A stretch of DNA of 64,000 nt. Origin: Apiotrichum sp. Y4204. Taxonomy: Eukaryota > Basidiomycota > Tremellomycetes > Trichosporonales > Trichosporonaceae. Numbering within the stretch: position 1 is the stretch's first letter; each line of letters starts with the position of its first letter. The notes beneath the pieces are model-generated. The model saw only the letters and a program-made list of their open reading frames with translations, did no database searches and was not told the origin of the DNA. Location of the stretch: the NCBI GenBank assembly GCA_025531455.1, contig JAMYHL010000059.1:1-64000 (forward strand), written 5' to 3'. Of the stretch, positions 1-64,000 are shown piece after piece. The position numbers and the translations under genes were made by a program.

Positions 1-880
1 TGCAGAAGACAAGATACTACAGAGTACGGGAGTACAAGTATGAGAGATACAAGTAGTCTGAATTCTTGGGGATAACTTCAAGAGACGGTCGGGTTTAAGT
101 GTCGTTCTCTTGTGGTTATCCTCCACGCATCCATCCTACCTAGACGGAGACGTCGCTTGGTGGTCCGGTGACCTGTCGGAGCAGCTGACCTCGCTTAGCG
201 CAGCGGCGTAGTTGTGCGTAACGCCGAGAGTGGCGAAGACGGTGTAACTTGGGGGAGTCCGACGATAACCGTTCCATAACCCAGGTTAACCTAAGATATC
301 CTCGTGGAACCCATGTGTGTTCGGCCATGTGTGTGTGCCGAGATGTAAGGGTCTTACAGCAGTGAGCACATGTCCAATCAAGTGGACAACAGTGAGCAAG
401 GGGTCAGTGATGGTGAGCAAGGCAGTGGACATGGTGAGCAGGGTGTCCAAAATATCGGACAACAGCGTGCAGATGTCCACCAGTGGACACAGTGAGCAAG
501 CCATCAGACATGGCCCACACATGCGGAAACCATGCAGATATCATGCACAAACCATGGAAATCCCATGCATATGCCACCCAAATACCACCCAGAAACCATG
601 TGGCTTCAGCATGACATGATGTCATATTGGACATGCTGTGACGCCTAGGCAAAAAAAAAAAATACTCTAAGTTCTTTTGCTAAGTTGTCCAAACTTTGCA
701 GAACCCCCTGATTCCATGTCTCGGCCACTTTGAACGTGAATAGCTCCGCCAATATGCGAGCCCCGGCTCCCCCGCTCTGGAGTTAAGCGTTTCAGATGCG
801 GGGCTACGCAGCCGTGCAAAAATATTTACGACATTCACGTTCCTTCCCCACCCCCCGGCTTGGGGACCTCCTTATAACCC
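1..880. repeat. Gene-poor left end with degenerate short repeats
   Basis: No credible gene is seen here. Positions about 360-510 contain many diverged copies of a unit built on GTGGACA and GTGAGCAAG, in irregular order. Positions about 510-605 change to a second family built around AAACCATG and ATGCCACCC. A run of about 12 A residues lies near 650. Open frames across the repeats change frame between copies and have no recognisable domains. The repeats abut the truncated antiporter at 881-1494, so this may be a rearranged or subtelomeric edge, which is inference. Confidence 0.5.
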
Positions 881-1494
881 CTAAATGGCTGGGACGAGAA
901 GAGCTGCTCCCAGACGAGTGCGTCGCAGGTCAAACCCAATGGCCGCGGGGTGCAGAACGGAAAGCACAGTTCCGAGAGAGGTAGAGGCGAGAGACGATCC
1001 AGCAGCGAAAGCGTGCAGAGCCGGAAATCCCATGGGCATGGGGATAAAAGAAAGACCGATTGGCGCAATGATGCCTGTGATCGCGACGCAGACGGCGAGA
1101 GGAAGGATTGCTGCAAGTTGGGCGACAGATGACTGCATTCCACCTGTCCGTTAGATGAGACCTTGGGGGCATCTAGACAAGCACGGCGTGACCCTTGATC
1201 GGTAAACAAACCTTCAAACACAATCAGTAGCAGCCCCACATATCCCAAGGTCACGAACGCGTCTTCTGTGGCGGGATCGAGCCATCCTGCGAGCGGAGAC
1301 CCATATACGATGCCGATGAAAAGCTGGCCCAAAAGACCGGCGCTTAGAACGAGTTGAGCCAGCCATCCAAAGACATTGAGCAGATAGAGAAAGGAGACGA
1401 GCGTCAGGGTGGCGGCGATGGATGGCTCATGGTAATCGTAAGAGTCGGTGGAGACGGCGGCGGGAGGAGTGTGGAGTTGGATAGCAGACCACAT
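881..1494 (-). pseudogene. Na+/H+ antiporter (CPA family), 3'-truncated
   Basis: Two exons (1494-1212 and 1143-881) joined across a 68-nt intron with a CTAAC branch point encode 181 residues. The N-terminus has transmembrane helices typical of cation:proton antiporters. The splice restores the family motif FEGG, and the next exon continues with helices around AILPLAVCVAITGI and SLASTSLGTVLSVL. The frame then hits TAG just after GAALL, where relatives continue into the remaining half of the transporter. No matching helices occur between 1 and 880, so the distal transport core, including the membrane aspartates, is lost. An unseen long intron is possible but the repeats make it unlikely. The start at 1494 was chosen because the upstream frame is only pyrimidine-rich leader. 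It is divergent from the gene at 1660. Confidence 0.65.
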
Positions 1495-1522
1495 ATAACC
1501 ATGACCGGACGAGAGAGAGGGA

Positions 1523-1561
1523 GTGGATGGAAGAGAGAGTGAGAGATAGAGAGAGAGAGAT
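1523..1561. repeat. GA/CT-rich tract in a divergent promoter
   Basis: An almost pure GAGAGA tract (CT-rich on the minus strand) lies in the 165-bp space between the divergent genes at 1494 and 1660. On the minus strand it sits immediately before the antiporter start, like a pyrimidine-rich leader. Confidence 0.6.
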
Positions 1562-1659
1562 GCGAAACAGTGAATCGAGAGATGCTGTTCATGCTGTGGG
1601 GCCGTGTCACGTGATGTCAAGCACCCACACCACCTCTCTCGTCATCTCGTCATCGAGCC

Positions 1660-2202
1660 ATGACGAGCAAAGCAGACGTCCTTTTCCACATTGTCCACTC
1701 CCTCGGACAAGTCTCTGATATCACTACACACATGCTCTCTCTCGCCCGACGTCTCTTGTTCACATCAGCGACATCGCTCAGGCAAAAAGTCACGCTTCCC
1801 GCAAAGCTCACGGCCGCCTACGACCCACAGTCCCCTCTTCCCGAGATCCACTGCTCGGACCCCATTGTCGACCGCAAATCTCGCTTTATCGGTCATGCCG
1901 CAACAGTAAAGAATCTTGGAGATGTTGCAGCTGTCGTGGGCCAGCTGCTGCAGGACAAAAAGATTGCGCGGGCGACACATCCGGCCATTTATGCGTACAG
2001 GATAGGCGCAGAGACGGGATTCGACGACGCGGGCGAGGCCCAGGCCGGAACACGACTTGCCACTATGCTAGAGCAGCGCAAAGTGGACAACGTCGTTGTC
2101 GTCGTCACACGCTGGTACGGTGGTGTCCACCTTGGCGCGGACCGCTTTCGCCGTATTAACGAGGCCGGGCGTGAAGCCCTTGCGGCTGCCGGATTGATAT
2201 GA
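1660..2202 (+). CDS. IMPACT/YIH1-like UPF0029 domain protein
   Basis: This single-exon gene encodes 180 residues. Residues about 60-180 form the UPF0029 (IMPACT/YigZ) fold: HPAIYAYRI, then DDAGEAQAGTRL and VVVTRWYGGVHLG, which are the hallmark strands of the family. It lacks the N-terminal RWD domain of full-length Yih1/IMPACT, which competes with Gcn1 for Gcn2 control. It is therefore a short, domain-only member whose link to amino-acid starvation signalling is uncertain. A second ATG at codon 25 gives a cleaner N-terminus and could be the true start. It faces the oxalate decarboxylase gene tail-to-tail, 169 bp away. Confidence 0.85.
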   Translation: MTSKADVLFHIVHSLGQVSDITTHMLSLARRLLFTSATSLRQKVTLPAKLTAAYDPQSPLPEIHCSDPIVDRKSRFIGHAATVKNLGDVAAVVGQLLQDKKIARATHPAIYAYRIGAETGFDDAGEAQAGTRLATMLEQRKVDNVVVVVTRWYGGVHLGADRFRRINEAGREALAAAGLI

Positions 2203-2371
2203 GTGGGTACATTGGGCACTGAGAGATGGGTAGACACTGACACATGCTCAGATGACACGATCTCGAATACGCATAACCCTCCTACCAACTCGCCCGTCTG
2301 CCACGACTTTGGCTATACGCACGCGCCACTGTTTTCGAGTGTTGGTCTCAGCAGAGCTCCTCGCACCCCGC

Positions 2372-3662
2372 CTACAGCGACTTGCGGCGGCCCTTGATGG
2401 GCACCTTTTCCTTGCTGAGCTCGCTGAAAAACTGTTCGCGCCGGTTACCGGAAAGGTTGAGGTGCTCGGCTACCTCCAGCTGCGGAGTGTTTGCAATCCA
2501 CTGCTCGACCGAAAAGTCTTCGAATTTCGGCGCGCGGAACATCTCCAGAAACTCGAGGTCGCCGTCGCCAATGTTTTCGACATAGTGGGCGTTGTTCTTT
2601 TGAAAGATGCCAACATCTCCCGCCATGTAGTTGAAGGTGCGCGCGTTGCCCGAGCTCGCAAAGATAGTAACGCGGCACCAACCGCGCAGCACGAAGAACC
2701 ACTCGTCCGCGTTCGGATGCCAATGCATTTCGCGCAATCCACCGGGCTTGACAATCACGTGGGCAGCTGCAGTCGTCTTAGAGATGGGAAAGTTGCTGGT
2801 ATCGGTGATGCGGACCTCGCCCCCCGGGAATTTGAGAGGCTTCTGCCCGAGCATACTATGAACAAAGCGATGTTTCGATGGCGTAACAGCCTTTCGGGCG
2901 TCATCCAGGCTCCCGGGATCGCTGCCTTGAAAGATGTACTTCTCTCTGGGGGAAAGAGTGTCAAACACTTTGGGTGAGACGCGGAAGTTGTGGGCAAGGA
3001 TGTGCTTTGGTGTGCGGGCAAAGTAGTCGGTCAGAAGAAACGTGTCGTCCTCGGAGAAGTTGCCGCTGTCGAAGATAAGGAGGAACTCGACACCATGTGA
3101 GCCAAGACCTGTGCGTGAGCCTCATTGACCTGACCAAGAGCTTCTTCATTCCGCTGGGGGTGTGCTCACCCTGGATACCGTGCGGAAAGCCCGAAGGAAA
3201 GTACCACAGGTCACCCTTCTTAAGATCGTTGATAGCGCAGCCGCCCTCCGTGTCCAACACCGTTATCCGACACTCTCCCTGGAATCAGAGACATCGGTCT
3301 ATGCCTCTTACCTCGATGATGTATGCCCACTCGTTCTCATTGTGCCAATGCAGCTCGCGATAGACACCCTTTCCCAGGCGCATGTTGACACCCGCGAGCT
3401 CCTTTGAGCTGGGCAACTCGCGGACTGTCGTCTCACGCGCCCAACCACCCTCCTCGAGCCGCATGTGCGAGTCGGCAAAGGACCACTTCATGCTAGCCAT
3501 TTTGCCGGCGTCTGTCTCCGGCGGGCAGATCGTGTCAGGCTGCTGGGCCTGCCGGTCCAGGTTCTGCGGGCCGAGGATGTCGTTACCATACTTTCCGCGG
3601 CGCGGGACGGGCCGGGAGAAGTCCAGCACGGACTGAAGCGACTCGAGAGATGGAAGGTGCAT
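2372..3662 (-). CDS. Bicupin oxalate decarboxylase
   Basis: Three exons (3662-3312, 3278-3170, 3108-2372; introns 33 and 61 nt) encode 398 residues. The family converts oxalate to formate and CO2 with Mn in two cupin domains. Cupin 1 shows HWHNENE (H105, H107, E111) and later GFPHG. Cupin 2 shows HWHPNADE and NAHYVEN. The lid that places the catalytic glutamate in the bacterial OxdC enzyme (SENST) reads SEDDT here, with the glutamate kept, so decarboxylase rather than oxidase activity is expected. No signal peptide is seen, so the protein is probably intracellular. The frame is open upstream to an ATG at 3758, which would add 32 residues; the start at 3662 matches the usual family N-terminus better. 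Confidence 0.88.
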
Positions 3663-3963
3663 GTTGTGGTGGATGAGTGGCCTAGCGGCAAGTGGATGGG
3701 TGATAAGAGTAGGAAAGAGCAATTCGGGATGCGCGATGTGTTGACTTATGTGCAGCATCTTCCCACCGCATCTTGTTGACGTCGTCTGGATACTAACATG
3801 ATGACGTCAAGGTACTGATTGAATTATCCGCTACAGACCACTTCATCTTCAGTTACGAGATATAAAGCAACTCCGTGCCGGGGAGGTAATGAGCAAAAGC
3901 CATTTCGCAGCATCGGTCACAGCCGTGCTCAATACCGTAGGTTGGGACCGCTCCGATTCCGTT

Positions 3964-4777
3964 TCACCGCCACATCGTCGGGTAACTCGATAGCTCGATA
4001 GACTCCTTCCGGTGGTTGTTGCTGGAGTTCTGATCCTCGAGGTTCCGTGTACCAGGCGGGAGCGTGGCAAGCTTGTGAAAGCTCATGGTCAGGACCTGGC
4101 CCACTCGGAGCTGATGGACGATGCAGCCGATGTGCAGAGCGAGGGTACCCTCGACGAGGAATACAATACCAGACTGGGGTATCAATCACCAACATGGAAT
4201 GAGATCACGTCGGACTCACCCATACACACTGAACTATGGGGAACGCAGCCGTCACATCATACAATCTAACGAGGTCAACTTGCGACAAAGCGTAGCTCCA
4301 TACTTACGGACCACTGATAACCAACCTGCCAGGTTGAACGATAATCATCGCAACACAGAGGATAAAATTCATGGCCAAACCGTAGGCAATGTGTAAAAAA
4401 CGGCTGTGGGGATGAATGGCTCGGACGAGGAAGCTTGCCATTGTCAGCTGTTCTGTGATAATCTGCGGCGTACTAGGTCATGTAGTAGACCACACCAAGA
4501 CCGGCGAAGACACTAGTTGGGATGCTCCAAGGCAGCGTGGCTCGACGTAGCTCTGCCACAACGTCAACCAAGCGAGACCGATCTAAAACCTACTCTCATA
4601 TTCTTCCCTGCCCTGTGCATTGAGCTCGTCGACGAGTTCGGCTAGGGCGGGGTCGGCGTTATCAACTTCATGGTACCCAGCTACCATACTGGTGATGACA
4701 AGGCCTAAGTTTACTACGCAGATGAGCAGACCAAGAGTATACAGACCCTTATGGACGATACTGAAGCTGCTGTACAT
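3964..4777 (-). CDS. Tetraspan membrane protein (MARVEL-like), function unknown
   Basis: Five exons (4777-4594, 4552-4491, 4447-4308, 4265-4220, 4173-3964) with introns of 41-46 nt give 213 residues. Four hydrophobic helices are visible, near residues 10-33, 70-95, 105-130 and 145-175. A charged loop (DELNAQGREEYE) follows helix 1, and the tail is hydrophilic. Size, topology and short loops resemble fungal MARVEL-domain proteins, but no motif proves this. The donor of exon 2 is the least certain junction (GTCTAC, or GTGGTC three bases earlier). An upstream untranslated exon is possible because a good acceptor precedes the start region. Confidence 0.55.
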
Positions 4778-5245
4778 GGTTAGTGAAGGTGAAATGGGGA
4801 GTCGCTGACCGTGACGCGGCCTAAAAAGAGCGGTTTATGACCACCATGCGCATCCAGGTCACAATCTGAGATGATCCGGTAGGAATCGTTGATGGATAGA
4901 TGCCTCGACAGATTGCACAGCAGACTGTAGTCCGAAGAAATGTACCTGTTTCTGCCCTGCTCCACGCGGAATGCAGTGCAGACCTCAGAGCTCCAAGCTC
5001 AACAGCTCAGAGTATGTAGAATGCCCAGCTGGGTACGATTATGGAGCCCAAACTTTGCTTCCCAGGTCAGATGTCCCATTGTCCAAGTATTGGACACATG
5101 AGTCAGTCACTTGGTTCCCATCAACGCGCTCCAATGGAGCAGTGCCTGCCCTTGGGGCACTTTATCTCTAGCTTGACGACATGTGTCCCAGAATCGGCCA
5201 GTGACATTGTATCTTAGATACAGATTCTGGGCCATCATGAAAGTT
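4778..5245. other. Intergenic, no gene seen
   Basis: About 470 bp between two minus-strand genes. There is a short inverted motif TTGTCCAAGTATTGGACA near 5080-5097. Open frames are short with no domain. This stretch should hold the promoter of the tetraspan gene and the sequence downstream of the Agd3-like fragment. Confidence 0.5.
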
Positions 5246-6088
5246 TTAAGCCTCTGGTTCGCCTGACGACGACCAGTGCAAGCTCTGCAAGGGGAGTTCC
5301 CTATGGACTACACTCACTGTAGTTAGGGCCGAGGTCTCGTTGATGCGGACCATCCGGACGCGGAAAGCTTCCTGGTACGCGTGAAGAGCGTTCCATTGGG
5401 CAGTGGTAAGGGCTGTTGCCCAGACACCGCCATCGTACTTGTACGCCAGACCGTTGACGATGATGATGGCAGAGTAGAGACCTCGAGTGGGGGAGGCGGA
5501 CAGAGTCAGAAGACTGATACCGCTGGAATAAACGGTGACAATTTCAGACGCAATGCCATAGCTGTCCAGACCGCGGTAATCCGCAACGGCCTCCGCAGCG
5601 TTGGGTGCAAGAATGAGAACCATGTTGGGAACGGCAGCGCCTCCGACTGGGCCAAGGCTGGTTGGGAGGCTGGTAGTGGTGGACGCAACAGTAGTTGGAG
5701 GTGCCTCAGTGGGAATGGTGGAAGAGGTCGTGGCGGGAGTGTTAGTGGCAGTCACTGAAGTCCCAGAGGCAATCGTTGTTGGGGCCGCAGTCGGGGCGGT
5801 TGGGGCCGCACCAGCAGTGGTGACAGGAGCAGCAGTGGAGACCGGACGAGAAGTGGTTGTCGCAGGGCTGGATGACCTGATGCGGGTCGTCGTAGGAGGG
5901 GTCGGGAGAGTGGACGAAGTCTTCACTGGGATCGTGGTGCAGATCTCAATCAGACCTAGTTTGAGACACGAAGAAGTTACAGCTGCCGAAGGAGTTACGG
6001 CCGCTTTGCTCTGGCGTGTGAAGCCATTGCGGAGGCTGATGTCTTTCCCGACAAGAAGTGGTCTTCCGACCTCGCAACACTCGACTGA
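5246..6088 (-). pseudogene. Agd3-like fragment: Ser/Thr linker plus CBM87-like module
   Basis: An open minus-strand frame runs from 6088 to a stop at 5246. It has a Thr/Ser/Pro/Ala-rich stretch of about 90 residues, then a module beginning MVLILAPNAAEAV and containing LDSYGIASE, ALTTAQWNALHAYQ and RVRMVRINE. This resembles my recollection of the N-terminal carbohydrate-binding module (CBM87) of the galactosaminogalactan deacetylase Agd3. The frame then ends about 25 residues later, and the CE18 deacetylase domain is absent from the window. No ATG, signal peptide or clear first exon precedes it; the longest downstream start codon is a GTG near 5926. I read it as a decayed or truncated gene, though a short secreted binding protein with an unseen first exon is possible. 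It lies beside the Sph3-like gene on the same strand. Confidence 0.5.
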
Positions 6089-6647
6089 CTAAATGTAGCT
6101 CGGCACCAAAAGACACTGAAGTACAGCATCGGAGCGCGGAGATTTGGCAAGAGTTGGCACCAAAGGCCGGTGAATAGTCAAGCTTGTTGTTGGGTGGCCT
6201 GTCTGAGAAGTAAGCCTGTAACACAGTTGTTTCGGTCACAAACAGGTCGCCGAGTTTGTCTTTTCATAATCTCAAGACTAGCAAACAAGCCATTGCGGAC
6301 GACAACGTTTCGAGTCTTCACCGTGTTTCCCGGACGACGAGGCGAGCGAGATACCAGTGATCTTTTAAGGAAAAGCCATTGTCAGGAGAAAGAAAGCTGA
6401 TGTTGAAGCCGCGTCTATAGTCCGCATTTACCGTAGTTGACGAGGGGGCTACTTATGAGACATGCATTCTAGAGCGGAAACGACTTGGATCTACGGTGTG
6501 TTCAGCTGTCAGCCGCAATAGCATGAGGCAACAGGAAAGCAGATTGGCACATTGTTTAGGATAGAGATCATCGCCGATGGCTTCCCCTAACACATCCACA
6601 GAGCGGTGGTCGCGAGCTAGGTCTTCAACGAATGCGGATGCGCGTTC
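6089..6647. other. Intergenic, no gene seen
   Basis: About 560 bp between the Agd3-like fragment and the Sph3-like gene. Only short, domain-free frames occur. If the Agd3-like gene has a first exon it should lie here, but I found no signal-peptide-like sequence with usable splice sites. Confidence 0.45.
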
Positions 6648-7544
6648 TCAAGTGTTTCCGTTCATTTCGGCGACGAAGCAAGCCACGGGGAGCCATGACG
6701 TGGGCCATTCGTTGTAACCGCCATCGAGCTGCTCGGTGATATAGATGCCGCCAAAGCCCAACTTTTTGATCTCGCCGGCGAGTGCTGTCGCTGGTTTTAT
6801 CTCGCGCTTGCTGGGCAGGTTGGCACCGTCTGCATGAACGCCAAAGGAATGAATCATGGCCACCGCCTTGTGTCGCAAGGGGCGAGGGACTCGACACAGG
6901 CCTTCGGTCAGGAAGTAGTTGCACCAGCGCTGGTGTGACTGCTCGAAGACGACTACGAGGTCGGCGTCCTCCAGATAACCTTTATCGACGACGACTCCAG
7001 GGTTGTAGACGACTAAGCCTCTGGGGCGGCCAGCACCGCCAGTGCTGTAAGGTTTGGTCCGGGGGTCGGTCACCCGAGTGGTCTCCGTAGAACACCACAG
7101 CTGGCGAATGTAGGTTGCCAGGTCGGCCATGTAGGTGCGGCGTGTGCACTCCCATGGGGCTTCATCGATGAAGATCCCGTCGATGTGGAACTCGCCGCAG
7201 GACGCAGCTTCCCACGCCCCGTAAACGTCAATCTCACGCTTGATGATGTCGGGGTCACGCACAGCATACTGACAATGCACGTAGCCTATCAGCTGGATGT
7301 TGGACATCCGACCGAGTTCGCCAAGGGCGGCCCTGTAATTGGCATCGGGTAGCGACTCCTGGCCGGGACCGCTGCTGGGGTTGACGACGCAGACGAAGAG
7401 CACATCCGGGTTGGAGGCAGCCGCAGCGAAGAGGGGTCCCCATGCTCCGGGAGACGGATAAATGTAGAGAGGTAGAACGAGCGTTAGTCGTGTCATGCGG
7501 GGCGACGGGCGGGTCAGCAAACGACGAAGGCGTGAAGGAGGCAT
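6648..7544 (-). CDS. Sph3-like glycoside hydrolase (GH135, spherulin-4 family)
   Basis: This single-exon gene encodes 298 residues of the spherulation-specific family 4 fold, a TIM barrel. It opens with LVLPLYIYPSPGAWGPL. It then has VCVVNPSSGPG, QLIGYVHCQYA and the strand DGIFIDE, where D127/E128 match the conserved acidic active-site pair. The family member Sph3 cleaves GalNAc linkages and is required for GAG production in Aspergillus. Unlike Sph3, this protein shows no membrane anchor or signal peptide before the barrel; the second ATG at codon 17 is also a plausible start. It lies between the Agd3-like fragment and the epimerase, transcribed away from the latter, which supports a role in exopolysaccharide trimming. 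Confidence 0.82.
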   Translation of the reverse strand: MPPSRLRRLLTRPSPRMTRLTLVLPLYIYPSPGAWGPLFAAAASNPDVLFVCVVNPSSGPGQESLPDANYRAALGELGRMSNIQLIGYVHCQYAVRDPDIIKREIDVYGAWEAASCGEFHIDGIFIDEAPWECTRRTYMADLATYIRQLWCSTETTRVTDPRTKPYSTGGAGRPRGLVVYNPGVVVDKGYLEDADLVVVFEQSHQRWCNYFLTEGLCRVPRPLRHKAVAMIHSFGVHADGANLPSKREIKPATALAGEIKKLGFGGIYITEQLDGGYNEWPTSWLPVACFVAEMNGNT

Positions 7545-9467
7545 GTAGGGGACTGGCCGTTGTCGAACGTTGAGGTCGGATCGACAGCTTAGGGTGTCGG
7601 TGGAGAGAAAAAGACGGCAGGCAAGTCAACTGGCGTGAGGCGGAGAGCTAAGGACGACAATACGAGAGGATGCAGAAACAGTGCAAAGATGAGGTGGTCT
7701 CGTTTGTCAATCAAACCTCCCATCGCAGCCCTGTGAAGGCTTCTGGGAAGCCCCAGCCCCTACTTGGGAGCCGCTTGGGACACGGACTCTTGGATGCGAA
7801 CAGGCGAGAAGAGACCTTTAACGGATGCTTGCCCGGTACATAGCTCCCCGCGTTGCCTCACTGGATCACTGGACGCCCCTCTGCAGATGCAGATGACTCA
7901 AGGCGCAGGGCCGGGCCCCGACTTGAGATCTTTAGACATACTCTGTGCAGGCACACATACATCCGACGCCACGGCGTACGACTTGATGATGGCCCCGACG
8001 GCCGGAGGCGATGGCGCACGTTGTGCTCGGCTGGGTCCTTTCGGGAGATTTTCGGGATTGAAACCTCTGATAGTATTGAAACGGCTGTGGAGCTCCAGGA
8101 AACACCGGACGCAAGATAACCCTCGGGACCAGGTGGGTCAAACACCCGTGAGGCCGTGAGGCTTGATTGCTGTTTAAGATGGAGCAGAGCACAGATGCTA
8201 GGCAATGCAAGGGTCCCAGTCAGACTACTGTAGGGCCAGCGAGGGGCGTTGAAGGCAACGCCGGGCGATCATGAGTGTTACACGGTTGATGCTCATGACG
8301 CTTTCAATGATTTGGGCTTTCCGAGACGGCGCAAGATACCATCGGATATGAGGATGACAGGCGGGAGATGCCGCGTGTAGGTTGCACAAGCATTTGCCGA
8401 TCACTGGCGTCGCCATCGTTCAGTAGTGGCGCCGCTACTGTAAGGACGGGTGGCGGAGGGGGTGACTGTCAGACCATCGCGTTTGTCCAACTCTCCGTCT
8501 GCCACTGCAAGGGGGTACTCGGCGATTGCACGCGGACCTTCTACGCCACGGTACAAGTTCATGTGAGACGCGGTCGCGTCTCTCATGGAAATCGCACAAA
8601 AGCAACAAATGTCAAAATTGACAACACAATCCTTATCTCTTACAGTCACAGATACAGTCAGAGCTGTGCTTTGGTCCTTTCCACTTCGATGTCTGAACGA
8701 CAAGAAACTCACCTCCCGAGCGAAACGACTGCAAAAGGTCTGGCCCCGCACGCCTGATCTCCAACGGAGCAGAAGACAAGATGATTGACTAAATCTCCGA
8801 AGTTAGACAAAGGCTCAATTGATACACAAATAACTCTCCTCCTGCCTGGTCACTCACACACCAATATCAAAACAATTGTTTATGCGGCCTGAGAAATCTG
8901 GGCCGCTGGGCAGTGGGAATGCGGACTTTGTGGCCGAAGTGACGCTTCATGCTCAAGTTGCACCAGCCAACGTTGACACGCTGAGTGCTATGGGGGAAGG
9001 AAAGTGTTGTCGACTAAGTCTCGGGAAACAGAACGCCTCTTTGCTCTGCATCAGTCTGACACAAGTCAGGTTCTGAACACAGGTGGTAGGCGTTTCCAGA
9101 TATACTCAAGTATCTACTCAAGAGTAAAGAACGTGGGAACGCGGCGGAAAACCCTTGCCTCTTGGCGACAGAGACAAGAACTGGGGTGACGGAGGTCGAC
9201 ATAGACCGACTTCTATTTACCACAGTAGTCACCTGTGCATCCGTGTCTGTCAATCACACAGCCGCAAAGTCGCAGCTCTGTCGTCACAAGGCGCAGAAGG
9301 TTGAACGCCTCTGACTTGCCATTTCTAACAGCTCTTGGTATCCACTTCGTCGTCCTTTAAAACCTCTACGGGCAAACCACCTCTTCACCCTCCTTTTTAC
9401 AAGCTCTGTCGCCACTCTCATTTGTTTTCTTCTTACAAAAGTACAGCTCTATATTCCCTAAGCTGAG
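7545..9467. other. Long divergent intergenic region, no gene seen
   Basis: About 1.9 kb separates the Sph3-like and epimerase genes, which point away from each other. Only short unrelated frames are present. The last 120 bp before the epimerase is pyrimidine-rich. The length suits a shared regulatory region for the exopolysaccharide genes, which is inference. Confidence 0.45.
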
Positions 9468-10766
9468 ATGGAGTCCGCATTCGACCAGACGGCTTCGGGT
9501 TGTTCTTCATTCTCGGCGCTCACCGACACTCCCGGCAGCACCTGTCCGACCACTCCGGGATCGGACAGCGATGCGGTATTCTTTCCCGTTGCCAACAACA
9601 ACAACGACTACACACTTGTCATCGGCGGCCTCGGTTACATTGGCTCCCACACTGCGGTTGAGCTCCTCAAGGCTGGAGAAAACGTGATCATCGTCGACGA
9701 CTGCAGCAACAGCTTCGCCACAGTTCTCGCTCAAATCGCCACCGCGGCAAGCATTTGGTGCAAGTCTAATGATCGTACCCTCCCCGAGCTTCAGTTCCAC
9801 CAAATGGACTACCGTAGCAAGGCCATGCGTTCTATGCTGGAGGCCTACTCCGACCTTGTTCTTGAAGCTCCTGAAGAGGGAGGCGAACCCACACTCTGCA
9901 GACGCTCAAAGATCGTCGGCGTCATTCACTTTGCGGCCTTCAAATCCGTGGGCGACTCGATCTCCAATCCGATCAGTTACTACCGCAATAACGTTTCCGG
10001 TCTTATTGACCTCGTTGAACTTCTCGGCAGCCACAACATCAAGAAGTTTGTCTTTTCATCGTCCGCCACCGTCTACGGCACCAAGGCCGACCTTGGCCTT
10101 CCTCTCAAGGAGGAGGATGTTGTTCACCACCCTTACACGTACCTCGATAACGGCAAGGAGGTCACCGTCATGCCTGGCGTCACCGGTCTTCTCTCGCCCT
10201 ACGCGCGCACAAAGTACTTTGGTGAAGCCATTCTTGCCGACCTCGCCTACTCTGATCCTTCGTGGAACATTATTGCCCTTCGCTACTTCAACCCCATCGG
10301 CTGTGACGCCTCAGGCCTTCTCGGCGAGGACCCCCGTGGCGTTCCCACCAACCTCTTTCCCGTGATCACCCAGGTTCTCACTGGTGACCGCGAGCATTTG
10401 AACATTTTCGGGTCCGACTGGGACACCCGCGATGGAACGGCCGTGCGCGACTTCATTCACGTGTCTGATCTGGCTCGCGGTCACATTGCGGCGGTCGACG
10501 CCACAGTAGATGCCCCTTTTCGGACCTTCAACCTTGGCACCGGAACTGGGACGACCGTGGCCGAGGCGCTCTATGCGCTCGAAGCAGCCTCGGGACAAAG
10601 AATCCCAAGTCGTCTGACTGGGCGCCGCGAAGGCGACGTCGGCTCTTGTGTGGCTTCCAATGCCCGAGCCACCATAGAGCTTGGTTGGACGACTACCGAG
10701 ACTGTGGTGCAAGCGGCACGCGACGTTTGGAACTTTGTGTCCCACTTCCAGCGTGTCGCGGCTTGA
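9468..10766 (+). CDS. UDP-glucose/UDP-GlcNAc 4-epimerase (Uge3-like)
   Basis: This single-exon gene encodes 432 residues of the short-chain dehydrogenase epimerase family, which interconverts UDP-Glc with UDP-Gal and, in some members, UDP-GlcNAc with UDP-GalNAc. The NAD-binding glycine motif is GGLGYIGSH (about residues 53-61), the catalytic serine region is SSSATVYG, and the YxxxK pair is Y245/K249 in YARTK. RYFNPIGCD and GTAVRDFIHVSDLA follow in the usual order. It is longer than typical GalE (about 340-370) because of a 45-residue polar N-terminus and an insert around residues 215-235. No Gal10 mutarotase domain is fused. Its position between the GH135 gene and the giant transferase argues for a dedicated sugar-nucleotide supply, like Uge3 in the Aspergillus GAG cluster. 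Substrate preference cannot be read directly. Confidence 0.9.
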   Translation: MESAFDQTASGCSSFSALTDTPGSTCPTTPGSDSDAVFFPVANNNNDYTLVIGGLGYIGSHTAVELLKAGENVIIVDDCSNSFATVLAQIATAASIWCKSNDRTLPELQFHQMDYRSKAMRSMLEAYSDLVLEAPEEGGEPTLCRRSKIVGVIHFAAFKSVGDSISNPISYYRNNVSGLIDLVELLGSHNIKKFVFSSSATVYGTKADLGLPLKEEDVVHHPYTYLDNGKEVTVMPGVTGLLSPYARTKYFGEAILADLAYSDPSWNIIALRYFNPIGCDASGLLGEDPRGVPTNLFPVITQVLTGDREHLNIFGSDWDTRDGTAVRDFIHVSDLARGHIAAVDATVDAPFRTFNLGTGTGTTVAEALYALEAASGQRIPSRLTGRREGDVGSCVASNARATIELGWTTTETVVQAARDVWNFVSHFQRVAA

Positions 10767-12216
10767 TCCCGCCCCTGTTTATCTTTGCTGCCCACATCTC
10801 CACGACGTCTTCGCGTCTCTCTCCATGGCTTCATATCTCCGCCTCTCAACTGCATATCGCGTCAAAGCTGGCTTCCCACTGTACTGTATATAGCTCTTCA
10901 TGGATATTGCATCAATGACATCTAGCCGCATCCTTGGCGTTTCCCGTGCCTCACATGTACGGTACACACGTTGCAGATTCAATGGCGCCCGGACATGAGC
11001 ATGAGGGCGACGATCATCGGAGACCCAGTCAAGAAAAGATGCTGTACATACGCTGCCTATGTGCTGCGCATCTGTTGTGACATGTGGGTGCACCGCGTGC
11101 TTCTGCGCCTAATAAAATCTCACGCCCAGCGCCCCGACGGACACAAGTGTCGTCCTCGCATTTCCGCCATTTGCCTTGAGATACTGCAGCAACCGCGGCA
11201 GCGCCCTCGTCATCCCTGGAGCATAAACGTCTGGCTGGTGAGCAGTTGAGTTTTGCAGCCATGGATCATGTTGACCAATGCACCCTGTTTCCGGTAGCAG
11301 CTATTTTGAGTGTCATTGTTGTCAGTTGCTCCCCACGATCTGGCCGATCTGGCGGCGTTGTGGTCATGTTTTAGAAAGATGCAGAGTCCGGTGGCCGGTA
11401 ACCTTGTAGCTCGTCGTGCAACCAGAGGAGTGCCCAGATCTCACTCACGACGCCCAAGAGAATGTCGATCCCGGTAATGAGATTCATGAGAGGCAGCACT
11501 CATCAAGCTGAGCTTCGGCCTGCAGACTCACAACACGTTTTTAGACGCCGGCGCACTCAGCCTATCAGTTCCGGGGATGCAAGTACCACACAAGGGCCAT
11601 CACCCGGTTGTACACCAGATCTCAGCTGCAAGAAGCGCACTAGGAGGAGGTTTTAGTGCTTTCGCACTTTCGCAGTGGAACGAGCACGCCAGATCAATGA
11701 CCACAGCGACACTCACCACTCCGTCCTAGATTCCTCTGCCTTTCCCACACCCGATCCTACCACACAAACACGATCTAATCTGCTCACCATCACTTCATGT
11801 CGCTTCTCAGGATCAGATCGGACTTGCAGATCTGCCGCCCCCCAGCCTCTTACCTCAACGTCAGTGACGTGTCGGGTTTGAGGGGCGGGCCTGTAGACGA
11901 TTCCCCTCACTCTTTTTAACAGGCTGAGCCGCCGATATCACCAGAGTGCTGTCGGCCACTGGAACGTATGTAGGGATTCAACCACCCAACCTACTCACCA
12001 CTACAGAGGTCACAACCACGACCGCTCTTTACTGCGACAACTTTCATTCTGTTGAAGTAATCCGGAACCGACTTCTCTGAACATCACAAACACACGGAGT
12101 GGTCCACAGTGAGTGACAAGTACTGAAGCCGTCAGACGTTGTCTTCCATCCGAGGCGGCGCAACGTCCTCCTCGGTTTCCACTGTTGACAGAACAGTTAC
12201 ACTTTGGTTACCCAAG
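10767..12216. other. Intergenic, no gene seen
   Basis: About 1.45 kb between the epimerase and the giant transferase, both on the plus strand. All frames are short and without domains. It should contain the epimerase 3' end and the transferase promoter. Confidence 0.45.
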
Positions 12217-15200
12217 ATGGCCACCTTCTTTCAGCCGGGCTTCAACGACGTGGCGGTACTCTCGAATTGCACTGTCGGGGGTTTCACAATCTTCTGTAAC
12301 TCGATATTGCCCTCCACCCGTCGGCTGGCAAAATGGTATCAGATCTTCAACCTCATCTTTGCAATAGCCGCAATGACGCTTCCCATTCTGGTGTATGCGG
12401 TATCTCGATTGTGGCCAAAGGGTACAGTTGCAAGTTCACCGAAGGGAAGTAGAGGAAGAGCGGGCGGAGGCGGTGGCGACACAACGCGTATGCAGACAAG
12501 CTCGTCCAGGTGGGTTATAACGCTGTCTTTGTGCCCAGGTCTCTGTTAACATGTGAACAGTACCCTGAGAACGCGTGTCGGTCGCATAGGAAACAGTTCA
12601 GAGTCAGACTTTGAGGTCAACATCTCGGCGTCCGGGTCCTCGTCTCTCCGCACCACGTTTCGGAATACAAAATCGTTCCGCGTGCTGTCGCAGACTTCTC
12701 TTGATGGGATCATGTCCATTGACGACTCTGGAACCTCGGATCTTATCGTGTTTCCACTCAACAACCCTGGAAGCGGCCTGGACGATTATGACTTTCGCAG
12801 TCCGAGATTTGGCAGTCTTCCAGCCTCAATTGCCAGTGGACGAGACTCAGTTGGTACATGGGCAACAACTGGCGCTCAGATGCGCCTCGGAAGCGTCGAC
12901 CTCGAGGCCCTTGGCGACGATGCGCTAAGTGACGAGGCTATTGGCTTGACAGTTGGTGAGATGGTCGAGCGATACAACCAATTCGACCTGATGGGTTTTG
13001 CTCTCCGCTGCGGGTCCACAACAGATCCTGATCAGGTAGACCGCCTGCTCGGTCTTCTCGAAGATCGCGAAATCTCCTGCCTACTCATGTGCAACCATGA
13101 CACCGAGAGCATAAGCTCGCTAAATCTCTCGTTGGCGGCGGGTCTTATCATCGAGAATGCCGTAATCCTCGCAACCGGCGAAGCACGTGACTACTTCCAG
13201 GCCGCTCGCCTCCGACAAGTCATGACGCGCTGTGCACGAGAACGCGAGACGCGTCCCGAGTTCTTCATCGGTTACCACGACCACTGGCTCTATCGTCCTC
13301 ATCCTTCTGTTATAAAGCGTGCCATCAAGGTTGCGGAACATTATGGTGCTGTTCTCGAGCATGGGCCATTTCAGCTCTCGCCCGGCCTCCCCGCGATGCC
13401 CCCTAGGCACACCATTGGTGGCTTCGAGTACCTCCGTCGCGCCGAAATCATCGACCTCCAGCGTTCGTGGGCGTCTGAGTCTCGCAAGGTCTGTCTGGGT
13501 TCAACGTCGAGCCCACTTGCATGTCTTCCAGTTGATGACATTGAGCGAATGATTCCCGGTGTCGCGGAGTGTCTCGTCTCCCAACCCCTCCCGATGGAGC
13601 TTGCGCGTCTGCAGAACGAGGCCGTTGAGTGCGTCGAGCCCCCGTCATACCTGAAAGCTTTCCCTTCCATCGGTACCGACTTTTGGGAAACCGACCTCGA
13701 AGGCCGCCTTCTTGCCGCCAAGGGCTGCTTCCCGGTTGGATCCGAGCCGCACATGGGCCACTACGACTCGATTGTCGCCGAGCAGGTGCACCTTCGCGAG
13801 CTCAACATGCTCCACTCCGTCGAGGGGACAGAGGAGCAAGCTCTCCTCGCCGCCTTTCGCGCTCTGGCCGCTGACCCCGGATGCGACGTTGCTGTCCATG
13901 ACCTCATCAACGGCCTGAGCTCTAGACAGGTACGCGTCTACAAGGGTCTGCACACTGGCTTCCGTGTCCCCGACTGCAACGCCAACTTCTGGGGTGTGGC
14001 GCATCTACGCGACGTGTCCGACCCTGGGGGCTTGGTTATCTATGTCTCTCAGCAATCCCCAAACGATTCAGCGGTCATCTTGCACACATGGCTTGCCCAT
14101 CACGATCGCCCGCGCGTTGCGCGCGTCAAACATGAGCTCGTCCTTGAAAGCATCACTGGCGCGGGACACGTTAGCGGTCTGCCTGCGACCATCCGTACCG
14201 CCCTCGACAACAGCTCGCCTTCTGAACTTCTCCTGGTCATTCAAAAGCTTCGGCTCTCCAGCCCTCGATTACTTCTGGGTGAGGAGATCAAGGCCTATGT
14301 CACACACCTTCTGCTCGACCAGACGTCCAGCGACACATGGATGACACTGTGCGCACGCAAGGCCTTGGACGGGACGATGACTATGGTTGAGATTCTCTGT
14401 CTTCGACTCGAATACCACGCCCGCCGCGGAGCTACGCATCTTCCTCTTCTTGAAAATCTGGTTCGCCTCTACACTATCATTGACATGGCCATTGTGGATG
14501 CGCTCTTTTATGGCTGGCACGATGTGCTTAGATGCTTGACGACCTCTCTCATCAAGTGCTACACGCGATCGACCGCTCCTGATGGCAGCGAGGAGCAGGT
14601 CGATGTCGCTGCCGACATATTTGCTCTCATCTTCTTCTCCTCCCTCCGCCGTGCGGCCTTTGAGGATGTTTACATCGAGACGACCGACCGCTGCCCTCTA
14701 TTCCTCATGAAACCCGATCAGGCGGCCGTCTTTGGCGAGCTGTGGACTCTCGGCTCCCAGTGTGAGAACTACTTTGGCATTGTCCCACAGGAGATTGGTG
14801 ATATCATCTACCACCGCCGCAACCAGGCGCTTGAGGCTATCGGCGCCCCCACCGCCACCGACCGCAAGAGCAACGAGATCATGACCATGTACTCTAGCAC
14901 CGACCCGACACCGGATATCAAGAAGGAAAGCGTTCCCAAGATGATTGCCGAATCGTCTGCGGTCACCAAGTTTAGCCCCTACGAATGGCTCCAGGTCTGG
15001 AAGATGCGTTTCGCCACCGCCAGTGCAGTGTCCTTATTCTGTGGCCCGGCAATCGTGGACGTCGTACTCCTCACCTTTGTTGGTCGTGGTCTTTTCATGA
15101 CGGCGTACATGAAGCCTGACCATGTACAGGCCGCGGGATACGCTTTGCTCACCTCCCTTCTGCTGACGGCCGGTGTGACGGGATGGGTTGGCAGCGCAGG

Positions 15201-18200
15201 CTCTCACTACCTGCCTCATTACGCCTACGACAACGTTATCTACTTCCACGTGCAGCGGCTCTCTGGTGGATTTGTGCTCGCTCTCGTCATCTCTATCCTC
15301 GGTCTTGTCGGATTCGGCGTCAAGCTGAGTATAGCCGCTGGCCTTGTCTTCGCTGCCTATCTCATGTGCATATCCACATATCTCAACCTTCTCGGAATTA
15401 TGAGTACCATGCACCAGCACGGGAGCCCGATGCGTTCTGGCCGTAACGTCTTCATTCAGAGTTTTCCCGTACTCTTCATCGCTCCTTTGATTTCTTCTTT
15501 CGTGAATGGCCACGACTTGGAAATCTATCTTCCGACCATGTACGGTTTCTTGTTATTCACGCTGTTTCGCTACCGCCGCCTGTGCCACCAGTGGTCGTCG
15601 TGGATGGACCAGATCCCACTGTTCAGTCATCAAGACATTCTTGATTGGTACAAAAAGCGCGCATCCTCAAACGAGAAGGACGGCCAGAGAGGGGAGGGCA
15701 ATCTTCTCACTGCTGACGCCATCGGTGCATTCAGGGAGGCCGTCAACTCTTACAAACGTCGCGACGACAGCCAGGTGCTCAAGGACAAGCTCGTCGCCAG
15801 AGTTGTCAAGGGCTTGCCATACATCGACTGGCTGTTCAAGAAGGGTGCAGAGCCTCCCGATCTCTTTACTACCGCTTGGTTCACTGCGTTGGGGGAGGCC
15901 AAGTCTCAGCAGAGGCAGCTCTCCCGCGGGCTCCAGGACCACAACGTCATAGCCCTGTTTCGCATGTCCCGATACGATCTCGGACAGAACCTCGGCCTCT
16001 TCCTCGTTGCTCTCCTTGACCGTTGGGTCATGTTGGCCATGAGCGCTCGCCAGCCATACCCCAGCATGTACACTGACGATCGTGCTCGGTACGCGTTTTG
16101 TCTGTGCATCATCTACTTTTGTCTTTCTTCGATGATCCTCGACGTCACGCTCTCCAAGTACTGGTCAGCTCGCGACGCTCTGTCTGAGGAAAAGCTTGCC
16201 GACCTTGCCCACGCCCAGCGTGTTGCTGCTGAGGCTGAGAAGAAGCGCAAAGACTGCATGTACAATGCCTTCATCGACGCCATGGGCAAAGTCTGCGTCG
16301 TTTACGGCTTCATGACCATCATATTTTGGCTCTTTGTGGACCGCAAGGACACGACCATCATCTATTACCTTTACGGCTTGGGCTACACCTGCTGTGTGAT
16401 ATTCCAGTTCATGAGGTGCTTTACCACCAACGTCGCTGTCCACGTCAAGATCCTCCTTTACTCGGCCTTTGGGTGCTTCATTATCGGCTGCGTCCTTCAC
16501 GCGCTGCCATGGACTGCGGGCTTTCTCTACAACGACATCATTGTTCAGAATCTTGCCGCGGCATCTGCTGCCATTGGTACGACGATTTGGGCCTTCAGAG
16601 ACTGGACGTCGGTGCCTTCGCCTCTTGCTGCTGTGCCATCCAGCAACAGCAGGGACGAGCATGTTTACTCTCAGCGCAGAGTCATGGCATCCCCCTACAT
16701 CGAAGGACCTAAACTCAAGCGTGAGCTTCCGAAAAGCTTCACGCAACCTACTGTTTGGAACTTCGACGGCACAAGCACATCGGAACAGATCACGAAGTCC
16801 ATATGTCTTGCCATGGGACACGAGGGAGTGTGCAGCGGCTGGGCATCCAAGGTCCTTCAAACAACGCTCGACATGTGGACCACGGGTCGCCTCACCGCCT
16901 CTGTGCTTGGGCGTCAACACTTCATTCAGGCCAACTACGAGGCGTTCAGCTCAATGTCCTTTCGTGACGGTCTTGCGCTTCATGTTGCAGTGTGTTTCGC
17001 CCAGCCGATTGCAACTTCAGTCTCTGCGTCGGTGATCGGATTCTCCACGCATCGGCATCTGCTTCCCGAGGTCGTTGCCAACGCGTTGGTCTACCATGTT
17101 GCCCACGTTCAACTTGGCCTGTCCGAGACCCAGTCGCTCTACGCCGAGCATCTTCTTCACCCCACCGAAACACTGTCTCGTCGTCTCGAGGTGGACCTCG
17201 CACTCGCCGACTCCGCTTCTCTCACCATGCTTGCCCGCAAGACCTGGAAGGACGTCATGAATCACTTGTCCCTCGACCTCGACCTCGACACTCAGTGGCA
17301 TTTACTTCCCCAAGATGTCCGTGCCGTAATTTTGAGCCGCATCGATGGCCAACCGTCCAAACTTACGCCCGAGTTCAGGCTTTGGGCCGAAGCAAATCAC
17401 GTTGACATTGCGGCCGCAAACTACTGTACCAAACTATCTCTGGAGCTGCATCAAAGGGGTCTAGAGCAATTGAACAACATCGCTGCCTACCCGCCCCAGA
17501 GCTCGAGCACCGCCCACGAGCCCCCGTCGCAGCTGCACCCGGTCCACATTGCCCGCGGCAGTCAGTTTGGTCTCTGGCACAAGATTTCTCGCCTCCCTTA
17601 CCTTGCCGTCAAGTGGATTGCCATTATAACCGGCGGTGGATCAAACATTGAGCGCGAGCTTCACTATCTGCTCGGGGGCAATGGCATTTGTCTGCGATTT
17701 GTCCTTGCTGTCTGGAAGGTTTGCTGGTGGATCAAGAATGTGTGGGTCTACTGGATACTCATTTACCACCGTCCGGCCATTCAAAAGATCACCCGCCAAG
17801 CCAGGAAGGGTGCCCGTCGCAAGATTACGAACAACACTATCGTCGTGGAGCTCGCTCGTCACTCAATCACGGGATTCGCTACCCTCAACGAGGAGGATCG
17901 AGCAATGCAGCTGGCGGTGTACAAAGATGTCCACATGGAGGTTCCCTCCGGCACTCCCCTATTCACTGCCAAGTACGACGAGCAGTACCGGCTGCGGAGC
18001 CGCGTGGAAGGTGATTCTCTCCGCTCTACCTACCATTACGATACGGCGTCTCGTTCGCGCCGCCCCGCCAGTGTCAAAGTTGTGAACGACTCGCTTTGCA
18101 GCGTGGGTTTCTACGATAAGAACGGTCGTGTTGTCAAGGGCACTCTCAATCTCGGCAACACCAATATCGTTTTCCATTACCACTACAAGCGGGGTAACAA

Positions 18201-20760
18201 GGGCAACTCCCACGTCCTACGCGCCGACTACGCCATTACCCAAGGCAGCAACTTGCTGTCAGTCTTTTGGGGCAACCCTGTGAACATGGAGAACTTTACT
18301 TGGGTGCCTTCCAAGCGTGTTGGCCTTGTGAAGCGTTGCATCGGTGGAAGAGTGTACATTACCGAGTACGACTGGTCCCACCGTCGTGACCCTATTCTAA
18401 CCACCTATGTCGAGGAGGGTGGACGCCGCACTGCCATTGCTGAGACGCCCAGTGTCTTTCCCAAGGAGTCCACACTTCTCACGGTTCCGACCAACCACTC
18501 ATTTGAGCTTGACGACCTCCTGCTCCACCACTCGACTCTTCAACTCGGCCAACTGCGCCGTTGTGCCATCAAGAAGCCGAGCCGCGTCGCCAAGCTAAAC
18601 CCAGTCTACTGGATCGGCGCTTGGCGGAAACGCACGTACACCCTTATCCCGACTTGGCGTCTGCGCACAGAACTGTGGAACCAATGGCTGAATACCGACC
18701 AGGTGGACGCCGTCACTGCTTGCACTGTCGACGAGATTCTTCTGCGCGAGGAGCCCCTCCTCCGCAACTACTGGCTCAATCGCGACCGTGGACGCCTCGA
18801 TGCTGCACGCAAGGCTCTTGACGATGACATCCACCAAATCGTCTTGGCCATCGACATTGAGACGGATGTTTCCGAGAAGACGCTGATTGCCATCCGCACT
18901 TCGGACCTGTACGCCATGGGCCTTGGGCAGGACGCCAACCCCGTCACAACTCGTCCGCAGGACTGCTACAACGACACCCGTGATCGCATATCAGTCATTT
19001 TCAATGACATTGGCTGCTGGCCCGTCGCCCCTGGCGGTGTGTCAAACTGCCGTCGTGATCTGGTCAATGGACACAACACCATCCGCAATCACGTCCTTGC
19101 CGAGTGCGCCAACGACTACGGTATCCCCCGTTTCCAGGTTGAAAAGAGTGTTCAGTCACTCAAGCTTCTCCCGCTGTGGGGTATGGACGGTGGCACAGCC
19201 AAGCACGGTGTCATTGACAACTACCTCGAGTCTCAGGTCGACGAGAAGGTGGAAGACACGGATCTTGATCGCGACATTGTGAAGACTTTTGTTCCTCTCC
19301 TCGTTGACTTTGTCAAAGGCTGCCGCACCCGCCGCCTCTCGTACAATGATCTTGTTCAACTTTCAAACGTCTTCCTGTCCATGGCAAAGTACTACCAGTA
19401 CAAAGATTACACTCGCACTTGGCGCTCGGCTCAGGTTAAGCAGGCCTGGATAGCCGCCTGGGTCAAGGAGTACAACGACCCCAACATTGTGGAGCCGACC
19501 GAGTGCTTTGAGATCTCCCGCCCGTCCATGTTCGACTTTCGCCAGGCACTTTATATCTACCTCGCCTACTTTTTCATCTTCGCCGTCGGGGTTCCTAAAC
19601 ATTGTCCTCGCGTCTTCCAGTCGACACATCATGGCATCAGCTCTCTCTTTGGCATGGTGCTCAAGTACCGCCGCGGCGTTACGTTCGGGATCTGGGACCA
19701 CGCCATTCTATGGCGCGAGAGTTGCCTCAACTTCTCCGTCGCGCAGTGTGAGCTTCCGGTGGCCGTGCAAAACATGCTCCTCTCTGGTATCGGCGTCGCC
19801 ACTCGTCTGGCTTACTTCCACACCGATGTCATTATGCCCTGCGCCTCGCTCTTCAACCCCATGTGGGAGTGTGAGCTTGGTTCGGATGGCGCTCGTGTCT
19901 GCAGCCGCAACGTCTTTCGGCGCAAGATTGACCCCATTGTCAATGGTATCTCGAACATGGAGGCGTTCACCCCAGTGGAGAGGGTCCGCAGCGAGATCCC
20001 AACCGTCCTCATGCTCTCCAATGTACAGTTTATCAAGGGCGTCAAGGTTGCTATCCAGGCGGCCGACATCATCGTCAATCGTTTTGGCTTCAAGGACTAC
20101 AAGCTCGTCGTGTATGGCGCCAAGGACCGTCAGCCGGCGTACTGTCTCGAGATGGAGAAGCTCATCGTCGATAACAACCTCTCCGAGCACGTCATCCTTG
20201 CAGGTTTCGGCAATCCAAAGGAAGTCCTCAAGGACGCTTGGCTGTTTATGAACTCATCCATCTCGGAAGGTCTCCCGCTCGCTATCGGAGAGGCTGCATT
20301 GGCTGGCGTGCCGATTGTTGCCACCGAGGTTGGCGCCACCGCCCTCGTCCTCACCGACCCCGATGACCCCGACCAACGTTACGGTGAGGTCGTTCCCCCC
20401 AACGACCCCATGGGCCTCGCCCGCGCTCAGATCAGCATCCTCGGCATGGTTGGCCCGTGGGCGAAGTTCACTGCTCCCGAGACTGGCCCCGCACTACCCG
20501 ACGTGATCAACGTCGAGGACGTCGAGTGGCTCACCAAGCGTTTCTACGAGTTCTCCGAGGATCGTCGCAAGCTGGGCTTCCTCTCGCGCCAAGTCGTCCT
20601 GCGCAGTTTCCATGGATCCCGCTATCTCCGTGAACACGAACAGATGTACTGGATCCAGTGGCACTTTGCTCGTATGCGCGCCGACACGGCCCTCAAGCCG
20701 CTTCCCTACAAGTTTGGCGTCCAGGAGCTGTTGCGTTACAGCGAGGAGGATGATTCGTAG
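12217..20760 (+). CDS. Giant membrane glycosyltransferase, Gtb3-like (GT4)
   Basis: Two exons (12217-12509, 12561-20760; intron 51 nt with a GTTAAC branch) give 2830 residues. A transmembrane helix lies at about 41-63. A soluble region follows (about 230-420, with FIGYHDHWLYRPH and FEYLRRAEI). About a dozen helices span roughly 915-1430, then comes a large soluble region. The C-terminal GT4 domain (about 2430-2790) shows STHHGISSLFG, VLMLSNVQFIKG and the nucleotide-sugar EX7E pair in SEGLPLAIGEA (E2667, E2675). The THHG and HAILWRE strands recall bacterial PelF, and the multi-helix block recalls PelG, partners in Pel (GalNAc-rich) export. Domain order, size and the neighbouring epimerase and GH135 genes match Gtb3 of the Aspergillus GAG cluster. 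It should polymerise UDP-Gal/UDP-GalNAc at the plasma membrane and extrude the chain. The ATG at 12217 follows an in-frame region with no earlier ATG. Confidence 0.82.
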
Positions 20761-21512
20761 AGAGGACAAAGTTACCGTCCATCTATTAAATACCGCTCAA
20801 ATCTGCACGCTCTCTCTCTCTCGATTTTATGACATTTACGTATCCCATGTATGAGACAGCAGGAAACCACAGGGGGAGTTGTCTGAATGGAGCGGGATAA
20901 CACAGAGCTGTCAGACTAGGCTCTCCTAGACAGCACGCAGCAAGCCAGAGGAGGCTGTTCAAGTAGGAACAGGTTCTCTTCACGCGCCGACTGTTGGACG
21001 TGCTGGACAATTGCTCGGCGCGCCCCTTCGTGACTGTCCTGTACGTCATTTGTGATGCGGATACCTGCTACCCTGTCGGAATCAAGAAATAGGCTCTCGG
21101 AAGTGGTTTGCAGGGACGCGACGGCCCATTGGCAGAGACCCTGCGGCGCCTCTCTGCGGAAGGGACCCACCAGTGCCTCGACAGCCCGCGGTTTGTCTGG
21201 ATCATGGTTGATGGTGTTAAGCCTGATCCCGAACCTTGGTTGACACCTTGGCCTGCAGCGTCTGCACCACTGACGGACGACAGTACAACGGTCACCGACC
21301 AGGTCCAAGCCTCACTACCCCGGCTACCCCTCACCTTGTCACCCGCTGTTTCGAATCTGCATCCTTGGCCTATTGGTGACCTAGCGGCCTGTAGGTACAA
21401 TCGTGTAGTCCCTTCTTACATTGTCCTGCATTCATCCCTATTGTCCTTAATTGTCCTGGCCAGCGCCTGTCGGGTTTCTTCACGGCTTCTTGGGTCTCGC
21501 TCAGGAAACGTG
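20761..21512. other. Convergent intergenic, no gene seen
   Basis: About 750 bp between the 3' ends of the giant transferase and the lectin gene. It holds a CT-repeat at about 20810-20821 and nothing coding that I can recognise. Confidence 0.5.
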
Positions 21513-22191
21513 CTACAGATACTCAATGTCCCACTGCTGGTTCCTGTTGCCGGCGGCGCACTCCCATATCTGCGCTTTGGCGCCCTCGGCGACGTTGCCA
21601 TTCTCGTCATCGAGACAGAACGTCTGCGGAGGATCCTCGCGACGCCGGTTGTACCGGAACGTGCCGTCGATGTATGTCCACGAAAGGACCGAAAGATACG
21701 ACGCAGGGTCCGAGTTGTTGGTGCAGTGTGCCAGCTGGGCTTCTTTACCGTTCCGCCCAACCCAGGGAGCATGGTTTTCTGGTTCGTGTAAGGAGCAGAA
21801 TCGCCATAGTACTCACGGACACCACCGGCGAGGCAGTGGTCCACCCCCTCGACACGAATGACCGTGTTGGATAGGTCACCGATCGTCCACTCGTAGCCAA
21901 GCGACATCTTGCAGTCGCGGCTCAGGGTTAGACAGGTCGTCCACAAAAGAACCAGGCTCTCTCGACTTACATGAGGGCCCACTGCCCCCACTTCCAAGGC
22001 CAAACGGCGTCCTCGATGGCAAGGCACTTGTCGGGGTGACCCCTCGGGTGAATACGAACGCGGCGGTGGCCCACAGTGGGAGGAGAGCCTGAGGGCTGTA
22101 CTGGAGGAGTAGTGGTGGTTACGGGTGGGCACTCAACAGCGGGTGCTGCGAGTGCGGTGGCGGCGATGACAGTAAGAGCAAGAATGCGCAT
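21513..22191 (-). CDS. Secreted ricin-B-type beta-trefoil lectin
   Basis: Three exons (22191-21971, 21920-21817, 21778-21513; introns 50 and 38 nt) give 196 residues. Residues 1-16 are a signal peptide (MRILALTVIAATALAA), followed by a Pro/Thr linker. The rest is one beta-trefoil lectin domain: KCLAIED, then DHCLAGG, TFCLDDENGNV and IWECAAGNRNQQW, the last being the QxW signature. The family binds galactose or GalNAc-type sugars, which would fit a surface carrying GAG-like polymer, but specificity cannot be read here. It is tail-to-tail with the Gtb3-like gene. This is a carbohydrate-binding domain only; no enzymatic chain is attached. Confidence 0.82.
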
Positions 22192-22538
22192 AGTTGAGTG
22201 GAGTGGCGAGGGGTATCAGTCCTTCCTGTCGTCCTTCTTATATCCCGTCCACCCTTCCATGCCATCACTACTTACGACGCCGTCCGCGCTGGTCCTCCGC
22301 TGCCATGTCAGTCAGGTTCACGGTCATCAGTGACCGCGCATCACGTCAATGTCATAGTGCAGTCTCTCACTCCGCCGGAGTATAGGTCATCTAATCGCCA
22401 CACCGAGGGACTGGTGGCGGTCTGTATCGGGCGGAATGACGTACCGTTGCCGACTTGCGAATCTCTTCATGCTGACATCGACGCCTACATGATTTGATAC
22501 TATTGCAGAGGAAACGGTCCTGTATCCACCGCTTTCAC
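22192..22538. promoter_or_regulatory. Promoter region of the lectin gene
   Basis: About 350 bp between two minus-strand genes. A TATA-like GATATAAG lies on the minus strand at about 22237-22244, some 45 bp before the lectin start. Nothing coding is seen. Confidence 0.5.
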
Positions 22539-24274
22539 CTAGAGAATGGCCAGCAACAGGGCTGCCATCAAGGTCGAGAGCTTGCCCATGGGAACAGCCA
22601 GTCGTCCGCTGCCCGAGTCTTTTTGGGTAGTGGTCGCGTTGGGCGACATCTTGTCGGTCTGGTTGGAAGTGGAGTTTGCCGTCGCCGCAGCGCTCGTCTG
22701 AGTCGGCAAGTCCCACGCGACTCCGGTAGTGGTCTCCTGGCGGAAAGTCTTGTTCGCGGGCGTCAGAACGTTCAGGCTGGGAGGGAGCGGCGCAAATCCA
22801 AGCTCCAGCGTGTCGTACTTGAACGCGGTGTAGACATTCCGCAAGAATGGCAGCCCAAGCATGTACCTAACGCCGGTTAGCATCTCCGTTGCATGTTTCC
22901 TAGCTACCGCGTACTCACAAGTCAAGATCATCAAGTGACACAATGGGGGCAATACAGAAGTCGGGTTTTCCGGAGGGATAGGCTCCTCCCAGCAGATGGA
23001 AGGGCTTGATGTCCCACTTGCGTCCCCGGATGGTAATAGAAATGGTTGTCGTTGTGTTGCAGGGGATGGCCCATTCTGGAGAGTCTGTGCGATACTTGTA
23101 GGAGCCCGGAATACGCTCATAAATGTCCTGCACCACCTTTGGGGGGAATGTCAGGAAGCCGGAGCCTGGGTGAACGAGAGAGCGGGCACGCGGCAGCCCG
23201 ACAGACTCCATGGTGCTTCCGTTGATAAACTTTGACGGAGCGAGAGTGATGTTTGCGCCGTCAACAGTGATAGCGTCGATGGCAAAGCGGAAATGACTGT
23301 CGCTGGGGATATACGAGATGTTGCCAGAGTAGTACGCCGGATTTGTTCCACTACGCCGCAGTATCAGCATCGTGCACATGTCATGTCCGCCGCCTTCACC
23401 AACTCCACCATTGCAATTTTCTTGCTCACCCAAAGGTAATTACTCCCTGGTTGTCCTCCTGGCCGTCCACCCAGTCCGTTTCAGGAAACGTTGCCGTAAA
23501 CGTCTTTTCGACAAACAAACCAACGATAGGCTGGGCCCATGTCTTGGCCAGCTGGCTAAAGAATGATGTTGCGGGTGCCCCCGGATCGACAGCGGCGAGG
23601 AGACCCAGGTAGCCCTTGGAATCTGCACGGATTTTCATCCTAGCATACGCGTCCTCGGTCTGGTTGACGCTTTCCAGAACACTGACTGAGGGTGTTAGCT
23701 CATTTCGAGATGGAATAAGGTGTTTGCCTACCTATCGTGGCATTTGACTGCAATCCTGCGAGTATAACGGACTCCTCCACGACCTGAGTTATGACCTTTG
23801 AGAGCCCACTGTCTGTGACGTTGACAGACGGCACAGGATGGAATGAGCTGGACTGATTGGAGATGTATCCACAAGGGGGACGTCTAAAGCACCACGGTCC
23901 ATCCATGCCCATGTCCGCGTCTTCGCTGAAAAGGACGAGTTGCGAGTATTCCATAGTCAAGGTGACATTGTAGGGGCGAGGAGGAGTGCTGTTGTTAGTG
24001 GGCAGGTGCTACGGGGCACGCGAGTCAACTCACCCAACCTCGATGCCGACGTAGTACTTCGAATTGGATGCCGGATACGATTCGATTATTGTCAAGCTGG
24101 AGCGTCAGCACAGCCAGAGGGTTCATACTCAGAATCTCACTTGGCATCGTTGCGTTTGGCGAGAGCTGGCGCGTAATCACGTCGCCATAGCGGCACATCA
24201 ACCGGGCCATCCACGGCGAAGCCGTAGACCGAGACGAGCCCCGCCGCGGCGATCGCAAGTGTCGTTGTCAACAT
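22539..24274 (-). CDS. GPI-anchored pepsin-fold protein lacking both catalytic Asp
   Basis: Six exons (24274-24141, 24096-24034, 23988-23732, 23685-23430, 23350-22919, 22866-22539; introns 44-79 nt) give 489 residues. There is a signal peptide (MLTTTLAIAAAGLVSVYG), then SKYYVGIEVG as in A1 aspartic proteases, the GYLGLLA loop with a SFFSQL helix, and the closing YMLGLPFLRNVYTAF strand. The C-terminus is Ser/Thr/Asn-rich with a hydrophobic GPI-attachment tail. Where active proteases carry DTGS in the first lobe this protein has LVLFSEDAD, and the second-lobe D(T/S)G is LVHPGSGFL. Neither catalytic aspartate is recognisable, so a binding or adhesive role is more likely than proteolysis. It is divergent from the membrane protein at 24759. 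Confidence 0.78.
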
Positions 24275-24758
24275 TAATGGTCTTCCAAAGGAGGTTGGGG
24301 CTATCCGATCCTAGTTGGGAACATCATACGTTCTTATATAGCTCCGCGCACGGGCACACCACCACGTAGTGGCTCAAAAGGTTAGAACAAGATCCCTCCC
24401 ACTCGAGACAGTCGCGATCTCTACTTGGCAGGGGCTATCCGACGGAACGTTTGAAGGATCCTGAGTTCCGCGTTGACCGTGCCGTAATGATTATGTTTCG
24501 CCCCCGACACAGAACGCTACTCAAACCTTGTTCCTGGACTGGAAGCAAAAGCGCTCTCGTCCTACTTAAGCTCTCGAGGCTGTTCGTCGGTCCGCCCGCA
24601 ATCCCGCTGCCCCGGCCCATCGCTGAAGACGACCACCACCATGAGTCACATAGGACATCTTGGGAGCTGCGTTGAGTGGACTTTGGACTTTGACAGTTCA
24701 ACTCCACCCACTTGCTGTTACCAGTCTCTTACTCGCGATCCAATAATCTGCAGCGACG
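24275..24758. promoter_or_regulatory. Divergent promoter between two cell-surface genes
   Basis: This 484-bp gap drives the pseudo-protease (minus) and the single-pass membrane protein (plus). A minus-strand TATATAAG at 24333-24340 lies about 60 bp before the minus-strand start. No ORF of note occurs. Confidence 0.55.
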
Positions 24759-26588
24759 ATGCTTCCGACAGTGTTGGCGGCGGCGGTGCTGGCACCGGTG
24801 GTGGCGGCGCTGTTGCCCAACCTCACCATTCCAATGTCGTTCACCGACATGCACCCGATGTTCCAGTACACCTCCGGGTGGCAACCGACGTTCAACGGCG
24901 TTCTACCAGCCTCAGCAAGCGACGCCAACTCGAGCCATGTTTATGACCCTGCTTATGCGATGAACGCGACGGCAGACATGGCCACGCATGGTGTCACTCT
25001 TTACTTCAGTTTTGTTGGAAATGGCTTCACCATTCATGGCGAACTCCTCAATTCCCCTAATCCTTCAAAGACCGAGGATGTGCTACACAGTTACACGCTC
25101 AACCGAGTTAACAAACCTCTCAGGCACCGCCCGGCTGGTCCCATCATTGTCAATGAGAGTAATCTCTCTCCTGGTCCGCAAGTTGTGGAACTTCACCTCA
25201 ATAACGGTCTCGGCAAGGTGACCGGGTTCGATCTGAATATGTCAATCGCGACAGAAGCGTATGTATTGACATTGCCGTCTACGTTGTGACTATTACTGAC
25301 TTTGCAGCGATACGCTGGATCATCTGGTGACAGCTACCGAGTATTGGGTTAATAACGGCACCCGCAACGATTTCTTCCTTTTCAGCAAGCACGGTAACTG
25401 GACAGTTTCAAAGTCGATTAGAGGTAGGTCTGCTGGGTCCGATGGGTGACGTTGCCAGCTCCGCTCTGACTGTAGACGGAGTTCCGTACGACATAATGTT
25501 GGCGTCTTCAAAGGAAGAGGTGGCAAGTACGATGATCAAGGTGCCACCTGGTACATCGATGGTGATGATCAATGGGACGACAGGTCCGAAACACGGCCGC
25601 ATCAAGCTCTCCGTAGAGCCTCCACCTCCAGGCCCGATAGGTAGAATCCCCGGCATAGACGCTATATCCTTGACCCACCCATGGGCCGTACAGGACGCGG
25701 TTGTGTATCTTGGCGTCCTGGACCCAACGATAGCGTACAACCTCACCATCACCTCGGACGTAATTCCAACAATCGGTGACATGGCACTCCACAGTGCCAC
25801 GTTCTGGAGCTCAAAAAGGTGAGCACCCATCACTTCGGACTTGGCTGATCTCGACAATAGCTCGGCGGAACCTCCTCCGGCTCAATCCCCATCACCGGAC
25901 GGAAGCCAGGCCGGCAGCAAAACTGGTGTGAGCAAAGGCGCAATCGCAGGCATTGTTGTGAGTTTAGAGCTTGCCCGATTGACGACATGCTCATTGTAGG
26001 TTGCTGCTGTTGTGATTATTATTGCGGTTGCTGTGATAACCTACCTCATTGCCAAACGAGCCTCCAATCGTCGTTTGAAGAGGCTGTAAGTGGCTTGACC
26101 AAGATCCCCAACTAACATGCAGAAACAAGTGCGACCCGTCAACCTTTGTCATTGACGACAAGGAACCATCCACTACTCCATTCCAGATGACGCCACTGCC
26201 GCCTATCAACCACAAGAATCTTGGGCCATCTATGGCAAGCAGCCAAGAGCATCTGAACTCGGGGCAAGCAACGTGAGTCCACAAATGTCCTCCCGCATCC
26301 CTTCGTTGTCTGACGGGAAGACCTGAGAATCCGCGGGGTCCCCCACCTGCGCCTATTGTCCAGCAGGAGTACGATGCTGGCGCAATCCCGATCGAATACG
26401 TTCCGCCACGATACGACGACCGCTGGGCTTCTCCAGTCGTACCCACCAGCAGTCGCCCGTTCGACGACGTTGTGCTGTCGCCCGACTCGCCCAAGGAGGT
26501 CACCAGTCCGCAATATATGGAGCACAAAATGGCTCTTATCACGCGCGAACCACCTACGAGGGGCCCGAAGAATGGGGAAGGTCCATAA
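24759..26588 (+). CDS. Single-pass membrane protein with large extracellular domain
   Basis: Seven exons (24759-25258, 25308-25423, 25476-25818, 25861-25957, 26000-26085, 26123-26272, 26321-26588; introns 37-52 nt) give 519 residues. It has a signal peptide (MLPTVLAAAVLAPVVAAL), then about 320 residues of extracellular domain with N-glycosylation sites and beta-rich sequence. A Pro/Ser stalk precedes one helix (AGIVVAAVVIIIAVAVITYLI) followed by basic KRASNRRLKRL. The cytoplasmic tail of about 145 residues is Pro-rich (PPRYDDRW). The architecture is common among basidiomycete surface proteins of unknown role. I recognise no named domain. A sensor or wall-linked receptor is possible but unproven. 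Confidence 0.75.
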
Positions 26589-26818
26589 GCGACGTCCACT
26601 GAGACGAAAACTACATACGCCATCCTATAGGCACCTCCGCATGGACTCTTAGCTATCCTCATGGACACTGTCATAGTATGTATGTCATTAGTGCTGTCTC
26701 TGCAGGAACAGCAATTGGAGCGCTGCAAGTAAGTGTCAGCACTGCGTTCAGCCATCAGTGAAGACACGCAACAGAACGACCCGTGCATCGTGATGTCAAT
26801 ATAACGTTGTTTATGCGT

Positions 26819-28205
26819 CTACTCCCGCTTCATCCGGCTCTTGTTCACAAACCCCGTGTTGAACAGCAGCAGCGAGCTGGCCGTCAGTGGTGCATTCCCT
26901 GGAGGACTCACTTGATATCCTTGACCCATCCCTTCGCTGGCCCACCGCCGCGCTCGATACACGGCATGGGCCACTGTGCTCGCGAAACGACAACGCTCTC
27001 GCCAACCTCGAGCTCGCCCACCTCGCGGCCGTCGAGCGACAGTGTGGCGGGCGCACGCGCGCGATCAGCAATGCGCAACTTCACCCGTGCGGTGCCCGGA
27101 AGGACGACCGAACGGAAGGATAGGGAGCGCGGTGCAATGGGGGTAAGCAACATGGCGTCTGTCTCAGGATGCGAGATCGGGCCGCCTGCGGAGAGGTTAT
27201 ATGCTGTAGACCCAGTTGGAGTGGACAGGAGTACCCCATCGGCCTGTGAGGCGTTAACAGGTGACAACAGTTGGTGGGCCACCCACGATTGCCTCCGTCA
27301 GGTACTCGTCGTTCAGATATGCATCCAGCACGGCGAGATGAGAGTACCCTCCCCGGTTGAGGACCAGCTCGTTCATTACCTGCCAGCTGGTACCGTCGTT
27401 CTTGTTGCTGCAGCGCGCAAGGGGGAGGCCCTCCGAGTCTAGGGGAGTGCACTTGAGGCGCATACGGTATAAAATCGAAACGGGTCCGTCGAGGGTGGTG
27501 TGCAGGACGTCGACGAACGACTCGATGTGGAACGGCAACAGGAAACCAAGCGTGCCGAGCGAGAAGCACAACACGGGAGGGCACTCGCCCTGCGAGAAGA
27601 GGTGCGAGACGTGCAGCATCGTGCCGTCGCCGCCGATCGTGAGCACCAAATCTGTGTGTGTGCAAAGCTGCGCCTCATCTGGGCGTGTGAGCAAGAGAAT
27701 CGGGCGTGGGAATAGATCGCATGGCTCACCGGTATCGATAATCACCAGGTCGTGACCGGGATGCGCGTTGGCGGTGTGCTCTTCGACCAAAATCCGGAGG
27801 TCACTGTACGTCTCGGCAATGTAGCTGAAAGTGAGCACCAGTGGTGGTTTAGCGCAGAAGATGCCCACGTTAGGATGCGCCCGACGGCATGGTCTACGCG
27901 CGAGTCGCCCCGCTTGTGGATGATGAGAATGGATCGTGGGGGCGACGTCCAGGATGTGAGGCGGTGGCTGCCAGACACAGGAGAGCTGTCGGGATCTGCT
28001 GAGGGGACCAGCCGCGCCTTGCTGCGCTGTTAGCATGGGAGGAATGGGCCGCGGTGTGATTGCGGACTCACGGTGTTGGGGGTGGTGGGAGCTCCGAGAG
28101 TCGTTCATGCCGTCCACGCCTGCGCTCGAGATGTGTCTTTACGGTGGAAAGTCGTTCTTTCGCTCGTGATGAAAGGGAATCCTTGTCGCTTGATCTCGGC
28201 GACAT
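26819..28205 (-). CDS. NAD(H) kinase
   Basis: Five exons (28205-28072, 28021-27869, 27824-27287, 27243-26912, 26876-26819; introns 35-50 nt) give 404 residues. The enzyme phosphorylates NAD or NADH to NADP(H). The diagnostic GGDGT lies in [16 protein letters not shown], followed by [25 protein letters not shown] and the second signature [25 protein letters not shown] loop. The C-terminus [17 protein letters not shown] is in the style of fungal Pos5/Utr1. The N-terminal 45 residues are basic and Ser-rich but are not a clear mitochondrial presequence, so cytosolic versus mitochondrial location is open. Each splice junction restores the family alignment. Confidence 0.88.
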
Positions 28206-29385
28206 GTCGGCTGCTTGACAAAGAGCTGATGGAGAGATATGGAATACGATGCAGAAATGTGATTCAGAAGCAGAAGAAGCAGCGTAATGTGCACCGGACG
28301 ACCTCGATGACGACCGCATCAATCTGTGGTCAGGTCGACGACCCGACCGGGGGGCGAGGGGGCTGTGGAGATTGAGGATATGGTATATGCGTTCACGGCC
28401 ATGCCCGCCATCTCCGGCAAAGGGACATGATCTGTATCTCCGGCACAGCAGCAGCAGCAGCATGTGTTCCATGACGAGACAAAGGGTAACGACAGGTGGA
28501 ACACGTTGCACGTTTGCTTTGCAGCTTTGCAAACGACTCGGTCGACTCTGAGGATGTGTTGCAGAGTGCCACATGGGGATGGACAGAAGTACAGTGTTCC
28601 TTCCAGATCGGCGCAGGATCAACGTGCTGTTTGTGGGGGGAACAACATCTATGATCTATTTACGATGCACCACATCCCATCAATAGCCCCAAGCTACCCA
28701 ATGTGATCTCTAGACAGTCTCGGCAGCGGTATGTCACCTGGACGCTAGTGTGTGTCCAGCTCCGATGCCAAGGGGCCCTTTGGTGTGGTCTGGGCATGTG
28801 CTCCACCCGCCGGGTCCCGGGTCCACCCAGAGCCTCGGCTCTCGGCTCTCGGCCACCGCAAACTGCCCTGTCAAGCCACACACCCCGCGGCCGGCGGGCG
28901 GCGGCCATCGGCACGGCGCGACGGGATATCTTTTTCCTATCCTGAACGAGAGAGGGACAGAACCCACCGGCCACCGCAGCACTTTTATTAAAACGTCATC
29001 GCCCAGACTCGCTCCCCGTCGGCGACCAATAGACCATGCAAGGCCATGAAAACTACGTCGAGCAATGTCACAATTTCGTACAGATTGTTAAGGTACTACT
29101 GCATCGGCTCGCCAAGCACAGCACGCACGCAGCAATAAGAGCTTGCTCACTGCATCTTTTGGGCATCGTAACTACGCACACTGCAAGGCAACAAGCGGAA
29201 CGACCTCTGAAAGACGCTCGGACCACACAGCACGTTTGTTTTATCGCAGCGACAACACGGAGCTCTTGACCGGGCGACATCAAACGCTTCCACCCTTTCA
29301 ACTTTGTGATTTGCATCCTCCAGCTTTCCATTCTTGCACCCTCACACTCCCTCACACCCACGGACGACACACTCTCTAGACTACA
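28206..29385. other. Divergent intergenic, no gene seen
   Basis: About 1.2 kb between the NAD kinase and Frag1-like starts. It includes a GC-rich patch at about 28750-28910 with GGGCCC and GCCGGC-type palindromes. No coding sequence is recognised. Confidence 0.45.
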
Positions 29386-30650
29386 ATGACTTCACTGCCT
29401 GCGACGCGGCGGCAGGAGCTTGATTATGAGTCGGGTTCCGGGACGCAGACCCCGACACCGACGTCCGGGCGCGCGCCGCGACTTCCTTTGCATCTGAACA
29501 CACGGACTTTTACATCACATTTGTGTGCGTGTTTGACGGTGGAGAAAGGGCTATCACTTGGTCAAGCTGACCTACAGTCTTTGGTCCGTATATTTGGTTC
29601 CCCATCATTGCGTCCTTTGCGTGGCTTGCGGCCTTGCTTGCCCTGATGGGAACATGGGTCCACAATGGAAAGAAGAAGTATCGGTCAAGCGATGCAAGTG
29701 TTCTGTTTATCAGCGACATTGCTGGCCATGAAAAGCCTGTGTTTATTCCGCTCGTTTCCGTGACAGTGTTGTGAGTGGGATCGGAGTGTCGGGAGTTAAG
29801 CGTCCCATGCTAATACCCAGCTTTTATGTCCTCTCCATCCTAGCCGAGCGGTGGCTGCGCACGATCTACCGCCTGCCGACCGACATTCGGCGGCGAACAA
29901 TCGCGTTCGACTACCTCGCCATGGGCTTTGGTGTCATTGGAGGTGCTGCCTTGATCCTTCTTGCAATCGTGCGTGTGGTTCCTTACGTCTTGTAATGCAA
30001 AGGATCATGCTGATGCCCAGTTCGACAATGTCCACCACTCGCGCGTGCACTGGTCCATGACCTGCGTCTTTGTCGTCTGCCTTGCGTTCTCGGCGATATT
30101 CCAGGCTGGAGAGGTAGTAAGTGTCGCTGGCTCCCGCTTTGCAACAACGTAGACTTACCCCCTCAGTGGAGCCTGCACAAGGACCACCCGGACCGCCGGT
30201 CGCTCCTCCGCAACTCGGTCTACAAGCTTTGTGTCATCACCTTTGCCGTTCTCGGTGCCATCTCCTTTGGAATTCTGTACGGAGTGGTGAGTCCCCTTTC
30301 TCCAAAGTGTTCCCCACCTAACGCCTCAGTGCCGCGGTCGCATTGAACCCAAGGGAAGTCTTAGCGCTGCGCAGTGCAACCGCGTGACGTCTGGCGCGGC
30401 TGCGATGGAGTGGACGATTGCGTTCCTCCTCTTCTTCTTCTTCTTGACGCTCACGGCCGACCTCTGGCCGGCGGGTAAGAGCTCGCCGCGATACATGCGC
30501 GCAATGGCGCGGTGGCAAGAACGCCACGGCGTCCCGCACGACTTCACCGGCCGTCGCGCGTTCGCGTTCTTCCCCGAGCGCTGGCAGCCGCGGTCCACGC
30601 CCAAGCACGGCGAGCGCGAGGTCAAGCCGGAGCAGACGCCGGTGGTGTAG
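29386..30650 (+). CDS. Frag1/DRAM/Sfk1 family membrane protein
   Basis: Six exons (29386-29524, 29578-29770, 29821-29968, 30021-30116, 30167-30286, 30330-30650) give 338 residues. After a polar 45-residue N-terminus come six hydrophobic segments, in order: WFPIIASFAWLAALLAL, FIPLVSVTVLFFYVLSIL, FDYLAMGFGVIGGAALILLAI, the FVVCLAFSAIF segment, LCVITFAVLGAISFGILYGV and MEWTIAFLLFFFFLTLTADL. The loops IFDNVHHSRVHW and the AAAMEW region before the last helix are typical of the Frag1/DRAM/Sfk1 fold. Family members act in GPI-anchor remodelling at the ER/Golgi (PGAP2/Cwh43) or plasma-membrane lipid organisation (Sfk1); which applies here is undecided. Confidence 0.82.
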
Positions 30651-31421
30651 GAGGATGCTGTACGCTAGCACTTGTAAGCCTTGATAGATAGAGTTAGTGA
30701 CGGGCATTGTATCCTATCGCCTCGGTTTCGTTTCCGCTGAACTGTTGTTGAGAAGTATGGTGCACGTCTCCAACGGTGATAAAGCTGTCTACGCAGCGCC
30801 AGCAGCGGTCAGCTCCAACGGATGACAGGTTCTTGAGCATATGGCTCGACGCGCCAGCCGTGTCCAGATTGTCTCCCGAGTCCGTCGGGGTGCTGAAGCT
30901 GTGCATTATAGCTATTAATGACGTTGGCAAGCTCAGCGTTCCACAGGCATATACAATCGAAACATTCGTCCGAGACACGACCCTTCAACAAGGTCGACAA
31001 TGGACAGCAGGTGCACGTCTCTACGGACCTACGGAATCCACAGAGCCACTTGACGCGACTCGGTGCACACCGCCTCGATCCTTTCCGCGTGCAAAGTCGG
31101 AATGCACGTGAGCTGCCCAAGCCCCCAAATAGTTTCAAGCATCCGAGCATGCCCCGCATACAGTTGAACAACTGGTGTCATGGCGATAAGCGCGGGCTGA
31201 AACGCGGCATTGCACTGTATGTACAGTCCACGGCACCGTTCCTATGGAGCCGCAACTCTTGTTTGGTCCACACTGGCCGAAACAGTTGGTCAAGGTCGTC
31301 CGTGTTCCGTCGGACCGCGACGAACCCTACTCCAAAGACTACAAGACGATGATCGCACACGACGCAGTATATAAACAGACCGTCCGGCGTCCGTGACTCC
31401 TCAAGCAACACGAACAGCAGA
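30651..31421. promoter_or_regulatory. Upstream region of the lysozyme gene
   Basis: About 770 bp with no recognisable gene. A good TATATAAA box is at 31368-31375, about 50 bp before the lysozyme start, and CT-rich sequence lies between them. Confidence 0.55.
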
Positions 31422-32625
31422 ATGCGCCTCACCTACTTTGTTTCGTTCTCCATTCTCGCCGCTACGGCGTTCGCGCTCCCACAAGGCGCGCTCGAGGAGC
31501 GCGACGCGGACCCTGCCGTGTGGCATGGCGCGCTCGACGAACGTGCTCTTGACGCTGTCGAGGAGCGCGCCTTCGACACGGCGCTGGACGGGGTCGACGC
31601 CATCAAGCGCGAGGTCGCCGAAGTGGCCGCGCACGAGCATGAGGCGCGCAGCGTATGTCACCCCCCGTATCCCTCACTAACCACAGATCGTCGCGCGTGA
31701 TCTTGGCAAGAACGCAGCCGTGACAGCCAAATCTGACGCCAACTCTATCAGGGCGCTGCAGTGGCTGCTCACCGCGAAGGGGCACGCGGCCACAGCGGAC
31801 GGCAAGTTTGGCCCGCAGACGACGGCGGCGATCAAGGCCTTCCAAGCCAAGAACAAGCTCAAGGTGGACGGCCAGGCGGGTCCCGCAACCCTCGGCAAGC
31901 TCGTCGCTGTTGTCAAAGTCGGGTCTAAGGGGGACACCGTCAAGGCCGCGCAGGCCGCGCTGAACGCCAAGGGCGCCAAGCTCGCGGTCGACGGCAGCTT
32001 TGGCACGAACACAAAGAACGCCGTGGTCGCGTTCCAAGCCAAAAACAAGCTCGCCCAAGACGGCACTGTGGGTCCCGCGACCTGGACGGCGCTGTTCACT
32101 GGGGGTGGGGGCCCCAGTACCCCGAACCCTCCGACCAGCAACTCGTACTGCAAGGGCATCAACGCGGCCGGCATCGCCCTCCTCAAGAAAGTCGAGGGCT
32201 TCCGCGCCAACGTCTACGACGATCACAAGGGCTACGCCACGGTCGGGTACGGACACCTGTGCCAGAAGCCCGGCTGCGCCGAGGTGCGGGCCAAGTATAA
32301 GATCCCTCTCACGGAGGCGACGGGCACGCAGCTGCTCCGCGACGATGTGCCCAACTACAGCAACTGCCTGGGTCGCTTGCTCAAGGTGCCCGTCAACGAC
32401 AACCAGTGGGCAGCGCTCACGTCGCTCGTCTTCCACTACGGCTGTGGCGGCTTTTCCAAGAAGGCCATCCTCCGCCGCATCAACGCGGGCGAGAACCTCA
32501 TCAAGGTCGCAGAGCAGGAATACCCTCGCCTTGTAGAGGGCAACCACTACAAGGACCGCCGCAGGCAGGAGCTTGCCCTCTTCAAGACGCCCAGCAAGCA
32601 CCAGGCGTTCCCCAAGTGCACCTAG
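31422..32625 (+). CDS. Secreted GH24 lysozyme with two peptidoglycan-binding repeats
   Basis: Two exons (31422-31652, 31687-32625; 34-nt intron with CTAAC) give 389 residues. A signal peptide (MRLTYFVSFSILAATAFA) is followed by an acidic pro-region containing a KR dibasic site. Two PG_binding_1 repeats follow at about residues 93-150 and 154-215, each with VDG(K/S/Q)xG..T and AxKxFQAKNKL-type helices. A Gly/Pro linker leads to a GH24 (phage/T4-type) lysozyme domain at about 230-389. The catalytic glutamate is E247 in KKVEGF, followed by YDDHKGYATVGYGHLC. The architecture is that of a bacterial or phage endolysin, so horizontal acquisition is the likely origin. The intron and eukaryotic signal peptide show it is domesticated. 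Expected role: export and cleavage of bacterial peptidoglycan for defence or feeding. Confidence 0.87.
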
Positions 32626-33299
32626 TCTGCCATCTCCTGTATCTATCAGTCTTTAGTCAGTTGTCATAAACCATGCATCATGAATCAGTGCAGGATGGAT
32701 CACACGTCTCCAGCGCTTGCCCCGGACGGGCCCCACGGGCCCCACACGCCACACACATGCATGCAGGGGCGTGATTGTACGCCGTGAGCACATGCAAAAA
32801 GAGGTTCGAGGCATGCTAGGCAACTATCCTCTTACGTCCTCTCGCAGGCGGTAGATCAGGCCACCTGCTAGCCCACCTCGTCGGACACGAGGGCAATTCT
32901 CCGATACTAACCACTGTACTATCAGATTTTATTGCATTCCATACCTTGGCGTTTTTAGGCGCTCACGCAGTGCGTCGGCATGTACTATTGATGTTTATGT
33001 ATGGTTTACTTATCAGATGTTGGCTGATAGATGGGGGCCCAGCGCCGTTTGAGGTCGCTGGGGTGTTCGCCGGAAGCTAGTGTGAGACTGTGTGGATGGC
33101 TGGCGCGCCAGTGAAGTGTGCAACACCTGGGGGATATAAAACGAGGCGTGGAGTGTGTGCGCAGGAGAGTCACGGTTGTCAGCCGCAATGTCCTGTCGTC
33201 TGTTCAAGCCTCATCGTAACAACAAGATGCAAATAATGACATACTTCCGACAGCCATACAATCCCAATCGACCCTCTTCTCGCCAAAGCCAGCAGCGTA
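32626..33299. other. Convergent intergenic, no gene seen
   Basis: About 670 bp between the lysozyme and acyl-CoA ligase 3' ends. It has a GGGCCCCACGGGCCCC palindromic patch near 32727-32742. A tRNA-like stretch lies on the minus strand at 32903-32923 (GATAGTACAGTGGTTAGTAT), without a convincing T-arm or acceptor stem. Confidence 0.5.
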
Positions 33300-35344
33300 T
33301 TAGAGCTTGGCGCGCTTGAGGTGCTTTTCGTACAGCTCCCCGACGGTCTTCTTGATCTCCGTCTTGATGAGCTTGCCGTTCGCATTGCGCGGCAGCAGGT
33401 CGGGTGAGACCCACACAAAGACTGGTCGGGCATGGGAGCGCACACTGGAGTCAGTTTGGATCCAGAGATGGATATGCCGGGACGCACCGGTTGTGAACTG
33501 TGGCAATGATCTGCTCGGGGGTCGCCTTTGCTCCTGGGCGGAGCGAGACAGCGACAGCGACGAGCTCGCCCAGCAAGTCGTCGGGCACGGGGACGGCGGC
33601 CGCCTCGGCAACCCGGTCATCGAGGAAGATTGCGTTCTCAACCTCTTCTGAGGAGATGTTCTCGCCGCCACGGATGATAATGTCCTTGACTGGATTGTCA
33701 GCACCAGCTCAGGCCCATGGTTCATGTGCACTCACTCCGGTCGGCAATGTACAGGAACCCGTCCTCGTCGAGGTATCCCGCGTCGCCAGTGTCAAACCAT
33801 CCCTCGCTGTCAATGGCCTTTGCGGTGGCGGCCGGGTCGTTGAGGTAGCCCTTCATCATGGTCATGCCGCGGGACTGAATAAGACCAGTCTGGCCAGTCG
33901 GGAGGAGGCGCTTCGTCTCGGGGTCCACTATGCGGACCTCAGCAACAGGCAGCGGGTAGCCACAGCTCTTCGGCCGCTCGACATAGTCCTGCCCCACGAT
34001 AACCGTGTGCGGCGCATTCGTCTCGGTCATGCCCCATGCGGTGACCCTGGGTGTCAGCACTACAGTCACGAATGGGCCGGTAGACTCACATTCCCATCTC
34101 TGGCCAGCGCTTCATGAGATCTCCGGCGAGACGCGCCGGGGCCGGCGAGCCGCCGTACGATACGCCAACGAGATTGTGGTCTTTCGGGAGCTTGGGAGAC
34201 TGGATGATGGCCTGGACGATGGCAGGGACGCCGCCAAGGACAGTGACATTGTACTTTTGCATGAGGCGAATGCCCTCGTCGACGTTCCAGCGGCGCATGA
34301 TTACCACCTGGTTGCCTTCCGAGATGGACTTGAGGAGCATGCTCAGGCAGCCGGTGACGTGGAAGAAGGGGACGGCCATGAGAAGCACATTCTGCTGCGG
34401 CGGCGGTGTGTTCACCATCTCGTAGATCTGGTCCATTGTCAAGCCCATGCGAAGGCCGATGCGGAAGATTGCTGAGGGTTAGTGATGGGTTCAAGCCTTG
34501 TTCACTCACGCTGCACGGAGGAGATGACGTTGTGGAGGGCGGCACGCTGGCTCGAGATGACTGCCTTGGGGTATCCCGTGGTACCGGAGGTGAAGAAGAT
34601 GACGCCGTCGCTGTCTGGGTGGAGCTTCTCGAGGTCAAAGCCCTTGCCGTCTGCAACGGCTTGTGCGGCGGCGGGAGAGACGTCGAGGCGGCCGAGATCA
34701 ATGACATTCACGGGCTTGTGCTTGAGGTGGTCGACGTTCTGCCATGAGAAGATCTCGTCCATGCCGTGGGACTTGAGCTCGGCCTTGTTGAAGCTGAGCG
34801 TCGCGGCGGAGACGGCGTCAGCGAGGATGATTCGCGGGCGCGCAATCTTGAGGCAGTGAACGATCGAGTCCGGCTGAATTGCAGCGTTGACCATGACGGG
34901 GACCGCACCGAGGAGGTGAATGGCGGTGAACGCTGTCACCCAGCCGCCCGAGTTGAAGCCGACAAGGCCAACGGGGTCTCCGCAGCGCACGCCGCGCGCG
35001 ACGAGCCACGCAGCCAAGTCGAGCGCGCGCCGCCTCACCTCGCCGTACGTCAGGTACTCGCGCTCGCCGTGCGGGTCTGCGGGCTCGGGCAGCGGCGAGT
35101 TGAGAAACACGCGGTCGGCGTACATGTCCATCTTGTTCATCAGGTGGACACGGAACGACGGCGGACACTAGATGTTAGCTGGAGATCAGAGGAGGCTATG
35201 ACTGCGACGCACATTCTTCCAGACCTTGGTCGGCCGACCGTCGATGGTGACCGTCTCGATCTCGAACAGCGAGCCAGGCGTGCAGACCATCTCGTCGCAC
35301 TCGGCCATCGACGGCCGCGCGGCAGCAGTAGCAGGGGTGCCCAT
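33300..35344 (-). CDS. Acyl-CoA ligase (AMP-forming), peroxisomal
   Basis: Six exons (35344-35213, 35167-34510, 34471-34090, 34046-33736, 33689-33488, 33444-33300; introns 38-46 nt) give 609 residues of the ANL superfamily. The enzyme adenylates a carboxylic acid and transfers it to CoA. Visible motifs, in order: FFTSGTTGYPKAV (ATP grip), YGGSPAPA, GMTETNAP, WFDTGDAGYLDEDG and DIIIRGGENISS, then the C-terminal lysine region NANGKLIK. The last residues, RAKL, form a PTS1-type peroxisomal signal. The acid substrate cannot be told from sequence. The promoter side contains repeated GGGATATC elements. Confidence 0.87.
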
Positions 35345-36252
35345 CGTGATCGTAGCAGGTGATAGGAGTGTAATGGGAGATGGGAGTTGGCAGCGATATT
35401 CTGTACGTTTCTATGCTTTATGAAAGTCCAGAGATCGAACATTATGGTCTCTCCCGCTTCCACCAACCCCTTCAATGCCCACAATGTCTGCGCACCCGAC
35501 CCTTCTGACCTTGTTGGGTGGCGTGTCCCGGCTATACCATCAATGCCATCAGGTCGTCGTGCCTTCGGAGGATGCCGAGATTGTGTGGGGGGCAAGTTAG
35601 TCGCAGCTGGGGCTGTGGGGAATGCGCCAGGGTGGACAATGTCCACATGTCATGTCGAGTAATCGGTCATCAGGCTACGCGTGTTGCACGCAATCGAGGC
35701 CTTCCATGAACAAGGAAGGACCTGGAGCGCGGTGACCGGGGATGCAACGGTTCCCCAGCCCCCCTTGGCCCCGACATCGGTAAAGCGCCACCGGGTTCCA
35801 GCAAATCCCCACCCCCACGGGGAGTCGTATCGCGCTGTCTTGCCCTCTCTTGCCCACCAACCCTCCCAGTTGTTCAGCAGCACAACCGAGCACTCTACAC
35901 AACTACATCGTCGAGGTGGGGATATCGAGGAGGCTTCCCGGGATATCAGGGCCAGAGCAATGTGGGGGAGATTGGGATATCATGGTGAACCCCCACATTC
36001 CAAGTGGGGTTTTTGCCACTGTCGAGCAACAACAACGCATGTGGTTTGCGCCGTCTGCTGTTCACATGTGGATACTGTCTGATGAACGTCGCTTCTTCAC
36101 TGTAACCAACACGCCGCTCACGATCGCTTGGATCATTGATTGCATGAGCTGATGGAGTGACTGTTCGTGAATCTCAGAGACCCGCAGAGTGACTCTATCC
36201 AGGGAACGAACACGAGCTCCACAGCAGTTGATAAAGTACATGCATTCTATTT
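35345..36252. promoter_or_regulatory. Ligase upstream region with repeated GGGATATC
   Basis: No gene is seen in 908 bp. Three copies of GGGATATC occur at 35919-35926, 35940-35947 and 35974-35981, mixed with GTGGGG/CCCCAC boxes at about 35916, 35962, 35990 and 36004. GTGGGG fits the SYGGRG consensus of CreA/Mig1 carbon-repression factors. These lie roughly 570-660 bp upstream of the ligase start. Confidence 0.45.
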
Positions 36253-37419
36253 CTACAGCGTCACCATCCGCTCCTCGTCCGCAATGACCTCCCTTCCGCG
36301 GGGATACAGGGCAACGACTTGTTCCCTCTCGCGGAACACCTGTCCCGAGCCAACAGCCGCAACGATGCCTTCCGCGGACATCCTTCTCACCCCGCCCTCC
36401 GGAGTGACCGAGTACACGACCTCGAGCGCGGAGAGCGTGCCGCCAAACGCGCGCGATATCCCCGTATCGATAATAAGGACGCTGCCTCGACATCGCGACA
36501 CGATGCGATCCAGGCGTGGCGTGTGCCCCTGCCGTCAGCCCCCAGCCCGCCTGTCGGCCACTCACACTAATCATCCTCGTTTCACCGATTTTCCTCCCCA
36601 CCTGCGCTGCCCAGCGGCACACCGTGTCCTCCGGCCCGTCAGCCATGGCACGGGACCAGAGCGGGCCGCGTCCATTGAGGATGGCCCCCTCGGCGCCGAG
36701 GTTTACCTCCCGCGGAGGATTCGGCGGAAAGGGGGGCACGGCCTCGTGCAGCGCCCTCCTCAACAGCTCCCCGCCGAGCTCGTTGATACGCTCCGGAAAG
36801 GGGAGGAGGTGTGGGAAGGACGGGCGGAGGCCGGCGTGGGTGAACGCCAACACGGGCGCACCGCGCCATGGCGCGAGCGGGACACGCGCGGCAAACGTCC
36901 AGTTCGCGGCCCACTCTGCGCCGAGCCACCCATGAGTGGAGAGCGCGGCGCGCCGTGCCGCGAGCCCGCCCGCAGCCGCAATGTCTGCGGCGGGAACGTC
37001 CCGCCAGTCTCCGAGCGCGTTTAGCATCTCGTGGTTCCCCAGCAGAGTTATAACTCTGCCGCCGGAGAGTGGCGCCTGCGAGCGCAGAGAGGAGTGGAGG
37101 CGGTAGATTGCAAACGAGTCGGGGCCACGGTCGACGACGTCGCCGACCTGCACGAGAATGGTTGAGCCGCCCGACCAGGTGTCGTCTGCACCGATGACGC
37201 CCGCAAGGCGGAGGACCGCGCGTGTGTTCGCGAGGTCTGATGTCAGCGGTGAAGGTTGCGCGACTCACCGCCATGGAGGTCGCCGACCGCGACAAGGCGC
37301 TGCGTGAATCCCGGGCTTGTCTCGTGAGTGGAGGTTGGCCTATGAAAGAGACACCATAGAATGAGCACCGCGACTATGGCAAAGATGGCCAGCAGGCGTC
37401 GACAAAGCGGCGGTGCCAT
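36253..37419 (-). CDS. Calcineurin-like phosphoesterase, membrane-anchored (SLP-type)
   Basis: Three exons (37419-37269, 37236-36566, 36528-36253; introns 32 and 37 nt) give 365 residues. An N-terminal helix (LLAIFAIVAVLILWCLF) anchors or targets it. The first splice completes the metal motif GDLHGD; then come GDVVDRG, LLGNHEML, FTHAGLRP and GHTPRLDRI, all metallophosphatase signatures in order. The arrangement resembles Shewanella-like protein phosphatases, a Ser/Thr or Tyr phosphatase group found in bacteria, plants and fungi. The domain would lie in the secretory lumen or outside if the helix acts as a signal anchor. The substrate is unknown. Confidence 0.82.
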
Positions 37420-37934
37420 GGAGGAGGGTCAAATTGTGTGAAGTGGTCGCCTCGCCGCCTTCATCTTGGTACGGATGACATGCGTCGTCGACGGAGCGGC
37501 GGTGAATCGGTGCCATGTCATCTGCTCTGTACTGTAACTCCGTCGGAGGTCGGATGTAGTCTGCTGCATGCTGCAAAGATGTTACAGAGTTATTCAACAG
37601 AGGAACAAGAGTGAGTAACCCAACAGTTCGAGCTCGTGTCGTTTCCCGTCCATCATCGTGCTTTGTCAAGTGCGCTACGTGATGGAGTCGCCAAGCATGC
37701 GCCATGTTTTGCGTTCTTGGATATTGAAGACGATGCGATGAATGGGGCGTTCTCCTCGACATCTCGCAATTACCCGTTTAGCCAGATTGCCTCTTCGATG
37801 CCGTCATGTAGGGGGTGACTGCCAGCTGATAAGCCTTGTTGCCCACCGTCGTCTATCGCGTCTATCCTCGCTCTATAAAGCACAGCAACAGTCTGTGGAC
37901 CCAGCACAGACAGACAACCCCCAGCTACACAATC
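37420..37934. promoter_or_regulatory. Divergent promoter, phosphatase and amidohydrolase
   Basis: About 515 bp. CTATAAAG at about 37873-37880 is a TATA-like box about 60 bp before the amidohydrolase start. No coding sequence is seen. Confidence 0.45.
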
Positions 37935-39625
37935 ATGGCCCCTGTGCAGGTGTTTTCAAACGCGCGCGTCTTCACGGCAAAGGAGGGCGACAGCACGCTG
38001 TACGACACGCTGGTGACGGAGGGCGACAGCGTGCTCTATGTCGGCGACCGCGCAGGTGCGAAGAGCGTGCTTCCGAAGGTAAGTCGAAGACCCCGGACTG
38101 CTCTCACACGTAGAACTACGATGAACGCGACATGAAGCAGCAGGTGATCCTGCCCGGGATCCTCGACGGGCACATCCACCTTCTGCAGACGGGCAACGCA
38201 CTGGGCCGTGTCAACTGCCTGCGGATGACGGCGTCCGAGATCCAGGCGGCGTTCAAGAAACGACGTGCAGAGCAGCCAGACGCAAAGATGTACCTCGGCG
38301 CGTCGTTCCTCTTCGACGCGCTGGGCCAACCGATTCACCGCCGGCTGCTCGACGAGATCATCCCGGACGTGCCCGTGTTCATCGACTCTATGGACCTCCA
38401 CTCGTGCTGGACAAACACCAAGGGCCTCGAGGTGCTGGGGATCACGCGCGACTCGCCGGACCCCAAGGGCGGCGAGTTCCAGCGCGACGCCGACGGCGAG
38501 CTCACGGGTCTCCTCCTGGAGACTGCCTTCCACGACTACGTGTGGCCGTACATTGGCGAGATGACGAGTCTCGAGGAGGCCGTCGCCCAGCTCGATACCG
38601 CGTTCAAGGCGTTTGTCTCGACAGGCGTCACTGGCGCAGTGGACATGGCGATGCAGCCGGATTCCCTCGCCGTTCTCGAAGTCTACTACAAGCGGAACGG
38701 GAACAAGCTCCCCATCCGGCTGTCAATGCACTGGCTCATCTACCCGGGCGGGACGGATGCCGACCGGGAGGAGCGTGTGCGCCAGGCCGCCGCACACAAG
38801 GAGCGGCTGAAGGAGTGTGCACCGTGGATGCGCATGGTTGGCATCAAGATCATCTCGGACGGCGTCATCGACAGCTGCACGGCATACATGAAGGAGCCGT
38901 ACCCGAACGGCGCGTCGCCGGACCCCATCTGGACAGGCGACGAGCTCAACCGCGTCATCACGCTTGCCGACAGCCTCGGACTCCAGATCGCGTGCCATGC
39001 CCTCGGCGACGCGGCGAGCGAACAGGCTCTGAACGCGTTCGAGGCAGCCATCAAGGCGAACGGGCCGCGCGAGCGCCGCAACCGCATCGAGCACCTCGAG
39101 GTTGTCACCCCGGAGAGCATCAAGCGCCTCACCGACCTGGGTATTGTCGCCTCGCTGCAGCCGCTGCACGCGGATCCCGTGTATGCGGCCAACTGGCACG
39201 CGCAGCTGGACCGGGAGCGAGGATGCCGCGCTTTCCCGATCACAGAGTTTGCCGAGGCCGGCTCACGCATCGCACTGGGGACAGACGCGCCGGTCGCGCC
39301 GTACCATGCGCTGCCGAACTTGTACTGCAGCACGACACGGAAGAGTATGATCGACCCGGAGCTGGAGGTGACGGACCCGCGCCTCAAGGAGGTGGAGCAC
39401 TATGTGTTCCCGCTGGATGACAGCATCCGGTACTACACAGCTGGAACGGCGTGGAGCATGTGGGAAGACGCACGGCACGGCACCCTGGAGGCCGGCAAGG
39501 CGGCGGACTTTTGCGTGCTCGGCATCGACCCGTTCAAGGACGGCCTCGAGACGCTCCGCCAGGCGCAGGAGGGCGTGCTCGAGACCTGGATCAACGGCGA
39601 GCAGGTGTGGAGCAGAGCAGCATAG
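37935..39625 (+). CDS. YtcJ-type amidohydrolase (Amidohydro_3)
   Basis: Two exons (37935-38078, 38114-39625; 35-nt intron) give 551 residues. Metal-dependent amidohydrolases of this subgroup hydrolyse amide or related bonds. The protein starts with the usual small beta-sandwich (FSNARVFTAKEGD). The metal motif HxH is in LDGHIHLL; later come CHALGD, RIEHLEV and LGTDAPVAP with the catalytic aspartate. It ends with the returning sandwich strand (ADFCVLGIDPF). There is no targeting signal or PTS1. It lies between two acyl-CoA ligases, which suggests but does not prove release of an acid that the ligases then activate. Confidence 0.87.
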
Positions 39626-40096
39626 GGGATGGAGTGGCGGGCCCGCCCTGAGATGTCTTGGCAGCGGCGCGGAGACGGCATTGCATAGCAGAGAGGACGT
39701 TCAGGATACGCAGAGATCGCAGAAATGTACGCCAGCATGCATGCGTTCTTGTCAAGCTTCTACAATCATCCAGACATGTTCCGAGAGAGCGGACGAGTCG
39801 TTGGTTGTCGCTTGGCTGTTGCTGTTTGTTGACGGCGACCTCCGACGCACCCAGGGATCTGCCGGCAATGCCCTCATCCGAGAGAGAGAGAGATGTGTGG
39901 TATATCCGTCTAGCTCCAACCGCGCGCGTCGTATACTTTGTACTTGGTTTCTTACCCTTGTCGTATGCAGCAAAAGAGCAGAGCACGAGACCAAGGAGGG
40001 AGAGCCTCTGTGCGTGTGGGGGCTGTCCCGGGTCGTCAGTTAATAAATGAATGGATCAAGAATGTTACTCCTTCTTACCATCACTCATCCTCCATT
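39626..40096. other. Intergenic, no gene seen
   Basis: About 470 bp holding the amidohydrolase 3' end and the promoter of the next ligase. A short GA tract lies at about 39880-39891. Confidence 0.5.
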
Positions 40097-41849
40097 ATGT
40101 CGCAGCCCATTGTCTACAGCTCGCCGTATCCGGCGCCATACCTCCCCCAGCTGGGCATCTTCGACTACATCTTCCCGCCAGCACCGGGGATCTCGCCTGC
40201 GCCGGCGTTCCCGCGCGAGCTGCCGGCATTCATCGACGGGCTCGACGGCCGCGTCCTCACTCGTGGCCAGCTCGAGGACTCGGCGCTCCGCCTTGCCACC
40301 GGCCTCCGCTCCCTCGGCCTCAAGCGCGGCGACACGGTCTGCCTCTGGGGCCTCAACTCCCTCGAGTGGGTCCGCGCAGCGTACGGGTGCATGGCCGTCG
40401 GCGTGACTGTCACTCCGGCAAATGCTGCCTAGTGAGTGGACGGACGGAGAGGTGGAGCGCGGTGACTGACCCATCAGCCAGCCGAATGAGATTGCACACC
40501 AGATCAACGATTCCGGAGCGAGTGCCATTCTTGTTGTGCCCGCTCTCCTGCCCGGTTTCGAGGCCGCCCGCGCGCACCTCAAGCGGCCCATTCCCGACAG
40601 CCGCGTGATTCTGCTCTGCGACCGCGCGCAGAAGCCCGCGGGGCTGAAGTACAAGGCGCTCGACGAGATTGAGGGCGAGCGCGGGCATGTCGAGCACTTT
40701 GGGGGGACGGATGCGCACACGACTGCATGGCTGTGCTACTCGTCGGGCACAACGGGTCTGCCGAAAGGTGTCATGACGACGCACTACAACCTGACGAGCC
40801 AGATCTCGACGTACAACACGGTCGGGCTCAAGCACGTCTGCGGCAAGGACGTGGTCGGAGGCGTCCTCCCAATGAGCCACATCTTTGGCCTCATGTGCCT
40901 TCTCATCCAGCCGCTCACGCGTGGCGTCCCCGTCGTCCTGATGCCCCGCTTCGAGGAGATTGCGCTGCTGCGCGCGATAGAGAAGTACAAGATTACTTTC
41001 ACATGCTTCGTGCCACCCATCGTGCTCGTCCTCCTCCACTCCAAGGAGCGGTCAAAGTACGACGTGTCCTCGCTCCGGCGCATCATGTGCGGTGCGGCAC
41101 CGCTCAGCGCCGAGCTCACACAAGCGTTCATGAAGGCTTTCCCCGGCGTCGTGCTGTACCAGGGCTACGGCATGACCGAGGCGTCGCCGGGTACACACTG
41201 GGTGAACGAGGCGCTCGCGGCGGACCGCGACGGATGGATTGGCGAGCTGCTGCCGGGGACAGAGGCACGACTTGTCAAGGACGACGGAACGGACGCGGCG
41301 GTCGGCGAGCGCGGCGAGCTGTGGTTCCGCGGACCAAACGTCATGAAGGGATACCACAACAACCCCGAGGCGACGGCCAAGACGATGGCGCTCGGCGGGT
41401 GGTACAAGACGGGCGATGTGCTCATCTGCGACGAGCACGGATGGTTCAAGGTCGTCGACCGCGTCAAGGAGCTTATCAAGTACAAGGGCTTCCAGGTCCC
41501 GCCAGCCGAGCTCGAGGCACTGCTCCTCACGCACCCGCAGCTTGTCGACGCGGGCGTGATTGGCGTGTACGACGAGAGCCAGGCGACCGAGCTGCCGCGC
41601 GGGTACGTCGTCGCGGCCAGCGAAGTAGCGGCAGGCTTCAAGACGGATGCGGACAAGGCGCGCTTCGCAAAGGAGGTGCAGGCCTGGGTCGCTGCGCGCG
41701 TTGCCCCGCACAAGCGCCTCGTCGGCGGCGTGGTCATCCTCGACGCCATCCCCAAGTCGCCGTCGGGCAAGATTCTCCGCAAGGACCTGCGCGCTGCCGC
41801 CGAGAAGGAGCTGAAGGAGATTGCGGCGAGTGCCAAGGCGAAGCTGTAG
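40097..41849 (+). CDS. 4-coumarate-CoA-ligase-like acyl-CoA ligase, peroxisomal
   Basis: Two exons (40097-40431, 40478-41849; 46-nt intron) give 568 residues. ANL motifs in order: CYSSGTTGLPKGV, LPMSHIFGL, YGMTEASPG, WYKTGDVLI, VDRVKELIKYKGFQV and the catalytic-lysine region SPSGKILRKDL. Spacing and motif wording are closest to plant 4CL and fungal 4CL-like enzymes, so an aromatic or medium-chain acid is plausible. The C-terminus KAKL is a PTS1-type peroxisomal signal. It is only modestly similar to the ligase at 33300-35344, so the pair is not a recent duplication. Confidence 0.88.
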
Positions 41850-41992
41850 TGGGGTAGTGTAGTACGGATTCTGTCAGATGTTCTGGGATCTTATCGTAAT
41901 GTGATGCATGTTTCTTGCAGATGTGGAACAAATGCGTGCAGCAAGATACCAGTTCATCTTCATAATGTCCTCTACCTCCCAAGATCTAGATT

Positions 41993-42660
41993 CTACAACT
42001 TGGACGCGCGCTTGCGTCCGCCGCGCGGCGCGAGCGTCGTGTGCATGCCCGCTGCGATGCGCCGTCCCGAGTCCCAATCGCTCAGCTGGCGGTCAGCTTC
42101 CCCCCTCCTACCTCTTGTACTCACCACACAGCGCGCAGTGCTAAGGCTTGAGCTCATCTTATCGATCGTGACCTCGACGCGCATCCTCGTCCCGCTGGGC
42201 ATCAGCTCTGTACAGTGAGGGCTCGACTATACGACTACTCACGCGGGGGCAGCAGCATAGTAGTTCATGTCGATGGAGATGCTCGGTCCCTGCGGGTTCC
42301 ACTCCTTTGTCCTCAAGCGCGCAAACGCTGCGTTGGTGATCCTGTTATCAGCACGTGTATGCATCCCACGACGCACATGTCCACGAGCCACGCCGACGCA
42401 GCACCGTGCAGTCCGCCGAGGCCATTGACCCACGCTGCCGTCAGCACCGCCTACAGCTATCACTCACACTCCTGCACGACGGCCTCGTAGATTGCGACCC
42501 AGCCCTCGACGTCGCGCCCGCCCTTGGCATTGATGGGTGGCAGCGGGTCGGCCTCGACTGCCCGCACGTGCGGCGCGAAGAGGTCGCCTGCAAACGGCAT
42601 GCGCGACAGACGCCGGCGCGCGGCCTCGGTGTCCTCTGGGCTGGCGGGGATGCGGGCCAT
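41993..42660 (-). CDS. Hotdog-fold acyl-CoA thioesterase, peroxisomal
   Basis: Five exons (42660-42468, 42434-42377, 42341-42243, 42194-42125, 42085-41993; introns 33-48 nt) give 170 residues. The 4HBT-type signature is GGLHGAASAWLVDM, where relatives have HGG followed by a helix ending in D. The strands SISIDMNYYAAAPAGTRMRVEV follow in the normal order. The C-terminus is SKL, the canonical PTS1. The enzyme should hydrolyse acyl-CoA in the peroxisome. It is tail-to-tail with the PTS1 ligase at 40097-41849, 143 bp away, so activation and hydrolysis genes sit together. The exon 3/4 acceptor (CCCAG at 42195) is the least certain junction. Confidence 0.8.
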
Positions 42661-43093
42661 AGCGGTAGAGATAAAGTAGAGATCGGATAAGTTGGATGCA
42701 GAGCTGATATCGCGTCGCTTCGTGTGGCTTCCGCTTGCGACTTAAGGACCTCGGGATGGGGACTCTGTCGTTGCTGTCGTTGGCGTCGCTTGTCTCTCTT
42801 TGGGCGCGCAGCGGGCGGCGAGCGCCGGCATTGATGCAATGTGGAATTCCGGATACGCGGGCTCGGAGCTCGCCGTGTGGGGTTACAACCCATGCCCGAC
42901 GTAGCCTTGCGTGGGGGTAGATGGGCATGGGGAGGTGCATGCATGCAGCTGGCGGGGAGATTGATGGGGAGAGGAGGGCTGCAGTCGTTGAGGGAGCTGG
43001 CTGTTTCAGTCGTGGACATTGGAGCAAGGTGAACGAGGCGCTGCTGAACAGGATGCATCAAGCCTGCAATCTACCACTATGAACCCATTCGTC
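42661..43093. other. Intergenic, no gene seen
   Basis: About 430 bp, the promoter of the thioesterase gene and the 3' flank of the FMN enzyme. No gene is seen. Confidence 0.5.
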
Positions 43094-44380
43094 CTACTTC
43101 GCATCACTGGGCATCTTGAGACATGAACGGTTGATCTCCTTGACGCCGGGCACGCCGGCGAGGGCGATAGTGAGATCAAACTCGGCGAGCAGACGGGCCA
43201 TGACGGCCTGGCATCCGGCAGCGCCGTCGAGGGCGAGGCCGTAGAGCCACGGGCGGCCGACCATGACGGCAGACGCACCGAGGGCGAGCGCCTTGAAGAT
43301 GTCGCTGCCGGTGCGGATCCCGCTGTCAAAGATGATGGGTGCGCGGCCGTCGACTACACGGGCAATCTCCTCAAGCGCGTCGAGCGACGCGATCGCGCCG
43401 TCCACCTGCCGCCCGCCGTGGTTCGACACGCCAATGCCGTCGACGCCGTGCTCGAGCGCAAGGCGTGCGTCCTCTGCCGACTGGATGCCCTTGAGCACGA
43501 TCGGAAGCTTTGTCCACTTGCGTAGCTTGGCGACGTCCTCCCATGTCAGTGCCGAGCAAGGGAATACGTCGAGGAACGTCTCGACCGCAGCGCGGGGCAT
43601 TGGCGAGAAGAGGTTGTCGTACCACCGCCCGGGGTAGTGTCCCACAATGGAGCAGAACGTCCAGAAGGCAGACAGCGTCGGGCTCTGCTTGGGCGCGAGG
43701 CTCGGCGTACCCTTCTTGACCCGCTCCGCGGCGAGCTCGGTGAACACGGGATCCGTGACATACTGCGCGATGCCCTGCGCGCGGATAAACGGGAGGTATC
43801 CAAGGTCGAGGTCTTTTGTCCGCCAGCCGAGGACGTGCGTGTCGAGCGTGACGACGAGCACCTTTGCGCCGCTCCTCTCCGCACGGCGGACGAGCGACTC
43901 GGCGAGCGCGTCGCTGCTCGACCAATACAGCTGGTACCAGTGCGGGGAGCCCTGCAGTGCCTCGGCGGTGCGCTCCATCGGCGTCGAGCCCTGCGTCGAG
44001 AGCACCATGGGGATCTTGAGGTTGCGCGCGGCGGTGGCGACGGCTATCTCAGCGTGCGGGTGTGCCATCTCGAGCACGCCGATGGGCGCAAAGAGCAGTG
44101 GAGAGGCGTACTCTTCTCCAAACAGCGTAACTCCCAGCGGGCGGCAGGAGACGTCGCGGAGCATGCGCGGCACGATCGGATACCGCCCAAACGCGGCCTG
44201 GTTTGCTGCGTCGGTGCGGTGCTGCCCCGCGCTCCCACTCACGTACCCCCACGCCTCGGGGGTCATTCGTGCGCGTGCGGCGTCATACAGCGCGTCCGCC
44301 TCGACGGGGACCTTTGGCTTGTGTCCGTACGCGCCGGCAGCGTAGATCTGCCCTTGGATGAGGCGACCGATGCCGTCCAT
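43094..44380 (-). CDS. FMN-dependent 2-hydroxyacid oxidase (lactate monooxygenase-like)
   Basis: This single-exon gene encodes 428 residues of the FMN-dependent alpha-hydroxyacid dehydrogenase family (glycolate oxidase, lactate oxidase, lactate 2-monooxygenase). Visible parts of the FMN barrel are FAPIGVLEMAHPHAE, QLYWSSSDALAES, LPIVLKGIQSAEDA, the catalytic histidine in VSNHGGRQVDG, and IIFDSGIRTGSDIFKALALGA. The length and the loop with WYDNLFSPMPR recall lactate 2-monooxygenases, but substrate cannot be assigned. No PTS1 (ends PSDAK) or signal peptide is present. The start at 44380 follows a CT-rich leader; upstream codons in frame are low-complexity Ser/Leu. Confidence 0.87.
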   Translation of the reverse strand: MDGIGRLIQGQIYAAGAYGHKPKVPVEADALYDAARARMTPEAWGYVSGSAGQHRTDAANQAAFGRYPIVPRMLRDVSCRPLGVTLFGEEYASPLLFAPIGVLEMAHPHAEIAVATAARNLKIPMVLSTQGSTPMERTAEALQGSPHWYQLYWSSSDALAESLVRRAERSGAKVLVVTLDTHVLGWRTKDLDLGYLPFIRAQGIAQYVTDPVFTELAAERVKKGTPSLAPKQSPTLSAFWTFCSIVGHYPGRWYDNLFSPMPRAAVETFLDVFPCSALTWEDVAKLRKWTKLPIVLKGIQSAEDARLALEHGVDGIGVSNHGGRQVDGAIASLDALEEIARVVDGRAPIIFDSGIRTGSDIFKALALGASAVMVGRPWLYGLALDGAAGCQAVMARLLAEFDLTIALAGVPGVKEINRSCLKMPSDAK

Positions 44381-44876
44381 CTTGAGAGTGAAGGGCCGAG
44401 AGCGGGGATGAGAAGGGAGGTGGTGGGGAGCGGGGAGAGAGACGGAGAGAGAGAGAGAGAGAGAGAGAGATATGAAGTGAGGGATGATAAAGAGACACGC
44501 AGATGGGGATGTGGACTTCCGCTTATAAAGCACTGCCGAGACATGAACGCACATCCTACACATCGAGCACAATGCTCGACATCTTGATGATTGTTGACAT
44601 CCCATTACCCCAAGCTTCACAGTTTGATCCGTTCACGAGCGACCAACACGAAGCATCTGTCAAGCTCCAGTGCATGCATAATAGGCATCGAGAGCGCAAG
44701 ACGCACAGCAGCTTGCCCAGTCTATGTATTCCAAGAGTCAGTGGCCCACTCGACTGCTTTGAGACCACACGAGAAGAGTCTCCCATTCGGTCATGTCCGC
44801 CAGCTGGTCCACACCACAACCGCCATCACCACCACTCCTCCCGAGCGCATCCCATTCAGACAGCGCCGACTTTGCC
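44381..44876. repeat. Intergenic with (GA)13 microsatellite
   Basis: About 495 bp with no gene. A perfect GA repeat at about 44445-44470 lies 65 bp upstream of the FMN-oxidase start and is CT on its sense strand. A TTTATAAG TATA-like box on the minus strand is near 44522-44529. Confidence 0.6.
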
Positions 44877-45804
44877 CTACTTGGTGAGGATGCCATACGT
44901 GTGGGGGGTGGTCGCCCACCACGGCTCATCAACAGGCATGGCGAGGTCGACAGACGACCACTTGCCGGCGTTGCGGAGGCTCCACTCGGTGTTGCGGCAG
45001 AGCTCGCAGCCGCCCATCATCGTCGGCCAGAAGAAGTTGAGGACGCCTGGCAGTCAGAACTCTGCAGTGTCCGCTTCACGACTCACGCTGGTAGATGGCC
45101 AGGAAGGTGCCCTGGGAACGGTGCGCGACGACATGCTCGTACACAAACCAGCGACCGCCGGGCTTGAGGTACGAGTAGAGCTCGCGGATGTTCTTCTCGG
45201 GGTCGGGGATGCTGCAGAGGCAGAGAACGGTGACGATCGCATCCACGCTGCCCTTCGGGATGAGCTGTGGGGTGATATCCTCGATGCCGACGGGCACAAT
45301 CTCGTAGCGGCCGTCCAGTCCCGCGTCCTTTGCCCGCTTGGCGAGCGCGTCGTGGTGCGCCGAGTTGGGCTCGATGCCGTACACTTTGTTGACGCGTGTG
45401 CGCTCGCCGTTGGCAGAGACACCTTCCATCCCGGCCGGGGTACCGACGTACCTGTCCGCAAAGATGCTGACCCACATGCCGCTGCCGGGTCCGATCTCAA
45501 TGACCGTACCGCCGACGCCGGGCTGCACGGCGTCCGCGGCGGGCACAATTGCGCCAGAGCGCACGCGGCCCTGCAGCAACGGCGAGACGCGCGCCTCGCC
45601 GCTCTGCCGCACCATCGGACCCGCATACGACCAGAAGTTGCCAAACCACGCAAAGCTGAACTTGTCCCAGCTCGTGAAGAAGGACCATTCGCCGGCGGAC
45701 ATGAGGGCCTTGATCGTGACGGGAAGATAGCCGAGGGCCATGCCCAGGAAGAGCCACGGCTCAAAGAGCCCGTTGATGGTGTCGAAGACGCTGTTCATGT
45801 CCAT
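44877..45804 (-). CDS. SAM-dependent methyltransferase (METTL7-like)
   Basis: Two exons (45804-45087, 45046-44877; 39-nt intron) give 295 residues. A hydrophobic N-terminus (FEPWLFLGMALGYLPVTI) probably ties it to a membrane. The class I SAM fold follows: motif I VIEIGPGSGMW, the acidic residue after VNKVYGIEPN, then DAIVTVLCLCSIPDPE and LKPGGRWFVYEHV. The order and the cysteine-rich post-core segment CELCRNTEW resemble METTL7-type methyltransferases. The substrate is unknown. Splicing joins IYQR to VLNFFWP in frame. Confidence 0.82.
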
Positions 45805-46169
45805 GGCGCGCGGTTGAAGATGGGTATTCTGTAGTGGACGACTGGAAGAGACAAGAGATAAGAGATGCACAGCGAGTATCAGATGCAGTATCTGTGACCA
45901 TATCCTCCGCAGGGACCCTTCCGCCGCCGCCGTCGTCATTCTACTCGACGCCGGCGATTGCTCGAGCAACACGTTCTGTACAGGGTCATCACGCGAGGTG
46001 CAATGACGGGCAGAGTTTATCCGACCCATGTCATTGTCATTGCTCACTCTCGGTGGGCGGGGCGGGGCCGGGCAAGCAACCGGCAACCGGCGACCTCCGA
46101 CAGCAACGAGCTCTCTCTTGTATACCGAGCCTCGATCTCGGCAGTCTTTGCCTTGTTGCAGCAACTGCA
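45805..46169. promoter_or_regulatory. Divergent promoter, methyltransferase and Nudix gene
   Basis: About 365 bp with no gene of its own. It separates two divergently transcribed starts. Confidence 0.45.
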
Positions 46170-47305
46170 ATGCAGCGCGTCCTCCGTCCACTTCCCGTCT
46201 CACTCGCATCGCGACTAGCACCACGACACACCCGCACAATGTACGCGACCCTCGCATATCCCAAGAGCGACGCGCCGCTCGCCGACCCGCGGCCCAGCTC
46301 GAGGTGAGTACAGCAGAAGCGATCCGGCCATGCTGACCACAGTATCCTCGTGTTCAACCCGCAAAACGAGCTGCTGCTGCTACACCGGGTCCGCACGTCA
46401 TCCGCCTTTCCGTCCGCACACGTGTTTCCGGGCGGCACGCTCTCCGAGTTCCATGAGGGCGTGCCCCCGCTCGGTAGCGCGGAGCGGCACATTGACGGGC
46501 ACGCGTATCGCCTCGCCGCGGTGCGCGAGACCTTCGAGGAGAGCGGCATCCTCCTCGCCCGCGCGCGCGGCGACACGACCGGCCCGCTTCTCCATCTCTC
46601 CCCTGATGCAGTCGCCGCGGGCCGCAAGGCCATCCACGGCGACCAGGTGCGCTTCGTCGACTGGCTGGCAGAATTGGGTGCCGCGCCTGATCTCGGTATG
46701 TCCTTCCACCCCACCCGACTGACTCGTCAGACAACCTCATTCCGTTCACACGCTGGATCACGCCGCCGCACCTGGGCAAGCGGTTCTCCGCGCAGATGTA
46801 CCTCTACTTTCTCCCTGTGAGCGAGCACGCGGCGCTGGCGTCGCACGACGGCGGGATCGAGCACACCGAGGCACAGTGGGCGTCGGCAGCCGAGTGGGTC
46901 GAGCGCGCTCGCAACGGCTCGGTGATCATGTACGAGCCGCAGGCGTACCTCATCCACGTTGCCGCGGCCGTGTTTGCGAGCGCGCCGGGGGACCATGCCG
47001 CGCAGCGCCGGGCACTGGAGCGGTTCGCGGCGAACCCGCCAGCAGGACCCGACGGGGTGAGCCACAGTGTGACTGCCGGGATTCCGTGGTGCGACAAGGT
47101 CATGTGTCCGTACGTCGCCGAGGCGGACGAGACGGGACGCGCAGTGCTTGCTATTGAGAGCCCGGGGCCGGAGCTCGCGGGCACGGGGCGTGGTGGGGAC
47201 TACGAGCGCGTCGTCATTGTGCGCAGCTGGGACAGCCGCCCGCGCGAGGTTGACGTTTGCTGGCGCCGAGACGTCCTCCCCGCACCGCCGACACCACGGA
47301 TGTAG
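46170..47305 (+). CDS. NUDT19-like Nudix hydrolase
   Basis: Three exons (46170-46303, 46343-46695, 46731-47305; introns 39 and 35 nt) give 353 residues. The Nudix box is split by an insertion as in NUDT19/RP2p: FPGGTLSEFHEG, about 25 residues, then AAVRETFEESGIL, supplying the metal-binding REXXEE helix. TRWITPPHLGKRF is another NUDT19-type strand. Relatives hydrolyse CoA and acyl-CoA to phosphopantetheine products. The first 23 residues (MQRVLRPLPVSLASRL...) are basic and hydrophobic and could be a mitochondrial presequence; a second ATG at codon 24 gives a cytosolic form. No PTS1 (ends TPRM). A CoA-degrading role would fit the neighbouring acyl-CoA genes. Confidence 0.83.
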
Positions 47306-48348
47306 CGATCAATACATACGAGGATACAGGTATACGAGTTGGTAATGAGCATGTAAAGCCTACAGGGAGCTCGACATCACAGCGAGCTGCGCGTTGGTAT
47401 CTCTCGACTGATCTCGTCCCCTCCCCTTATCGTCAGCTCCACGCCATGCTCCACGCGTCTCGTGCGGCGTCTTGTTGTCCCTTATGCAGTCCAAAGGTTA
47501 TACAGCGCCCGGTGTTCTTGACAGAGGTAACAGTTGTCTTATCATGACCACCAATGCGGGGACTTGCGGTCGTTGACCATTCGGGCCAACCAAGGCCGAA
47601 GACCGACGCGAACCATCTCGGCGACATTCCACAACCCACAAAAGACCTCGAAGAGAACAGAGCCGAGGCACTCGAGGACAACACAAATGGTTTCCCATCC
47701 TCCCATACCCGTTCCTCTGCCTTTCTTTAACACAGTTTGCCATTCACCCTCGTCCACATGCCGCCGCCGCCACTTGGCCGGAAACTGACACTAGCGCTCC
47801 CGTAATGAAAGACTGACTGACCGTCCATGAACAGCTTCAGACTTGCAGGATCCAGGACCCCCACAGCAACATGCCTTCGTCTCCAAGGGCCGGGGAAACC
47901 AGAGCCAATGACATTGGCCTTGATACGCATTCATCGCGTCTCCACATGGATCACCTGACGTCAACGCCCACCTCGCTCACATGGTGCAACTGCATGTACA
48001 GTGGACGGTGTGCGGCGACCAAACGTCGAGCTCGCTGTCTCTCCCCGGCAACCAGATAGCCTCCTCGCGTCCGCAGCCGTAATCGGGCATCCTCGCCTTA
48101 GCCTGCGTCTGTGTTCACATCACAACAATCCTGTTTGCTTTATCCGTTCTGCCCATTCCATTCCAATTCGCATGCAGCCCTACGGCCTCGACGACCTTGG
48201 ATTCTTTCATCCTGCTCAGAGCTTGGAAACTGGCGACGGGCTGGCCCAAAGCGTCTGTCTCATGGCGGTTTATAATGCATGCCCTGGGCCCCCGGCCTCC
48301 GCCCCCCATCACCAGAACAGATTCACTTGATAGCCGTCGCTCAACACA
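47306..48348. other. Intergenic, no gene seen
   Basis: About 1 kb between two plus-strand genes. Only short frames without domains occur. Confidence 0.45.
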
Positions 48349-49732
48349 ATGGTCGCTACTCTACCCACCACCTGCCGCGCCGCGCCGGTAGTCAACCCCG
48401 GCCCCGACTACAAGATCGTGCTCCGTGAGGACTATCCCGTCCCCACGCCCGGCGAGGGCGAAGTCCTCGTCGAGTTGAAGATGACCGGCGTGTGCCAGAG
48501 CGACCACCGTGAGTCGCGCTGATGTGTAGATGGCTAACATGCAGACCAGGTGCGTGCTGTGCGGTGGAGAGCTTGAGCGGTACCGCGAGATGATGGTGGT
48601 GTATGTACTGTGTGTCGGTCGGCACGGCTTGCCTCGGCGACTTGAGACGCGTCGTCCACAACATCCCCACTCTCGCGCCCAGCACTCAGCTCACACCAGG
48701 TCTTTGGCGACTGGGGCGGCATCAACTTTGCGCCTGGCGTCGACTGCACGGGACACGAGGGCGCGGGCGTCGTGGCGGCCCTCGGCCCGGGCGTGACGGG
48801 CCTCAAGGTCGGCGACCGCGTTGGGATCACCCCGATCGCGCAGACCTGCGAGAAGTGCCGCAACTGCCTGAGTGGAAGTGGGTGGCCGCAAGACGACAGT
48901 AGCACTGACTGTAGACGAAACGCTCTGCCCCACCGGCCGGCATGTCGCGATGCACATGAACGGCACGTACACCCAGTACCCGTGAGTGCTGATGTCCCAT
49001 CCGAGTTCTCACCCCAGGGTCATCCCCGCGCAGTGGGCCATTCCCCTGCCGGACAACGTGCCATGGGAGCAGCTCGCGCCGTTCATGTGCTCGGGCGGCA
49101 CGGCATACACAGCCGTCAAGGCCGCGGACGTGCAGGCTGGCGACACCGTTGTGGTCATGGGCGCTGGCGGTGGTGTGAGTCTTAGCCGGAGAACAGCGGC
49201 GCCTTCGAGTTGCTAATGCCAGGTCGGCCACATGGTCACTCAGTTCGCAGCGGCTCAGGACATTAACGTTATTGCGGTGGACATTGGCGCGGACAAGGAG
49301 AAGACGGTGATGGACTCGGGCGCCAAGCACTACCTCGACCTTGCCACGACGGACGACTTGACCGCGGCGGTCAAGGGCCTCACGGACGGGCAGGGTGCGC
49401 GTGCTGTCATTGTCACTGCTGGTTCTGGCAAGGCGTACGCGGCGGCGCCGGCGCTTCTCGCCCAGCTCGGCACGCTTGTTGCCGTCGGCCTGCCTCCCGC
49501 GGGCACGGCGGTCGCTGGGGCTGAACCCATGCAGCTGTGCTTCATGGGCGTCAAGATCCGTGGCATCCTCGTGTCCACGCGCCAGGCGATGAAGGAGGCG
49601 CTCACGTTCCTTGCTGCGGGCAAGGTCAGAGAGCACACCACGGTGCTCCCCTTCTCGGCCATCCCCGACGCTCTGGCCGATGTCGCCGCCTCGCGCACCA
49701 AGGGCCGCTCGGTGATTGACTACAACAAGTGA
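48349..49732 (+). CDS. Zinc-dependent alcohol dehydrogenase (medium-chain)
   Basis: The preferred model has six exons: 48349-48508, a 5-nt micro-exon 48545-48549, 48700-48877, 48915-48981, 49018-49174 and 49223-49732, giving 358 residues. Catalytic-zinc ligands sit in GVCQSDHH and CTGHEGAG. The structural zinc cysteines are in TCEKCRNC and NETLC. The NAD(P)-binding glycines are GAGGGVGH. Order and length match yeast-type ADH. The micro-exon (ACCAG) rebuilds the residues after CQSD so that the zinc/proton-relay histidine and the spacing to FGDWGG match ADH1. A simpler model skips it and uses the acceptor at 48682, giving HPLSSHQ, also in frame but four residues longer. Confidence 0.85.
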
Positions 49733-50570
49733 GAACAGGGGGCGGCAGATGGACGGAAAATGAGGCTTGAGTGATGTAGGTCTGCGGTCGTGTATTGGTA
49801 TTCTGAAGCTCGGAAATGTGATCCGTTGGGCGTTACAGGTCAAACAATGGAGCGCAAGCGACGTGAGAGGCGTGCAGCGGGGAACAGGGCGGGAACACGG
49901 TGTGACGGACGGACGAGGTCGGACATGGCTGAGGTGCTGCTACCATTGGAACGAATGAACTCATCGACGCGGGCACAAGACCGGATAGCAGTAATGCACC
50001 TTCCACGGATAGTTGACCACAGGCCACTTGCTTACTCGGGGACTGGGAATGTCGACACGCGTAATGAAAGCCCGTCGAACCCGAGCGCCCAGACACACCT
50101 GTCCGACAATGGCCATCACTGGCAAACATGCGTTGTTGTGAGTCGGCCGTGGCGTTTGGTGGTCAGAGCACAGTCTGTCTCATCCGTATGCCTTTTTGTC
50201 CATGCATCCAATTGGCTTCTGTGAGCTCGATACCAAGCGTCAACGGCTGAAGGCTGTGTAGACGCCACTGACAGTCCCTCGACGCCCATTCTGAACAGTG
50301 AAGACTTTGTCACACTATCTTCCATTCACCGTTCCATTGTCTTCAAAGATCTGATAAGCTCACCCTTTGCTGCCTCCTTCGCTTACATCCTGACTACTGA
50401 CGGAACGGACATTTGGAACATTACCCGGGGATGCAGACGACCAAGCCAAGAACACGCGCCTGCATCGCGACGTACGATACTATATATCTGACGCGCAGCC
50501 CATCGCTTCCCAAACTTCGGCTTGATCCACTACAGCCACCCTCTACCTCACGGATATACCAGCACATACA
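49733..50570. promoter_or_regulatory. Upstream region of the second lectin gene
   Basis: About 840 bp with no gene. A TATATAT box at about 50481-50487 lies 85-90 bp before the lectin start. Confidence 0.5.
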
Positions 50571-51252
50571 ATGGCCGCCTTTGCCACTCTTGCCCTCCTC
50601 GCCGTCGCGCTTTTCGCCCATGTCGACGCTGCGACGCCCCCGTACGGTCTGGTGACCATCCAGCCCGCAAACAAGTGTTCGCTCTGCCTCACCGCCGTCG
50701 ATTCGGCCGAGGGCGCCGTCCTCCGACTGTAAGTTGAGAGCCGCGAGTTGCCACTGACCACACATTGCAGTCCGGAGTGCCACCCCACGCCTGAGTCTGG
50801 TCCCTTCTGGATGATGAACAAGAATGTCCCCACGCCCATCTTCCTCGCGGGCCGCAGCGAGCACGTTATTCCCAGTGAGCCCCATCCCTTGTCCCAGTTA
50901 CTGACGTCGCAGAGGTCTACGGTAGCCACAATTTTAACCCGTTCAACGGCGTCACGGTTGGAACGACGACCATCGCCGGCTATGATCCCTCGAAGCCTGT
51001 TCCGAACGCGTACAGCTGGACTGCCGTGCCCGCCACCAAGGGCTGGCTAATTAAACTCACCGGTACCAGTGCGTGAAGAAGCAGAGCGCGAAGGCGCCTT
51101 ACTCCCTTAATCTCACTGTCTTGACACTGATCCCAGACTTCTGCATCGATAACACGGACGGCAAGTACGCGGGCGTGCAGATTTGGGACTGCGACACCAA
51201 CAACCCCAACCAGCAGTGGTCACTCGTCGACTGGACCCGTGCGCCTATCTAA
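50571..51252 (+). CDS. Secreted ricin-B-like lectin, short form
   Basis: Four exons (50571-50728, 50771-50874, 50913-51068, 51137-51252) give 177 residues. Residues 1-20 are a signal peptide (MAAFATLALLAVALFAHVDA). A beta-trefoil-like domain follows: NKCSLCLTAVDS, then GSHNFNPFNGVTV, and the clear C-terminal repeat FCIDNTDG, VQIWDCDTNNPNQQW with the QxW signature. It is unlike the lectin at 21513-22191 in length and first repeats, so it is a separate family member. The sugar ligand is unknown. Confidence 0.8.
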
Positions 51253-51839
51253 GCGCCACTGGCGGATGGAGCGGTCAAGTTGATGCCCCTTGTGGTGCCC
51301 ATGTCACACAACACACCACCCTATCCTAATGACCCGCCCGCTCATGGGCACTGCCATGGACAGTACGATTGACAAATGGACTCTCTCGAGTTACGGACAA
51401 TAAAGTACTTATGAATGAAATTAGTTCTGCCGGAGGACACAACGAGGCAGGCCAGCCTTGACAAGTTTTACCGGCCAAAGACTTGCGGTTGATGGTGGGT
51501 GGGACCTGTGGAGCGGCTACTCCATACTTGCAATGTCAACGCAACTCCGGCATGTGAGTGCATGCTGCATTCCAGTGTTCACTCTGCCAAACCACACACC
51601 CGGTGTGCCCCAATCGCCCAACAGCGTACAAATAATTCATGAGCGTACAACGCAGGTTGAGGTCTCACAAAGAGATGGAGATATTAACTGCTAGTGAGAT
51701 TTCTACTGATAACTTGGGTCTCAGCCCTTCGAAACATGCACGGTATGCGCCGTCTCCCTGTGACAATGCGAGCCACAGGGAGACGTTCGGTGACCCCTTT
51801 CGCCACTCCCCTCCCCTCTCCAGCCTCACCACTACACAC
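51253..51839. other. Convergent intergenic, no gene seen
   Basis: About 590 bp between the lectin and transporter 3' ends. An AATAAAG-like signal occurs near 51400. No gene is seen. Confidence 0.5.
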
Positions 51840-53615
51840 TTAGACGGAATGCGAGTTGTCGGCACACGACCAGGGCTTGTCGCGGTTCGTGTCCTGGATA
51901 ATGGTCATGACCGCACCGTAGGTGCCAGCACCGGTGATGAAGAGCGCGATCATGAAGATGAGGACGTTTAGGCCGAGCATGACGGCCTTGCGGGCGGTAC
52001 GGTTTTCGCTGTAGCGCCAGTTGTCGTGCCACCACATGATGGTGTAGGGGATCATGGTGACCGACGGGCCGATGATGGCGCCGATCAGCGAGATGAGGTT
52101 ACCGAAGATGGGGATGGCAGAGGCAATGATGTAGGCGATGAAGATGGCGCCAAAGGTGCACGAGAGCCAGGTGATCCAGTGGGTCTTGGTGGGCTTGGCA
52201 AGGTGCTTGGAGCCGTGGAGGATACGGACGAAGAAGTACTTGGCGGCAAGGTGCGAGTAGATGCAGAGGGTGACGAGAAGCGCGGGTATGGCGATACCGT
52301 AGCAGACCTTCTTCATGACCTTACCCGCAGAGCCGAGAGCCGGGGACGAGACAAACTGGCCACAGTAGTAGTACACGACGACACCGATGACGGTGTAGGT
52401 GAGCCAGAGGAGGATCATCGATGTGCAGACGGCGCGCTTGTACGTGCGGGGGTCACGCATCTCGGAGATGATACCAAAGTAGGTGGGGGTAGCGGCGTAG
52501 GCGAAGAGGATCGAGTTTATGGCAGTCATGGCGTCAACGAACGGCGCCTTGGTGGTGATCTTGAGGTCCTTGGGCCACGGGCCAGTGACATAGCCCTGCT
52601 TGATGGCCTCGTCGGGGCGCTCCTGAACACCGACAGCGATGGTGAGGGCGAGAATGGCCGCCATGATAGAGACCAGACCGACCCAGCCGAGCCAGGCAAT
52701 CTTGCCGAGCGTACGGATACTGGCGAGCATGTAGCCTGCAATGGCGGCGACGACAATGAAGATGGCCGTGCATGCGCCGTGCATGGACACGGCGTTCAAT
52801 GCAGTCGAGATCGAGACGATACCCGAGGCAGACACGAAGATCATGACTGCAGGTTAGCGCTGGAACCGGAAAGGGCACGTCGCGGAGCTTGCGGCTACGC
52901 CGGGTACGACGACACTCACAGAGCACAAAGGCGAGACCGAAGTATTCGCGACCAATGCGGCCGCCCACTATGAAGCCGGCATCGGCAATGGCGTACATCT
53001 CGGGGTGATTCATCTTGAAGTCACCGATGACACATGCACAGTCTGTGGAACGTCAGCGAAAGCTTCCTCATTTGGTCACGAGACCACGACTGAAATGAGG
53101 CTTGGCAGACATTGCTTTCTCATCTCCAGGCGGGACGGGAGGTCGCATGACGGAGGATTTCTCCGCCGCGACAGGATATCTACTCACACATGACGATTAT
53201 GTTCAGAACAAAGAGGAGCACGATACCGGGGGCCATACCCACGGCCTTGAAGACGAAGGGAATCGACAGGACACCAAGACCAATGTTGGCCCTGTGCGTG
53301 GTCAGCGAGAGGTCATGGGGGACGGTTTCCACTATGGGACACTCACTTTGTCATCAGAACAAAGGCACCCATGGCGCCGACAGCACGGTAGTTGGGGCCC
53401 TCGCCCTCCATGTCACCGAAGACGGCATCGTGAACACCGGTCGCGCCAGCGGGGGCAACCTCTATCGCATACTGGTTCGACTTGCCGGGGAAGTGAGAGT
53501 TTGTTGCGCCAGTGGCAGGGTGGTGTGCTCCGTGCTCGGCATCGTAGACACCGTTCACACCCGCCTTCTCGTCGTACACGCCCGTGGGCTTCTCGTCGTA
53601 GACCCCGTTGTTCAT
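51840..53615 (-). CDS. AAAP-family amino-acid transporter
   Basis: Four exons (53615-53347, 53291-53188, 53042-52920, 52846-51840; introns 55, 145 and 73 nt) give 500 residues. A cytosolic N-terminus of about 85 residues carries repeated GVYDEK-type units. About 11 helices follow, starting at VLMTKANIGLGVLSIPFVF, the conserved first helix of the Aa_trans family. Later come MYAIADAGFIVGGRIGREYFG and a run of helices ending with LNVLIFMIALFITGAGTYGA. Relatives such as Neurospora Mtr carry neutral aliphatic and aromatic amino acids across the plasma membrane by proton symport. Each splice site restores frame and helix continuity. Confidence 0.88.
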
Positions 53616-56600
53616 GGTGAGGGGTTGGGTCGGGTCTGTCAAGAGTGGTCGAGGGGGGGGGATGTATTTTCTCGGTCCAGTCTGTCCCACCTATTAAAGC
53701 GTTCGCCTCTTTGCGGGGATCGACACGGTTGCTGTGAAGTTTGACCAGGCCGAGTCGCGCGAGTTGCGGGGAGCCGCAAGAGGGGCGAAGTGGGGCGCAG
53801 AAGGAGAAGAAATGCCCCGTGCGACAAGTCGTGTGGATGACCTCACCACGCTCCTCCTCTGCACCACTGCTATCTGGAACTTATGCGCTCCTACACTAAG
53901 GGCAAAAGGCCGATATGCGACGCCACATAGAGTTTCCTGTAGATACCGTAGTGCAAAACAGTCGGCGGCAAGGAGCCACCAGACTGGCGGCTTGGGTCGT
54001 GCTCTTCTTCCATGGATCCTGTGTGGCTTTTGGTCAAAGCCCCGAGGGACGTGCAGCAGCCGCGAAACAGAGTGTGGGGCCGGGCGATGGTCGTCGGGAT
54101 CCCATACCTCGCTTAGTGAGATTGTAGCGGCTCACGGCCATTCGAAAAACATTGAGCGCTGCGACAGGCACTCTTTTTTTAACGCCGACTCCAGCCAGTA
54201 ATATGCCAGACACATGCCCAAGTTATCACCAAATCCAGCGATCCCAGCGGTTATCTGCAATTATCAGAGACTGTTTGGGGGGTTGAAGGGGGAGAAACCG
54301 AGGCTAAATGTCAACGTGGTGTAGCTCTGGCCCTGTAGTTCCTGACCGGAACCTGCAGGCTCGCTGGATTGGGCGGCGAGGTGGCGTAGCTCCTTGATGC
54401 GGGTATGGCGCAGAGGATGTGCACGTTGTCTTGGCCATTGGCTGTTGGAGCTAAAGTCGGCGACCAGGCCCCCATGTGACAGAGGGAAATATGACCAGGG
54501 ACAGTTGCCGAACTGTAGTCACCTGCTTTGGTCCGTCCGGCCGTTATTGTTCTGGCACCACAGCGACAGTCGTCGTCAGCAGTGCCGCCGTTTGCCGCGC
54601 TGCCGCCCTCTGCAATCCTCAGGCCTGCAGGCATTCAGTCATGTTTGTCCCTTTTTTTGCTAGCCCCCCTGTGTTCTGCTGCTTTCCTGCATAGTGCGGC
54701 GTGCGCCTCCTGATGTGCGGTCCATGCCTCCTCCGTCACTGGTCTCACTCATATCCGTGCCGTAAAGGATCCCGTTCCTGCCACACTGCCTGAACCGCAC
54801 ATCAGATTGCCTCTGCCTGGTACTCGGTGTAGTGCACTCTGGAGTAAGCGCTTGCAGGAGATGCGTAAAATTGCAGCGATCGACACAGTCAATGCCGGGC
54901 CCACTATCTGGGGAAGCCTCGACCGCGGTCGCTTGCGATTATGCAACGAATGGAGGGCTGGGCCTCCGCGAGGTCGGAAATAAACCTTCTGTCCCAACAA
55001 CTGGTCGCCCCGAACGCCGCCGTGGCTGCACGTAGATCGATGCGCCTCCCGAAGAACGCCGCCCCGAACCTCTGCTCATCTGCCTGTTGCTTCAAGGTTG
55101 GATAAATCCCACCACAATTGCGTGTAGCCATCTTCTCGAGGGGCCGGCAGCGGGGAAGCTCTAGGGCTCTCCTATCCGCCTATCAAAGGGGCGGGGCGCG
55201 TAGGGCAGGCGGGAGCGTCGAATCGAGCCCTAATCCCGTCGTTAGGGCATCAGTACCCAGCGCTGTTTGCTTCCCCCTGGGGTCCCCAATACGTCTTCAC
55301 AATCCTCAGTCTCGCTGTCGTGAAGTAGGCGCTCACAAGACCGTGATAAAGGACGCGTAGGCCGACTGCATTCCTTCAGCCAGGATGCACGATGCCAGAT
55401 AGCACGGTGTCGATCGTTTAGCTGACTACCGTAGTTGGAAGTGTCAGGCAAGGCGGGATAACCGAGGCATATACGCTTCATTCCCGAGACTGCGAACAAT
55501 TAACCAAGTAGGCGCGGACCCCCAAACCTGTCGGCGCAGGATACATTCACCAAGTCCGTCTTGGCGCGGCGTTGCATTGGGCAGACCACAGCGATGGATG
55601 TACTTGTGCCAGTAACGTTTTGATCATTGTGACGGATATCCTTGCCCCGCGACCCTACGCATCTTATCTGCCAATGGCACACTGCGAAGTGCTTCGACAC
55701 ACCGCCTCGCGCAGGGCTGGCTCAGGGTGGGAGCACTGAACGCGCGGTGTATCGTTTGGCGACTGGACCCCCGGATGAGGGTCGCTCGTGTGAGCATCAG
55801 AGTCCACTTGTCAGCAAGAGTGGCTACCCTGGCTAGGGTGTCGCGCTCGATCGTTTACGTGTGCCCGTCTCGGTGTCCGTCGACTCCGGGACTCGGGGAA
55901 GCAGTGACAGGAAGGTGGCCCCACCTGCCAGACCCCACTCTACGCGGTCCCGTGAGCAGGTAAGCGCGCTGTTAGCGATGCGGGGTGCGGGGTGGACTGC
56001 GGGAGACATCTCCGGGGTGAACGGAGGCGCTTGCCGACCACTGTCGTGATCGCGACCATACAGATGGTGCCCCTTGGGCAGCATGTGGAGAAGCTCGCGC
56101 GGAGAGGATGGCGGAGTGGAAAGGTGTGGTGTGGAGAGAGTGAGAGAGAGAGTCTTGCGGGGCCCGGGGTTGGAGTAAGTGATGAGATGGAGACCCATGA
56201 GGGATCGATGGCGAAGTGAGTGATCCCCGCGATCATCGACGGCCACGACCTCGATCCTTGACAAATGGGATAGACTGCGATTGTTCAAGACCCACATTCT
56301 GCGTCGCATGATATGTACGTTCTCGAACAGCCACCCACCCTCTGTCGCAGATCAGATTAGACAAGAGAGACGGAGAGATAGCATCAAGATACGCGAACAG
56401 CCGAAGCGCAAGGGCCAAAGCGCCAAGCCACAAGCCACAGGCCACAGGTTGTGGTTGTGATCAGCCGCTATCTCTGTTGTCGCCGCGATTCGTGCCCACA
56501 TGCTCACAAGATAGTCGTCTATTGAGAGATCTCTGTCCGCAGCTGACAGCACATGGGCAAGCTACATGGGCCCTCATCACCCGCTGCCGGTACAGTGTGA

Positions 56601-57082
56601 ACCGTGGAGGCCATCGCCCACAATCATGATGGCCACATGATAGCCTCAGAGCTCAGAGCATAGGTTGTAGCTCGTAGCATGTGTTCCAATCATGTGGTGC
56701 CATCCACAGCGGCATGCGGCAAGCTCGCAAGGCTATCATGCGTGTAAACTCTCGGCAGGCGCCGTCCGACCCGACACTGTGTGATCGACAACAACAGAAC
56801 TACAGCTTGCTCGTGCCTCTTGCCCTTACGGCATATCCCACTCCGCCAAGCGCTAAGCTCCCATTGTCCCACGAGATAGTTCGCTATTGACTATTTGGTA
56901 CATCCATCTAAGGCTACTGTCGAGTATTGTACAACCGCCGAGCGGATTGGCAGAGTAATGGTGGATGAGGGATGGGGCACTGTGCCACAGCGCTGGTGAG
57001 ATCGAACTGTTTCGCCACCAATGGAATGGAGACCGGAGCTCTACTCCGAGCCATTGCGGAGATGTGGGCGAGGCCGACCGCA
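53616..57082. other. 3.5-kb gene-free stretch
   Basis: The longest non-coding span in the window. All frames are short, overlapping and without domains, and I could not chain any with splice sites. It holds a GA-rich tract at about 56134-56153 and GC-rich patches near 55140-55220. On the minus strand a CT-rich leader is followed by an ATG near 56085 and about 80 codons without family resemblance. A relic gene or a long regulatory region are both possible. Confidence 0.45.
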
Positions 57083-57821
57083 TCACAACGCACAGCGGTC
57101 CTCGTCAAACTCGACCGTCATCCCGCCCTTGCCCTTTTCGCCGTTCTTGACGCCTGCTATGGTGTACTCGTACCACCCGTCGCCGCGGATACCGCTCAGC
57201 GCGCCCCTGTGGTGTTAACTGAGGACAGCGGGTGCCGTCGCGAAGGAGTAGAGACTGTGTTCATGGCGAGGTGGAAGGTCCCCGTACGAGTCGGTGCCCT
57301 ACAGCTACGCCGACCGGGCAGACGCCTGCCAGCTCGTCCTCTCCATCCCGCTCCCACTCCAGGCACTCACTTGCCTGTGCCCTCCATGACAGTCCACGTC
57401 CCAGTGACCTTGCCCTTCCAGATATCCCCGTGTGAGCGCACGACAAATGTGCCCTTCAACCCCTCGATCGAGCCGACAAACGTCTCGTGTCCGTCTGGTG
57501 GTGTGTCAGTTTCTGAAGATGACAGACTGATGAGAATGACCGAACGCCGCTCCGCGACTCACCAAACCAGCCAGTTTCGTGCGGCTCTGGTTGTGAGTCG
57601 GGGTGATATGTCCTGGAGTCAGTGCCGTCGATGGCGCGGAGGGAGTAGACCACGCGCACTCCCCAACTCGCCGGCTGCCGGACTCACACAATGTACGACG
57701 CATATGTCGTACCCACCATCGCTGATGGTCCGCCTGTGTCGTATTGCATCGTCGCTGTCGCCGCGCATTGCTTGTATCCTCCAACGAGGCCACCGGGCAG
57801 AGGCTGTTGTTGCCAGTCCAT
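57083..57821 (-). CDS. DUF3224 domain protein
   Basis: Four exons (57821-57717, 57674-57563, 57494-57371, 57206-57083; introns 42, 68 and 164 nt) give 154 residues, the whole length of a DUF3224 (AllS-barrel-like) protein. The core runs WGVRVVYSLRAIDGTDS, ETFVGSIEGLKGTFVVRSHGD, GTWTVMEGTGK, GALSGIRGDGWYEYTIAG. These are the strand pairs G(S/T)FV..G and GTG.L.GIRG seen in this family. No signal peptide. Function is unknown; relatives are small beta-barrels, mostly in bacteria. The last intron is the longest, and its neighbourhood contains an alternative coding-looking stretch, so exon 4 is the least certain. Confidence 0.7.
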
Positions 57822-59202
57822 GATACCAGGTGAAGGGAAATGGGTCGTTCAATGATAAGTGAGATGAGTGATGAGGATGGTTAGTGAAAGATGAGAAGAC
57901 GTCGTTCCACTGAGACTTGCACGCGTCCGTAGTTACATACTGTATATCGAGAGCGTGAGATTGATCGCAAGTGTAGAACATGCTTCTCTTTGTCTGTGAG
58001 GGATATAAATATCTCCGGGCAAGATATCACCCCAGCAAGCTGGCTGAGAACAACTTCGGGCGCCTCTCTCTCGGCACTCTTCTACACATCACAGTGTGCC
58101 AAGCCTCGAACCGTTTGCACTGGCGCGCACTGGAATGGTGACGCAACAGATATGTGCGATAAACGGGCGCCGCCGGAATGAGATTCCGCATAATGACTCT
58201 CTCTCACATGGCTGCGCTTTATTGTTCCAAACCATGCCAAGCCCTGTGTTGGCGTTCAACTTTCCACGACAATGCAACAATGCGGGATTTAGCCCATTGC
58301 CCATTGCAAAGCACACGATCCTACATCTTGTCCAACTCCAACAACATTCATCGACCACAGATGCCTTGCCCATGTCCCTGATCACTCATGCACAATAGAA
58401 TGCAGGCTGGATGGGACTGATACGCTCCAGTACCAGTGCTCAGTACCTCCACCTACGTCTTGTCAGTGTCGCGGCATTAAGTGGAGGCCACCAGCAGGGC
58501 AGCAGGGGTCATCGCCCGATGACTAGAGTGCCCTTATGTTAAACGAAGACCAACTTCCCAGTCTCTGTCCACTCACAATCTTACACATTGCAGGGAGACA
58601 GCAACCAAGCGGCACCTGTGTAGACCGATCCCGACGCTCCAGGTCGCCGCTAGCAATATGTTGACTCCACCGCGCAGGCGCAGAGGCCCTCGCGCAGCCG
58701 CGTATCTCGACTCGACGACCTCTTACCTTCCTTGATCATCAGTTCTTGTGCTCACTTGCCAGACGATTGTTAACTACCGAGCAGCATGCCCGCCCTGTAG
58801 GGCAGTCAACACCGGCCTCGCGGCCTCGGGAATATTGGTACCTGCTTCGGTCTCGCGTCGTCCTGAACTCAGTGGGTGTGAACGAGATGTAGACGGAGAG
58901 CATTCGCCAGTGAGCTATGTTTAATAAGTAGCGCAATCGCCAACAAGCGTTGGACAGATCAAATCGTTGGAGAGTGAGTACGTTTGGGCCACACAGGCAA
59001 AGGCGGACTGCCAGGACTAAGCCAGGTCTTGACGTGTCAAAACGGTAGAGCATACCCAAAGAAACGAAGAAGATATAAAATGATGGTACCAGGTAGCCGG
59101 GACGGAAGCCTTTGCGATTCCCGTGGTGTATAATATCGCCATAAGTCGACAAACCCCTTCTCATGGCCCCTTCGTGTGCGTGGGCCATTGGCTGATCACA
59201 AC
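57822..59202. other. Intergenic, no convincing gene
   Basis: About 1.4 kb. A TATA-like ATATAAATA lies at about 58012-58020. A 149-codon frame at 58739-59188 (minus) shows no family resemblance or coding bias that I can see. Confidence 0.4.
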
Positions 59203-60392
59203 TTAAAGCCAGGCAAAGAGAGCAAGCGCAACCGACGCGAGCATGCCGCTGCCCGACACACGGAGCGTGGAGGCAGGACTGTTGGGCTTGCCGGACGCCT
59301 GGGCGTTGCTGCCGCCACTGTTGTTGTTGCCGTTGCTGCTGGGGGTACCGCTGTTACCACTGTTGTTGGTGTTGCTGTTGCTGATACCACCGCCGTTGTT
59401 GTTCGAGCTGCCGCCGTTGTTTCCGTTGTCCTCGCTAATTGTCAGCAAAATTCCTTAACCAAGACTTGATATTCCTTCACTCACGTCGTTCCCTCGTAGA
59501 AGGTCATGCTGGTGAATCCGTTCTCACCCTGGCTTCCGGTGAAGACGCAGGTGACAATGAGGGTGTAGGTCTGGCGGGGGTTGAGGGGACGCATGAAGAG
59601 CAGAGCCTCGGTCGGGTCGGGGAACTCTGCCCGAATGGCGTGGGTGTCGCGCTCGTCGCCGTCGGCGCTCTCTAGGACAAAGTAGAGGGTCTTTGACTGC
59701 TTGCTACGCGTGCCGTTGACAACAAGGTAGGCCGTCTTGGGGGGCACGGCGACACGAAGCATGGCATCGTCGTAGCACTTTGCGTGGGTCGGGAGGTTGT
59801 TGGCGGCGTTGACGTGCTCCCATCGCCCGGTAGTGTTGTAAAACTTGTTGATCGTGCCGTCCTCCAGGATGAAGTTCTCGGTGCGCGTGGGCACCTCAGC
59901 GAGCGAGGCGGCCGTGCTGTTCATGCCGGTCATGATGTCAACGTTGTTCAGCGTCCAGTTGCCGTAGTATGCCTGCACGCTCATGGTGTAGTCCTGGAAG
60001 CGCGGGGTGGTGCGCTGCCACAGCACGGTGTCGCTTACGGGGCCCATAACCTTGCTGTCCTTGTCATCCCAGGTCGGGTCGTTGGTAACGTAGGCATTGG
60101 CCGCATTATCGGGGAGGCCGTCGGAGCCGGTGCGAGAGTACGAGCTGGCGGCGCCGTTGAAGGAGATGCCCGAGCCGATAAACTCGACGGCCATGCCCAT
60201 GGCAGTCGTCAGACCATTCTTGGTGACGGGTGAGTTGGGGTCGTTGCCGACGCGATCGAAGCCGGTCAGCTCAAGCGGCGCGTCCACAGTGCGCAGCGTC
60301 CAGTTGAAGAGCAACTGGGGCGCGTTGGGGTCAGCTGCGAGTGTTGCCGGGAGGGCGAGAGTCGCGGCGAGGAGGGCGAGTGCTGTCGACAT
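59203..60392 (-). CDS. GPI-anchored secreted protein with Asn/Gly/Ser-rich stalk
   Basis: Two exons (60392-59485, 59434-59203; 50-nt intron) give 379 residues. A signal peptide (MSTALALLAATLALPATLAA) precedes a beta-rich domain of about 280 residues with N-glycosylation sites (NWTL, NSTA, NTTG, NGTR). A stalk of about 50 residues built from SNNNGG and NSGGS units follows, then a GPI-attachment tail ending SGSGMLASVALALFAWL. The extracellular half shares a general layout (FIGSGISFNG, ending in TLIVTCVFTG) with the membrane protein at 24759-26588, which has GNGFTIHGE. I cannot prove homology. No known domain is recognised. Confidence 0.78.
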
Positions 60393-62257
60393 GGGGGAAT
60401 GAGTGTGGGGGGATGAATGGGGATCAGGACGCGTTAGCGGGGGGGTTTATATGTCGGTCACAGAGCATCAATGCATTCAAGATGAGAAGCTAGGAGGACT
60501 GAAGGGGTATTCCGAGTATTGCTTCTTGCACGCTAGAGATGCCGAACCGGCGAAAGGAGTGAATGGATCGACTGCCAAGAAAGGCCCAGGACGTGCGACG
60601 TCGGGCGGCGAGTTGCAGCTCTCCTCCGCTGCCTTCTGCCTCTCATCTCTTCCAGCTTGGTCGCGTACGAGCACACCGCCCTAGAGAGCGTATAACGCTC
60701 GAATGGAAAGGGTCAACTTTGCGGCTGTGTCGCAGAGTTCGGCCCGTGCATGGTCTGTGGGGCTTGGGGAGCTGTGCGGCCCCCGGAGTTGAGATTGCTC
60801 TCGTACTGGTTCTTCCCGTCATGCTTATCACGACTCTTGTGCTTTGGCTGTACAAGGCACACAGCCCCAGTCCCCGACCCTAAAAGACTACTCGAGCACT
60901 TCCAGATCTACCAGGGATTCCAGCAGATAGACACACCAAACGCGGGACGGGAAGCTCGACTCGCTCTGCCCACCCTCCGGTCAGACTTCAAGGGCTACGC
61001 CGCTTGGCGGCAGCTGTAACAAGGGTGTTTCGGTGTTGCGCGCACGTTTGGAGTATCCGCAGCGTGTCGATCAGCTAGGTACACAAATGCCACTGTCTTG
61101 ATTGATAGACATGATGTTTATTAATGAAAGGGAATCGCATATCTGCACAGCCCTCTCGGCCCCCCTCGAGGACCGCGCTCAGTGTCAATTGGCTTTGTTG
61201 ACAACATCCAAAACGCCATTCACGCGTCATGGGGCATGTCTCACTCGGTGACGACAATGGCAGTGTCGATGATAGGGAGACGGGCAAGGAGCGAGGCTCG
61301 TGCGCGTTGCGCGACTTTGAGGCATCCTTTATGCTTGCCGCTGGCCAACTATCCCTCTCCTCTAGCTTCTCTAGCTCCTCTCCTCTCGACGCCTCATGTT
61401 AGCCACGATTAAGGACGATGCTGAAGTAGCACTCCCGATTCCACTGCCGTAACACTGAGCGGTCAAAGACATCGAACAGCATCGGGCGAGGAAGTCGGAC
61501 ATGTGCCTGTCACCATCAAAGCGCCCTGCCCACCGTCTTGAAGTGCTACAGTCGGACACTGGAAACTCCTTGGTTGCTACTGCCTGACCGGGCATTGGCG
61601 TTCCGCCACACCCCCTCTCTATCATGGAGGATGAGACATCGAAACACCATCTTTGTTAATATCAAAGTATGAGCGCGAGTGCAGTCCCCCCCCCCACAGC
61701 ACAGCCCCCACCCGAAGTCGGTCAACGCCGACGACCACCACAGCCCCAATGTCAACAAACTTCGTTCTAGCTTCGATGCACTAGCCATTCATTCATCGGC
61801 GGCCACGGGATTCCTGTAGCTCAATTTGCAGCAAGTCGCTTACAGTATTGCATTTCCTCTGCATCAGTTTATCAGGCTCAAGCGAAGCGTGGATAAAGAG
61901 AGTGTCGGTGAGGTACGTTCCGTCACCCGGATCCACCGTCTTATGCCAGCTATCCCCGTCTTGGCGCAAAGTGTGGAGGTCAAATGGTCGGATGGCAGCA
62001 GCATACTGTAGCTCTGATATCTGTTCCGCTCACACATGCATTCGATATACCCTTACGAAAGCTCTTCTTGGTCGTCGTTGTGGTAATGTCGACCATCAAT
62101 ATCGACCCCGGAACGGTGCTCAACCGGAGCACTGCTCTCCCCGGCTACGCAGCTTAGCCGACAAAACTCACCTCCACAGCAGACATCACGTCCATAAAAA
62201 GTTACTGAACAGCAACCATCTCGACACCCATCTCATCCCTCAACCCCCGTCGTCGCA
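60393..62257. other. Intergenic, possible small membrane gene at 60.7-61.0 kb
   Basis: About 1.9 kb. Around 60788-60870 one frame encodes a clean hydrophobic helix (VEIALVLVLPVMLITTLVLWL). Another frame at about 60890-61019 encodes a polar tail ending GYAAWRQL then stop. The two could be exons of a small single-pass protein, but no good donor/acceptor pair joins them. The rest holds nothing recognisable. Confidence 0.3.
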
Positions 62258-63831
62258 ATGCTCGGTGTGCCTCCTCACGTCGGGCCGTCGCTCGCACCCT
62301 CCCCAGTCGTCCCGTGGCATCCGCTGCTGCCGCTCTGCCCGCCGCCTGCCTCCATCGCGACGACCAACAGGGCCCCGCCGCAACCACCGCGTCCGGAAGT
62401 CACGCCTCCGGCTGGGTACGTGCGCACGCTGCACGCGTCGCCCGGCGCATGGCCACGCTCACTCAAGGAGTCCCGTGGGGAGTGCACGCGTGCTTCGCGC
62501 CCGTACTCGAGCAACGCCCCGCCGACCGACGACAGGGCCGAGCGCGCAGCCCGCATCGAGCGGGAAAAGATCACTTGCGGCGAGGCGCCGAAACGCGCCC
62601 ACGAGTGGGACATTGACGAGGCGCTCGCTGACCCTCACCCCCCTCATCCCCAGTGGGTTCCCGTCGAGCGGTGGCGGCGCGAGAAGCCTGTAGACGGCGG
62701 CGTCACTCTCCTACTCATCCATGCTAATGGCATGCCGAAGGAGGTGAGTACAGCTGGGCGGCTGACGTGAGCCGGCGCCGGGCATTCGGCGATATCCGAT
62801 CACACAATCCGGATACCACAACTTTGATCTCTAACACACCAGGACTACCATCCCGTGCTGCGCCAGTTCCTCTCGACGCCGTCCTCTGCCATCGCCTTTG
62901 GCACAGGGGCCGCGCTCGGCACGTCCCCGGATGTGGTCGTCAACGACATCTTCCTCCTCGAGGACACTCTGCACGGCGTGGGGCAAGACCTGAACGCAGG
63001 TCACCTGCCACCGGTGCATGCGTGGTCCGACTTTGCACGCGACATCCTCAACTTCCTCACCCATGTGCTTCCTGGCATGTCGGACGACGCGCCGTGGCAG
63101 CTCGAGTGGCACGCCGAGCCGCCTGCTGCACCGCGCACGATTTTTGGTATTGGCCACTCGCTCGGCGGCAACGCCCTCGTCCACGCGAGCGTGACTCGCA
63201 AAGATGCGTTCTCCGGCCTGCTCCTCATCGACCCCATGGTGGGCATCATGTCGTATCCTCGTGCTAACCCCAGACACAACCCACAGGTGCCAACTCATCC
63301 GCAAAAATGGGCTACCCGGTGCAAGCTCTGACGCTGAAGCGCCGACCCGCGTGGCCGTCGCTTGCTGCTGCTGAGGAGTCCAACAAGGGCAACCCGATGT
63401 TCTCCAAGTTTGACCCCGCGACGTTTGCATTGTGGCTCCAGTTTGGCGTCGTCCCGTCCAGGGCTGGGGACGAGGTCGTCCTCGCCACGCCGCCTTGGGC
63501 CGAGGCGTGTGTCTTCTCGGACCCACGCGCACCCCAGCGCGGATGGGACCTACTCCCGCAGCTCAACGTTCCCGTCGGCTTTCTGATGGCGGAGGACACA
63601 AAATGGATGGGAGGGCCCAAGATCCAGCGCGAGCTTGTGTGGCGCCCGCCGCGCGCACGCAACGAGATGGTCAAGGGCTCGGGACATTTGGTGGGTTCCG
63701 CGGCTGGAGTGGAATGCAGGCTGACGTGGAAGGTGGTACAGGAACAGCCCACCGAGACGGCCCTCGCTCTTCGTCGCTTCCTCACGACTGTCAGCGCAGG
63801 AGAGTGGGACAATCAGAGGAGCAAACTCTGA
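62258..63831 (+). CDS. Alpha/beta hydrolase with PTS1 (peroxisomal)
   Basis: Three exons (62258-62743, 62843-63238, 63274-63831; introns 99 and 35 nt) give 479 residues. A Pro/Ala-rich N-terminal region of about 140 residues leads into the hydrolase fold. GVTLLLIHANGMPKE is the oxyanion-loop strand, followed by the nucleophile elbow FGIGHSLGGNAL (Ser about 268) and GLLLIDPM. Near the end are VPVGFLMAEDTKWM (acid residue region) and a histidine in GSGHLVG. The C-terminus SKL is a canonical PTS1, so it is a predicted peroxisomal lipase or esterase, as in yeast Lpx1. The exon 2/3 junction assumes a GTGGGC donor and a CTAAC branch. Confidence 0.82.
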
Positions 63832-64000
63832 AAATGGCGTGCTCTCCTGTAAACGTATCTTGGCATAGAGCTCGGAGCTGTCACCATGAAACTGTGGTGC
63901 GACCGGTTCACTCTACGCTCCACCCGCAACCTCAGGTTCACGCACACTGCAAAGCACTACATTCTGTCAACTTATCTCAGTCATGTCTTATCCACAGCTT
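63832..64000. other. Right window edge, no gene seen
   Basis: The final 169 bp is the 3' flank of the hydrolase gene; no further coding start is visible. Confidence 0.5.

What the first reader, a model, noticed from the sequence alone, without database searches (positions are those of the whole stretch)
5246..20760. Galactosaminogalactan-like exopolysaccharide cluster in a basidiomycete
Seen: an Agd3/CBM87-like fragment, a GH135 (Sph3-like) hydrolase, a UDP-hexose 4-epimerase and a 2830-residue multi-helix GT4 transferase lie consecutively with no unrelated gene between them. Known: in Aspergillus fumigatus the uge3, gtb3, sph3, ega3 and agd3 genes form the GAG cluster. Inference: this yeast makes or once made a GalNAc/Gal-rich exopolysaccharide, with a rearranged gene order and no GH114 (ega3) in view. 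This is the best candidate for a little-described system here.
Basis: partly seen in the sequence, partly recalled or inferred. Interest (0 to 1): 0.88.

Follow-up and report, generated by a model that had tools for sequence, protein, structure and literature searches.

The report
Decaying biofilm-sugar gene cluster, duplicated genome
The window holds one of two copies of a known fungal gene cluster for a sticky sugar polymer; this copy has lost two of its five genes and the other copy's polymer-modifying gene is interrupted too, so the fungus may still make the polymer but in an unmodified form.

Summary
Window 5246-20760 carries an Agd3 CBM87 remnant, an intact GH135 (Sph3-type) gene, an intact UDP-hexose 4-epimerase and an intact 2,830-residue GT4 gene, with no other recognised gene between. 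It is a galactosaminogalactan (GAG) cluster, but not a little-described system: Lee et al. 2016 reported the complete cluster, lectin staining and inferred horizontal transfer for Trichosporon asahii. New here: a collinear second copy of the window (85-92% identical) lies on contig C124 of this 48.9-Mb, hybrid-like assembly. That copy has all five genes, GH114 (ega3) between agd3 and sph3. Relative to it the window lacks 1,987 bp (most of agd3) and 3,678 bp (agd3 5' end plus ega3). The C124 agd3 has an in-frame TGA inside its catalytic domain, before the catalytic-acid motif. No intact deacetylase gene was found, while gtb3, uge3 and sph3 are open in both copies (homeolog dN/dS 0.18-0.31). Best reading: a GAG locus whose synthesis core is kept while its deacetylation module decays, predicting acetylated, poorly adhesive GAG. 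The TGA rests on one assembly; organism, expression and product are untested.

The parts
5312..6017 (-). agd3 remnant: part of the Ser/Thr-rich linker and the first half of CBM87; lacks the signal peptide, the second half of CBM87, the CE18 catalytic domain and the C-terminal domain (open frame 5246-6088)
   Evidence: Pfam CBM87_Agd3 3-101/214; PDB 6nwz residues 21-119, E 1.8e-10; 84.9% identical to C124 10875-11584
5280..5311 (.). junction of deletion 1: C124 8888-10874 (1,987 bp, most of agd3) has no counterpart here
   Evidence: blastn blocks; size
6017..6017 (.). junction of deletion 2: C124 11585-15262 (3,678 bp: agd3 5' end, its upstream region and the whole ega3/GH114 gene) has no counterpart here
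   Evidence: blastn blocks; size
6648..7544 (-). sph3-like gene, GH135, 298 residues from the first ATG, one open frame, intact; Asp-Glu and a downstream Glu aligned with the solved GH135 protein
   Evidence: Pfam Spherulin4 E 1.1e-59; PDB 5d6t and 5c5g, E 1.9e-39 and 2.6e-39; length
9468..10766 (+). uge3-like UDP-hexose 4-epimerase, 432 residues, one open frame, intact; Cys at the position of human GALE Cys307
   Evidence: 93.1% to the C124 copy; 39-40% to the other epimerase genes on C159 and C9
12217..12509 (+). gtb3-like gene, exon 1 (with an N-terminal hydrophobic segment, seen by eye)
   Evidence: gene model with 51-base intron GTGGGT...CAG in both copies
12561..20760 (+). gtb3-like gene, exon 2; whole protein 2,830 residues: hydrophobic segments in the middle, PelF-like GT4 domain at the C-terminus; intact

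Best explanation
The window carries the second, partly decayed copy of a galactosaminogalactan (GAG) gene cluster in a fungus with two diverged, collinear genome copies. Mechanism, from the published pathway: the epimerase makes UDP-Gal and UDP-GalNAc; the membrane-spanning GT4 protein (Gtb3 type) is thought to polymerise and export the chain; Sph3 (GH135) is needed for GAG; Agd3 deacetylates part of the GalNAc outside the cell so that the polymer becomes cationic and sticks; Ega3 (GH114) cuts the deacetylated polymer. Here the synthesis core (gtb3, uge3, sph3) is open in both copies. The deacetylation module is failing: in the window agd3 is a remnant and ega3 is deleted; on C124 ega3 reads as intact but agd3 has an in-frame TGA inside the catalytic domain. 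Shown: gene content, deletions, the TGA in this assembly, collinearity of the two loci. Inferred: that the genome is a hybrid, that the core is expressed, that no working Agd3 is made, and that any GAG is therefore fully acetylated and shed rather than adhesive.
For: Families. Collinear second locus with all five genes. C124 ega3: two exons cover GH114 profile 1-120 and 121-231, 345 residues open across a 59-base GT..AG intron. C124 agd3, pieces searched apart: 6nwz Agd3 163-502 and 505-684, Agd3_CE 1-253 and 255-366, with an in-frame TGA at C124 9649-9651 between them. H668 and M666 of motif CM4, both needed in the published adhesion assay (PMC7229062, passages), fall after the stop when the published numbers are laid on the 6nwz chain (offset 122, counted by hand). 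Only one CE18 place in the assembly. Core genes open in both copies, dN/dS gtb3 0.196, uge3 0.182, sph3 0.308. An A. fumigatus agd3 deletion mutant still secretes GAG, without GalN and non-adherent to negatively charged surfaces (PMC4817252).
Against: The TGA rests on one codon in one assembly; an assembly error or strain polymorphism is not excluded, and the other stretches of that gene are open. Pairwise dN/dS averages over the time before the losses, so it cannot show that the core is still under selection. The remnant shows no clear relaxation (5 window-side against 2 C124-side changes, 13 undecided, P 0.45). In Metarhizium, loss of the Agd3 homologue did not abolish lectin staining (PMC8224951; its authors point to a paralogue). 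No expression data, no sugar chemistry.
Confidence: 0.6

Rival explanations
1. The C124 stop codon is an assembly or base-calling error: one genome copy has a normal, complete five-gene GAG cluster like that of T. asahii, and the window copy is just a redundant homeolog losing genes after hybridisation.
For: A single in-frame stop; both flanks stay in frame and match Agd3 to the C-terminus. Homeolog loss is ordinary in Trichosporon hybrids (PMC6642101, passages).
Against: The other cluster genes in the two loci show no such lesion: gtb3 twice 2,830 residues, uge3 twice 432, sph3 twice 298, ega3 once 345.
Confidence: 0.3
2. The whole locus is dead or dying: GAG is no longer made, and the open frames of gtb3, uge3 and sph3 only reflect recent loss.
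For: agd3 disrupted in both copies, ega3 lost in one, a Ty3-type element with identical 287-base repeats between uge3 and gtb3 on C124. The three gaps over 1 kb between alignment blocks of the two copies (window 885-64000) all lie in the cluster.
Against: Three core genes open in both copies, gtb3 alone about 8.5 kb of coding sequence each time; homeolog dN/dS 0.18-0.31.
Confidence: 0.15
3. The cluster makes a related but different GalNAc polymer, since GT4 and epimerase families are not specific to GAG.
For: The GT4 domain is closest to bacterial PelF among NCBIfam models, below that model's cut-off (76 against 100 bits).
Against: On C124 all five GAG gene types are together, including Agd3 and GH114.
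Confidence: 0.08

Closest known systems
GAG cluster of Trichosporon asahii (Lee et al. 2016, PMC4817252; passages and part 1 of 3 of the Results seen)
   Same: Five GAG genes at one locus, as on C124 here; a mobile element at the cluster
   Different: There a MULE transposase in the cluster; here two copies, no MULE hit on either contig (0 of 15 hits in the genome), a Ty3-type element on C124, a window copy without ega3 and with an agd3 remnant, and a C124 agd3 with an in-frame stop. T. asahii's gene order could not be seen (supplement not held)
GAG cluster of Aspergillus fumigatus (gtb3, agd3, ega3, sph3, uge3)
   Same: All five gene types side by side on C124
   Different: C124 order is agd3-ega3-sph3-uge3-gtb3; if the order in which PMC7329490 lists the A. 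fumigatus genes is the chromosomal one (recalled, not checked), gtb3 sits at the other end
Bacterial Pel polysaccharide system (PelF GT4)
   Same: The GT4 domain scores best with PelF among NCBIfam models; Pel is a GalN/GalNAc polymer (title and abstract start of PMC9135694 in the listing)
   Different: Score below the PelF cut-off; here part of a 2,830-residue membrane protein; other Pel proteins were not sought

Membership tests
Fungal GAG cluster | gtb3, agd3, ega3, sph3 and uge3 at one locus | tested here: not met
   Window: three intact genes, an agd3 remnant, no ega3. On C124 all five are present, agd3 interrupted
Fungal GAG cluster | Large membrane GT4 transferase (Gtb3) | tested here: met
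   2,830 residues, GT4 at the C-terminus, hydrophobic segments in the middle; direct comparison with A. fumigatus Gtb3 was not possible
Fungal GAG cluster | GalNAc-capable 4-epimerase (Uge3) | tested here: inconclusive
   GalE family with Cys at the human GALE 307 position (position counted by hand); that this residue governs N-acetyl-sugar use is recalled; distinct from a second epimerase pair
GH135 (Sph3) | Spherulin4 domain with acidic active-site residues | tested here: met
   Pfam E 1.1e-59; Asp-Glu and Glu aligned to 5d6t; their catalytic role is recalled (paper not held)
Agd3 (CBM87 + CE18 + C-terminal domain) | Complete CE18 domain with motifs CM1-CM4 | tested here: not met
   Window: half of CBM87 only. 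C124: stop inside CE18 before CM4
Ega3 (GH114) | GH114 gene in the cluster | tested here: not met
   Absent from the window; present on C124
Fungal GAG cluster | Product is an alpha-1,4 Gal/GalNAc polymer, partly deacetylated | not testable with these tools
   Needs chemistry
Horizontal origin from Sordariomycetes | Agd3 nests among Sordariomycetes in a tree | not tested
   No fungal protein collection answered; the claim is from PMC4817252 for T. asahii
Hybrid (allodiploid) genome | Two diverged collinear subgenomes genome-wide | tested here: inconclusive
   Window 885-64000 collinear with C124 4464-80894 at 85-92%; TIM on two contigs. One region and one marker only

The most novel reading that the evidence does not exclude
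A natural deacetylase-less GAG producer: both genome copies keep the GAG synthesis core, but no working Agd3 is encoded, so the fungus would secrete a neutral, fully acetylated GAG. Deacetylation (and with it adhesion) and polymer production would then have been uncoupled by evolution rather than by a laboratory deletion.
Probability: 0.4. Interest if true: 0.62.

Novelty: new member of a known kind. Interest (0 to 1): 0.42.

Why it matters
In A. fumigatus, adhesion through GAG depends on deacetylation by Agd3. A fungus that keeps the synthesis genes twice but no intact deacetylase would let one ask whether acetylated GAG has a use of its own (a shed or shielding polymer) instead of adhesion. 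It also shows how a cluster thought to have come by horizontal transfer erodes unequally in a duplicated genome. If the stop codon is an error, what is left is ordinary homeolog loss.

Tried and rejected
The search for PF17117 used a wrongly recalled accession and means nothing. AlphaFold models of two parts of the transferase from single sequences were useless (mean pLDDT 36 for the N-terminal part; 33 for the GT4 part) and were not searched. The GT4 part found no PDB relative at E 0.001. No Rfam hit in the window. A lineage test on the CBM87 remnant was undecided. A short intron explaining the C124 stop was considered and rejected: Agd3_CE and 6nwz run through the place with at most two residues unmatched, and the nearest GT..AG pair would span only about 26 bases (read by eye). 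Other GH114 genes were checked as displaced copies of the lost ega3: C129, C68, C166 and C1 are 41-54% alike to the C124 ega3 over stretches of 37 residues or more (one 16-residue piece 69%), so none looks like its homeolog. A MULE near the cluster, as in T. asahii, was not found.

The species was not identified: the sizes reported for the T. ovoides and T. coremiiforme hybrids are about 42 Mb (passage of PMC12204505), this assembly is 48.9 Mb. That I found no paper on loss of agd3 or ega3 in a Trichosporon hybrid rests on searches (65, 26 and 7 papers held the terms; 20, 26 and 7 were listed). Ten papers were opened, all for passages; in one (PMC4817252) also part 1 of 3 of the Results. An own search for hybrids listed 15 of 60.

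Full report
What is there. Five open frames in the spaces between them gave no Pfam family. With its 51-base intron the transferase is 2,830 residues in both copies of the locus. A simple hydropathy scan of its main exon gives 10 segments above 1.6, two of which (191-209 and 2583-2601) lie away from the membrane block at about 826-1319 and are doubtful; exon 1 adds one seen by eye. Its C-terminal domain is GT4 in Pfam and scores best with PelF in NCBIfam, below that model's cut-off.

A second copy. The assembly has 48.9 Mb in 182 contigs. The window from base 885 on is collinear with C124 4464-80894, in blocks of 84.9 to 91.9% identity. GH135, CBM87, the cluster epimerase and the large transferase each occur at two places, window and C124; a distant epimerase pair (39-40%) sits on C159 and C9, and triosephosphate isomerase is also found on two contigs. 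This is what an allodiploid or hybrid genome looks like, though only one region and one marker were tested. Natural hybrids are known in Trichosporonales, with 7% and 17% amino-acid divergence between the parents of T. coremiiforme and T. ovoides (PMC6642101, passages). Here the gtb3 and uge3 homeologs differ by 5.7 and 6.9% in amino acids.

What differs between the copies. On C124 the order is agd3(-), ega3(+), sph3(-), uge3(+), gtb3(+), within about 29 kb including an extra 7.7 kb between uge3 and gtb3. That extra stretch holds a Ty3-type LTR element (reverse transcriptase, RNase H, integrase) with two identical 287-base direct repeats, so it is probably young. Relative to C124 the window lacks 1,987 bp (most of agd3) and 3,678 bp (agd3 5' end and ega3), and the element. 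These three are the only gaps above 1 kb between the alignment blocks; that all fall in the cluster was noticed after the fact.

The deacetylase. The C124 agd3 was searched in pieces. They match PDB 6nwz Agd3 residues 163-502 and 505-684, and Pfam CBM87 1-138 and 136-214, Agd3_CE 1-253 and 255-366, and Agd3_C. Between the two Agd3_CE parts stands an in-frame TGA at C124 9649-9651. Setting R613 of the paper to chain residue 491 (offset 122, counted by hand on the printed alignments), M666 and H668 are chain 544 and 546, after the stop. Alanine mutants of both abolished GAG adhesion in the published assay, and constructs without the accessory domains were unstable (PMC7229062, passages). A truncated product should therefore be inactive. 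No second CE18 place was found in the assembly. The window remnant has no signal peptide, half a CBM87 and no catalytic part; tblastn finds no GH114 in the window and only a chance-level CE18 match elsewhere in it (E 0.96). The C124 ega3 reads as 345 residues over two exons.

Selection. Pairwise dN/dS (Nei-Gojobori, Jukes-Cantor; frames include a few codons outside the exact gene models) is 0.196 for gtb3 (2,735 codons), 0.182 for uge3 (434), 0.308 for sph3 (304); for the agd3 remnant 0.364 in CBM87 (104 codons) and 0.545 in the linker (121); a neighbouring cupin gives 0.017. So the core genes were constrained over most of the time since the two copies split, much less strictly than the cupin. 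This does not prove constraint after the losses, and the remnant is not clearly relaxed.

Mechanism. From the literature: Uge3 supplies UDP-Gal and UDP-GalNAc, Gtb3 is thought to polymerise and export, Agd3 deacetylates outside the cell, Ega3 cuts deacetylated GAG, Sph3 is needed for GAG (PMC7329490 and PMC8224951, passages; PMC4817252, passages and Results part 1 of 3). Loss of agd3 in A. fumigatus leaves total secreted GAG unchanged but removes GalN and adhesion to negatively charged surfaces. Applied here: the synthesis core is present twice, deacetylation is absent unless the stop is an error; Ega3, which acts on GalN regions, would then have little substrate, in keeping with its loss from one copy. 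The application to this fungus is inference throughout.

Against the reading. In Metarhizium, loss of the Agd3 homologue did not abolish lectin staining; the authors point to a paralogue (passages). Here no paralogue was found, but only with a CE18 and a CBM87 query in one assembly. The stop is a single event in one assembly. Taxonomy, expression and product are untested, and no fungal homologue collection could be searched.

Novelty. Lee et al. found the cluster in 28 species among more than 250 fungal genomes, T. asahii being the only basidiomycete, with soybean-agglutinin staining and an inferred transfer from Sordariomycetes. The present locus is therefore a new member of a known kind. What I did not find in print is the two-copy state with unequal decay and the interrupted deacetylase.

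Noticed in passing
G000:C124 21135-28211 (L016 1135-8211): Ty3-type LTR retrotransposon with identical 287-base repeats between uge3 and gtb3, absent from the window; probably a recent insertion.
   Followed up: partly
window 2372-3121 (minus): A cupin gene next to the cluster (Cupin_1, E 2e-20), almost unchanged in protein between the two copies (dN/dS 0.017). The neighbouring frame 3285-3806 gave no Pfam family.
   Followed up: partly
G000:C68 and C166 (L007, L008): Another GH114 gene pair, 89% identical over 2,477 bases, plus matches on C129 and C1; none looks like the cluster ega3.
   Followed up: partly
window 22915-23439 (minus): Aspartyl-protease-like frame downstream of gtb3 (Pfam Asp, E 1.4e-5).
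   Followed up: no
window 1-50000: G+C is 53-58% in the first 30 kb and 59-64% from 30 to 50 kb; the cluster lies in the lower part, but so do its neighbours.
   Followed up: no
window 6648-20760: sph3 and uge3 are single open frames and gtb3 has one intron, whereas the other epimerase genes (C159, C9) and TIM show stop codons inside the matched stretches, perhaps introns; would fit an outside origin, not tested.
   Followed up: no
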